A stretch of 64,000 bases of DNA. Source: Camillea tinctor (taxonomy: Eukaryota > Ascomycota > Sordariomycetes > Xylariales > Xylariaceae). Below the pieces are notes generated by a model. It saw only the letters and a list, made by a program, of their open reading frames with translations, had not been told where the DNA came from and did not search any database. The stretch is from contig MU394094.1 of NCBI GenBank assembly GCA_022578605.1, forward strand, positions 281,601-345,600. The letters are read 5' to 3'. The translations under genes and the position numbers were made by a program. This document shows, piece after piece, positions 1-64,000 of the stretch (within the stretch, counting starts at the first letter, position 1; the number at the start of each line of letters is the position of its first letter).

Positions 1-2712
1 ACATAGGCCATGCACATAATACCACGAAATACGACGTAAGATGCTGACGATCAAATAAAGAGAAGGCTGGCTTACTCGTGGAGAAGTAGAGCAGTAAGTG
101 AACTCTGCGCCCAGGGACATTCTCTCGGCCTCTCCTCCAACACCTTTGCTGTTGGTATATGCGTACTGACAAGTCCCCCTATGATACTAGCTCTCATATT
201 CCGTCGATATGTTGCAAGGGTGAGGGGGGTGAACTGCAACGTGACAATAGCCCGACCCTTTACACCCTCGGGGAAATATTAGTTCATGCTTACCTTTTTC
301 TTCTTCGACAAGCAGCTTCTCTCCTAAAATCTTAGGCTATCAGCATAACATGCTGTGGATGTTGCTGATAGATGAAGCAGGTAGGCCCTTGAATCAAACT
401 ATCGACCCGGGTTCATAAGATCAAAGTTAAGAAAGCCATGTCCCAAAATAAGGTACGGATGAAGAAAAGGTAAAATAGTGGACGATTTTATTTTAAGAGC
501 TGAATTTCACTCATTCATTATACACAACACAAATGCCACATCAATATATGTCCTTACTAGAAAATCATTGGTCAAGGACTCTATATATACCTTAATTAAT
601 GCCCTCAAAGCATCCCGATTTTGTAGCTAAACCATATTTCTTTGCAAGGAGTTTTCCCTACTGTTGAGACAATGGATCGTAGATATCCATGGCACTTGAA
701 GTCATCCGACTGCCGTGGTTGGTAGACCTTAGGGTGGCTGCTGCTTGTTGCTTCATAGAAAAAGGAAAAGCAAGCCAAAGCGTACAACTTATGTCGAATC
801 ACATGATAATCCCATGTTTGCCTATAGTACTACGTCATGATTTATGGAATATAGCGAATAGGAAGATATTATCTGATGTTGTACTGTCCTGTTTGGGTCT
901 TAATATATAACCGGAATCACAGAGAACCCGGGCAATCAATCTGCACAATGGGCCTTGCCAATATGTAGTCACAATCAAAGGTACGCCGGCCATTAATAAA
1001 CACACAAAACAGTTGGAATGCAGGTAGAGAGAGATCTGATTCGGGCAGTTCTTGGTATAACATCAGACTTGTAAGCCCAAGGTATTCGACAAGTCGACAA
1101 GTACCTATGTTATCTACGTTTATTTTAACTGTATCGGGTTCAAACGCGCTACTACATACCCTCACTATCCATTTATAGAATACTTATTTTTAATAGTGAT
1201 AAGGTCAGCACCATGATAAAATAATATTCATCATATTATCTGTTGTACACGCAAGTGGAGTTGTAGTTGAGGGATTGTAAATAGCGTAAAATTCACAAAG
1301 AGGCAGCGTGACATACTTTAAAGATACGATGAATGAAATAGAACTTGTAATCTATAACTTTCTCTTCACAACTTCATTGATTTAATCTAAGGGCTCGTGA
1401 AGCAGTATAAAATACTCAACTTCAAAGAAGTAGCCGATGCTAAAACAGAGATATCCCATTAGCCATTTCAAGAGAGACGACAGGCATACAATAACATCGA
1501 GGGCTAGATCTCTGATCATCCACCCCGCACAAAGAGGGTCGAACTAGTGGGGATTCAAGAACAAAAAAAGTCAGAAGGCTGGTGATTTGAATCTGGCACG
1601 TTACTATAACGCGAACGCTGCCATCCCATCGAGAGGACACGACGAATAGGAGCCAGTCACCTCAGCCCAACTTGATAATAGGCGGCCAATTATTTCAGAA
1701 CTATTTCCTGATCCTTCGATAATCCTAAAAGAATATTTGAAAACCACGGTATTTTCGTTGGACGTAGGCAGCATTGGGATATGATGCTCATCGCATGTTC
1801 GGTTCTTCTAGCTCAGACGGGGTCTATCCATTTCAGTTGATCGGCACCCAATCGGACATCCCAGTGGTAAATATTGATCCCTTGGCATACCTTATTTCAT
1901 TGGACAGGCCCGGCGTCCGGTATGAATATATATATGCATGATCTTCGAGTTCATTGTTTACATGTGTAAGGAAGGGCTACGACGACACAGCCTAGCTATC
2001 TCCCGGCAATACATTTATTCTCCCTCTCCCAATCCCCAGCACAGATCTTCGCCGCGCTATGTCTCTGACACTATTATCCTCTCACGTGGACTTGAAGAAT
2101 GACAGCATGTCTTGGGGCCATGTGGACTCACTCGGGTACCCGGGAAACCTAGGTAGCGTGCCTTCGACATGCGAGCAAAGACCAGCCAAGGGGTGATCCC
2201 ATTGGAGGGCTGGGAGGTGCATAAAGAACGACAACGAAAGCAGCATCAGCAACAACAACGAACAACGTGAAAATAAAAAAAAGGGAAAAGGCTATCCACG
2301 GGAATTGAAGTGACCAGACCCTCAAAATGATTACACTGGAAAGGTATCTAGCCAGCCCATCTTTTTATGACTAACGCGAAAGCCAATGGATCATTGCCAG
2401 CTTGTCCCTGCGGGCCGTCTCACACGCGGACTTTCGTGTTCCATTCGCAAAAGCAGCGCCTCACTGCTCCACTGGAGATTCGTTATAATGGTGTAGACCG
2501 TGAGGTTTTCCGGGAAGACCAAAATCATCTTGATGTTTTTTTAATCCCGTCTTGTTCACCTTTTCCCGTAATAGTGAACCGTTCTTATATCTAATTTTTT
2601 TTTCTCTATACGTCCATCTATATAAGTCACCCACATAACCTAAGTATATATATTGGGGACTTTCTCAAATAGGTTACATATATACACACACATTCGTATA
2701 GTATACCTAATC
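1..2712. other. Gene-free left flank
   Basis: No open frame here resembles a known protein; the longest are 65-82 codons and show no family motif. The DNA is AT-rich with many short A/T runs. Around 2240-2290 there is a short purine/CAA-rich stretch, and from about 2590 a T-rich stretch and TATATA motifs precede the RNase H-like gene, so the last few hundred bases probably hold its promoter and 5' leader. I see no tRNA, transposon end or long repeat. Confidence 0.5.
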
Positions 2713-3834
2713 ATGTCTCAACCCAAGACTCAACCCAAGAGAACGGGGAAGAAGCAGAACCCCGTGCCAAGCCGGCGGGCTCCCAAGGTTACCAACGAGC
2801 ATACCCCGGAAGACAGCAGCAATAACAACAACACTGCCACCTCCCACACAGCTACCCCGGGTCGCAAATGCGAATGTCGCCTCTGCATTCTGCAGTCCAT
2901 CCATTGCGAGCCGCGTGACGAGCCCTGGCTACGGAAGAAGCAGAGCCCCCGTCAATTGCCGCTCGACCTGCGGCTCGTCAACGCCCGCTTCGCCATGCTC
3001 CGCGACGGGTTCTACATCCCCACAGTCTTCGACCCGACACTCTTCGCTCTCCCCTCCTCTTCCTCTTCCTCTTCCTCTTCCTCTGCCCCTGCTCCTTCCT
3101 CTCCTCAGCAGCTCTTCCCCGAGTCCCTCGGCCGCTGGACAAAGTTCCCCGGTTTTTCGGCGTACCGGTTCGCGCTGCACCGGCCGCGGGCGCTGGGCCC
3201 GCGGCTGCCGGTCAAGCTGCAGCTCGTGTATACGAGCGGGGCGTGCGTGGCCTCGGGGGACCGGGCCGTGGGCGGCGTCGGGATAGCGTTCAGCACCAAG
3301 GGCCGGGAGAACACGCGCGGGTGCGTGGGCAGCGCGCTGGAGGCGTCGGGGCCGGACGGCGAGCGCGCGCCCGCGACGGAGGAACGCGCGGCGCTGAGGG
3401 CCCTCGTCAAGGCCCTCGAGTGGAGGTACTGGTACCGTGAGGGGTGGGAGGGGCTCGTGCTGGCGACGGACTCGGCGTACGTGGCGGAGGGGGCGACGGC
3501 GAAGCTGCCGGGCTGGTTGGAGCGGAAGTGGTTTGACGACGATGAAGGCAGCGGGGGTGATGCGAAGGGGAAGAAGAGAAAGGGGGAGACGCTGAAGCCG
3601 CAGCCGAAGAAGAAGGTGGAGAACCGGGATCTGTGGCGGAGGCTGCTGTTCTTGTTCCGGCTGTATGCCATCCACGGGTGTGAGCTCATGATCTGGCAGA
3701 TCACCCGCGAGCAGAACGCGCTGGCGGCTGGGCTGGCGAAGGATGGTGTTGTGCGGGCCGTGGCAAAGTGCCCGACGAGGTGGTCGCAGAGGCGCGATCC
3801 GCTGCTGAAACAGGATCGGTACTTCAATTTCTGA
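2713..3834 (+). CDS. RNase H-fold protein, catalytic site degenerate
   Basis: Single-exon gene of 373 aa. I start it at 2713 (MSQPKTQPK) rather than at the in-frame ATG at 2653, because the upstream 20 residues look like translated leader. Residues 1-75 are low-complexity and basic. A Ser run lies near residue 115. From about residue 168 the sequence follows the RNase H fold: a first strand VYTSGAC (170s), a helix with EERAAL (E223/E224), a strand LATDSAYV (D253), and a last helix NALAAGLAK (around 336-342). In active family members the first strand carries YTDG and the last helix AD; here these are S175 and A339, so two of four metal-binding acids are missing. A lysine-rich insert lies at about 278-303. 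The gene is GC-rich, unlike its AT-rich flanks. By homology it belongs to a fungal RNase H-like family; I infer a non-catalytic nucleic-acid-binding role or loss of function. Confidence 0.8.
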   Translation: MSQPKTQPKRTGKKQNPVPSRRAPKVTNEHTPEDSSNNNNTATSHTATPGRKCECRLCILQSIHCEPRDEPWLRKKQSPRQLPLDLRLVNARFAMLRDGFYIPTVFDPTLFALPSSSSSSSSSSAPAPSSPQQLFPESLGRWTKFPGFSAYRFALHRPRALGPRLPVKLQLVYTSGACVASGDRAVGGVGIAFSTKGRENTRGCVGSALEASGPDGERAPATEERAALRALVKALEWRYWYREGWEGLVLATDSAYVAEGATAKLPGWLERKWFDDDEGSGGDAKGKKRKGETLKPQPKKKVENRDLWRRLLFLFRLYAIHGCELMIWQITREQNALAAGLAKDGVVRAVAKCPTRWSQRRDPLLKQDRYFNF

Positions 3835-5887
3835 GGGGAATCCCCTGAGGAAGATTTATTACTTACTATCTACCTATCTACGATCCCATCCCCTTTTTTT
3901 GAATCATGCGGCGGGCGTCAGGCGAAGATGTGGTTCTTCAGCTAGCGACCTCTCGGGGCGGAAAGAGAGGAGTATCATTATGAGAAACGATGGTCTATGT
4001 CTTGTGCTGGGAGGGCGGTATAAAGGGTCAGAGGAAGGATGTCAAAATTATGGATGAATGATGAACCATTGAAGTGAAACGAAACGGACAATGATCTAAT
4101 GTCTTTCCCTTTGTACTAATTTTCATGATAGAGCGACTGGAGTTTGGAATATCGGTTTGGGGGTTTTCTTTTGTAAATGGATCATGAATGGATGGTAAAT
4201 TATTCGGGTGGTTTAGGTAGCTTTTCATGAAGGCCTTGAGCTCATACATGCTCAAAATAAAAAATAGAAACCGAAATAGGAGAAAATATCTGTTAAGAGA
4301 TGCTACGAAGATGAATAGCCCCTGTAATGGGTTGAGTGGTTTCTTGAGCGTAACATGGGAATATATGAAGACGTTCTCTCATAGGCTTATGAGGGCAAAT
4401 AGGGGTTATCAGTCGAATATGCTGGCGATGAGAGATATTGCGAAGAGTAAACCCGTTACGCTTACAGCAGCCCCTATTTCTCACCAAGATCTGTACACAT
4501 CAAATTACGTTAATACAGGTCCTCGTTCATATTTGTAATTATAATTGCTGTACCTATATTGAAACCGGATAGCTATTGGTATGCTGTAAGGGGTTTTTTA
4601 TGTTATCCTGTTTTCTACCTCGAGTTTCACGGCGACTTACAAGCAAGGTGACTCTGTAGATACCTTTACTTACCTACATGTAGATAGCTAGGCTGGTTGG
4701 TATCATGGTTATGTTATTTGATGATAGCGTGTTTGATTTTACTTTGAACATTGTTCAAGAAGAAAAGGGGGACATGTTGTCCCTTAGGTATTGATATAGG
4801 TGAGGTAGTAACGCGTATAGAAGCATGTAACTTATTAGCCAGTTCACGCCACAAAGGTTACTTGAGGTTGTGTTGGGCCAATGTTAATGTGGCTGAGCAA
4901 GGGCAAAGTCGTTACCTATTTATTAGGTACTCTGAAGCTAAACTCCACGGTCCAGACAAGCCCAGGCGTTGGAGAACATGCCCCTTTTCGGTACATTGAT
5001 TGGTTAGTTGAATTGGTCGAATTTCATTATGTCAAATGCCATAAGAATTAGGTTAGAAAACTTTAAAGGCGGAAGGAAGACGGAAAGCGCTGAGTGAGAC
5101 AACTTGGCAGGGAGAGAGGTGCCCAGGTGTTCCACCATTACACCATCGGATACCAGCATTAAAACACACGTAGGTTTACACCTATGTATAGTTGTATGCT
5201 TTAGGGAGGTGACCCCACTATTATGTAGGTATTTAAATGCAGGTGCAGGCGTTTTCGTCCAATACCATTCCACATTATATGTACACTAGGAAAGTTTATC
5301 AAGCTACACCACTATATGTACTCCGTACATACATATTCTATGTATCTCGTCTACATAACCCACACCACACACAAACTCTAGCCTGCCTACCCAAACCTCT
5401 CCAAATACCTACATCTCGGGCTACTACCTAAAACCTTGTCATACTTTCTTTTGCTTTTTATACTATCAAGTTACCAAAAGCCCTTATCTCTCTACTCTTC
5501 TTTAACTCCCCCCACTTTTGGGTTACATTAATTAGAACTTTAAAGGCCCCCGTTCTCATCTCCAAGACTTACATCTTCTTCTCACCTGATGCTAGACCCC
5601 GGTAAAAGTAGTCACCCACCATACCACCATCAAAGCCACCCGTCCGTCCCTCCTCTTTCCAACCTGTCATCCCCGAGCTTCAAGACATCCTGACGGAACC
5701 GTCGAAGGACAGAGGAGGGAGATCCGCTATAGCTGCAGACACCGATCCTGCCCAAGCTAAAGACCAAAACACCTACGAGCTCGAAACCTACGAGCACATC
5801 GAGGCGAAGAAGCGCAAGGCCGAGAGGGATCATCGTAGGACAGAGAAGCGCAACGAGAAGCGAAGGAGGCTCGACGAGCGCGACGAA
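3835..5887. other. Intergenic region and SPX transporter leader
   Basis: No recognisable gene. The stretch contains several short open frames (largest 103 codons at 4227-4538) without family motifs. From about 5609 to 5887 the frame of the downstream transporter is continuously open but lacks an ATG, described as a separate finding. The rest looks like ordinary AT-rich intergenic DNA with the 3' flank of the RNase H-like gene at its left end. Confidence 0.5.
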
Positions 5888-8748
5888 ATGAAGTTCTCTC
5901 ACAGCATCCAGTTCAATGCTGTTCCCGACTGGAGCAGCCATTATATCGCCTATAGTAATCTCAAGAAGCTGTTAGTCTTGACCTATATAACCTATATAAC
6001 TGTCTAACCAAACTCATTCATACTAACATCTTCCCTCCCCCTTTTCGTAGGATCTACCAGCTCGAGAAGACTGTGCACCAGCCTGGAACCTCCGATTTGG
6101 AAACGAGACCTCTCCTTCGAAACGAAGACCCCGAAGCCGTCTTTAGTCGAGCGCTCGATGTCGAACTGGAGAAGATCTCTTCTTTTTATGGTGTGAAAGA
6201 GAAGGAGCTATTCGATGAGGCCGATGAGCTACTCCGCGACGTGGAATTCTTCGAGCAGAACGGATTCGACGAAAATGACCCCTTGCCCCGGCCCACGAGC
6301 CAGCCCCAGCCCCAGCCTCAGCCGCAGACTCTTGCCAGCGAACCTGTCAAACCACGAGGTCCGAGAAGCGCCCACAGTGTTCACTCTACAGAGGATGGTG
6401 CTGTAGATAGCGATGAAGAGGATGAGGATGAAGATGATGACCCCGACGAGACTGCTGCTCTGAATAAAAAGAGGCGGTCTAGCTCCGGTGGCAATTTTGG
6501 TCGACGTCGTGCGATCCCGAGTCATATGTACGCTTCCGCCGACCTGACCGCATCGACCGAGTACACAAGATCCGTGCGCCGGTACAGCGTGGGATATGAC
6601 GACTATGCCGAGACCGCCCAGATGTTCTCCTCCGGCATCATGCTGAAGAGGCGCATTATCAGCTACTATGTGCAGCTATGTGAGCTCAAATCATATGTAC
6701 AGCTAAACAAGACGGGATTTAGCAAGGTCCTGAAGAAGTTCGACAAGATCATCGACAAGGAACTTCGCCCCAGATACATGGTCGATAATGTCGAATCCGC
6801 GTATCCCTTCCTCCACGAGAGCTTGAAGCATATTGAAGAATATATTGGAAAGATCGAGATGGCCTATGCTAGCGTAGTCACCCAAGGCGACGAGGCACTA
6901 GCTAAGAAGGACCTGCGATCCCATCTAAGAGAGCATGTCGTCTGGGAGAGAAATACCGTTTGGCGTGACCTCATTGGTCTTGAGCGTCGGGCTGAGGCTG
7001 CTAGCCTCGGGAAGGGTCTCCTAGGTGCGCAGAGAGATGGCCTGAAGGTGCGGTTACAAGGCGACGATGTGCCCGTAGCGCCCTCTAAAGTGATATCTAC
7101 TCCCTTTGGTCGCTTTACCTGCCCGAATTGGCTTTTTGGATCGACCATGTTTACACTTCTTGCCATTACTATCATCTTCTTGGTCCTTCTTTTTGCCCCA
7201 ATCTTGGAGAAACCAGAGCAGCAGGCCTGTTTGGCCATGCTCGTATTTGTTAGTTTGCTGTGGGCTACCGAGGTAAGTGAGCTGCTGTCGTCGATTAGTA
7301 GATCCAACGATCACGATGTTTGTTTATCTAACGAATGTCTTTGTAGGCGATACCCCTATTTGTGACCTCTTTGTTGATACCATTCCTATGTGTTGTCCTT
7401 AGGGTTGTCCGATCAGATGAACCCCCTAATCGAAGATTAGATTCGAAGTCGGCGACTGTCTATGTCTTTGCCTCTATGTGGACGCCGGTCATCATGCTTC
7501 TGCTGGGTGGTTTCACTGTGGCCGCCGCGCTATCGAAGTGCAAGATTGATAAGAGGATTGCTACTTTTGTTCTGAGTAAAGCGGGTACTCGTGCGCGAAC
7601 CGTCCTTGTGGCCAACATGTTTGTAGCTGCATTCGCTAGTATGCTGGTTAGCAATGTCGCAGCCCCTGTCTTGTGTTATAGTATCATCGAGGTACGTCTA
7701 TGTTATACCCAGCACCCTTATTACGACGAGGAACATGCTCGCTAACTACACCGTCATAGCCTATGCTCCGTAACCTGCCCTCTGACTCGAACATGTCCAA
7801 GGCTGTGATAATGGGCATTGCGCTTGCTTCGAACATTGGCGGCATGCTTTCGCCTATCGCCTCGCCCCAGAATGTGGTTGCTCTGGGCATCATGGAGCCC
7901 CCGCCTACCTGGGGAGAGTGGTTCTTTATAGTGATCCCGGTCGGTATTGTATCTCTATTGGCGATTTGGATGCTCCTGCTTGTGACGTTCAAACCTGGCA
8001 AAGGGACGACTATTGTTCCTATTAGGTCCGTGAAGGAAGACTTCACGGGGGTACAGTGGTTTGTCTCGATTGTTTGTATTACTACGATAGGGCTCTGGTG
8101 TGCTAGTCACGCTCTCGAGTCGACATTCGGTGATATGGGCGTAATTGCTATCATCCCGATTGTTATATTCTTTGGCGTGGGTATCTTGACCAAGGAGGAC
8201 TTTAACAACTTCCCCTGGACTATCATAATCCTTGCGGCGGGTGGTCTTGCGCTCGGCAAGGCCGTCAAGTCGTCGGGTCTCCTGCATACTGTGGCCGAGA
8301 GCATATCTAGGGAGGTAGAGGGCATGGATCTCTATATTATCCTGCTTATCTTTTCGAGCCTTACGATCGTGATCGCGACGTTTATTAGTCACACGGTAGC
8401 GGCGCTGATCGTGCTGCCGCTCGTGTTCGATATTGGCAAGGCGATGGATGAGCCCCATCCTAACCTTCTGGTTATGGCGGCTGCGCTCATGTGTAGCGCA
8501 GCCATGGCACTCCCGACGAGTGGTTTCCCCAACATGAGTAAGTGGTTTGCCGATCCATCTTGTGCGAGAATATGTGAGAGTGGAACATGTGCTAACGATG
8601 AACAGCTGCTATCATGAAGGAGGATGCTACGGGCCAGCGGTATCTGCAGGTCAAGCACTTTATTAGCAGGGGTATTCCAAGCAGTCTGATAACCCTGGTG
8701 GTGGTGGTTACGCTAGGCTACGGCTCGATGCGGATTATCGGCATGTAG
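5888..8748 (+). CDS. SPX-domain low-affinity phosphate transporter (Pho87/Pho90/Pho91 type)
   Basis: Five exons: 5888-5970, 6051-7272, 7347-7691, 7760-8537, 8606-8748, giving 856 aa. All introns are GT-AG and phases match. The product begins MKFSHSIQFNAVPDW, the diagnostic SPX start, and continues through SNLKKLIYQLEK. The SPX domain covers about residues 1-310 with an acidic, low-complexity insert near 115-140; its distal part contains KVLKKFDK and KRRIISYY helices that in the family sense inositol pyrophosphates. From about residue 385 there are roughly ten to twelve hydrophobic segments of the divalent anion:sodium symporter type, with SNVAAP and an ALPTSGFPN motif in the second half. Yeast relatives import phosphate with low affinity at the plasma membrane (Pho87, Pho90) or export it from the vacuole (Pho91). 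The sequence alone does not tell which localisation applies. Family call is firm. Confidence 0.93.
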
Positions 8749-10495
8749 ACAGACTTTCTCGAGTGAGTCCTGTTCAGTTAGTGGAGGTTTACTAGCGTGT
8801 ATGCGTAGGTAATGTAAGGTCAAGTCGGGTCAGGTATAGAGAAGTATATGGTGTTTTGTGATGATATATACATGGATCGGAGTCGTCATAAGTCTGTTTA
8901 TCAGTTTTTCCTACGCACATACACGAAGACGTACATACACATGTATACTTGAGTTACTCTAGGTTAGTTCATTCAGAGTTCGTCCACACGTCGACGCAAT
9001 GCAATGTAATCATGTCATGGCAGAGACACGTAGTCACGAAAGACTGGTTCGATGGAAGATGCGTTCCCACAGTTGGCACCAAAAACACAGGCTGCTGGTG
9101 GCGGATGGATGATGACTCGTCGTTCGTGCGTACATACGCACATACACATACATACTACATATGGAGTACATATGGTTAGGTTAGGGCATGGGGGTTTTTT
9201 AGCATGATATGTAGAGAGATAGATGGATGCAATGTAGAACGAACAGACAGGCAAACTGACTTACTTACTAGTATTAGTAGTTCCACCTACGTCAATAACT
9301 AAGCTCCTATCGTGCACTACACTGTACTATACTAACCTATATAAACCGATGGATGAACATATGGGTGGATGGGTGGGGCTAGGTTAGGCGAGAATAAGAA
9401 GCAATATGTGGGATCGCTACCTAATGTATATCCAATGTGCATTGTGAGGGGTGAGATGAGGGTCTGGTCTTTTTCTCTCTCTCTTTTCTTTTGACGAATG
9501 CGTTATCACTTATGACCTTTCTTGTCTCTTGCTTGCTGCTTTAGGGTGTTGTTGATTTCTGTTTTGAGAATGTTGATTTTTAACCTACCAAGTTATTCAT
9601 ATCGATGGATAGGCTATTAATGTATATGTATGAATGAAGGTTGGTAGTAAAAAGCATCAATAGGTACTGAAGTACATAAGAGAGGGAACGACCAATAAGA
9701 ATGTGATATAGATAAGTAGTGTTTTGTGAAGGAGGGTTGATGCGACACAACCTCAATGTCTTCCACAGCCTAAGGTGAAAAGAGATAGATCGATATACCT
9801 ACTCCTTACCTACTAGTTAGGTTAGTACCTAGGTGCCGCGCTGGACCCCTAAAGTCGCTTAACTTTCAAGTTGGTTAAATATCACTATTATGTACCTATA
9901 CTCCGTATTGATGTATGTACCTTGATACATTCATAGGTCACATACTACTATGCTTGGGTACTACTTGAATTTAACGTTATAATCCTATAACTTTGGGAAG
10001 TTACAGGATGATGGGAGGTTTAATGTAGTACATACCCATGCTGCTGTGTACCCTTCCAGCTAGGTTAACTTAGAATCATGTGTGCTGGTGTATAGCATGT
10101 TTAGTGGGTCTGATGACGATGGCTGGCCTCGGGTCTTTCTATTATGTGCTACTTTGTACATAGGTTAATACTTTTCCACTTCCGCTTCAACTCAAGATAC
10201 CCTCAACTTTATAACTACATAATACAATCGAATAGATCAATTTCTGACCAACCCCCGGGACTTTGCTATTGCAAATACATCTGCCGTCTTTGATACCTGC
10301 AGCGTGATACTTACCCAGCGACCGATCGACCGACCGAACTGACCGACTTATATACTGCCTACCTACCTATCTAAGCTATCTGTTGACTCGAGATAGTGTA
10401 GTAGTATTATCCTGTCAATGAATTCTATCCGAAGATAGCATCCTCCCCTCCCCCCTTTGCTAGCTGGCTGGCCGGCCTCTCGCTAGCAAGGCGCC
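8749..10495. other. Intergenic region between transporter and avaB
   Basis: No gene is visible. The DNA is AT-rich and full of TAGGTTAGG, TACCTACCTA and ATGTA-type short motifs. It includes the 3' flank of the transporter and the promoter of the Vam6/Vps39 gene; a pyrimidine-rich stretch (about 10440-10460) precedes the latter start codon. Confidence 0.5.
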
Positions 10496-13400
10496 ATGCT
10501 CTCAGCATTTACTGCCCGTCCTATCATCGAGCTGAAGCAGCGCGACAAGTCTAAGATCGAGACCATCCTCGCCTATGGTATGAACCATATACACCGCCTA
10601 CGTCTCCTTATACCCCTCCTGGTCTTCTCTTCCTCTCTCTTTTATGCTTACTTACTAACTGCATGACTTGATGTAGGTGACCGCGTGCTTGTTGGCCTCA
10701 ACACCGGCTCCCTGCGTATCTACCGACTAAACGAGCTACCTCCACTCCCGAAATCCTCCAACGGCACGTCTTCTCTCCCCAATAGTCCTCCCGCCAACTC
10801 CCCGCCAGACTCGACTCCTGCCCCCACCGCCAAACCCACAGACCTCCTGCGCGAAGTCGACAAGTTTTCTACTCGAGCTATCGATCAGCTAGCCATCATC
10901 AAGGAAGCCAATGTTCTTGTCTCTCTCTCCAACTATTATGTCTCCTTACACGACCTGGGTACCTACGAGCTGATCGACACCATATCGCGTACGAAAAACG
11001 CCACCTGCTTCGCTGTCACCAGCAACATCGTTAAGGACCCCGCCACCGGCATCCCCGAAATTATTAGCCGCCTGGCTGTTGCTGTGAAGCGGCGCTTGTT
11101 GATATGGAGTTGGCACGAGAGCGAGCTTCATGAAGAAGTTACTGAGATCGTCTTGCCCGAAGCTATTCGGACCGTTACCTGGGCGAGCGCCACCAAGATT
11201 GTCTGTGGTATGAATGCTGGATACATGCTGGTTGATGTCACCACATCACAGACCCAAGAGATTGCCGGTGTCGGCGCTGCCGGTGCTGCGGGACAAGGGA
11301 GTAGGTTCGGCGCTGCTAGCATGGGGTACATGGGCCTGGGTGGTTATATGCCCAAACCCTTAGCTACGCGTCTAGCTGAGGGTGAGATGTTGCTTGCGAA
11401 AGATATCAATTCACTCTTCATCGACACGGATGGCAAGGCCCTCGAGAAGCGCCAGGTTCCGTGGCAAAGTGCTCCCGAAAGCATCGGCTACAGTTACCCC
11501 TACATGCTCGCGCTACAACCGCCGGCGAAGGGCTTCTTAGAAATTCGAAACCCCCAGACCCTGAGTCTGCTGCAGACCATCGAGCTTGTTGGTGCCGCCC
11601 AGCTCCACTTCCCACCTCCAACCGTCAGTCTAGCCCATGCTGGCAAGGGCTTTCACATCAGCAGCGACCGGGCGGTATGGAAGATGGATGCGACAGACTA
11701 CGATAGCCAGGTACAAGAACTGATTGATAAGGCTAAGTACGATGAAGTTATTAGTGTGCTCAATATGTTGGAGGATGCGCTGCTGAAGGATAAGGCCGGA
11801 ACGATGCGCGAAGTAAAAATGCGAAAGGCAGAGGTGCTCTTTAAGCAGAGGAAGTTCCGAGCTAGCTTGGATTTATTCAACGAGGACGAGGTCCACGCCC
11901 CTCCTGAAAGGGTTTTGCGACTATATCCTAGGATTATTGCTGGGGATCTCTCTGCTGAGCTCCAGCGTGCGGAAACACCCGAGGCAGAAGAGGCGACTTC
12001 AGAGGACGATGCGAAGCAGAATGGTGAAAAGGCAGGGGCTAAAACTGAAACCACTATCGATACCCCATCGCCGTCTAGGGCTGGTGGGTTTGCGAAATAC
12101 TGGATGGGAGGAGGAGCGCACCGTAGGACGGATTCCGACGCCGCGTCTATAGCATCATCTAAAAAAGGTGGCACCGATAACGAGGATGCCGCGAGCGTGA
12201 AGCCGAAGAAGAAAAAGAAGGCCGAGCTCGACGGGCCGCTCGAAGGGAAAGACTTGGTGAAAGCTGTTCGCGAGCTCAACAGCTATCTAGCCGGGACGAG
12301 GGCACGCTTACAGCGGTTAATCGACCCGGCGACTGGTAAGCTCAAGGCGCGTAAACCCTCCTTGAGTGTCGACAATTCTCTTGGCTCGGATGATAACCTG
12401 AACGCCCTCTTGACGAACCCGCATTCCGAATCAGACGAACAGCTCGAGAAGGAGCTGCGCGAGACATTCACCCTGGTCGACACGACGTTGTTTCGAGGGT
12501 ACATGTTTTCCCAGCCATCGCTTGCGGCGCCTCTCTTCCGTATCCCCAACTTCTGCGATCCGACGGTGGTCAACGAGAAATTGCTTGAGCACAACCGTTA
12601 CAACGAGCTAGTGGATTTCTTCTATGGCAAGAAGCTCCACCGGGAGGCTCTCACGCTGCTGCGCAAGTTTGGCGACACGGGCGCCACCAACGGCAGCACG
12701 ACCAAGCTCCTTAATGGTGATGGGGAAGAAGGGGGAGGAGAGGAGGTTGAGATCCCAGAGCAACTGCGCGGGCCTCGCCGTACGGTGGGATACCTCCAGA
12801 GCCTGCCTCCCGACATGATCGATCTGACGCTCGAGTTTGCCGACTGGGTTCTGCGCCGAGACCCCGACCTTGGAATGGAGGTGTTCGTTGCGGACAGCGA
12901 GAACGCTGAGACGCTACCGCGCGAGCGCGTGCGCGCCTACCTCGCGACCGAGCACCCGGATGATCCCGACCTGGAGATTAGGTACCTAGAACACATTATT
13001 GGTGAGCTAGGAGACGGGACTCCCGACTTCCATAACAGACTTGTAGAGCTACAGGTTAAGGCTTTGAAGGAGAGGAGGAAGAGGAGAGAGAGTAGAGAGA
13101 ATGGAGATGGGGATGAGGAAGGGGAAACAGAATTTCAGGTGATCCGGAGGAGGAGTAGTGGGAGGAAGAAAAGTGGTAGTATAGGGGGGAATAGGTATTG
13201 GGAGGAAGATAAGGAAGAGGAGGAGAGGCTAGGGAGGCTGGTGAATTTCCTGAGGGATAGTAGGCAGTACAGCCTAAGTAGGGCTTATGGGTTGATTCCT
13301 AGAGATGGTGAGTTTTATATGATTTTCTTTTTTTTTCTACTTTTCTATTTAATGATCATGACAGGGCTAACATGAGGGAACAGATCCGGCGTTCTACGAG

Positions 13401-14343
13401 GCTACGGCGGTAGTCCTGAGTAATATGGGACAGCACAAGCAAGCACTCGAGATATACGTCTTCAAGATGCAGGATTATGTCAAGGCGGAAGAGTAAGTCG
13501 TATCCCTCCCCCCTTTTTTCTTTTCATTTCGTTCTACGCGCTTTGACTCCCTTTCAAGATAGGAGAAAGGCAGCGACACAGAATGTTCTACAATTATATA
13601 TCACAGCCTTTTAGCTTTGTAACTCACAAAACCACAGATACTGCAACCAAATCCACTCACACCCGCCATCTCGCCGCGAGTCACAGCAACAACAGGCTGC
13701 GTACTCGTCTACGGGAGGTGGCGACCAGAGCAACAACGATCCGGACGACCCAGACGGCAACCCCCCTTCTATCTACCATACACTTCTCTCGCTGTACCTC
13801 ACGCCGCCATCACCACAAAAGCCGAATCTAGAGCCGGCGCTATCGCTCCTCTCGCGCCACGGATCGCGGCTGCCAGCGGCGTCGACGCTATCGCTCATCC
13901 CCGACTCGCTGCCAGTCGGGGACCTGGAGATGTACTTCCGGGGACGGGTGCGGGCGGCCAACAGCGTGGTGGCGGAGACACGGGTAGTGGAGCAGCTACG
14001 CAAGACGCAGCTCGTCAACACGCAGGCGCTGCTGCTCCTGGGCGACGGGGTCCCGGGGGGACAGGGCGGAAGGAACAGGAGGGTGGTCGTGGCGGAGGAG
14101 AGGGTCTGCGGGGTGTGCCACAAGAGGCTGGGTAATAGCGTTGTGGCCGTGCTGCCGGATAATAGTGTTGTGCATTATGGGTGTCTCGGTAGGCAGGGCA
14201 GGGTGGGGAGTAGCGGTCCGGGTGCTGGTAGTGGTAGTAGTGCTATGGGGGGGTTAGGAGGGGGGATGGGGATGGGTGCGGGAATAGGGGTAGGGGTGGG
14301 AGACAGAGTTGTGGCGGGGGCTTGGGGGAGGCACGGAAGTTGA
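10496..14343 (+). CDS. avaB: Vam6/Vps39 vacuolar tethering factor (HOPS)
   Basis: Four exons: 10496-10577, 10677-13307, 13384-13492, 13638-14343, giving 1175 aa. The start MLSAFTARPIIEL is followed by AYGDRVLVGLNTGSL, an N-terminal CNH (citron homology) beta-propeller running to about residue 340. The middle is alpha-helical clathrin-repeat-like sequence with an acidic/Ser-Lys-rich insert (residues ~455-545). The third exon encodes DPAFYEATAVVLSNMGQHK, the typical Vps39 stretch, joining to EEYCNQIH across intron 3. The C-terminus carries a CxxC...HxxC zinc-like motif (CGVCHKRLG to HYGC, residues ~1097-1125) of Vps39 domain 2, then a Gly-rich tail. In Aspergillus this protein is AvaB; it binds Rab7-type Ypt7 and tethers vacuoles and late endosomes within HOPS. 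Intron 2 has a clear CTAAC branch site. Assignment is firm. Confidence 0.93.
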
Positions 14344-15408
14344 GAAGTTGAAGGAAGTCCATTTTATATTATGGAGAGGAAGTTTATTCGGGGGGTTTTT
14401 TTTTTTTCGAGATTCCCACACACCCATCTCTCTCCACGTTGATATGGAAATCATTATCATTGTTGGTACCTACTGCTGCTGCTTATATTGGTATTGCTAG
14501 TGAGACTGGCGATGACGATGAAGATGACGATGGTGATGGATCCATAAGAAGATTGAAAGGAAAGCAAGAAGAAAGAAAGAATTACATCGTCGGGGGAATC
14601 TTTTATGAAACTATGTTCCTTCCATATGGTTTCTTTCCGTCTTCCCCCCCTATATGTGTAATGGAAGGTTAATCTAATCTTCTAACTTGGTTTATTGAAG
14701 AAGTGGCAATAGGAGAAAATCACCCAGGAAATAAGAAAAGAAGGAGGGTAAACAACAAAAACAAGAAGAAGAAAAAAGAGAAGGGAAACGAGGAGGAGGG
14801 AGGATGGTTAATGCCCTAGCTTAATCCTATAATTCTAAATTATATATTGGCGACTTGACCTTACCTCCCTCACCTTATTCTCCAAGCTGGCTGGATTGAT
14901 GCCCCCTCCCCCCTTTTTCCTTTCTTCGGTGAGTAGGCATGCGTGTATATGTGCTGTCTATATATATTTGAATTTATACTATCATATCATACCGTGTCGT
15001 TCCATCACCTTCATTAGACTGTAAAAATGCTCTAGTGAAAGAAGAGCAAAACAAGAATGAAGAAGAAACATAGCGACTCGGTTGGTTAGTGGATGATATG
15101 CACGACTTAGCATACCCCGATATATATTTCTCTCTGTCGTTCCCGTTTCTGGCTCTCCTGGTCCTTATTTTGTGTCCCAAATCTCTCTTTTCGTGTCTTG
15201 TTTGCGGCCCTGGTCGTCTAGCCATCCTCTTTTCCTTTTCCTTTTCCTTTTTCATATACTGGGTTAGCCCAGATAGGTTGGTCAAATGCCTTTCTATCGG
15301 CATTCCCTCACCGGGGACTCCATCCGTATCTGCACAGCATCCTCATTATTAATTAATTATCCTACCTACCTAGCTTCCTAGGCAGTAAGTCGTTAATCCT
15401 TCCTCCTT
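14344..15408. other. Convergent 3' flanks of avaB and GON7
   Basis: Both neighbours end here, so this is expected to hold their 3' untranslated regions. It has purine-rich and T-rich stretches and GATGACGATG repeats near 14510-14540. Open frames of up to 109 codons have no recognisable motif. Confidence 0.5.
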
Positions 15409-15804
15409 TTATTCATCCTCCTCTTCCTGCACTTCCTCCCCGTAATTCTCCTCCTCCGCGTCTTCATCTACGTTCGGAACCCCGCCTTTTTGGTTCTGGT
15501 TCGCCCGCTTGCGCTTCTTGTTGCTATTACTTCCCCGAGACTCGGCGCTGTTGTCTCCGTTCGATGATGCGCTGTTGCGCGCGTTGTCCTCGTCCATGCG
15601 CGCGGTCAGTTCGGCGTTAAGGCGCTCCTGTAGGGATGAGGAGGCGCTGCGCAGGGCATTTAGATAGGACGTCTTGTCGGTGACGGATACAGAGGAAGGG
15701 GAGAAGGAAAAGGGGAAGGCCAGCTCGGTTGTGAGGTTGAGGGGGGCGTTGGTAGGGGAGGTGTAGATTGCTTTGAGGTAGGCGACGGAAGTTGTAGAAG
15801 ACAT
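15409..15804 (-). CDS. GON7: EKC/KEOPS complex subunit Gon7
   Basis: Single exon, 131 aa, starting with the ATG whose complement is at 15802-15804. The N-terminal part (YLKAIYTSP, then about residue 45 TSYLNALRSASSSLQERLN) and the LTARMDEDN-like segment (seen as LTARMDED) match the small fungal Gon7 family. The C-terminal third is disordered: a basic NKKRKRANQNQ patch followed by an acidic tail. Gon7 stabilises the KEOPS complex, which makes the t6A modification on ANN-decoding tRNAs and also affects telomeres and transcription in yeast. The gene is divergent from the nuclease-like gene with 512 bp between start codons. The family is short and weakly conserved, so I keep a moderate margin of doubt. 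Confidence 0.8.
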   Translation of the reverse strand: MSSTTSVAYLKAIYTSPTNAPLNLTTELAFPFSFSPSSVSVTDKTSYLNALRSASSSLQERLNAELTARMDEDNARNSASSNGDNSAESRGSNSNKKRKRANQNQKGGVPNVDEDAEEENYGEEVQEEEDE

Positions 15805-16316
15805 TTTTCTTTTTTTTTAGACGGAGGTAAAGAGGGAGAAAGAGGAAAAGTTTTCTCTTTCTTCTTTCCTCTGGTAGGTATTTAAATATGGTTGTGACTT
15901 CAATTTTCGCAATGATGTTCGTATTAGTGTGTAAGAGGAGCGAAAGTTAGAAGCAGCTGCAAGGTAGAGAGGGTGTAGAGTTGTGGAGGGGTTGGAGGGG
16001 CAGGTGTGACAGCATATGTGGGGTCTCTCTCTCTCCTTAGTGCTTTTTGTCTAGGAAGGCATCTTATTGTAAGTGTAACCTAGGTAGATATCTAACCAGG
16101 TTAGGTTAGCTTAATTGGTTACTAGGTTACCCAGGCTACCCTCCACAAGTGTACACAAATTGGGCGCTTCTACAACTTCACCTTCACCTTCACCTTCACT
16201 GTCGACATTTACATAACCTATCTAGGCTTACTTTACCAGATGCCTTAGTTTGTGGTTGAATAATATCAACAGTCACTCAATCAAGACTTAACTAGCACCA
16301 GGATCTTGACAATCAA
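15805..16316. promoter_or_regulatory. Divergent promoter region of GON7 and nuclease-like gene
   Basis: The 512 bp separating two divergent start codons must contain both promoters and leaders. It has a TC-rich stretch at 16020-16040, several CCTAGGT/AGGTTAGG motifs at 16078-16135, and a triple CTTCAC repeat at 16170-16200. No open frame of note. Confidence 0.45.
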
Positions 16317-17732
16317 ATGAACATCTCGTCGTGGCTTGAAGACATCGAAGTCAGTGATGCAATTGAGACGAATCCAGGACAATTGCTGGAGACGCGGAAG
16401 CGTAAACGCAAACCACAACAACAACAACAAACCTATACGCCGGCCGTATCTGCCACCGACATGAATATCTCGTCTGAAGCTAGGTCACCTAGTAAAAGAC
16501 GACGGCGTGATGATCCCATGGATGATATTCCAGATATAGATCGCACGCCGAGGGGAAGGGGTAGCAAAGCTTGGTCAACATCCAACAGGACAGGTAGCGA
16601 CCGTTCATCAACCACTTCTACGTCTAGAATGTCACCTACCAAGCACTTATCAAGGCTGGAGGTTACGGGGAATCCCGTGGTCGTGGCACAAATCACGAAC
16701 ACGACGAATAAGCGTATGCCACTCGAGCTCAGAATTATACTAGACGAGTTAGACGGCTTCCAAAATCGAATTGGCATCGTCCCTAAGTATCTTGCCGAAG
16801 ACATAAGAGCACGTGCCGAGAATGACCACAAGTTCTCCAGATTTTCGCCATCGACTTTTGAAGACAACACTACCAACAGTATGGATACAGAATCGGACCC
16901 GAAACTTTCTCTATACGACATTTTAAAGATTTTTGGATCGGCCATAGAGTGTTTTGAGGAGGACCATGCCGAGGCAACATGGAACACCCTCGTTCATTGG
17001 CCCGTCTTTGAACTCGCTCTGGGGCCTATAGTAGATGTTGTAGAAACAGATGGCCAGAGCTACAGCCGGGAAGATCGAGTTCGCGTTCGCGGTATGCCTT
17101 GCACGGCGGCCAGACTGATAAATCGTGCACACGGCTCCAAGATGGTAGATTATTGCATCTTCGTCGAGCCGAAGGCACAGGAAGCTGAAAGAATCGCTGG
17201 GATACGAGCGGAAGATTATAACATCAACCATACTGACTATAACCCCTTACGTGAACGGCCCATCGTCCTCAGTGCTGAGTCTAAGAAACCCAGCGAGGGT
17301 GGTAGGAATATGCAATTGCAGCTTGGCGTTTGGCATGCTGCACAATGGGCTGCACTCGAGGAACTACTTGGTACGAGGGCGGAAACAGAACGGCCACCGG
17401 CCATTCCTTTCCTTCCAGCCCTCATCATCCAAGATCACGACTGGAGTTTCGCCGCTAGTACAAGGTCTGGCAACAAAACAGTACGTATGTTCTCTAAGCA
17501 CAAGCACTGTATGTACCAGAATGCACCATGCCTGCTTACTTAGTATAAATTTTTTTTTTTTTTCATTTAGATACTATGGTCCCAGCAACCGATTGGAACC
17601 ACTGCGAGCCTGCTTGGTATATTCCAGCTTGTTCGTTCCTTGCGTCACATAGGCGCATGGATACGCGAGTCATACTGGCCTTGGTATAGATGCGCAGTTT
17701 TACAATTATCTGGGGAAGACGTGTCAACATGA
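16317..17732 (+). CDS. PD-(D/E)XK nuclease-like domain protein
   Basis: Two exons, 16317-17480 and 17571-17732, giving 441 aa; the splice joins GNKT to ILWSQQPIGTT in phase 0. The first 110 residues are disordered and basic, with a Gln run and a KRRRRDD nuclear-localisation-like patch. The core shows the signature of a large fungal family: TWNTLVHWPVFELALGP (around 220-236), MVDYCIFVEP with D278, SAESKK with E321 and K323, LQLGVWHAAQW, and after the intron LRHIGAWIRESYWPWY. D278 and E321-S-K323 form the D...ExK core expected of PD-(D/E)XK nucleases, so the catalytic site seems complete. No biological function is established for the family to my knowledge; members are often found in accessory regions. 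It sits divergent from GON7. Confidence 0.85.
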
Positions 17733-18204
17733 CCTTGCTTTAGCCGTAGATACCTTACATGATGCAAACCACACTGTCAGCCTAGCAAGTGCTAGAATTT
17801 ACGGAAAGGCTTTTGGTACATGTCTTTCCAGTTCGATGTGTTGAAAGCAGATAATACCTGTGTGGCTTCCCCCTTTCGACCTAAACCGCAAACACCCCCG
17901 TGTCATAGTCTCATAACGAATCTAAGGGGCAAGAACTCAAGGAATCTTTATATCGTACATAAGAATGAATTGGGTAAGGAAAGAAGGTTATTCACGCTTC
18001 CAAGTAAATAGAAAGAGAACTACGTACGCAACCTAGGCTTCAGGGCATATATGCTGAGTAGTCACCGCATAATGCCAGCATAAGGCATTTTTCCTTAATA
18101 ATAAATTTACAATACTAATTTTATAGCCCAGGTATATAGCAGGTGAATACGGGCAACTTCCCTTAAATATACTTCAATTCGTGTGATCCGGTAATAGCCT
18201 GCCC
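17733..18204. other. Convergent 3' flanks
   Basis: Between the ends of the nuclease-like gene and the FTA2-like gene on the other strand. AT-rich, no motif or open frame worth calling. Confidence 0.5.
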
Positions 18205-19150
18205 CTATCCTACTCTTCCTCGGGAGCGCAGCTGATGCCTTGATGTAGATAAGACACGCAGTCTAGTTGGAATCTGCTCCTCTTGTATCATGTCATCAAA
18301 ATTCGACGTGTCCCTCAACCTTTTGTCTTCGGCGAGGCGCTTGTCTTCTTCCTCCAAAAATTGCAGAAGAGCATGCGGCTCGGTCCAGGAAGAACCAAAG
18401 TCGACCAGCCGATAGCTGATGAAGTTATCGGCCCTGATATCCATGTTGTAGATCTTTAGAGATTCGTTGAGTAAGCACACGCTCCGCCATGCCCTACGGA
18501 TATTCCTTGCATCCACTCTCCTCGTATCTTTCTCGAGTTGCTTCACGATGGCGCGTACCCGCGTATCTCCTCCCAGCGCTTTGCGTAGGTCACGATCCAT
18601 TAATTGATATTCGAAGTCAAGACCTCTCCGCCTCAATGAGCGTTCATCCTCCCCCGTCAGATACAAATACCCATGACATTTGACCGCTGTATGTTCTCTG
18701 ACTTTCCTAGAATCGATTCCCTCCTGTATCCTTCCATACGCACGACATTCTGCGTAGAAAGGATCTGTATAAAAGATGGCTTGGCTCAGGGGTATTTCCT
18801 TCTCCAACCTCGTCTGCCGATAATAGCGATTGGACCTGGGATGAGAAAATTTGAACTTTCGAAGCCCAAAGGAAAAGTTACTCAAAATTTATTTCCCTTC
18901 TTTTGGTTTTCAACATTACTATTATCGTGTAGGCTGGAGGATTACTTACAACTTTCAATGCGTATTCTTTCGAGTCGATCTCTACCTGAAAGACGAAGCC
19001 CTCGTTATCATCACGATCTCGATCGAGCCTTCTCCCCCATATGATCGGGGAATCAGCATGCTTGAACGCATGCAATTTCGGCCCCGGACATGGAGGGAGT
19101 AAGACATTGGCATGCCGGGTAGTCGCTCGGCGAACCCTAACTTTTGGCAT
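18205..19150 (-). CDS. FTA2-like / protein-kinase-like protein
   Basis: Two exons on the minus strand: 18950-19150 and 18205-18855, joined in phase 0, 283 aa. The splice unites YALKV with FKFSHPRSNRYY, restoring the contiguous ALKVFKF of the family. Conserved blocks are LPPCPGPKL (17-26), FQVEIDSKEYALKVFKF (54-70), DPFYAECRAYGRIQE (98-112), NMDIRADNF and LVDFGSSW. These match the fungal family annotated as Sim4 complex subunit FTA2, named after a fission-yeast kinetochore protein, but the family in filamentous fungi is expanded and unlikely to be kinetochore-bound in every case. The order of a beta-3 lysine (K66), a DIRADN loop (206-211) and DFG (219-221) resembles a minimal protein-kinase fold. 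The start at 19150 is the best ATG, but an upstream exon cannot be excluded because the assembly is damaged beyond 19370. Confidence 0.75.
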
Positions 19151-19501
19151 CCTCCACTCATATACAACGAGAAAGCAACAGCTACTACAATAGCAAAGCT
19201 GTCCGGATACTGAAAGCGTAGTAATGACTCACTCTGAGCTGTCTACAGCGGAAGTACACTTTCTTATCTACACAATGCGTACTGACTCTTATGCAGTTGG
19301 TCTTTGGAAGAATGGTCGCCTGACCCCAATTGTATGCCAGAGTCGTTCCATGGCTCACGATATAGTGATCGGGGGGGGGGGGGGGGGGGGGGGGGAAGCC
19401 GGGGGGGAGCCCCCCACCAGCGGCGGGGTTATGGAGGGGGATGGGGGGGGGCTTAAAATTCATTGTTGCGGAATTTGGGGGAAAAATTTANNNNNNNNNN
19501 G

Positions 19502-19566
<65 letters not shown>

Positions 19567-19803
19567 CCCACAAAGCGGGGCTAGAGCCAACCACCTGCTC
19601 CGGATTTCTGTAGAGGGATGGAGGGGATCTTAAAGATCATGTATGCCGAGATTGGAGACAGAGATAACAGCTCCGGTAGAGCTTGAGGAATGCATACTTA
19701 CGACACTATGGCCTGCGCTGAGGTTCAAAGCAAGCTAACAGGGGAGCGCATTCTTTTTTCTTTTTGATATAAGTAGGAGTAGTGAGAATCATGACCACAC
19801 ATC
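19151..19803. other. Divergent promoter region containing a damaged assembly gap
   Basis: The region between two divergent genes. It contains 25 consecutive G at 19371-19395, a G-biased stretch, ten N at 19491-19500 and 63 consecutive C at 19502-19564. The bases on either side of the gap appear to be two readings of one sequence (see finding). Any exon or promoter element in this interval cannot be read reliably. Confidence 0.8.
19491..19500. other. Assembly gap (10 N)
   Basis: Ten undetermined bases flanked by a G-rich run on the left and a long C run on the right. The gap size is probably nominal. Confidence 0.99.
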
Positions 19804-21102
19804 TTGAGATTCACAAAAGATGAGAAACCTTTGACTGCTACTGTTTCCAAGTTCGAATATAGCTTTGTCCTCGTTCATAAGCCCATAATGAATTACATGG
19901 CAGGAAGACGAAGAAATGCACAGTCTGTCATCGAGTTCCTCACAGCAAAGAACCCCAGAATAATCCCAGAGAAGGGCGGTAACCGCAAGAATACATCACG
20001 GCACGATTGGCATTACCCAACCGAATTACGGGAATGGGAGGAGTTCGACTATGAAACGCTAGAGGTCATTTTTGGTGGTGAACTGCTAAAAGAAGCACAT
20101 GAAAAACGAGATTTCCTTCCTCATTACCCGCATTTGGACCGTGAGATTGACATAACAGTGGGTAGTCATGAGCCTAGCACAATCACTCTCTACGACAAAT
20201 GGAACCACACAATTGTGCTTGCATCTCTTAGGGTAATTCAAGATAAATTCCACCCATGTCTTTGGAGAAAGAAGTTGGGAGCGAAAAATTCTAAAGATGA
20301 CCAGGGGCCAGCAGAAGGGAATGCTGAAGGGTCAGGCAAAGAGTTCCAAGACAAAGACACAAGCAAGAGAAGAAGTAGAACGAAACATCTTCAGAAGAAT
20401 AAACCCCTGGGCCAGAAAAGAAAACGACCCCGGCAGCCCGATGGAGGCTCTGTATCTGTATACGAAACAGGGGCAGAGACGGCGACAGAAAGATTTCCCA
20501 AGGAGTATAAGCCGGCCTATAAGTGGAACAGCCAGAGGTTGCGGGACGGCCTATTGACAGACAAGATCACTGGTGAGTGGCTCAGGGGCATGGCCCAGAA
20601 GAACGAGAATGCACCCCTCCGGCAAGCCTACACCTACTGCGTGGATTATCAATGCCGATACGGCTGTATCCTGACTACGGAAGAGGCATTCATATTCCGG
20701 ATCAAGCCACGGGGGAGAGAAGATACGGGTATAGGTATGAGTATAGGCCTTTTTTCTTCCGATTCTCTAGATTGAAGACCTTGGAAATGATTTAGCTGAC
20801 GGAACTACCTATCTATTTACCCACCTGTAGCGCCTGATCAAGAGATATCTACTGGTGGCGAACCCAGCAGACTCCTAAACAAGGTCAAGAAAGATGGACT
20901 GATGCAGTATGCATCCATCCCGTGGGCCAACGGCTGCGACGAAGACCACGAGCACTACAGGAAATGGACGGTGAACCTTGCCCTCTGGTTTGTGCACCAG
21001 CGAAGAAGCGATACAGAAAAATCAGAGAAGAATGAGAAAAGGGGTAGGGCCTCGTGGAGAGCAACGTTAAACTACAGATACATCGGTCTTTGTATGCCGT
21101 AA
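19804..21102 (+). CDS. Uncharacterised fungal-family protein, 5' end uncertain
   Basis: The second exon is clear; the first is open at its left edge. Exon to 20734, intron 20735-20830, last exon 20831-21102 with stop at 21100-21102; the splice gives TGIAPDQEIS. The frame opens after a stop at 19792 without an ATG before two in-frame ones near 19889-19900, yet homology-like sequence (KPLTATVSKFEYSF) begins upstream, so a first exon is probably missing, perhaps within the damaged gap. Recognisable blocks are HDWHYPTELREWEEFD, FGGELLKE, IDITVGSHEPSTITLYDKW, ITTEEAF-like LTTEEAFIFRI, and LMQYASIPWANG followed by TVNLALWFVH. These belong to a widespread fungal family of unknown function. A basic stretch (about 195-225) resembles a nuclear localisation signal. 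It lies head-to-head with the FTA2-like gene. Confidence 0.7.
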
Positions 21103-21751
21103 CATTTTGAATTCACTACTACCACTTAGGTATTCCTAGGTACATAGAATGCGAACCAAACAGTTTTAGCATATGAAGCATCCACGCCTGAGAGCATGAT
21201 ATTCTAGAACAATTCTAGCCCCTCTTATCAGGTTTTCACGATCTACTTGTCTCGGCATTCCACCACTTCGTCTCCACCATCACGGTCTGAGCCGGCCGCC
21301 CTCCTTTGATAAGCAGCCTTGGCAAATCTCCCTCTTCCTCTTCGGTCCTGCACCTCCGTCCCGGCCCCTCCTTATTGGCGCGTACTTCCTGGACGGTCCA
21401 GCCTTGGGGTCGCATGGACGTCCCGTAACACGGTGCCGCTAATCCCTACCTGGCAGGCAAGTTCAGCGTCCAAGACATCTTACCCCAAAGCAGAAGGCGA
21501 TAGCGAGATCGTGTCGTCGAGCCAGAAAAAAAGCACGAGATAGGTTTATGTAGCTAACTTCACTTGTTTACACGCCTTAGGCAATTATTTTGTATAAATC
21601 GGTGTCCAGTTTTGCCTTCCCTCGGTGTACGATGGTGTCTTCGTCCTTCTCTCTCTTGTTCTCTGTCTCTGTCTTTAAAGGCCAAACCTCTAGGTTAACA
21701 AACTTATAATACTTACTGATCATAGTATAATTGCCTTCCCAAAAAGACAGT
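21103..21751. other. Intergenic region upstream of leucine aminopeptidase
   Basis: No gene recognised. A GC-richer patch at 21280-21500 gives a 74-codon frame without motifs. The last 150 bp should include the promoter of the aminopeptidase gene. Confidence 0.45.
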
Positions 21752-23262
21752 ATGGTTAGAGGAATATTTTCCGTCCTGCTTTTGCAGGCCTGTCTGGCTC
21801 TCGCTGCGGTGCCCGCCGTGCCCGTGGTGGATAGACGGGCTGACGGATTGCGTCTAGTCAAGACCTCCGACGAGGACCCAGGAACCTGGATGACGGAGGA
21901 GGAAAAGTTCGAGAACCTAGTCTCGAAACGCATTGGTTTCATGGACATCACCGACACCATGGTAAATATACCTAAGTAGATAACGTATGGAGAGTTAGGA
22001 CGGAGATAACCTGACAAGCCCCGGCATAGGAACTCGAGGCGATAGGTGCTCAGAGAATGACAACCAACGTGAAGAGGGCGAGCGCCCTAGCCTTTCCCAC
22101 CACCCCGAGTCACCAGACTGAGGCTAAAGCTCTGATCGCCAACCTCAAGCAGAGCAACCTGCAGACCTGGACTAATTCCCTGGCCGACTTCTACAACCGC
22201 TACTACCGGGGCTCGTACGCCGCCTCGAGTGCCACCTGGATGCACGACACGGTCGTCAGCGTCGCCTCCGCTAACCCGGCCATCACCGTCAAGCAGTTCA
22301 CGCACTCGTACAACCAGCCCAGCGTCATCGCCGCCATCCCCGGCACGTCGGGCTCCGTCGTCGTCGTCTCGGCGCACTACGACTCGGTGGGGAGCTCGAC
22401 TTCCGGACGCGCGCCGGGAGCCGACGATAATGCATCTGTAGATATCTCTTCTTTCCCCTTGTCAAAACCAGATTCCCCCTCCCTATCTCTCTCTCTCCTC
22501 TGAACTAACTCGGTATAATTAATGTAGGGCGTGGTCACTATCCTCGAGGCTCTCCGTGTCCTAGCCGCTGCCAAGTACAAGCCTGGGAACACCCTTGAGT
22601 TCCACTTCTATTCCGGTATGGTGCTCCGATCAGTAGTGTTATTAGTAGTCTTCTTTTTTTTCTCTGGAAACTAACTTTATCCCCCCCCCCTTTAAAGGTG
22701 AGGAAGGGGGTCTTCTCGGTTCCCGAGACGTTTTCAACTCGTATGCTTCGAACGACGTCGACGTCCTAGCCGTCATGAATCAGGACATGACCGGGTTCTC
22801 GCCCAACAACGTAATTGCGGTCTACACCGACTATGTCGACTCGAGCCTGACCAGCTTCATCCAAAAGCTGGTCCCGGTCTACACGTCGCTGCCGCTTTCG
22901 ACGGACAAGTGCGGCTATGGATGCTCAGATCAGTAAGTTGTTTATTAGTATACCTTTTCTTTGTTGTTATTTACGATGGGCTGTACTAACACGATGGAAA
23001 TCGCCTATTATAGCGCTTCTGCCCGCTCTGCCGGCTACGCGGCCGCTTATGTCTGCGATGAGAACATGGCCGATTCGTCGCCGTACATTCACTCCGCCTC
23101 CGACACCGTCTCTACTGTGAGCTTCCCTCACGTGCTGGAGCACGCCAAGGTAAGTTTCCCCCTAGGTCTCTTGAGACCAAATATCAGTTTATAACTACAC
23201 CTCACTGACCACACGGTTATCAGTTGACTGTCGGGTTCCTCGTCGAAGCTTCTTATTTCTAG
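21752..23262 (+). CDS. LAP1: Secreted leucine aminopeptidase, M28 zinc peptidase
   Basis: Six exons: 21752-21961, 22030-22437, 22528-22615, 22698-22932, 23014-23149, 23224-23262; 371 aa with all phases consistent. A signal peptide is clear (MVRGIFSVLLLQACLALAA). A propeptide follows to about residue 85. The M28 zinc site is present: SAHYDS (H186), GADDNAS (D202/D203), the EEGGLLGS glutamates after intron 3, MNQDM, and PYIHSASD near the end with the last histidine ligand. The enzyme removes N-terminal residues, leucine preferred, from extracellular peptides; in saprotrophs and pathogens it serves nitrogen acquisition. The closest known proteins are fungal Lap1, of similar length. The gene has a GC-rich coding region and typical short introns with CTAAC-like branch points. 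Assignment is firm. Confidence 0.95.
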
Positions 23263-23843
23263 ACGAAGGTGACTACCTACTTAGTGAAAGCGAAGACAAG
23301 CCGGGGTAGAATGAATTGTAAATAACAGAATTAATGATTAATTCAAAATTAGAAATTAAGAAGAAATTATACAGTATACGGTGGTAAAGAAACAAGAATT
23401 TCTGTGATTTAGAAAGTAGGCGACACCAAAGCAGACAATAACAATAATTAAACGACTCATCTAAATATGAATCGATGGCATTTGTTAAGCAAGGACAGAT
23501 GTTATGACCAACAACGTTCTGACTCCTATATCGTGTTTTACAAGGGTTAAAGGCCCCCTTAACTATTTAACACACTATGTTATATTTCTGTCTGAGAGTC
23601 TGTAGTTTGGACTGCGGTAGATTTCAACAATAATATAGTCGGAGCTTCAGCAACCTTAGCTCATTCCAGGTCTCGAACTTTGCAAAGAAAGGTATTTGTA
23701 GTAATATTGCCTGAAGTTCATTTATTGACTTGCCGGAAACGAGAAAAAAAAAAGGAGAAAAAAACGTAGATATGGAAGTTGAGGATATTACCCCTTAACG
23801 TTATGGTCCACACTAGAGTGTTCCTATCTGATGAAAATATATG
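23263..23843. other. Intergenic region between LAP1 and tRNA-Ser
   Basis: AT-rich DNA without recognisable gene; contains the LAP1 3' flank. A run of A at 23745-23763 interrupted by GG is the only simple repeat. Confidence 0.5.
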
Positions 23844-23942
23844 CGACACGAGCAGGATTTGAACCTACGAGGCCGAAGCCATAAGATAGCTGAAATCGCA
23901 CTGGATTCAAGTCTTACCCATTAACCACTCTGGCATCGTGCC
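23844..23942 (-). tRNA. tRNA-Ser(UGA) with an 18-nt intron
   Basis: Read on the minus strand from 23942. The acceptor stem GGCACGA pairs with TCGTGTC (one G-U pair) and is followed by discriminator G. The D stem is CCA/TGG with loop GAGTGGTTAA. The anticodon stem TAAGA pairs with TCTTA, and the anticodon TGA lies at 23907-23909. After A37 an 18-nt intron occupies 23888-23905. A long variable arm GGC-TTCG-GCC, typical of class II tRNAs, and a T arm GTAGG/CCTGC with loop TTCAAAT complete the molecule. Class II structure plus anticodon UGA identifies serine. Four T on the minus strand about 7 nt downstream could terminate RNA polymerase III. Confidence 0.95.
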
Positions 23943-24018
23943 GATATTTGATTTGCTTGTATTGTTAGAGCTATAAAAAGACGGCTCCTCCTTCTAGCCT
24001 CAAAACCTCCATCCAATG

Positions 24019-24059
<41 letters not shown>

Positions 24060-25538
24060 CCAAAACTGCACACATCCTGTCATTTCTACTCCATTCCTTG
24101 CGCGCGTAGGCGTTTTCCCTTTTTCTTTTCCAATTTTCTTTATCCTCTTGTTTTACATAGCATAAGAGAGCGGTAATGCGATATTAGCAGCGATGATAGA
24201 AAGGATGTATGTATGTTGTTGTGAAGCTTGTCTGACTGCCGGATCCGAGATTTTTATGTGCCGGCATTTGAAAGCACGATGCTGAAGATGAATGAATATG
24301 CATATCCACATCCTTGATCGAAGCGAAGAGTCTGTCGGCCTTGTCCATTATATAGGTGCTTGTCACGGAGTGGTAGATCACAGGGTACATGGCAGTGTAT
24401 GATCGAACCCTTTCTTCGCTTTGATAAGATGTATGTATATATTTACCCAAGTTCGGAATGGAAGTTTACAGGGGTCTTTCAGCCTCCTGCAGGGTTTTAT
24501 ATTAGTGTAGCTGTACCTAATCTGCTCGATGCTAATGTAGGAGCGATTCGTATTCCCGCAGCCCCAGTGCAGGGGCATTGGTGGGACATTATAAGTGAGG
24601 TAAGTTACGTACCATTAGGTACCAGGCTTAGCTGATACGAACGGGCGCAAGTGTACTACATAGTATGTAGAGATGAACTTTGGGTGAGGCAGAAACGCGG
24701 GGCAGTTACATGTACGTACTTTAAAACTCCCCCAATCCATAGTATGGGGTTGTACATTATGTACCTAGAGGTTAGATAGGTTACTATGTACCTTGGGTAA
24801 CCAGATGGCACCTTACAAGAGGGAAGTTACCTACTCCTCCCCAAGGTTGGCAGGAAAGATCAAATCAACAAACAAGACTTATTAATCCTTACCTACCTAG
24901 GTACCTACCTAGGTAGGTATCCTTTCTTTCTTTCTTTCTTTTACCTTTTTCAATTTTGATTCTGGTCAGCTAAAATACCTAGCACTGCCCCCTCCAATCT
25001 CATCATCGTCATTTAAACAACACCACCCACTATCACATCACTCCAACTTACAATTACCACCACCACTACCACCATACCATAATCATCATCACAACGACGA
25101 ATACTACCACCTAGAACCACACTATCTATTTATTGTATGGTATGATTATAATGTTCCCGCCTGAGAATGATAACCTCATTTCCGTAGATTACCTATCTGG
25201 TTGATAGCATCTCATATTTTTATCTTATTGCGCCCACCGCAGCAATACATGGGGATATTTAAAGAAACCCCCATGAGGAACGAATAAGAAAAAAAACAAA
25301 AACAAGAAGGACAGAAAAAGAAAAGAATTGAATCGCAATTAAATTCATTAACCAAAAAAAAAAAGAAAGAAAAAAAGTTGTCGATCGTAGATCCGATCCC
25401 CTTCTTTCCCCCTCCGTCCCTCTTCTTCCCCTCCCTTACCCTCCTCACGTCCCCCTTCTATACATTAATTAGGGCCAAGATGTAACAGGACTAGCTGGGA
25501 TTTACGGCTCATCTTTTTGATACAGAACCCACGACAAT
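23943..25538. other. Intergenic region upstream of hbrB
   Basis: Contains a run of 39 T at 24021-24059, palindromic ACCTACCTAGGT repeats at 24893-24920, a TTTC tandem near 24924-24941, and CACCACTACC repeats around 25040-25110. No family-like open frame. The stretch from about 25200 to 25538 is A-rich then pyrimidine-rich and is likely the 5' leader of hbrB. Confidence 0.5.
24021..24059. repeat. Poly(T) run of 39
   Basis: Uninterrupted T stretch 80 bp upstream of the tRNA-Ser gene (poly(A) on the tRNA strand). It could be a simple microsatellite or the tail of a retroposed sequence, but I see no adjacent element or target-site duplication. Confidence 0.9.
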
Positions 25539-28500
25539 ATGCAACAAACAAGACCCCAGCACAAGAGGGCCCCGGGGAGCTTCTCTCCACTACCGGGAAG
25601 TGTCAACACGTTGAACACAAGCACAGGCACAGGTACAGGCGCAGGTACAAGCACGAGCACGAGCACGAGCATGAGCCTGAGCACTCCAATCCTGACCCTG
25701 GCTACTTCTTCATCCACGTCCATGCAAGCGCAGGCGCCAACAAAAGCCCCAACGCCAACTTCAGCACCAGCACCAGCACCAACACCAGCGCCGGCTCCGG
25801 CCCCGTTATCCTCTTCCTCACGCCCACAAATACGCCGAATAGAATCTTCTTCGAGTGATGACACAATCTCTTCCATCTCCATCTCCATTCCTAAGACCCG
25901 AAGTCCACAATCGCCTATCCGCCTCACGAGCCCGACCTTTGCCAGCTTTACATCGCATCCCAATTCGAGTTCTAACAACCTGCAAAACTTCTCCCGTCCG
26001 AGTCGCTCCAACAACGATCTACCTGCCGCTCGCAACACCTCGCCCTTGACCTTGCCCACCGGCCATACTGTCCACACACGAAAACATTCCCAGACCCAGG
26101 GTCTCTTCGAGCCTACGCTGCCTTCCACGAGTCACTCGAATCTTTCCCAGGTTGGCATGGCCCAACCCGCCTCCGCCTCGACGCTGTCGGCCAGCCAGAT
26201 AGCCGCCCAGGCTGCTATGCAACACCAGCAGCATAGTCGCCACCGATCACAAACTGTTCCTTTCCCCGGCAGCGAGGGCCACGATACCTCCAAGCGTCCT
26301 GGGCCCAATCCTCTGACTGGGTCTCGTAGCCCGCCCATGCTCAGCTTGACCGAGGCGAGTGGCCCACGAGACAATGGCTTTGGGAATCAGAGTTATCATA
26401 ATGGTCTCTTAGGGAGCCATGCTGCTGCCGCCACCGCTGCCGCCAATGTTGCATTCCCTAGGACCTCGCCCCAGTCCTCGCCCGGCCTGCCTACGCCTGA
26501 TCCGACGGCTATGCCCGCGCCCCTCAACATCCCGGAGAAACCCTCCAAGATGGAGAAGTCCAAAGTCAAGCTGTTTTCGCGACCCAAGAAAATCGATACC
26601 AAGGGCGAAACGAGAGAGCGTCCGCTTCCAAGCCCTGGCAAGATTGGATCGGCATTGGCATCTCTACAGCGTGCGAACTTCAGCACAACCAGCCTGGCCG
26701 ACTCCCAATCCTTTTACAACCTGGGCAACGCTTCGTCCGCAACAATTCGACCGACTGACACCCCAGCTGAGCGAGAAGGCAAGGAGAAGGAAAAGGAACG
26801 GAAACACCACTTTTTGTCCCGTCAAAAGCACAAATTGAGTTCTAAAGACGATTACCACCTCCCTCTATCCTCCGCTGCCAGCAATTCTAGGCCTGTTGAC
26901 CCCAATGCGCCCTCGAGTCTGTACAATTTCAATGTGCCTCCGAGTCCGGGCCCAAGTAGCAACTTGGGGAAGAGCGTCAGCGGTCTCGACCTCAGACATG
27001 GTGGACGTGCTCTGCGGGAGAAGAGGAAGGAGGACAAATTAGGGGACATCATGCGTCACGAGAACGATTCGACCTTTGCGTTGGGAGCAGAATGGACTGG
27101 ACCAGGTAGTCTCGGCTCCAACACACCTACGTACATGTTCGAACCGATAGACCCGGGCAAGCATGGCCTGAATAACATGTCACTGGAGGACGCCTGGCCC
27201 TATCTCAAGACGAGGTTGCTGGTTATTTTTGAGGGTGAAGATCTGAGGCTGCCCGTGGAAGATTTCAACCGCATCGTGAGCATGCACATCCAGTTCTGCG
27301 TTCAGCGGCGCACCCCTCACATGATCGTCGATGATCTACGGGAACTGCTGTCCACCGGCTTCGCTTCGCTGGATCACACGCTACGCAAGACGCCTGAGGA
27401 CAGGCTTATCCCCTCGCTGGTGGAGCTCTGGATATTCACTTTCACTAGCATTCTACCCTACATGCAAGCTGTGTTCTTGCCCCTGGACCTCGAGCTATCG
27501 TCGGCTTCAGGGCCATTGTCTTCATCCGACCCGATACGTGACCACTGGGGTAGCACCATAGTAGGCTCTCCCACGTCGACCGTCTACCCTAGCAGCATAG
27601 CCAATGCCGAGACCTCATCTTCCTCCAAGGTCCTCGATGTCCGGGGTTTGGTCCTGACCGCCTACCGCGATGCCATGATCCTTCCACGTTACGAGAAACT
27701 CAAGACCATCTTTTCCCGCTTGTCCCTCGAGCATCTCCCCTCTTCACTATCCTCCCTCGCCCTGGCTTCTCCGCCCCCTCCGCCCCCTCCGCCCCCAAAC
27801 GACAGCGCCACATCTCTATCTACCTCTCCTAGCGATGGCTTTTCCGCTACCGTCCCCGCCCGCCCCGGCACTGCCATGTCTCTAGATCCTAGCGTGGCCA
27901 GCTACAACTCCAACTCCACCACCGTCTTCGGCAACGACTCGATCCCCTCGCGCAGTCGCGCCATTAGCAACGTGTCCTACGGAAGTGGGGTTTCAGATCC
28001 CGCCCCTGGAAGCTTATTGCGACCCTTCACGCCACAGCAGATGAGGGAAGTAGCAGGCGGAAGCGGAAGCGGGAGGGAGATACTAGGCAGCGTGCGCGAA
28101 CAAAACGTTGAGGACAGCAAGCAGGTCACCGAGATGGTGGGTCGTATGTTGCAGTGCATGAGCGTCCTCGCCAGCGTAGGCACCACGCCTCATACTGGCA
28201 GCCATAGCAACATCAATATGAGCAACAACCCTGTCCCCTCTTCGTCTATCTCGCCCACCCCGAGCCACAGCATCACCAGCGGCGGGGCTAGTGCCAGCGG
28301 CGACGAGGCGAGCAAAATGGTCTCGGAGTTGGGCCGCCTTCTCAAGCTCAATTGGCTCGGCAGAGGCCGTACGGGACGCAACAGGAGGGGCATGGTGGGA
28401 GGTAGGGTCAGGAGGCAGGAGAATAACCATCACAATAATATTATCACTCACGCTAGCAGCCCCGGGAATCTGAGCTCGAGCAGCATTAGCAATATGAATA

Positions 28501-28646
28501 TGAGCGCGAATACCCCTGGCCACAGCACTAGTAACGGTCCATTGTCGTCATCGGTACCTATTCATGGAGGCGGCGGCGGCGCTGGCAGTAGTATGTTAAG
28601 AGAGAGGGAGAGGGAAAGGGAGGGGGCTATTAGTGTGGCCGGGTGA
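25539..28646 (+). CDS. hbrB: HbrB-domain TORC2 subunit (Bit61/PROTOR family)
   Basis: Single exon of 1035 aa. Residues 1-540 are disordered, rich in Ser, Thr, Pro and Ala, with an alternating Thr/Ser/Gly tract (about 28-52). The conserved HbrB domain lies at about 547-740: LEDAWPYLKTRLLVIFEGED, VEDFNRIVSMHIQFCVQ, DDLRELLSTGF, PSLVELWIFTFTSILPYMQA, and after an insert LDVRGLVLTAYRDAMILPRY. A proline run and further disordered sequence follow, with a Gly-rich tail. Aspergillus HbrB was found through a hyperbranching mutant; yeast Bit61/Bit2 and mammalian PROTOR bind TORC2, which controls actin and cell-wall homeostasis. The start ATG at 25539 is the first in a long leader. The family is clear; the exact start is uncertain because the N-terminus is poorly conserved. 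Confidence 0.9.
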   Translation: MQQTRPQHKRAPGSFSPLPGSVNTLNTSTGTGTGAGTSTSTSTSMSLSTPILTLATSSSTSMQAQAPTKAPTPTSAPAPAPTPAPAPAPLSSSSRPQIRRIESSSSDDTISSISISIPKTRSPQSPIRLTSPTFASFTSHPNSSSNNLQNFSRPSRSNNDLPAARNTSPLTLPTGHTVHTRKHSQTQGLFEPTLPSTSHSNLSQVGMAQPASASTLSASQIAAQAAMQHQQHSRHRSQTVPFPGSEGHDTSKRPGPNPLTGSRSPPMLSLTEASGPRDNGFGNQSYHNGLLGSHAAAATAAANVAFPRTSPQSSPGLPTPDPTAMPAPLNIPEKPSKMEKSKVKLFSRPKKIDTKGETRERPLPSPGKIGSALASLQRANFSTTSLADSQSFYNLGNASSATIRPTDTPAEREGKEKEKERKHHFLSRQKHKLSSKDDYHLPLSSAASNSRPVDPNAPSSLYNFNVPPSPGPSSNLGKSVSGLDLRHGGRALREKRKEDKLGDIMRHENDSTFALGAEWTGPGSLGSNTPTYMFEPIDPGKHGLNNMSLEDAWPYLKTRLLVIFEGEDLRLPVEDFNRIVSMHIQFCVQRRTPHMIVDDLRELLSTGFASLDHTLRKTPEDRLIPSLVELWIFTFTSILPYMQAVFLPLDLELSSASGPLSSSDPIRDHWGSTIVGSPTSTVYPSSIANAETSSSSKVLDVRGLVLTAYRDAMILPRYEKLKTIFSRLSLEHLPSSLSSLALASPPPPPPPPPNDSATSLSTSPSDGFSATVPARPGTAMSLDPSVASYNSNSTTVFGNDSIPSRSRAISNVSYGSGVSDPAPGSLLRPFTPQQMREVAGGSGSGREILGSVREQNVEDSKQVTEMVGRMLQCMSVLASVGTTPHTGSHSNINMSNNPVPSSSISPTPSHSITSGGASASGDEASKMVSELGRLLKLNWLGRGRTGRNRRGMVGGRVRRQENNHHNNIITHASSPGNLSSSSISNMNMSANTPGHSTSNGPLSSSVPIHGGGGGAGSSMLREREREREGAISVAG

Positions 28647-31600
28647 TGCTGTTGATGATGACGATGCTCATGATGATGATACCTACGGACGGTGATTAGG
28701 GAGGGCCAAAGAAAATAGAAGATTGAGAGCAAGGTATTGTTTCCTTTTCTTAGATATGCGGTATTGGAAGTTAGATTCAGGTAGGCAGGCAGGTGCACCT
28801 AGCCTACCTAGATAGTCATGGATGATGTTGCGGCAATTGTTTTTTCTTCTTGTCTTTGAGATTTGGATTGGGGCATTGGAATCGGATTAGTGACAACGAA
28901 GGGGGTGGAATCGGTGAAAGGAGAGAGGACACTGGAAATGGCAGAGAGGTTCCATCTATCAGAAGTCATGGGGGTGCAATGCAAGCGAGCAAATGTTTTA
29001 ACAAATTTATACAAGGGGATACATCAAGATATTCATATTAAGGCTTTGGAGTTTATATATGTGCAATGTCTTTTCTTTTTATTGGATTTCCCATGTCTAG
29101 CAGGGAGTTATAAGGCTACGGTGCTGAAAAAAAAATACGACGGCGAAGTACTCTACGATAGATAGATGAACAGGGAAAAAGAATTTCCTCGTGAATCTTT
29201 TTCAGTCCTCTAGAACTGCGTGTAAATATTAAGAAATAATTACGATCATACCTATAAAGCCATCTGGTTAGTCAAATAGTCCAAACGATAGAATTGGCCA
29301 TAGAGTAAAAAAGATTGATTTTTTTTTTTTTAAGTCAGACATCCAAGGTAAGGTCTTGTACCCTCATCTGCTTCAAAGAAAGGCTCTAGGTGAAGCTCGA
29401 GTGGAAACTGCGAATGAGGTGGAAAATTTCATCATATTAAAATAAATGGGCGGTGGTTGCTTTTGAGAATGATAAGGCAAAAAGAGAAAAAAGTTTTTTC
29501 ACTGACCTTTTGTTCTGGATGGTGTATAGACTTCCTCTATTATGAAGTAGAGGGTATAAACGTGAGGTTACTGGTTAGCAGAATATGCAAGAAATCGGAC
29601 ATGGCGCGACAGATGACCTATTATCTCCAAGGACGTTAGCAGTGGGTTTATAACCGATGTGAAAGCGAGAATCTGGGTGTAGATGAAACCCCTCGTGCAT
29701 GCTGCTGTGCTGCGTCTCGAGACGAGAAGGCTTTACAGCTTCTTGGAACGAAGATGCAAGCACCAGCGAAGAAGAAAAAAAAACATGCTCAATCAGACAA
29801 AGTATACTGGCAAGTAACAGGTACCACCACGAGGGGCGGTTGAAACCCGGACAGTCAAAACTTCTTCATGGTCGATTCTGTTGGGAAAAGAAGACAATGT
29901 TGTTTGGATGTCATCATTTGAGGGGGGTATTTTGGGAGGGAGGTGGAAGAGGAGGCTGCTTCTGCCGCTTCTGCCGCGTGAGAACTCACCTTTCTAGCTC
30001 AAGGTAGAGCAGGACTGAGTGTCAACTGGAAGATTGGCAAAATTTGCAAAAAACGCTTGCGGGAAGAGACTACAGGTGTTGTCTAATCAGAAGAACAAGA
30101 AGAACAAGAAGAACGAAGAACAAGAACAGAGACAAGAAACGAAAGACACTGCAAACAGTAACCGGCGAGCGGTGTGTATGTGCAATGTTCGCTGAGCTGT
30201 TGTTGTTCGTTTCGTATTGTAGATCTGAAGCTTGGTAGAGTGAAAGAAAGAAGAAAGTTGGTAGGAGGGAAGAGAGAAGAGAAAAAGATATTTGTAGTCG
30301 CAAATTCGCGTGATGGAATTTTTTTCTTTCTTTCTTAGCTTGCTTGAAAAAAAAAAAAAAGTACTAAAATGAGGGACTAGAAGAAGACAGAAGTAAAAAA
30401 AGAAATGGGTCCGGAATTACTTTAGGATCCACTTCTTTTCTCTCAACTTAGCTGATGGTGACATCCACCCACCGACGCATGGATGTGGTCAGCAGGCGAC
30501 CAGCTGCTGCCGGCTGTGGAGAGGAGAGTAGATAACAGCAGATAACTGGGGAAAGGTTACCAAAAATAATTTTTTCAACGACGCGGTGATTGGTCAACTC
30601 TGGATTAGCGTTTCAAATGTCGCGTCCTGTATAGTGTGATTACTATCCCCGTACTGGGCACTACCTAATCACTCGTCATGGGCACTCCGTATCAAATGCC
30701 GGAGTTCGATTGCTCTTTTTTTTTTTCTTCATGTTCCAGTTACTGCTGCCCTAATTAGTGTTATTATATATATCGAGTAAAAAAAAAGAAGAAGAAAAAA
30801 CCAGCCTTCCCCACGTATTGTAAATATTGTGAAATTTTTTTACTTTTTTTTTGTGTGTGTTGCAACTTGTTCTTTGGATGTTCAGGAATAACTGAACTTG
30901 TCAGGAAAAGATGGGAAAGGGCGGAAGAGCGGAAGAAGGAAGAAGGGGATGGAGGGGAGAGCTTACAAGGTTTGTTTGGAATTATTGTATGACCAGAGTG
31001 GACAAGAATGAACTACACTATGTAAATAGGAGTTCTATATAGTGTAGGTAGTTTTATATGTAAAAATATTCGATAGATATCTTGGATCATGGTCCGACTT
31101 GGTTTGTGTATATATATAGGTATATATAAAGTGTTGATGTTGGTGGTTTATCTGAGCCAAGTTAGTAATATATTTGAGCTGAAAAGTTATTTTTTTTTCT
31201 GGTCGATGACTTCATTCATCAATTCACTTTCTTAGATACATATGCAGGTGTCATTATCGATGTTGTACTTAGTTTTAGTTGTGGCCTTGCCAGCCTTACC
31301 GTGAGGTGACTCTCACGCCGCAAGCCAGCCTAGACAACCTAGCCAGCCCACCAGGTTCAATACCTTTATGTAGCCAAGTACAGGTTATATGGACGTGGTT
31401 TAAAAATAACAGTGTGTGATGGTGTTACTAATTCAGCATCCAACCAATGCCAGCTCGTTTCTAGTCCATTGTATGTTTAACTGGTTGATTGATATGCCTC
31501 GTCTGACTATAGCATAGCACAGCATAGCATAGTGGCATAGATAGCACGGCACAGCACTGTACGGTTACAGTTACAGTGAGAGATACAGTGTATATTGTGG

Positions 31601-32304
31601 ACTATGTAGGTACGTACATAGAATTAGTTTATTGCCAAAGGTGAGGTGCAAATATATGAAAGAAAGATATCTTATGTAACTAACCAAGCAGCCGACTAGT
31701 ACTTATGTACTGGGTAGGTAGATATTGAATTTAAGTTTTATTCTTATCAAAACTTTAGGTTAGTGACGGTGGTGGTGGCGATGGTCGGATGGCCGTGCGG
31801 GACATTTTATATTCCTGTGCTCTTCCTCTTTTTTTAGCCTGTTACCCGCCATCCGCAATAAAACACCAGCACACAGGGGACCAACTCCCCAGGACGCTAC
31901 ACTACCACTCCCACTCCCACTCCCACTACCCATTTACATCTGCACGTCTTTCCAGCAGTAGTATTCATATACCCTGTATTAGTGCATCCAGCCATCTACG
32001 CATCTACGTGCTATCTACCTAATCCTACCTTTTAACAGACACACACAGCACAACACCACGCCACTTTCTACATCGACTTCTTTTTTTTTTTTCCCTATAT
32101 TTTTTTTTCTTTACTCGACCTTTTTTTTTTTCCTCACCCCGTCGAACGACAGCTTGATTCCCTCTAGGTTAGTGTGTTTCTTTTTTCACCTCTCTCCCTT
32201 TCCTTCTCTCCCTCTTTTTCAATTTCATAGAGAATTAATTCTCATTTACTACGTTATACCCAATCCCAACTATTCCTATTACTACTATACCTTTATTTTC
32301 GCAA

Positions 32305-32347
<43 letters not shown>

Positions 32348-33921
32348 CTGTCTCTCCGTCTCCTTTACCGCTTTCTCGAGAGGTTTATCTATCTCTATCG
32401 TCTCGGCTCAGGCTACATCCATAGTGCACTAGTACCTAAGTAGGTATTCAGTACACTAACCTAAAATTATTACTAACATTTTTACTTCTCCCTCTCTCTT
32501 TCTCTCTTTCTCTTCCCCCCTCCCCCCTGCCACTTAGTAATCCCTACCATACCCACTAGGCCTCACTGTCACTTTTTTTCTTTCTCCATTTCTTCTTTCT
32601 CTTCCCTGATCCATTTTTGTTTTGCCGCGCCAGGAACTTATTCTCACTACCTACACTACCACCTACTTACTGCCTACTACCTTGTCTCTCTCTAAAAAAC
32701 CACTTGCAATCAGCCAACCAACCAAACCAACCACCAACCTAACCTGCACTAGACCAACACACCACGAACAAGTTGCCAGCACGAAGCAACATCCCAATTT
32801 GCCGTACCCGTCCGACAGATGCATCTTCGGTGACCCGGACGGTCCCTTAGCTAATTGAACTCCATACCGAGTTGTTATATGTATGTTCATGTTATTATTC
32901 CGTTTTCTTTTTTTCCGTTTCCTTTTGCGTGTCCCGTGCGAGGTGCGAGAGGGTATTATCGCGCGCGCGCATCAACCCACCGAGAAAGCGAACACACAGA
33001 GAGAGGCCAACATTGGGAACCTCTCTCTAGGATTAGACAGACCGACACGGGAAGACGCGAGATAACCACACACATATATAGGTGTTTTACACATTACACA
33101 TTACATATTACATATTACACACGCTAACACGGAGACCGATAAGGAGAGAAGTGGAAAGAGAAGAGAGAGAGAAAAAAGAAAAAAAAGAAAAGCGAAAGGG
33201 AGGAAGGGAATAGAAACAGAACAACTAGATTCCAATTCGCCGCCTATCCTCGCTCCGCTGCATGTCTCCAACATCCACGTCGAGTATCGTCGCCCAAAGT
33301 GGAACCCCGTGACAACAACCACCACCACTAACTACTTGACCACTATCTCCTCTTACCACTAAAAACTACTTACCACCGTCTTCATCGCCGTCGCCTCCCG
33401 ACACACGACCGACGAGCACCCGACGAGGAAGACACATTGTTATCTACCATTGATTTATATCATTCGTCTCTTCCTATACACCCTATCTGATCCGCTTTGC
33501 CTTTTCCCTGTCCCCCGCTCAAATTCCCGCTTCGGCTTCGCGACGGCTCACAAATAGATACAACTTCTCGTGACACCCTCTGTCTCCTGTATCTATCTCT
33601 TCTATCTTCCATACTGCCACCGTCCATCCTTTCCCGTAAGCCTGTATCTTGTATTAATCCCCGTCGCATCGTATCGCATCGCATCGCGCGTCGCATCGGA
33701 TCAAATCAATTCCTGGGCGTTCGCATCCTCCACAACCCCCCCCCTTTTTTCCCCATCTTCACCGCGCAGGAGACACAGCGACGCAGATCGCCACCGACCG
33801 ACCACACCGACCGACCGCATCTCCAATCGCATTCGTACGATTGCTGGGTTAGAAGGCGCATGAGATAGCGAGGAGGGTCGGGAGTCGATATCCACGCCGT
33901 GGATAGTCGACAGTATCGGAC
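28647..33921. other. 5.3-kb gene-free region between hbrB and ptaB
   Basis: No protein-like frame stands out. The left part holds the hbrB 3' flank; the middle (about 29.2-31.7 kb) is AT-rich with many short homopolymers; the right part (about 31.8-33.9 kb) is strongly pyrimidine-biased on the plus strand and is probably promoter plus a long 5' leader of the ptaB gene. It contains a 37-T run at 32308-32344, repeats such as CCCACT (31908-31930), and GCATC repeats near 33666-33690. Several short upstream open frames occur in the last 1.8 kb. Confidence 0.5.
32308..32344. repeat. Poly(T) run of 37
   Basis: Simple T tract within the pyrimidine-rich region upstream of ptaB. Copy number is likely unreliable. 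Confidence 0.9.
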
Positions 33922-34897
33922 ATGATGACGAGCATGGCCCCCAATTTTCACCCCGGCATGCCACAACATCCGGGTGTTCACCCTGGTCATCCCATGGGCG
34001 CGCCCGGCATGGCTCATAATCCAAGCCAACCCGGCGCTCAACAGGGTATACCTCCCCAGATGGCCGCCCACATGGGCGTATCCGGACCTGGTGGACAGGT
34101 CAATCCCGCTGCTATGATGGGTGCCATGCCCCCCGGTGCCGGAGGGCCCAATGCCCACGCTCTACAACATCTCAACCCCAATATGTTTCCTCAGGCCCAG
34201 GCTCAGCAGGCCCAACAGTTTGGCAGTAAGTTGCTATTTCTTTCTTTTTGACTTTCCTCCCTACCAGCGAGCTGATGTATTGATATTGCAGTGCCGAATA
34301 ATCATATGCTTCAACAACTACACAACCAGCGACTTATGCAACAGAGACAGCAAGTCTTAATGCAACAGCAGATGTATGGCAGCGGAATGCCCATGAACGC
34401 GGCGCAATACACGGCAGCCCTAAGAAATGGTGCCATGCAGAGGGTGGGAATGCCTCAGCACCTTCAACAGGCGCACCTCGCACAACAGGGGCAACACGGG
34501 GGTGCACACGCCGCCCAGCAGCATGCGCAGGTAAGAAACTTCCACTCTGTCCTCCGGAGCTAGAAGGGTAGTGAGCGACCTACCTAAGCTACCCGTCCTA
34601 GCCGACCTAGCATGCAAATGCTAACTATGTTTCTCTCAGCAACTCATCGCCCATCAGATGGCCATGCACCAACATCAGCAACAACAGGTAGCAAACAACC
34701 CGATGCACCAAGGTAACCAGCCCGGTCATCCTGGTCAGATGACACCGCAACAACTTCAGCTGCAACAACAAATGTCTATGGCTCAGCAGGTGCCCCAAGC
34801 TGCTCAAAACCAACAACCTCAACCCCAGCCCCTGCCCCAAAACCAACAGCAGCAACCTCAACAGCAGCAACCGCCGCAACCACAACAGGCTCAGCAA

Positions 34898-34928
<31 letters not shown>

Positions 34929-34938
34929 AGGCTCAACA

Positions 34939-34978
<40 letters not shown>

Positions 34979-35017
34979 GCCCAGCAGGCACAACAAGCTC
35001 AGCAACAACAGGCTCAA

Positions 35018-35059
<42 letters not shown>

Positions 35060-36888
35060 GGCCAACAGGCAGGACAACAGCCGCAACCGAACTCGCAAGG
35101 TCCCCAGCGAGCCCCGACTCCCGCTAGTAATCAGCCGAACCAACCACAGAATCAAGGACCGAATCCTGGACAACCTAATCAGCCACAACAGCCGCAAGCA
35201 CAGAGCCAACCACAAGGTCAACAGAGTCAGCCCCAGCAGCCCAACCCGCAGATATTACACGCCGCGCAGCAACAACAGCAACTCGTTAATCTCCAGATGC
35301 ATCAGCAACAGCAACAACAGCAGAAGAATGATGGCATGATGAAAGGCCAGTTTTTCTTGAAGCTCATGCAATTCAGTGAATGTTTGAGTGGATACTCGGT
35401 TCGTACCCCCCTTCCCCCGTCTAGTTTGTATTGTATTCTTTGATATGCATCATCGTGGTGGACGATTACTAACTACACTGGTCTGCTTGATAGGGTTCTA
35501 AGGCTAAAGACGACCTCGCCTACTGGCAGTCTTTTGTGTCGCAGTTTTTCTCCCCCAGAGGTGTCTTCCGGCTTAGTGTCTACATAACGAGCTCTGATCC
35601 GACAAGCGAGGAGCATGGGACGGACAAGCAGTATGAGATCACGCAACCAGCGCTAGCAAGATACTTCCATACACATTTCCAGAGCGGCATAAAACAAATA
35701 CAGATGACATTCGAGAAGGGCACGATAGACAAGCCCTTGCCCAACGGTTGCCATTTTATCGAGAACCCTAAGGCCAGTTTAATATATTGGTTCGAGACTT
35801 CTCACGTAAGTTAGGCCTAACAAATATGACATGGGGACAGAAAGTTAACGTGATACCCACGGATAGGTTGTTGCCACTGGCAATCTCCGAGCACAGTTTG
35901 ACAGCGACCAAAAGCTAGAACTACTGGAGTTTATTACACAAGGTCACGAGGAATACATTTCGAGGAAGATGGTGATCAACGCATCGAAGCCGACGCATAA
36001 CTGGATTAAGGAATGGAACCGGGTCAACCTACAAGATGGAAAGCAGTCCCCGGAGATGAACAAGAAGAGCAAGAAGGCGATGAAGTCGCCGCAAACTCAG
36101 CCTCCCGATATTGATCTTCCCCAATCCTCTGTTAAGATGAATATGGGAATCACCGAGGATGTGTTTCAATTCCTTGAGGTAAGTTCCCAGAGGTTGATCA
36201 GCTCATGCGAGAATATGTTTTGCTAATAACTGTTTTTTGGGTTTTTTTTTACAGATTGTTGAAGTAATGGGTCAGATGAGCGTGAGTCGACATAAGATTT
36301 CTTTTTTACCCTTTTGATAAAGACGGCTATGGTTGCAGCCGATGCTTTCGTATAGAAATGCAAGCTAACTCTTTGTAGCCTCTCTTCAATTTCTACCACT
36401 CGCATCCTAATCTCTCTCCATACATGGCACTGGAACAATATGTGAGCGCGTGTATCACCAACACGCCACAGCAACCGGTCGTGAACGGCCACCCGCAAGG
36501 TAACATGCCGCAAAACCCTCGGACACCGAGCTTCCCCCCATTCCCCATGGGTGCTTCGCCGGCAGCCACACACCTCCAGCAGCCCAACTCTCCGCATATG
36601 GGCAGCCCGGCCCAGGGTCATATGCAGGCACCCGGCATGCAGCTGCAGCAGAGCCAGCAGGGGACCACCAGCTCAAGCGGGCCTAGCGCTAACACGAGCC
36701 CGGCGAGTAATAAGCGCCGGAGGCCGTCGACCGTGAAGGCGGAGGAGGATAGTGCCGGCGCACCAACACCGGCGAGTATCGGCGGCGGACCCGGAGCCCA
36801 GGTGAACGGTGTGGTGACTATGAGCCAGAAGAAGCCCCCGACGCCCCGGATGCAGAACCAGAAACGTCAGAAACCCAACCCGACGTAA
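33922..36888 (+). CDS. ptaB: PtaB / SEUSS-like LIM-domain-binding transcription co-regulator
   Basis: Seven exons: 33922-34225, 34292-34530, 34640-35398, 35494-35805, 35867-36178, 36255-36281, 36379-36888; 820 aa, every phase consistent. The first 415 residues are Met/Pro/Gln/His-rich, with a nearly pure Gln/Ala tract encoded by about 34840-35060. The LIM-binding domain runs from about 418 (FFLKLMQFSECLSGYS) through DDLAYWQSFVSQFFSP, YEITQPALARYFHTHF, FIENPKASLIYWFETSHVV and GNLRAQFDSDQK. The sixth exon is only 27 nt (IVEVMGQMS) and joins PLFNFYHSHPNLSPYMALEQY, which confirms it. A basic NKRRRPSTVKAEE nuclear signal lies near the C-terminus. In Aspergillus PtaB partners with SomA downstream of cAMP-PKA in adhesion, conidiation and biofilm; the yeast counterpart is Mfg1. 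The donor of intron 3 is GTTCGT, an unusual but in-phase site. Confidence 0.92.
34840..35062 (+). repeat. CAG/CAA trinucleotide tract encoding polyglutamine
   Basis: Imperfect CAG/CAA repeats interrupted by GCT/GCC (Ala) codons within exon 3 of ptaB. The longest uninterrupted CAG-rich stretch is at about 34936-34976. All repeats keep the frame. Confidence 0.95.
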
Positions 36889-38998
36889 CACTAGCGTTAT
36901 CGGCAACCGAATAGAAGCGAGTCTTATGTGTTTTTTGACGGGGACATGGGTTTATCAGCATACCGGCGTCAACTTCATTTGGATATGATATTTTATTTAA
37001 CCAGTGTTTTTGTTTTTCGGGTATCGGTTCTCTTTGGTCTCGGGCTCGGGGCTCGGGACTCGGGGTTGCTTTTTTTTTTCCATAACATGTCTTTTTCTTA
37101 TGGGTTTGAACATATTCTTTATTGGGACAAAAAAGGGGTGTGGGTGATATTGGGGTGAAGGGAAGGTTTTTCGCATTATCACTGTTATTTTTCCCTCTTT
37201 TCTTTTCCACTTAAAGGATCTGTGATTTGATTATTCCATTCCTACCGGTTGTTGGGAGAAATTTGGAATGCCTTTGTTACTGTTTATCATTTTGATGATT
37301 CCCACCTATCACTGCCACAAACCTGTTTACTTATCACGTTTTTCTCCTCTTTGCAGCGGAATTTAATTATTTGCTCCTCTTGTCTTTTATATCTCGACCT
37401 CGAACATTATCCCCTCTCCCTCTCTTTTCTTCCTACCCGTGTTTTTTTTTTATACTCTTGCATCACTAGGCAGAACTATCTCCGACAAAGAATCTAGGAA
37501 GCGGAAGAGCTTGAAGTGCTCGTTAAAAAAGAGAAGAGAGAAATAAAGCCTATTTCGGGTCCGAAGTGGTGAGGATTGGGTTATCAAGGTGATTGCTTAA
37601 AGGGAACTAAGCACCGCCGGTTCTGCCGCCGCTGTTGTTATTATGGATGTTATGGATATTTGATTACTTAACTTGTTTTCCTTTTTGATTTTGGAGGGGG
37701 AAGGGGGAGAAGGCTTGTTTTTCTCTTCAAGTTCATTAATGCCCCTGACTCCGGTGAAACTTTCTCCGCACGTACGATTTTAACGTTTTTGTGGTGTTGG
37801 ATGTTATTTTTCACCCCTTAGTTACCCCTTTCCCACAACCTTTTAACCCATGATCTCGCCTCCTCTATGGCCCCCTTCGGCTTTCTGCTTGGAAAGATTA
37901 TCTATCTGCTCTCCCAAGAACCTAGTTATTTGTGTACGATATAGGTCCCGTTTTCTGTCACATTTAAGTGTTTATATCGATGGTTCATTTCAAATTGTTT
38001 TGTGCTTGTATTAGTTGTTCTTGTGACGATGATGAGTTGAAAAGTAGAAGCCCAACGTAAAGTTGGTTTTACGGAGAATTTGATAGATGGCAAAGTCCTA
38101 TACTAAGGAACATCCTTGTTCCGCCTTCCATGGCCTTACAAGGCAATCCAGCTCCACCCATCATTAGGTTGCAGGCATCATCCATCTTCAATATATCATC
38201 CATTTCACTCCTTCCACTTTGCTGTCCTTAGCCTGCAATAACATTTGACTTCAACGAAGAGGGTAAGTTAGCAGGTGTAGATTGGTAGGTAGACTGCTAT
38301 ACTAAGTTGGTTTTTGTAGATGGGGATGAAGAAAGGAGGCAAATCTTCGGAACCCTTTATCAACTGGGCTTCTTCCTTCCTGGTTCGAGCTTGTGTTCTT
38401 GTTCCTGGGAGGAGAGTTGGGATGCTGAAGTGAAGGCGAGAACTGGGGACGGTGAGTTTGATATTTTAAACCGTAGGAATAGAGGCTATATAGTCACCTA
38501 CCTAAGTATGCATATATATATAAGTATTGACTTACATGTAGTTTGATTTGGCTTTGCCACGATTTTAGTAGTGTTAGTTTGGGGTTTGTAAAATTTTGTC
38601 CGAGGTCAGACTTGGTATTGACGGTATGTCCTTGGCTTCAGCTCCTTTTCTCTAGGTTAATAAGTTCTCAGTACCGGTCCTCCCCAAAGAGTAAGGGTTT
38701 TTCTCTGCCTCTGATGGTACGGTATCGAGCTTATACACAATAGCAAGCCCACCTAGTTTTGTTATCTTGTTACAAATCTCCGCCAACGGTTTTCTACATG
38801 GCCTGAATTTTAAGAACTCGATACACTATATTCGAAGAGATCTAGAGCTTGTCTTACTGGTCTCTATTAGACAACTTCTCTAGTCGACGGTTTGCTGCAC
38901 ACAAGCCCCAAAAGATTGTAATTCATTCTCGTCGCATCATCTGGGTTATTCCTGGTTGATCTTAGGTATCCGTGGACGCTAAAAGAAGAAAGGTCGAG
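36889..38998. other. Intergenic region downstream of ptaB
   Basis: No recognisable gene. The proximal part is T-rich and likely holds a long 3' untranslated region of ptaB; open frames up to 132 codons have no family-like content. Confidence 0.5.
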
Positions 38999-39007
38999 AA
39001 AAAAAAA
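38999..39007 (-). terminator. RNA polymerase III terminator of 5S rRNA
   Basis: Nine consecutive T on the minus strand directly after the 5S rRNA 3' end. Confidence 0.85.
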
Positions 39008-39125
39008 CATACAACACCAGGGATTCGCTGGTCGTCACCGAACCAACTACTAATCTGGCGGTACCCAGCTTGTCAAGGGCAGAGCGGACGGGATGCCGAA
39101 TATTCTGAGTCCTATGGTCGTATGT
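39008..39125 (-). rRNA. 5S ribosomal RNA (divergent, dispersed copy)
   Basis: Read on the minus strand the sequence starts ACATACGACCATAGGA and ends GGTGTTGTATGT, the two ends pairing as 5S helix I (nine pairs with one G-U). Internal landmarks are CATCCCGTCCGCTC, TTAGTAGTTGG and ACCAGCGAATCCCTG. Length is about 118 nt. It differs from the common filamentous-fungal 5S in helix II/IV segments, but the changed helix II strands (CTCAG and CTGGG) still pair, suggesting a functional variant type. Single 5S genes scattered outside the rDNA are typical of Pezizomycotina, where several sequence types coexist. A degenerating pseudogene is the alternative. Confidence 0.88.
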
Positions 39126-39980
39126 GAGATAGATGAGGCTTACCAGGCTTTATATATGTAATGTATAAAAGAGAAATAGGGGGTAGGCAACCTCTATCCC
39201 TTACGGTTAAATATAAGTTGATATAGTTAAATGGATTTTGTTTTAGTTCTTTTTTTTTTACTTGATTTAAACTTATTATGTATTAAACCTACTAGCTGTA
39301 GTGAAATTTTGGCATATAACGTTTTGATAATAAAACTTCAAAAGGTTGGCTAGCAGAGGAAATGCAACGATATCCCAAGATAATGAAGATATAGGCTAGC
39401 GTTTAACATACTGATATCTTTTCAAACAGTGACTATCTCATTTTTAAACTAGATGAAAAAACATACACTAATCAATATGCTCAATACGTACGGATGTTCC
39501 AAGGCACACCTAAGCTTTGAGGAAAGGTCGTGACAATAGCCTTGTTGAATTGGTAGTATATGCGAGTCTTTGCATAGCGCATAAGTTGCCATGCATCATA
39601 TCTCCGGTAAGCCACCACGTCGTTTAAAATGTAAAAAGGGATTCAGAATGATTCAATGACTTGCGATGTAACCCATCACCCCAAACAGTGGGAGCATTTC
39701 CGTGGCTCAGAAACCCTGCCATGCACATCGCCACTCCAGGCTTGATAACATCTTATGATGTTGCAGAGAAAATATTTCGTCTATATTAAACCCCTCACGC
39801 CTCGATTCTTCTAAATTCCAATTTTCCATCCAACTATGGTTTTTATATTTTAAACGGTTTTATGCCCCCTTCCCCACTGTTCGTTTCCTCCCTGTAAATC
39901 ATTATCTTATGATATCTCCTGTCAAAGCAATCTAATGGTGTACGGCACAACAAGGCTGTACCCAAAACCAGCCTCTGATC
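39126..39980. other. Intergenic region between 5S rRNA and HET gene
   Basis: AT-rich, no coding frame recognised. Its right end should include the promoter of the HET-domain gene. Confidence 0.5.
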
Positions 39981-41165
39981 ATGCATTCAATCAATACACG
40001 CACTCTTGCTCTTGAGGAAGTCAATAGCGAAGCAGGTATCAAATATGCTATCCTTTCTCACAGATGGGAGGATGGTGAAGTCAGCCACCAAGAAATGCTC
40101 TCTAGGGCTGGAAGGTCAAAACAAGGCTTCAACAAGATCCGGAGATGGTGTTCTCAGGCTCGGAGGGATGGGCTCGGTTATGCCTGGGTTGATACATGTT
40201 GTATCGATAAAAAGAGCAGTGCTGAACTAAGTGAGGCCATCAATTCCATGTACCGCTGGTACAAGAACTCCAACGTGTGCTATGTTTTCCTGTCCGATGT
40301 TCGGGCCAATAAACCAGAATCTTTCTCTACCAGTCAGTGGTTCACACGCGGTTGGACGCTGCAAGAGTTACTCGTACCTGAAAACGTCTTCTTCTACGAC
40401 CAGAAATGGGAGTACATAGGCTCGAAGCACTCACTGAGGGGTGATATTAGCTATATCACAAACATAGATCGAAACGTCCTCAGCTATCGAAATACCATTC
40501 ACGAGTGTTCAATTGCACAGCGGATGTCGTGGGCTTCCCAGCGAAGAACCACAAGGACCGAAGATCGAGCCTACAGTCTCATGGGAATATTTGATGCCCA
40601 TATGCCTCTGCTTTATGGAGAGGGTGACAAGGCCTTCATGAGGCTCCAGGAAGAGATCATCCGGCGATCTGACGACCATTCAATTTTTGCCTGGGAATAT
40701 ACAGAAAACGACTACACTAGTGGCCTGCTAGCAGATTCGCCTGCTGCTTTTTTTAACAGTAAAGAAATATTGCCATTTCGGCGTAAAGTGGCCAGTTATC
40801 CTTATTCATTAACAAACTTGGGTGGTATTTCGGTCACTTTGCGATTAATCCACTGGGAGGGAGATATATTTTTAGCAGCATTAAACTGCCACGGGAAATC
40901 TCATTACGAGAGGGATTTCTCACGAAGCTCTCATAAAAGAATCGGGATTTTTTTACGTAGATTATCTGAGGATGGCCACTATTTACGCGTCAAGCTAAAC
41001 GGCCAAAGCTGGACATTTACCAATTCTAGGCATCTGGAAAAAGCATCATTGGGCACTATTATTGTTGAGCAGGAGGTTACTGAGATCATTTACAAAACCT
41101 ACCTAGTTAAAAATGCTCGTGTAAAGGCATGTGTGGAGGGTTACCCTTCCAGACACTGGCACTGA
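39981..41165 (+). CDS. HET-domain protein
   Basis: Single exon, 394 aa. The heterokaryon-incompatibility (HET) domain is clear: YAILSHRWEDGEVSHQEM (22-39), GYAWVDTCCIDKKSSAELSE (69-88), SMYRWYKNSNVCYVFLSDV, and WFTRGWTLQELLVP. It continues with RMSWASQRRTTRTEDRAYSL and LMGIFDAHMPLLYGEGDKAF, then FAWEY. The C-terminal 145 residues have no repeat domain (no WD40, NACHT or ankyrin). HET proteins trigger regulated cell death when genetically unlike hyphae fuse; the HET domain has a TIR-like fold. Here the protein is of the short class, so a partner protein would have to supply recognition. The frame is intact. The region around it is AT-rich and gene-poor, a usual location for such fast-evolving genes. 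Confidence 0.93.
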   Translation: MHSINTRTLALEEVNSEAGIKYAILSHRWEDGEVSHQEMLSRAGRSKQGFNKIRRWCSQARRDGLGYAWVDTCCIDKKSSAELSEAINSMYRWYKNSNVCYVFLSDVRANKPESFSTSQWFTRGWTLQELLVPENVFFYDQKWEYIGSKHSLRGDISYITNIDRNVLSYRNTIHECSIAQRMSWASQRRTTRTEDRAYSLMGIFDAHMPLLYGEGDKAFMRLQEEIIRRSDDHSIFAWEYTENDYTSGLLADSPAAFFNSKEILPFRRKVASYPYSLTNLGGISVTLRLIHWEGDIFLAALNCHGKSHYERDFSRSSHKRIGIFLRRLSEDGHYLRVKLNGQSWTFTNSRHLEKASLGTIIVEQEVTEIIYKTYLVKNARVKACVEGYPSRHWH

Positions 41166-42212
41166 GCTCCTGATGCGCGAATATAGACAATAAGGAGTCT
41201 TTTCTCAAGACTTAAGCTAAGGTGTACGTGTTGTATAGATGGAAAGAAAAGCTATCTAACTGAAGGACCTAGAGGGATCTAAAAATAGTCACTCACACAG
41301 ACTCCCTTTAGTGTGGGGTGTAATGATATAATAGCATCCATATCGTAACTTGTAGCTCTTTATCATCGTGATGATGGTATTTGTATTGTTGATGTATTAT
41401 GGATGGAGGGAGTGTTGTCGAAGCTAACAGTTAGTGCCCTTAAATATACATGTGTGTGTATCCTATGACACTCTTGCTAAGAATATCGAATATGCAGTCC
41501 CCATATCCCGGAATTAGCAAAGAGCTGGCCGTGGAGTATATGTAGTTCTAGTTTATCAGAGAACATTATGTCTATAACTGTGACATTTCTCCAACCTTTG
41601 GGCGAAGTCATGCTATACGGCCCTTAAAAATTACTAAAAAAACAAACCCGTACATAATAGCTAGCCCTGAACATGGTCTATCGCACGGTAGCCTTATTAT
41701 AATTAACGATACTAGAAGAGGGCCTACACATCTGCTTCCATATATAGCGTGATAACCTATATTATTGTAAGTATTTGCGCTTTTATTTCTCATCACAAAT
41801 GAAATAGAGGAGTGTGGCTTAACCTTAGCTATAAGGGGACGGGGACGACACTCAGCCATTTCAGAATAATATGAAGTTGGAGACCCGAAGTCGACGCCAT
41901 TTATGAAACCCGAATAACAAAGAAATAGAAAACACTACCTCTTCACATCAATCTCACAGAGGATATCGTATATGTCATGGCCCAGTGGCCTACCAGCTTA
42001 CCTGTCAGATGCAACTACGCGATGAGCGTATTATCTAACCCACTGGTTAGTTAGAAAACCAACCATCACAGCATGTAGAAAGCTTTGCCAATAATCTATT
42101 TCGTCCCGCAAGTCAGGAGTTTGGGGAGTTGGGTCATATCGTATCATACCATGAGCCCCACGACGGGAGATGTTTTTATTAATGAATATGAGCACCAAAA
42201 CACCGGCTTTAT
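41166..42212. other. Intergenic region between HET gene and 7-TM gene
   Basis: Convergent 3' flanks. AT-rich, no recognisable gene or repeat. Confidence 0.5.
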
Positions 42213-44049
42213 TCAAACCATGGCCTCTGCTCCCCGGTGGCAACACCCCAATGACGAAGCCGGCGCTTCTGCCGCATCGTTCGCAGCAGCATTGGTGGAC
42301 TGCGGCGCTTGCGGTGGGTTGGTGATCCCGCTGATGGAATGATGTGACGATAATCTGAAGGACTGTACACCAAGACCGAGATCAGCTCGTTCGCTATAGA
42401 GCTCCTCCGAAGTCGGCCCATCGCGGCCGGCGTTGCTCGAGGTGACCGTCATCGTCGTCGCCGCTGTCATACTAGTTTCTGGCATGGACGGCGTGACCGA
42501 TGTCGCGTGGAGTGCTGAGGAATCGTTGAGGGGATTGGCGGCCTTCACAATTTTGGCTATCAGCCTGGCCATGCTGAGCTCGATGTAGAGCTTGACTACG
42601 TACCGGCAACTTGGAGTTAGTTGGGCCAGACTGCGGTCATCTTAGGGGCTTAAAATAGGGAAATTGCATATCGTGTCTCCGTGTCTCCTGATCCACGCCG
42701 ACCTCACGCGGAAAAGATAGTGCGCCTCTATTCCTACTAGACTGGGATGTGTACGTTTGACTTACCGAGGTAGGCGAGAGGATGGAACTGTATATATCTG
42801 TCATTGTGCGTAAGCTCTGGAGGAGCGAAAGGAATAAAGTGTAGAAGACACTTACACAAGTCCACTTCGCATCGACAGGACGCCGATAAGCATCCCCTGA
42901 GTCAAGAAATGTATGATTAGCGCTAGAGATCGATCTTCGCTGGGCGAGTTGGCACATACATCCATTGCAACAGACACACAGACCATGGCTAAGTTGAACC
43001 TGAAGACCGTCTGATATTTCGCCAAGCCACAGTTGATAAGACTCGTCCGCACGGTGTATATGAAATACAGGTTAAGGCTCACGTCTATGACGGCGAAAAT
43101 GACCTTCTCTGCTCTGTCCCATATCTTGTTGAGGCGAATATACGTCGAGGATATCTCGAGTCGCGCGGGAATCCTGTTGCCGCCCTCATCTCTTTAGTGA
43201 CACGGTATTATTGAAAAAAAATTTATTTTGGAAAAAAGGGGGCTTTAAACCAGGGAGCAAGATGGGCTAGCAGTTGACCTAGTAAAGCACGCATTACATA
43301 CCATATGCAGAATACCACAACGTTGACCGCGGCAATGATTAAGAAAACGATAATCTTCAACATGCGTACGCGAGACTTTCTTATAATCAAAAGTCCGACT
43401 CGGTTGATGATGATTTGTAGAATACATTGAACTGAATTGGACTTAGGTCAGGGTTCAAGATCCGATGCGCTCGTGGTATATAGGAAAGTGATTCCTGCTT
43501 ACCCTGAATTGTCCATAGACACACTATATATACACATGCCAGTTCTATTAGCATGGATAATAGAAAGAGGAAAAAAAAACACAAGGAGTATCATAAAGAT
43601 TCGGTATGGGTGGAGGAAGACTGACATATCGCAAAGTACAACCAAAACCTAGTCACATCATATACCCCCTTTATCGTTAACCAATCGTTTTTCTCTTTCG
43701 CTCATGTATGGAAATAGCTTATTACTCCCGACGTATACTTCGAGGGAGGGGGGGTGGATTAAAAAGAATATGTGGTACTTGCTTACCCGGGAGGAATGTA
43801 ACTCTTAATCAACATCCAGCTCACGATGGAGATGACCAAAGACGAGATCCACTCAGCCCATACCATCATGATGTAGCAGTTGAACAGCAGCTTGCCACGG
43901 CGATAGCATTTCCACGTCTGCCGCGTCGCCTCGGTGCAGGTGAAGATGCTGCAACACAGCGAGAACCCCCATATAATCGAACATATGTTGATGCTCAAAG
44001 GGTCAGGGATCTCGGGCTTGTACCACGGAGGGATGAGAAAGCCTGCCAT
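42213..44049 (-). CDS. Fungal seven-transmembrane integral membrane protein (one exon junction unresolved)
   Basis: Minus strand, seven exons in order: 43787-44049, about 43503-43620 (left part uncertain), 43302-43431, 42960-43173, 42858-42898, 42766-42797, 42213-42595. Motifs of a common fungal membrane family appear in order: PPWYKPEIPDPLSINICSII, IMMVWAEWISSLVISIVSW, CLWTIQVQCILQIIINRV, VVVFCIWIPARLEIS, IWDRAEKVIFAVIDVSLNLY, FIYTVRTSLI, VYIQFHPLAYLVKLYIE, then MARLIAKIVK. Five or more hydrophobic helices are visible, with a Ser/Thr-rich cytoplasmic tail of about 110 residues. All junctions are in phase except exon 1 to exon 2, where the reading frame does not close as sequenced (see finding). 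The function of the family is unknown; a receptor-like role is sometimes guessed. Two exons are only 32 and 41 nt long. Confidence 0.8.
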
Positions 44050-46302
44050 GATTCTTCTAGCTCGTTCGGCTTAGGTCGTATTGGAATGACTGCGGTTTGG
44101 TCTTTCCCCCTTTTTTTTTTTTGGTAGGTTAGGTGATAACGAGGCGAGAGACGCGGAACACTCGCGGCCCTTGGAAACAATGTTATCGGTAGAAAACACA
44201 CGACGACATTGGTGCCAGGGTGATGTACACAAGATAGGAGGTGCCAAGATATCGCGGGGAAATATTTTACTCTTTCTCTAGGTATTTAAGGAAGAAAGGG
44301 GGGGGGAGACAAACAAGAGGAAGAAAAGAGCAATCAAAACCAACTCGTGTATCATCTTCGACAGCTTCTAGGAGGTCTTGATATATTTAGGTTTAGCTCC
44401 TCGAAAGGAAGCAGTAACCCATTAGCCTGGTAACTCAACTGACACATGGCAGGTTCAATAAGCTTCTGCGAGAGTCGTGTTGATGCGGCGCAACCAAATA
44501 CACTGGTGGTACCCGACAGCAAGATTTGTTGAGGGCACAATGATCCTATCGGGTACTACCAGAGTGTGCATTTGGTCACGCGGGAATGGGTACGGCGAGA
44601 TGGGCCGATTGTACTGCTTGTAAGTCATTGCCCTACTTGTAAGTTTTCTGCTACGAGTCAAGAATATCCCCTTTTCTCCCCTTTAGGCCAATGAAAGGGG
44701 GAGGGACGGAGGGACCGACATGATATATAGGCCTGGTTAACTCGGAGGACCCTGAATTTTCCAAGGTATCCCTCTCATGCTTCGACTATTCCCTTGAAGA
44801 TCAAATTATACCGAGTGACTATAGAATGAACTCAACTATATGATGGTATTGCGAAAAAACAAACAAACAATAGAGATGTACGACTGCCTTCTTTAAGTGG
44901 CGAACGGCGACGTCGGAAGCCAAAGCCTGGCCATATGTCATCGCGACTGACTTAGAAACCGTTAAATATGTTGATTCCACAGACTGGGGTTTGAACATAC
45001 ATCAGTATTAGATTTTTGACGGTTTGCTTGAGGTGCCTAGAAGTAGTGCTTTTTGAAATATCTATCCTATAGGTCCGATGAGATGGTGGGTTGTCTAGCG
45101 TGCATCGATATATTCACTTGCGACTAAGAGCTACGAAGTGTAGATAACAGCGTACCCCTATACACATGAAAGATTGAATAGATCGGAAGGTATTAATCCC
45201 CTCTGTGTGAACGGCACACACACACTCTCTCTCTTCGTTGTCTAACACGGATGAGTAAATATCCATTCATTGTTTCTGTTCCAATATAGTCTCTAAAATG
45301 AGAACGTCATATCTCAGACAATGACTTAGACAGGAGTTAATGCTTGATGTCTACTTTAGACTATTGTTTACCCCTATTGAACTGGTGCTAGCTACTGCTA
45401 GAATAATGATCCGGCCGTAAGAATCAGACTTTGGCTAATTTAGGAAAGACCAACGATTTCCTAAGAAGGGGGCTATGTGAAGTTTATTGCAAAACGTTGG
45501 TTTCCACCTGGAATATGCTGTGGATAGTACGCGGTGTACGTACAGGTAGGCTGTAACAATAAAATATACCGTTATCGAGGCTCCTTTTCAGCAATGCCGG
45601 TTTGATTATACGATCAAGAACACCATATGTTCAATCAGATACTACAATGCACTAAAAAATAACTAAAGATGTCGTGAACCAAAAACAATCTTCCGGTCAT
45701 TGGTATATGTTGGTATATAGCATGCAGCCTCGATAGTGGCGTGAGCAAGACTACCTATATGCAACCCATTTTTGAGTTACCCTCCCTCGCCCCCCTTAAT
45801 ACAATCCAGAGCTATCCCATGTCATCCCATGTGTGCGGGGGGGGGGGGGGGGGGGAGGGATGCAAAGAGGCAAAAAAGAAAAAGAAAAAGAGAAAAGAAA
45901 AGAAACAAGAAACAAGAAAAAGGCAAGGAAAAGACAATTGTATGCAGTTTTCATTTCTTCGTAGGTATTTCTTACCAAGTATTCTCTTTTCCCACTTACA
46001 CACATACGTAACCTACCTGCCTACCTATTCAGTTGTAGTGTAAGTAACTAAAACTACACATCCGAGTTAGATTGTTTACACTAAGCCAACCATCAACCGA
46101 GTTAAATCGTTCCCTTGGAAAACGTGCGCAGCGTTGGATTGGAACGGGCCCTGCCGCAGTCGTACATATGTATGTAACTTACAACTAACCTAAGCAGCAG
46201 CCCAGCCATTCCCGCATGTGATATTGCAACAGGGGGTCAATACGGTGAGGGGGAGAGAGAGAGAATTTCGGCTTTTAGTTATAACACTAGCCAAGTTAAA
46301 CC
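44050..46302. other. Intergenic region between 7-TM and phosphatase-like genes
   Basis: Upstream region of two divergent genes. No gene recognised. It has a run of 19 G at 45837-45855, followed by an A-rich stretch, and many TACGTA/ACCTAC motifs. Confidence 0.5.
45837..45855. repeat. Poly(G) run of 19
   Basis: Homopolymer G tract. Given the other G artefacts in this window its length is doubtful. Confidence 0.85.
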
Positions 46303-48162
46303 ATGCCATCTTCTCGCCGCTGGTGTTGTTGTAAAACACCAAGGGTCCTCGTCGCCATGGGCGCAGTGGCTCTCCTACTGCTGCTTCTTTTTTCCCAACT
46401 CGTCACGATGCTGAAGTGGTCGTGGACGCTGGGTCCCGTCGCGAGCTTCGCCGCTCTTTCGTCGGCCGCGCAGACCGCAGACGGAGACGTAGATGTGGAC
46501 TTATCCTGGTATCCGCCGCGCAATACGTCTATCAACGACCTGGCCGCGGTGCTGGACGACAGCAATGGCATCTACGGTTTCGTGTTCAATTCGTCTGACA
46601 CACCACCGGGAGTGGCGTATGGGACGTATAATTGGTGCAATATGCCGCACGTGCGCAAGACTGAGTATGTGAGGCCATCGGCGGAGTACGAACTGCAGTA
46701 CGTCGAGGTGGTGAGTTTGCGACATCCTTTTGCTTCATTGAATTCTTTCGTGAAAAACAACTATGATGCATATACATCTAGTTCTCTATTACTCTTTCTC
46801 TCTGTCTCCATGTATATGCTAGGTAGGGACCTAATTGGTAGATATATATCCGCTAACCTCCATAACCCCCTCTAGATCCAGAGACACCATAAACGCACCC
46901 CTTACGCCAGCAACGCCTTCCCCGTGGAGCCGTACCGCTGGGACTGCCCCGACCAGGGGCTCTTCTACTACGGTCAGGCCATCTCTGGCCCCGACGCCTC
47001 GGAGCCAGCCGCTGAGGGCTACTGGCAGGGCTACACCTCGCCCGTGAACCCGTTCACGCCCTCGGGCTGGGTCGGGACTTGTCAGTTCCCACAGATCACA
47101 CTGAGCGGGCTGGACGACGTCCGCGTGCACGGGCGCGACCTGTATGAAGTGTACCACGACCTCCTCGGGTTCCTGCCCTCCCGCGATGACGACGAATGGC
47201 GCTCTCGCGTCGCCTACCGAGTGACCCAGAACGTGATCACGAGCCAAGTCGCCGGCATGCTCATCAACGGCATGTGGGGTGCCACCGCCGCCTCCGCACC
47301 AGCACCGCTACTCATCCAGGCCGCCGGGATCGACAGCCTCGAGCCGCAGTACACTTGCGCCGCGGGTAGCGTCCTCTTCAACGCCATCAAGTCGTCGTCC
47401 TCGAACGCCACGTGGCGCATGCATCTTGACCAGGCTGGCGACCTGTTCCGCCAGCTGGATGCGATCTCTGGCGTCGACCCCGACGATGGGGGTTTTCATG
47501 CGAGCTTCGACCACTACTACGATAACCTGTCTGCGCGCCAGTGCCACGACGCAAAGCCCCTGCCCTGCCGGCCTGGTACCGACGTCAACTCAAGCGCAGC
47601 GTGCGTCGACCAACATCTCGCCGACGCCGTCTACCGGATGGGTCAGTGGGAGTACTCGCAGATGTACCGGGACGCTCCGGACTCGCTCGCTGCATCGGCT
47701 GCATCATACGGGGTGTGGATTGCCGAGCTGGGTGCGCACCTGCGGGACCGCGCCGCCGGCAAGGCGGGCGATAATCCTATCATCTACTTCCATAACGTGG
47801 CGCATGACGGGTCGGTGAGCCGCGTGCTGAGCATCTTGCAGATAGATATTATGGTGTGGCCCGGCATGGGGAGCGAGATCGTGTTCGAGCTGTACCGTAA
47901 ACGAGCGGGTACCGAGCCAAACCGAGAGAGAGCGGACCGCGGCGCAACTACAAGCACGAGCACAGGCACGGGCACGGGCACGAGTGACGGTGGTTACTAT
48001 GTGCGTGTGCTATTCGGCGGCCAGGTATTGCGGTCTTCGCATCCGAGTTTGGGTGTTATGGACATGGTGCCTCTGGAAACACTGTTGGCTTATTTTGACG
48101 GGCTAGTTGGCGAGAATGCTAGCTTGATTGTCGGTAAATGCAATGGGACCATCCCTATCTAG
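46303..48162 (+). CDS. Histidine acid phosphatase-like (clade 2) membrane or secreted protein
   Basis: Two exons, 46303-46710 and 46876-48162, 564 aa. The splice joins YVEV to IQRHHKRTPYASN, which is the phosphohistidine loop of the histidine phosphatase superfamily, RHGxRxP in classical members and RHHKRTP here (139-145). The second catalytic motif HD is present as NVAHDGSV at about 445. A hydrophobic segment at residues 14-30 (LVAMGAVALLLLLLFSQLV) after a basic N-terminus suggests a signal anchor, and there are numerous N-x-S/T sites, so the protein probably faces the exterior or the secretory lumen. The substrate cannot be told; phytase-like, acid phosphatase or multiple inositol polyphosphate phosphatase activity are possible. 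A Thr/Ser/Gly repeat (about 500) interrupts the C-terminal part. The gene ends 13 bp from the end of convergent BET4. Confidence 0.85.
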
Positions 48163-48175
48163 ATTTCTTCATTAC

Positions 48176-49446
48176 TTATGTAGTCTCTCTACGTGACTTT
48201 AATTCCTTCTCCACGTCATCCCACCTGCCTGCTTGCATAGGGTCTAACTTTCGCAACTTGGCCAGCCAAGTCTGAAGCTCTTCGTTCTGTCTGTCGTCAT
48301 CACCGCCTGTGCTTTGGCTCGCCTGCCTCAGCTGTCCCAGAGCCAACGTGTATTCGAGCAGCGCCTCGTAAACCCATTTGATGTCGTCGTAATCTTCAAT
48401 CAGGTCCTTGATGTCTTCTATCTCTCTCTCTATGTACGATATTCGCTCTTCGACTGTTAGGTTCGGCACAATGGTCGATTCTTGGGAATGGTGGATGAGT
48501 TGCAGGATCAGATAGCGGTGATAATACCACAAGCTCTGGTCTTCGGGCCCGACGTTCAGTGCTTCGCGAATTTGGTCTAGCTCCGCCTCGATAAAGGCTG
48601 CTCTCGCCTTGTCGTCGGCACCGCGCTCGTCGAGCAGACGTCTGATCAGCCGGCTCCGGTTATGCCATGCAGAAAAGTTGGACAAGTCCACACGGATCAT
48701 CTTGGTGGTGTAGGTAAACTCGTCCTCGACCATGCTCTTCCCCCGCAACTCGGGAGTCTCCAGCCGGGCCACGAGATAGCGTCTGTACCCCCAGGCGTGG
48801 AAGTTGCGGCGGTCCTTGGTGAGCATCTTGGAGTCGAGCGCGAGCTCGCCCTCCCAAATGCTGGTGGCGGTGGCGGTGGGTAGGCGGAGAACGGCCTGCT
48901 CGAGGATCCATTGTCGGTATCCCCAAAGCCAGTAGCACTTGGGGAATTCCACGAGCAGGGGCACGGTGAATGCGAGCTCGGACCGTAGGATGTCGGCATC
49001 GGAATCAGCGTCAGCTGCAGTACTACTAGCGCTCTGCTCGGTCGTTGAGGTGCTCTGATCTTCGTGTGGTGTCGGCATCGTGTCCGGGGATGAGTTCGAA
49101 GTTGAAGATTTGGACAGTAAGCTAGAGATGAGACATCGGCGGCGGACGTTCCATATCGTGTGGTATTCTGGGTTTAGGCGGAGGAGCTTGGAGGTGAGTT
49201 GGAAGAGGGCGGTGTCGTAGGTGCCTGCGGACGCTTGACTACGTATCGAATCCTCGATCTGGCGGTATTTTTCGATCTTCTCGAGGTCTTGTTGGCGCTG
49301 CTCTTCGGTGCGAGCGGCACGGTTGTATTTGGCCACGCCGTGCTATTTACGATTTGATTTACTCGGTGAGTACATGAGGATCCTTGAGGATATAAGACAT
49401 CTTGGTATAAACATAAGGGAAATCCCTCGGTACTTACGCTAGCCAT
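48176..49446 (-). CDS. BET4: Rab geranylgeranyltransferase alpha subunit
   Basis: Minus strand, two exons: 49438-49446 (only ATG GCT AGC) and 48176-49342, 391 aa. The splice gives MASHGVAKYNRAARTEEQRQ, matching the family start MASHGV..RTxEQ. Five PFTA repeats are readable: NPEYHTIWNVRR, CYWLWGYRQWIL, NFHAWGYRRYLV, NFSAWHNRSRLI, and QSLWYYHRYLIL. An acidic/Ser-Thr-rich insert lies between the first two repeats. The protein pairs with Bet2 and the Rab escort protein to add geranylgeranyl to C-terminal cysteines of Rab GTPases such as Ypt1 and Sec4, so it is expected to be essential. It is divergent from AMA1 (889 bp) and convergent with the phosphatase-like gene. Confidence 0.93.
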
Positions 49447-49800
49447 GTTGAGATTGAGGGTTTTTGTGTTGGTTGTTTACCTACTAACCGGGTAGGTAGG
49501 AGTAGGAAGTAGGGTTATGTCATGTCTATGGTGTAGATGTAAGTGGGAGAGTTCCAAGTTATAACGAGATAGAGATAGAGATAGGCAATAGGTATAGGGT
49601 TTATCGGGCTTTATGCATGATAAGCTTAGCTTTCCTTCTACACTATCGATAAAGCTCCCTTATGTGATCTATACATAGGTATCGGCTTAATGAAGAGCCC
49701 CGTTTACTTTATATACCTATATATCAGTATTATACCTAACCTTACTACCTACACACACACTACATAGACATGCACTTACTCCTGTAGAAAGAATAATCAT

Positions 49801-49831
<31 letters not shown>

Positions 49832-50334
49832 TATACGATCAAAGTTGCTATTTCCAACTGAGATTTACTAGTAAACGTTACTACAATTGTCTGGAAGGAA
49901 GGCATGCGCCAGGTAAAAAGAAATATTTAATAACTCTTCCTTAAAAGTAACCATTACATCCTCCTCCCTAAGCTGACCTCCCAGTTCATACAAACCTAGT
50001 GCTCACTCACACCTCACCTCCTTTCTGAATAAGTTAGGGGGGATATCCACTGGATCAACAGTTAACTCCTTCTCTGCGGGAGCTCGGTGGTCCCGAACAT
50101 CATCATCTCTCCTATGATACAGTATATCTTATTTCACTACCTACTACTACTCCCCTCCCCCTTTTCCTCCTCATTGGCGAGGTGAAAGTCAACCCGGACA
50201 GCCACCCAACCATTCGGTCTGTCTAGAGTAGATAGATACCCATTAGCATCATCATCATCATCGTCATCATAACCATCATTCATTTTACTTCCATTCTTTC
50301 TTTTTTTTTTTTCTTTTCTTTTTGTTGATTGAAC
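49447..50334. promoter_or_regulatory. Divergent promoter region of BET4 and AMA1
   Basis: Contains GGTAGGTAGG motifs near the BET4 start, an A15 run followed by (AT)n at 49801-49834, a CATCATCATC repeat near 50247-50268, and a T-rich stretch just before the AMA1 start codon. No gene recognised. Confidence 0.5.
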
Positions 50335-52479
50335 ATGCCTATTATGTCCCCCGATCGATTTGTGCCTTTCTATGTCGCTGTACCAGATCGCTTCCGAGCC
50401 AATAAGCCGCCCCATAAACTATCGCCATCTGAACGCCTCTTGAGAAGCGACGAAGCCGGGTCCGATGCCTTCTGCTTCTCACCCAAGCCCGCTGTCCCCA
50501 TGGCCCCCCGGCGTGTATCCCGATCTGACGGTGTGGAACGCCGACTCGGTACCGTCCTCGACTTGAATTCCCTTGAGAGGCAGGTCAGCAACGGGGCTGT
50601 CTGGTCCGTCGGTGGTCTGGCACCTACTAGCGGCACCGCATCGGCCGTAGATGGTGGAGGAGGGCGACTTGTCAGTTCGGGGACCAATGCTCGCCTCTAC
50701 ACTACATCCTTCTCCAATTCTCGGCCCAGCTCGGAAGAGGAGCAGGAGAAACACGAAGGCCGACTTGCGTTAGCCTTGAAGATCGATCGGGTTCAGCGTG
50801 TGCTTGATTTTGATGGCTTCTCGACATTTCCACGATACACGAGAAAGGGGAGACCATCGCTCAAGACGAGCAAGACTATATGGACAGGGACAGAGTGGGA
50901 GAACGATACCCACGTCGCTAGTGAGATAATTCGCTTTTGTCGAGGTTATTGGCACTGAGGGACTGACATGTACATCTCAGGACCGCAAAAAGAGCCACGG
51001 GTTTTACCTAATGCTCCGTTCAAGTATGTGCAGGTAACATGCCAAAAAAGAAAAAGAAAAAGAAATAAAAAGAGAACAAAAAAAAAACAATAGCGCTGAC
51101 TCCACGTAATCTCCAGGGTTCTAGATGCCCCAGGTCTCCGGGATGACTTCTACTGCTCCATAATGGCTTACTCGAAGACTTGCAATACCCTAGCTGTCGG
51201 CCTTGGCAACCTTCTATATGGGTGGTCGGAGTCATCGGGCGTGACTCTTCTCAACAGCGGCACCAAGGATGGATCGTGGTTGACCTCGGTAGCCTTCTCA
51301 TCAAATCAGGGCTGCAAGTCTATCCTGGCTTTTGGACGGTCTGATGGTTCCTTGTCATTAATGTCCCTATTTGATAGTCTACTCCCCCGTTTCGAGGCGC
51401 AGCAGCCAGCACCTGTCGCTTGCCTCTCATGGCGCCCGACCGTTACGGTTCGGCCGTCATTGAATTTTCATAACTACGGGGTGTCAGTTAAGACCGAGGA
51501 CCTTCTCGTCGGCGACGAGATGGGAGATGTCTACTACTACTCGGTCGAGTGGCCCGAGCCCTAGGAAGTGGCTCGGGATAATTGGTCTGGGGCCATGACC
51601 TTGCTTGCACGTATTAAGGTCCATTCCCAGCAAATATGCGGTCTCGCGTGGTCGCCCAACGGGGAGCAATTTGCGACAGGAGGCAACGACAACATGTGTT
51701 GTCTCTTCAACGTAGACAGCATCATGAACACAGAATCCAGTATGGCCACGGCAGGGACGCTCGTCGCATGTTCTAACGCGGCAACGGAAACAAGCGCAAG
51801 CGCAGAAGAGCGCGGCTCGTCTTGCTGCTCGGCAAAGTCGTGCGAAGGCGCGCCGTCGGCATCGCTCGAAGACCAGCTTGATGATACGAGCGCTCACTCC
51901 TACGTGAGGCACCTACCGGCTGGCTCGGAGAGACACCGATGGCGCCATGCGGCTGCCGTCAAAGCTATTGCCTTCTGCCCGTGGCGGGAAGGGCTCATCG
52001 CGACGGGCGGGGGCTCGAACGATAAGTGCATCCACTTCTACCACACGACGTCGGGTGCCGCACTTGCGACCATCGCGGTGTCGGCGCAGGTGACATCGCT
52101 CATCTGGAGCACGACGCGGCGGGAGATCGCGGCAACGTTCAGGTACGCGCAGCCGGACCACCCCTACCGCATCGCCGTGTTCAGCTGGCCCGACTGCCGA
52201 CAAGTGGCCGCGGTGCCCTGGGAGGGGGAGCACCGGGCTCTCTACGCCATCGCGTACCCCGGGGGGCCCAGCGATACGTACCGCACCAAGGAGCGTCTCC
52301 GGAGCCGCACGGCAGAGGAAGGCTGCATCGTGGTGGCGGGTAGCGACGAGAGCGTCAAGTTCCACGAGGTGTGGATGGCAGGGCGAAAGGCGACGACGCT
52401 AGGGAGCGGGATACTCGCTGGCAGCGATATCCTGGAGATGGCGGAGGGTATTGATAAGGAGGGCGAGGTTATCCGCTGA
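50335..52479 (+). CDS. AMA1: Meiotic APC/C activator Ama1, WD40, with in-frame UAG
   Basis: Three exons: 50335-50920, 50981-51023, 51117-52479, 664 codons with one in-frame TAG at codon 359 (51562-51564). The start MPIMSPDRFVPFYV carries a C-box-like DRFVP motif used by Cdc20-family activators. Splices give HVARPQKEPRVLPNAPFKVLDA. The WD40 propeller starts near LRDDFYCSIMAYS, continues with LAVGLGNLLYGWSE, DGSWLTSVAFS, and, after the TAG, ARIKVHSQQICGLAWSPNGE, LFNVDS, VKAIAFCPWREGLIATGGGS and AQVTSLIWSTTRRE. The last two residues are Ile-Arg, the IR tail that docks on the APC/C. Ama1 drives protein destruction in meiosis and spore formation. The TAG stands where relatives have Trp in a WEVxRDxW segment. 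The frame beyond is intact for 304 codons, so I treat the gene as functional through A-to-I mRNA editing; a truncated allele is the alternative. Confidence 0.85.
51553..51577 (+). promoter_or_regulatory. RNA hairpin presenting the in-frame UAG in its loop
   Basis: CCCGAGCC (51553-51560) pairs perfectly with GGCTCGGG (51570-51577), leaving a 9-nt loop CTAGGAAGT that contains the TAG at loop positions 2-4. The adenine that would be edited is 51563, with U on its 5' side and G on its 3' side. Fungal A-to-I editing is known to favour UAG and hairpin loops. The structure is seen directly; the editing is inferred. Confidence 0.75.
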
Positions 52480-55621
<3,142 letters not shown>

Positions 55622-58267
55622 GGCCTCTCCCGCTCAAGTGTGTTCTTCGGTTACAAGTCCTCCCCGGCGTTTACGGTTTAGGCTGCGATATGCGATGGGT
55701 TTGGTTGCTGTGTGGGATAATTGATAGGGCAGGAAGATAACAGAAGGCAGGCAGATCACTAGCAGCAACGTCGTTATCTGCTGTTGCCTGAATAGGGTCA
55801 TGCTCCGTCTTCCCTCCTCGGTATTGCTTCGTTTACCAATCAATCAACAACCCGCCATATAGGGGGTTCTTTTTTCTGCCCACACCAGAGATTGTGTTAC
55901 ATCCCCTTCAGGCCGCTTCCAGAGTGATCGCCCTCCTATTACATCTACATGTGTAGTGTCGCCAGGTTGATATTGGTAAACCTACTACATTGCCTGCCTT
56001 TTCTGTTTTCTAGCTGCTTTGTGCTTAGCTTTGCCGGTCTTTCAGTACTGAGGCGAGGGATGTATTAATTTAGACACGGGAGACCCCCCTCGAGACTTGA
56101 GACTCGATTGTTTTCAGTTGAGAATGTGACATTGTTTTGCTGGAATTATGTGCGAATCCACTCAAATCGCGTTCCCTATGAGTCACCGGTCACGGGCCAT
56201 AGATCACTAGTGATTTTGTGTTGCGTGTCTGCCGCTCCAATAGCTGCACATCCCTTTTCTTAACCTTGTCAACTTTCCTCGTGTATTGGTGAGAAATTAA
56301 ATAATCTAATATGCGAAGAAAGACTTCCGCCTGCGGCTTTCCATCACCCGAATAAGGTGCCTTGGATAGGTAGTACGAAGTGATGCCCCTTTTATGCGGG
56401 CTCTGTTCTTATGTGATGAATGTCCGATTGACATCCGAGAAGAGAGGAATGAGACGTCGTTTGATGATAATCCTGGCGGTGTTTCCTATGTATGAACTCG
56501 CCTCCGTAGTCCACAGGAAAATATAAAATAAAGTTATAATGCAAGAGATGTTCTTCTTGCTTTCTACTCGAACACACCTCTTGGTCCTAATGGACGTGGA
56601 TCTAGATGGAGCCGTGCTGCTGTGGGTGTCTAACTCAGCTACTCAAGCTATAGGTTGATACATCGCCATATAAAGGTTAGTGTCTGATGAGACGGATATC
56701 GATGAGCTAAACCGGTTGCGGCGCAGGTCATGATTCTTCCTTTCCCCCCTTTTCCCTCCGAAGTAGTGTAAGGTTGATCTACATAGTATTTAAATGATAG
56801 GGACAGTAAGATATAATCATCGGGGTATAAACTAGGTACGAAACAACTATAAGCCTCTTAACGTTACTCCTAAAATTGTATAGCTAGGAAATAAGTGGCA
56901 AGGACGAGGGATGGGACGACCCCAGTACGTTGTCTATACATATACATATCCTATAACCTATACAGATCACATCTCGGATTGCCTCGCTTTTCGCACCAGA
57001 CTAGATAAAGAAATTCTCTTGAAGTAATCTTTAAGGGCCACCAACCCCAGTATTTCGCGGTTGTCATCATCTGCCCCCTCGTGGGTCATATAAGGGAGTC
57101 AGCGTCTAGGTTACGAGCTTGTTTCCGAACAAAGGCTCTATCGGACTTTGCGTAGAAGCAGCGAGTGCTGAGTACGTGCGGGCGAGTTGCACTCGCCGTC
57201 TCGGTTCTCTTTCCCCTCCAAAAACTGGAAGTACCTAGTAGTTGTCGAGGTTCGTGGGGATCTTGCTGAGCACACTCCCCCTTTAGAGACCTCCTCAAAG
57301 AGCACCGTAGCGGCACGGCTAGCAAGTCAATGTGATAAGTAACTGTACTTCTTCAAGCCCTTCGAAAGTCGGACAGTCGCGCGTCTCGCCACCTGAATGT
57401 AAGTTTAAACATCAAGGTTTAAATGGGCTCATATAAGGACACATTGTGCTCAAGCTTTAAATCGGGGGTTGTCAGGGGTTAAGTCAGACACACGGAACAA
57501 GAAAGTTTTTCCATGTGTATATATTCATGGCACATGTAATTGTAGTTCTAGATTCCTCGAACAATGACATCGTGATCATCTAAGTTCTTGTCAGATCCTT
57601 AGTGACTGATGGGCTTCGGTGTCATCTATGTAACGAACCAGACAAGGTCTCTCATTGTTGTCCCCTAGTTGTCCCCGTAGCTCTCTGTATCGCTAGTGAA
57701 GGTCATCATCCTTTGAAGAGTCTAGTAATCTGACGCTTTAGGTCTCGTGTAATATATTTAGAGGTGCGTTGGAGTGTTTGTAAATGAAGTGATTGGGGGA
57801 GTATGAGTGTACTGACGAATATCAAAGTAGGTCCTTCTGGCAATAGTTAGAAGAATGGTATGAAATATTTATCAAATACTCTTAGCAGAGCGCAAACCCT
57901 CCGAAACAGTTTCCACTTAACTTTGCATGAAGGGCTTAATAGTTGAACCACGCGGACTAATACACAGGATTCGACGTTTTATACTCGTCGTGACAGCTTA
58001 CTTGGGAGCAGACGGGCTCGGGGTTCTGCTCGTCAAAACTCTACTATATCTCTCAGTAATGGTGATGAAAGACTGCATATCTCTTATATTGAGACCAGAC
58101 TGGGGTATTGATGGTACATACACCGTCTAAGCCATCCCGGAATGAGTTTAGAATATAATTATAAAAACAATTTAAAGATGGAGCGAAGCTCTAGAGTCAC
58201 GAATATCACTGTTAAGGGATATTTGTATTGAATAATCATTATTTCATTACGGATGCGTAGGTATCGT
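55622..58267. other. Intergenic region between ATG8 and GPI-protein gene
   Basis: Contains the ATG8 3' flank and the 3' flank of the minus-strand gene. AT-rich with short open frames up to 80 codons and no recognisable family. No long repeat seen. Confidence 0.5.
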
Positions 58268-59309
58268 TTACTCGTGTGTTCCCCCCATTAGCGCGGGACC
58301 ACCCGACAAAACACCCGCAAAATAGTAGAGCGACATTACCCCAATTAGAACTACCATAGGAGAGTCTAGAGAGCCACCCGACGACGTCGACGCTGTTGTA
58401 GGCGTCCCACCATTAGAGGTCCCTGAGCCTGACCCCGAACCAGAGCCTGAGTCCGAGTTGGCATCAGACCCGCCAGAATCCGATCCCGAGTTGGATGATG
58501 ACGACGACGACGACGACGATGAAGAGTCGCCTCCGCCACCAGACCCGGTATTAGATCCGCTCTGCCCTGAAATATCTGCCCCCGTGTCGCTTCCTACGTT
58601 GATGTCGTTAATACGATATTACACTAAGGGTCCAGGTAGTGAATTTGAGAAGGCTTACCTAGACTCGCCTTATCCTACCCGCCCAAGAGGGCCGAGATGA
58701 GAGCAGTCACGAATTCAGAAACAGCCGAGATGAGCTATAGTAAAAGGCGTCAGCGATTATCGACGATGGGGAAAAGGGCAAGAGGGGCTCTGATAAAAAA
58801 GGGGATTGGGTAAGACATACCGGTGCAGCATCCGAGATGAGCGATTGTGTCTGCTTGATGAAGTCGTCTGTCAACAGCGTGTTGGCCTTGCCTAGGAGCG
58901 TGCCTATTGTGTCGATGTTGTCGGGCGTAAGCAGCTTGGAGAGAGAGTTGACAAGACCCTCGAGGTCGAGGCCAAGGATGGTCTTGAGGAGTGGCTGGAT
59001 CTGGTCGACGGTGTCGACCGCGAAGCTGACGAGGCCGCGGGTCTGGTTGGCGAATGGGTCTGCTAGGAGGTCTGCAAGGCCGTGAACAGTTATTTGCGTG
59101 TCATCGAAGAATTCCGGTGTCAGAATGCCGGAGAGTGACTTGAGCAAGTCTACTAGATCTCCGAGGGCGGTGGTGAGATCTTGCCGTGGGCCCAGGTTAA
59201 GCTCGTCCCGTGTGAGCAGAGGGTGGTGTGTATCCCTCTGCGGACTGGTGAGAGCCGCCACTGGCATGAAGACGGCCACAGCCGTCGTAAAGAAGGTTGA
59301 GAAACGCAT
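58268..59309 (-). CDS. Secreted serine-rich protein with probable GPI anchor
   Basis: Minus strand, three exons: 58821-59309, 58679-58734, 58268-58589, 288 aa. I start at the ATG giving MRFSTFFTTAVAVFMPVAAL, a good signal peptide; an in-frame ATG 12 codons upstream is less likely. Residues 45-165 are helical and leucine-rich, with repeats of the type LLKSLSGILTPEFFDD and LVNSLSKLLTPDNID. After the short second exon (LISAVSEFVTALISALLG) comes an acidic Ser/Gly-rich stalk with a run of ten Ser, then a hydrophobic end MVVLIGVMSLYYFAGVL typical of a GPI signal. No enzymatic domain is visible; I infer a cell-wall or surface protein. The last acceptor is AAG, in phase but weaker than the others, so the exon 2-3 junction is less certain. 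Confidence 0.7.
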
Positions 59310-61143
59310 GGTAAGGTAACGAGTAGATGGGAGCTCAAGAGACACGGAACGATCTCAATCTATAGCAAGTCCACCGCCAAAGTTCAGGATGCAGCTGTCG
59401 ACTTTAGTGATCGAGGCATATTCCCATGTCGGGCTGGCAGCAAGCGTCGTATTATACTTGCGACGATGCAGAGGAGCTCTGGATGCAGCTATGGCCAGAG
59501 CTGCCCCAACGCAGAAGAGCTACCCCTCATAGCAACCCCCCTGGCCCTTCACGAGATGCTTTGTTGATCGCAAATAGTCTTCCCTCATTTCTCTACACCA
59601 CACTGCCAGACCCCCGCCGCTCCGTTGGTTCACAGTTCATGATCGTGGTTACATCAGGCATCGTAGGTACAAGGAGGAAGTATGGTGTACTTCAAGGGAT
59701 AAGAGCGCAGGAGCCGGGAGCGAACAAGTGGAGTCAACTGGGTTAGAAAAATCGCACATTCTGGCTGGTCGAGATCCCTGTGACCGCAAGTCAGCCAGCA
59801 TCGAGCTATTTGCAACTTAGTCTGGCTGAGCGGAGGAGGAACGAAGTCGGCGCGGGCGAGTTTGACGCAGATGGGAAGCCTTGTCGTGATGATCGTGTCA
59901 GCATCAAAGGGCGGAAATGAGAGGGGACGTTTCTTGGGTCAAGATCACCATCACCCGTCGACACGAGAAGAGCCTCGCTTGAAAGCCGAATGGCATGTGA
60001 AGTGGATGCATTGAGCGAATTTACCGGAATAATTATTAGATATCTGTGTGTAGTAGCAGCGTGTTCTACGGATCATGCTCAAGTGACCTGCAGGATGCTA
60101 CAAACGCCCGGACATCAGCACGAAAAGAGCAACAGGGGTTGTGTTCCCCGAGCCTCGAGTGGGTGGTTGGCCTCTGACAACCTCACCCTAGGTTGGAGGC
60201 TTGGCTTTAGCTACCTACGTGCAAAGAGATCAACAAGTGTGGAGAACCCCGGCTCATGATCTTTGCGGGGCCGCCTACCGAGCCGGGATCATGACGATTC
60301 GGAAGACGGCGTGCTAGTAGGGTGAACCATCAATGCGAAGTAACCGGGGGTACGGACGGCTTTGGGAAAGAAAGTCGTCGCTCACTCTTTAACCCTCAGG
60401 GGTTAAACTTTATAGCCTGTCACTTTATTTGGTTCTCCACCCCCTGAGTGGTTCGAATTCGAGAAGGTGACTCGCAGCCCAATTCCTACGTTGTGTAAAT
60501 GGTGGTGAATAGGCAAGGGGTTGTCCGTATAGAGCCCGTCTCCTTCAGGGGTGGCAACCAATCACGTATGTTTGTTTATAAGACAGACAGCATAGCTAAT
60601 CACCTCACTCGGCCTGAATATTGGCCTTTGACTCAGATTAGTAGAGCTTCAATGCACCACACATTTCATACTATACCTATACCCGACCAACTTCACGAGC
60701 CGGGGAGGAGGAGGAGGGGAAGTCAATATCAAGCTCTGAGGTCATTGACCACAAAATGAGGGAGGTGACTCTGCCTCGGCTCCATGAATTCCCAGCTGCA
60801 TCGTGATCAGAGCTGTCCGAAGTAACCTTTGGTCCCAGTTGTAGAGAGGACCTAACGAAAGATCGTCGACAGTGGTGTCCGCATGAAGACCTCCCTGCAG
60901 GGTTGTATCGTGACATATACCTCAATGTGGCGGGAGTAAAAAGGCATAGCGCTCCTACGAGTTCTTAAACTTGTACTTTCGTCAATTCTTGGCACATTCG
61001 AAGTTCGTTTAGTTTGAATCGAATAAGAAAATCCTGCCTGGTGCTCGTTTGTTGCTGGCAAACACTTGACGAGGCATATCAAGAGGTTTTCCCTTCGCGA
61101 TTCGCCCTTGGAAGAAAAGAAAGAAAAAGAAGTTCTATGTAAG
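59310..61143. other. Intergenic region between the two GPI-protein genes
   Basis: Divergent upstream regions of both neighbours. Open frames up to 106 codons lack family motifs. It contains an inverted repeat at about 60247-60288 and a TTAACCC/GGGTTAA hairpin at about 60391-60407. Confidence 0.5.
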
Positions 61144-61855
61144 ATGGCGTTTTTGAAGGCTTTTGTTATTTCGCTCCTGGCAGCAACAGCATTGGCTGTC
61201 CAGCCTCATCATCGTCACGATGCCGCAAAGCGAACAGATGCCCCTACTCCGACATCTAGCATAGACTATGCGAAGATCTCAGACCAATTGTAAGTAAAAA
61301 CAAGCTGAGTAAAATATCGTGAATCAATGATCTCCTAAGCTGACCTATTTGCGATAGGCACTCCTACATTGGACAAATGTCGATACAGCCGATGGCTACT
61401 AAGCCGTCAGTGACACTAGGGATTTCTGTCCCGGAAACTCTAAGGGCCGAGATCATCAGTGCTGTTCCGGCCAGCATCATTATTAAACTCGTCAATCCCC
61501 AGTATCGCGAGAGTGTAGCTTCAGACTTTGCGGCCGGTAGTACGCCCGGATGGTACCAGGTAAGAAACGGAAGCGTCCCAGAAGGAATCGGAGGACCATA
61601 ATATCTCATGATTTTGAGTAGTCCCTACCACCAGATGTGAAGACGTTTTTCGAGGGCATGGCCAAAGATATTCGAACCGGATCGGCTGTCTTCACGGTCA
61701 CATCGACCCCGACCCCCACGGCGACGGCTGAAGGAGGAGACGCCCCAGTGCCAACATCAAGCTCGGATATGGCAATGCCAACTGGTGCAGACAGGGGGGT
61801 GATGGCTGGTGTAGTTGGAATGGCTGGTATTTTGGGCATTGCTTTGGTGTTGTAG
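61144..61855 (+). CDS. Small secreted protein with probable GPI anchor
   Basis: Three exons: 61144-61289, 61358-61559, 61622-61855, 193 aa. The start MAFLKAFVISLLAATALAV is a signal peptide, followed by a His-rich KR-containing propeptide-like stretch (HHRHDAAKR). The middle has no family I recognise but two alternating hydrophobic segments (LRAEIISAVPASIIIKLVN and others). The last exon opens SLPPDVKTFFEGMAKDI, then a Thr/Pro/Ala-rich stalk and a hydrophobic tail MAGVVGMAGILGIALVL, consistent with a GPI signal. The last intron's acceptor is TAG at 61619-61621; using the GAG just before it would place a stop in frame, which supports this choice. Function unknown; I infer a cell-surface protein. 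Confidence 0.75.
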
Positions 61856-63935
61856 GGGTTAATAAACGTGAAATATCACCATCTAATCTATGTCGCTAGC
61901 GATCTGGTTTGGTAAATAGGATTTGTGATGTATAAAGCAATAGGCAAATAAAGTCTAATGTGATCTTATACTATTGATATGATTTTCACTCTGTATTGGC
62001 TTACTATTTCCCCCTTTCTAGCATTTAATTGTTTACGTTATTCTTCTTGGTGCGATTGTCTACAAATATCGATTCCCCCTATTCCTATCTTGCAACCTTA
62101 AATAATGATTTAGAACTTGAGTATAAAGTATCTAATTCTTGTCTCTCCAAACCTTGAAGGTTGCAATGGAAAATTCCCCGTAGGACATACATATCTTATA
62201 ACCATAGTCGGGCAGTTTTGGCTCGTAGGGCAGAGTCGTTAACACCAACACCAAACATGCCAATCGCAAAACACGTAGCACTTAGGTATGATTCAATTTC
62301 ACTTCTCACCTGAGCATGCATGTAACAGTCAAACCCAGAATACCAACCGCAAAACAAAGCTATCATATATTTAATCAAGATTTATCCTACATATAACGCC
62401 ATTTGAAACCATTGTTTTTTTTAGGCAAATATCTAAGCACGTATAATAAGCTGCTAAGATAACCCTAGTTACTAGAACTTGCCATCGTGAAGCCTCTATC
62501 GGCCGTGGTGGCTAGAAGCTGCGGTCTGCGTATAGCTTAAGCCGCAGAGCATAGGACAGCGGGTGAATGGAGAAATCGAGATCTTCCTACCCCATGTTTT
62601 CGTGTAGCCCGGGTAGCTGGGCTGGTTTAAACACGAATCAAGAGTTTTCGAGTACTCTACACTCAGGTCCTGACGATGTTTCCCACTACATACTATCGTA
62701 GATTCAAGCCTCGGTCTCTTGCATTTTTGCTGATCAAAGGAAAAGCATGTGAATTGGGGATTGCAGCTCAACAGTTTGGCTCTTTGCGTTTACTATGTAG
62801 CTCGCATATGCCGCAACTAAGACAACTCCTCTTTCTGGCGAAGAGAATCCTCACCCCCTGTATGGATCCGTACCTTATGTTTGCTACCTTCAGATCAAAG
62901 AGCTGCAGATCGGCTAGGTAGGGGAGGGTTTGGTGGTATAGTCATGTAACATGGCATCGATTATACATACCACGCACTAGTACCCTGTCTAATATGCCAA
63001 GGGGGTATAAGCATTGCGGGGTGCGGGTAAGTGAGCTATAGTAGTGTAAACCCGCGATGTGCGATGTGACTTTACATACTAGGTTAAACCCCATGGAAAT
63101 GCGGAGTTCTGAGGAAGGGGAGAGAATAGAATATTTTTCTGGGGGAATTGCACTGGGTTGAACTAAATGACCAGACTAGATTGGACTATAGTAGTAAAAT
63201 TTGGCGATCTACAAAACAGAGATCTTGTTTTCAAATTCACTCGGGGGTTTAGAACAATCTGCTGTGTCGTTGTCTCGACCGTGATGTCTTGCGTGTAATA
63301 GGTAGCATGGCATCGGGTGCTGTGATGAGGACAAAGCGTTTTACATGCTGTCTAAGAAAAATATCCGGCGTACAAATCAAAGGTTTCTACCACATGTATT
63401 TCGTAAAATGCGGCCATGGTAACATGGGCCAGCAGCTTCAATAGCAACCTGGTCCAATGTACCGGTCAATCGTCACAGGGTGATCCTGCATGGCATCGGG
63501 CTCTTTAACATCCAGGGTACTTTGATATAGGTGGATTGAAAAGAATGTCAGTGACCGAGAACCAGCACCCAATCGACAGATGATCATACGTGATGTCAAC
63601 AGAAACTATCTGATCTCGTCACACGCGTCTCGGAGCCTCAAGCAGAATGCCGATATATGATCTGATAGTTCTGCCGAGCGATATAGCCAGGTAGGTGTAG
63701 ATAGGTAAATGGGTACCAAAGCGGCAGATACTACTTGGCGATGCACATCATTTCTTGGGATTTGTTTTGATAGTACGGATTAGTAGTTGAAGAGAGTGAA
63801 AACAAGCATCTTCCTGGGTGGATAATTGGCGAGAAATTCTAGTAGAGAATGGCCAATAATATGCCACCAAGCTCTCTTCAATCGATGTTACTCTGACATC
63901 CAATATTGGCCAGGCTGGATTGAACAAAGGTGTGG
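61856..63935. other. Gene-free right flank
   Basis: No gene recognised. It contains stem-forming sequences at about 62515-62553 (CTGCGG/CCGCAG) and 62605-62622 (AGCCC/GGGCT). Otherwise AT-rich with TACCTA-type motifs. Frames up to 91 codons have no motif. Confidence 0.5.
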
Positions 63936-64000
63936 GGGGGGGGGGGGGGGGGGCCGGGGGGCGGGGGCGGGGGGGGGGGGGGGGGGCGGGGGGGGGGGAG
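63936..64000. other. G-rich terminal run, likely sequencing artefact
   Basis: The last 65 bases are almost entirely G with scattered C and A. This resembles the G-biased read ends seen at the internal gap and probably marks another gap or contig end rather than real sequence. Confidence 0.85.

Follow-up and report, generated by a model that had tools for sequence, protein, structure and literature searches.

Restorative editing, in which a premature UAG in the mRNA is deaminated and read as UGG (Trp), is already known in Sordariomycetes, as is AMA1 as one of its targets in Fusarium. The AMA1 orthologue of F. graminearum, FGRRES_10728, belongs to a set of 69 PUK1-like genes in which UAG is edited to UGG (PMC4817773), and this change at an in-frame UAG is required for AMA1 to encode a full-length protein (PMC9499528, PMC11156358). 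The locus described here, in Camillea tinctor, is the orthologous gene and carries the same kind of stop. The two cases differ in that editing has been measured in F. graminearum, whereas we infer it in Camillea tinctor.

PUK1 and the PUK1-like genes of F. graminearum share with this locus an in-frame UAG in a sexual-stage gene, a U at position -1 and a preference for a loop; a turnover of the editing site between species has also been reported for PUK1 (PMC5381528). PUK1 is another gene, and its turnover is between two tandem stops, unlike the far-apart Trp codons considered here for AMA1. CHE1 of Fusarium and zao-1/zao-2 of Neurospora (the OLD-ZAO system) also contain a premature UAG that can be edited, its motif and preference for a loop being the same as here (PMC11169179, PMC12754623), and CHE1 gives rise to the same kinds of annotation artefact as AMA1 (PMC11169179). 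In contrast to AMA1, these genes are described as encoding transcription factors of the zinc-finger type, and their editing takes place in hyphae or follows virus infection; the zao genes are edited by OLD deaminases and are not described as meiotic activators. Restorative editing has been argued both to be adaptive, serving as a stage switch, and to be neutral baggage (PMC12754623, PMC5381528). The present analysis adds a site at codon 359 of AMA1, its spread over a clade and a likely turnover of sites, the last of which may be new.

Codon 359 is best read as a premature stop retained in a working AMA1 and undone by A-to-I editing in the sexual stage (probability about 0.88), and restorative editing at A51563 is strongly favoured by the comparisons below. 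Outside sex, translation would end after 358 codons. The resulting fragment, presumably inactive, would lack the C-terminal Ile-Arg and most of the WD40 propeller. As fruiting bodies develop, A51563 would be deaminated by the A-to-I system of the sexual stage, for which Fusarium uses the Tad2-Tad3 deaminase together with Ame1; the edited UAG would be read as UGG (Trp), and full-length AMA1 would be made.

Gene Model of AMA1 and the In-Frame TAG

The window, a stretch of 64,000 nucleotides analysed as a whole, comes from a genome assembly of 44.69 Mb in 154 contigs. The AMA1 features are listed in Table 1.

Table 1. Positions of the AMA1 features in the window
Feature	Position	Strand	Basis or remark
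AMA1 exon 1 (N-terminal region)	50335..50920	+	open frame, splice donor at 50921
AMA1 exon 2	50981..51023	+	frame-compatible; flanking introns with GT and AG ends
AMA1 exon 3: WD40 propeller and C-terminal Ile-Arg, split by TAG	51117..52479	+	PF24807 on both sides, names of homologues
Premature TAG, AMA1 codon 359, at a conserved Trp codon	51562..51564	+	
Adenosine predicted to be edited to inosine	51563..51563	+	motif C-U-[A]-G-G-A-A, 6/6 preferred positions; predicted
Predicted RNA hairpin	51553..51577	+	stem 51553-51560 with 51570-51577 (8 bp), two inner pairs

The introns span 50921-50980 (60 nt) and 51024-51116 (93 nt), their junctions being placed by frame and splice signals, and splicing of exon 2 yields the joined sequence ...APFKVLDAP. 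The model comprises 664 codons including the final stop and contains exactly two stops, at codon 359 (TAG) and codon 664. The frame over three exons is therefore intact but for the one TAG, as the initial annotation had stated; its count of 304 stop-free codons after the TAG is exact, and the protein ends in EVIR, that is, in the IR dipeptide that it had named. A C-terminal IR binds APC/C. Within the 304 codons, 95 single-base changes could each create a stop and none of them has occurred.

The CDC20/Fizzy WD40 profile (PF24807, Pfam) matches on both sides of the TAG (E 2e-17 before it and 2.3e-42 after it), each half of AMA1 scoring below the curated cut-off of 200 bits. Profile positions 1-107 lie before the TAG, and the best stretch after it covers positions 174-276. 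The TAG thus cuts one propeller in two. The gene is identified as AMA1 rather than Cdc20 or Cdh1 from the name that the sources give to many of its best homologues and from the other Cdc20-like matches in the Camillea tinctor genome, which are only ~40% identical. In other species, AMA1 is known to be expressed and to act only during meiosis or ascospore formation, and the Camillea tinctor gene may do likewise. Before AMA1, the closest long open frame to match Pfam (48179-49342, minus strand) is an intact gene whose product contains the alpha-subunit repeats of protein prenyltransferases (PF01239, E 1.7e-32).

A stop in a single assembly may also come from a sequencing or assembly error, or from an unrecognised intron ending in the TAG. 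Such introns do seem to occur in this genome: in three protein-kinase matches with one TAG, those looked at among several such kinase matches, the TAG lies near the start of the matched exon and looks like a splice acceptor, and they were discarded as editable stops. At AMA1, 29 in-frame GT-AG candidates span the TAG, but all of them lack both a CTRAY branch site and a donor from the consensus list. The residues that an intron would remove are conserved coding sequence, and the stop is common to other species (see below). An error or a missed intron is left with a negligible probability.

Identity of Codon 359 and Sharing of the Stop

The initial annotation placed the TAG at a conserved Trp codon, and two sets of relatives agree. 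Trp stands at this codon in 95 of 101 covering homologues (L in two, R in two, Y and F in one each), which come from the best 120 of 1065 homologues of the downstream half. A second search, queried with an Ilyonectria AMA1, added 90 proteins; 86 of these also have Trp here, and the remaining four show S, R, Y or a gap, once each.

The orthologous codon was also followed with the upstream half, using the 148 residues before the stop as a query that admits only proteins of about 81-259 residues. Among the 50 proteins found, 30 end exactly at codon 359, 10 read through it and 10 end elsewhere. The 30 stop-ending proteins terminate two residues past the conserved EWP, which corresponds to codon 359; these stops were located at the protein level. 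The gene calls of 29 of the 30 appear to take no introns and to end at real stop codons. No DNA of these relatives was found in viral_contigs (19 pattern matches) or in genome_contigs (54). In total, 170 proteins were compared: 151 have an upstream match (30 with the stop, 111 reading through and 10 other) and 19 have none. With 30 other protein clusters ending at codon 359, the stop is not an accident of one genome.

Named records tell a similar story. The Truncatella angustata record terminates at codon 358. Those of Xylaria bambusicola, Hypoxylon sp. FL1284, Parahypoxylon ruwenzoriense, Anthostomella pinea and Xylariaceae sp. FL0016 begin at a Met 11 codons after the stop. These six records behave as the artefacts of an edited stop do, which counts in favour of editing; truncated and next-Met gene models are listed among such artefacts in the CHE1 study (PMC11169179).

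The five records annotated from that Met could also be taken at face value, the locus then making two functional polypeptides: the 358-codon fragment and a protein restarting 11 codons after the stop. The stop, however, splits one propeller domain, many Trp-bearing relatives make one protein, and the Met is not specific to the stop-bearing relatives. Since next-Met annotation is itself a documented artefact of edited stops (PMC11169179), two separate products are hardly credible here.

A premature stop is also the usual first sign of decay, and AMA1 might be a recent pseudogene in which the TAG is the first lesion in an unneeded gene, for example after loss of sex; sequence alone gives no proof that the downstream half is ever translated. 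The initial annotation had held that selection still acts on this half. The ratio of downstream to upstream divergence from the window protein is 0.55-0.71 in four stop-bearing pairs, whose upstream and downstream proteins come from contigs of equal length (64199, 2863, 78334 and 32734) and are on that basis read as two halves of one gene. In the 15 Trp-bearing proteins of the Xylariales clade, it is 0.50-0.91 (mean 0.69). The four pairs thus diverge like their Trp-bearing relatives, with no sign of relaxation, in agreement with selection on the downstream half. This normal conservation, the 30 clusters ending at the same codon and the 304 codons that follow with neither a stop nor a frameshift all speak against decay, and a pseudogene is scarcely probable.

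Sequence Context and Predicted Hairpin

The editing preferences of F. graminearum are C/U at -2, U at -1, A/G at +1, G at +2 and A/G at +3 and +4 (PMC9600606). The bases from -2 to +4 around A51563 (C, U, G, G, A and A) agree with all six. The loop of the predicted hairpin, AGGA (51563-51566), begins with the candidate adenosine; in F. graminearum, about 62% of the editing sites are in loops.

A 61-nt segment, the size used in published editing studies, folds with -27.2 kcal/mol, and only 3 of 200 dinucleotide shuffles are as stable. When the neighbouring codons were redrawn synonymously, 5 of 2000 sequences folded as stably, whereas 880 of all 2000 put the adenosine into a hairpin loop of one kind or another. 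Having the adenosine in a loop is thus not remarkable by itself; the stability of the fold is. Of the 1903 other TAGs in the window, 545 lie in a hairpin loop, 41 have the full motif and 9 have both; two reach the same energy, and none combines it with the loop.

The stem has a probability of at least 0.84 at 14 of 17 fold lengths between 41 and 801 nt. At 91, 101 and 111 nt, another structure is favoured, in which the adenosine is paired and the stem probability is 0.06-0.11; this counts against editing. At 161 and 181 nt, the best single structure also pairs the adenosine, despite a stem probability of at least 0.84. With this reservation about the fold, the RNA around A51563 looks like an editing substrate in these predictions.

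Distribution of the Stop

On a tree of 212 rows, AMA1 of Camillea tinctor groups with Xylaria, Rosellinia, Nemania, Microdochium and Truncatella, in a clade (support 97) that is taken to be the Xylariales in the wide sense. The tree was computed from 144 columns of the region before the stop; it is poorly resolved, and long branches meet. Rows with fewer than 95 of the 144 columns were dropped, so that 212 of 261 were kept, the stop-ending protein P0157 being among those removed. The Xylariales clade has the stop in 25 of its 40 rows and Trp in the other 15, a mixture that counts against editing. Five more stop-bearing rows are found outside it, two of them inside a clade with named Hypocreales.

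The smallest clade that contains the 36 named Leotiomycetes comprises 93 rows, with no stop, one row that could not be scored and no named Sordariomycete. Six of its rows are fragments from the upstream-half search; five of them read through codon 359 and the sixth could not be scored. The absence of the stop from this clade is thus not simply a bias of the search. Sordariomycetes are described as commonly editing A to I in their mRNAs, and no such editing has so far been found in Leotiomycetes (PMC11087585, PMC11156358).

This distribution also bears on a bypass of the stop by other means: ribosomes might be programmed to read through it, or a suppressor tRNA might supply an amino acid. Either mechanism would explain how the downstream part, being constrained, comes to be made. 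A stop that is missing from the clade where editing is not known does not favour them, nor does the full editing motif at the TAG, and the Trp of most relatives fits a G-to-A change undone by A-to-I editing. Bypass without editing is accordingly given a very low probability.

The state of codon 359, stop or Trp, changes at least 13 times on the 212-row tree and at least 10 times on a tree of 53 rows, at least six of these within the Xylariales clade; both counts are approximate minima in which gain and loss are not separated. A single clade of stop-bearing rows is rejected on the 53-row tree (AU test run after the tree had been seen, p-AU 1.3e-139). Judging from these trees, the stop has been gained or lost many times. 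The initial annotation had suggested a conserved stage-specific switch in case the site proved to be shared. It is shared by many relatives, but its distribution is patchy and does not form one clade, and "conserved switch" is too simple a description.

Fusarium AMA1 and Probable Turnover of the Site

The initial annotation had mentioned Fusarium AMA1 in connection with editing. The gene is indeed a published editing target (FGRRES_10728), but in F. graminearum codon 359 is Trp (record P0202), and editing there probably occurs at another position. Annotation gaps interrupt this record and six others from Fusarium (P0192, P0199, P0201, P0207, P0209 and P0210), and codons 257-264 (window numbering) are all that these gaps have in common. 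The only conserved Trp within them is codon 264, which is TGG in the window. Because gene models are documented to contain false introns that skirt edited stops (PMC4817773), the shared gap over one conserved Trp points to a stop there, and the Fusarium stop lies probably at the Trp equivalent to codon 264, not 359.

Other records have gaps in other places. Xylaria cf. heliscus has Trp at codon 359 and a gap over codons 246 and 264, and in Fusarium sp. NRRL 66182, the gap covers codons 359 and 366. Gaps over further conserved Trp codons, within 246-266, 485-507 and 556-609 (window numbering), were seen in single Sordariomycete records, for example those of Xylaria cf. heliscus, Fusarium decemcellulare and Trichoderma gracile. 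They are possibly further editable stops, or plain annotation errors. A gap of six codons (573-578) is found in Lachnellula, a Leotiomycete, as well as in Parahypoxylon, and a gap at Trp 578 therefore says little about additional stops.

The conserved core of AMA1 is incomplete in 17 of 50 named Sordariomycete records and in 2 of 36 from Leotiomycetes (Fisher p 0.0015, records of the Ilyonectria-query search alone, uncorrected for kinship or annotation quality), a warning that AMA1 is misannotated near such codons in many Sordariomycetes. A wider comparison (28/61 vs 3/37, p 9.5e-5, also uncorrected for kinship or annotation quality) was set aside, as it mixed in searches whose length limits favour fragments.

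These records suggest that editable stops arise in AMA1 repeatedly, and not always at the same Trp. In the stronger form of this proposal, to which an even chance is given, AMA1 is a recurrent target: different Sordariomycete lineages would independently have placed a UAG at different conserved Trp codons and then lost it again. The stop would stand at codon 359 in many Xylariales and scattered others, at codon 264 in part of Fusarium, and perhaps at other codons elsewhere. No statement on site turnover in AMA1 was found in the literature searched, which did not include Qi et al. 2024 (PMC10776026) and Hao 2019. If AMA1 is such a target, selection would keep a gene-level off-switch rather than a particular editing site, and this would favour an adaptive over a neutral origin of restorative editing. 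A stop shared across much of a clade, with many gains or losses and apparently another Trp in Fusarium, amounts to a natural replicated experiment.

Candidate Editing Machinery and Other In-Frame Stops in the Genome

Matches to DUF726, the Ame1 family, occur at three places in the Camillea tinctor genome (L005, L006 and L007, on contigs C19, C8 and C2). According to Feng et al., Met-Val is essential for editing and Lys-Asn is ancestral in Ame1. The copy on C2 has Met-Val near that position, and the other two have Arg-Asn and Gln-Asp. The Met-Val is counted in favour of editing; its spacing to the active-site Ser, off by one compared with the published residues, is counted against. Deaminase-domain matches are also present, at the domain level and not tied to Tad2 or Tad3.

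In F. graminearum, the orthologues of SPO22 and DCP1 undergo editing (PMC4817773). In this genome, the matched regions of both genes are free of in-frame stops, which likewise counts against editing. Two further stops were rejected as editable. In the DUF726 match on C8, the frame changes across the TAG, as at an intron. In a DNA methylase on C25, the first piece ends at a likely intron, judged by eye (a scripted intron search gave no candidates).

Six stops in the window, five TAG and one TAA, have at least 100 open codons on both sides. At a threshold of 150, two are left, the AMA1 TAG and a TAG at 46873-46875 on the plus strand, with 191 open codons before it and 428 after it in the same frame. 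Neither side of the latter has a Pfam match, and by eye it is more likely part of an intron.

None of five other DNA-methylase matches (PF00145) in the genome shows an in-frame stop. A DNMT5-like DNA methylase contains a second in-frame TAG (L024:1975-1977, contig C32, about 179636-179638). Read through the TAG, its frame matches 7r76_A (listed as Rad8, and which we take to be Cryptococcus Dnmt5) with E 5.5e-69 and no gap there. The TAG aligns with a Trp of 7r76_A and agrees with 6/6 motif positions, and a hairpin loop is predicted at its adenosine, though the fold is weak (-12.9). It is a candidate for another restorative-editing site, and a second TAG at a Trp with the motif adds to the case for editing in this genome.
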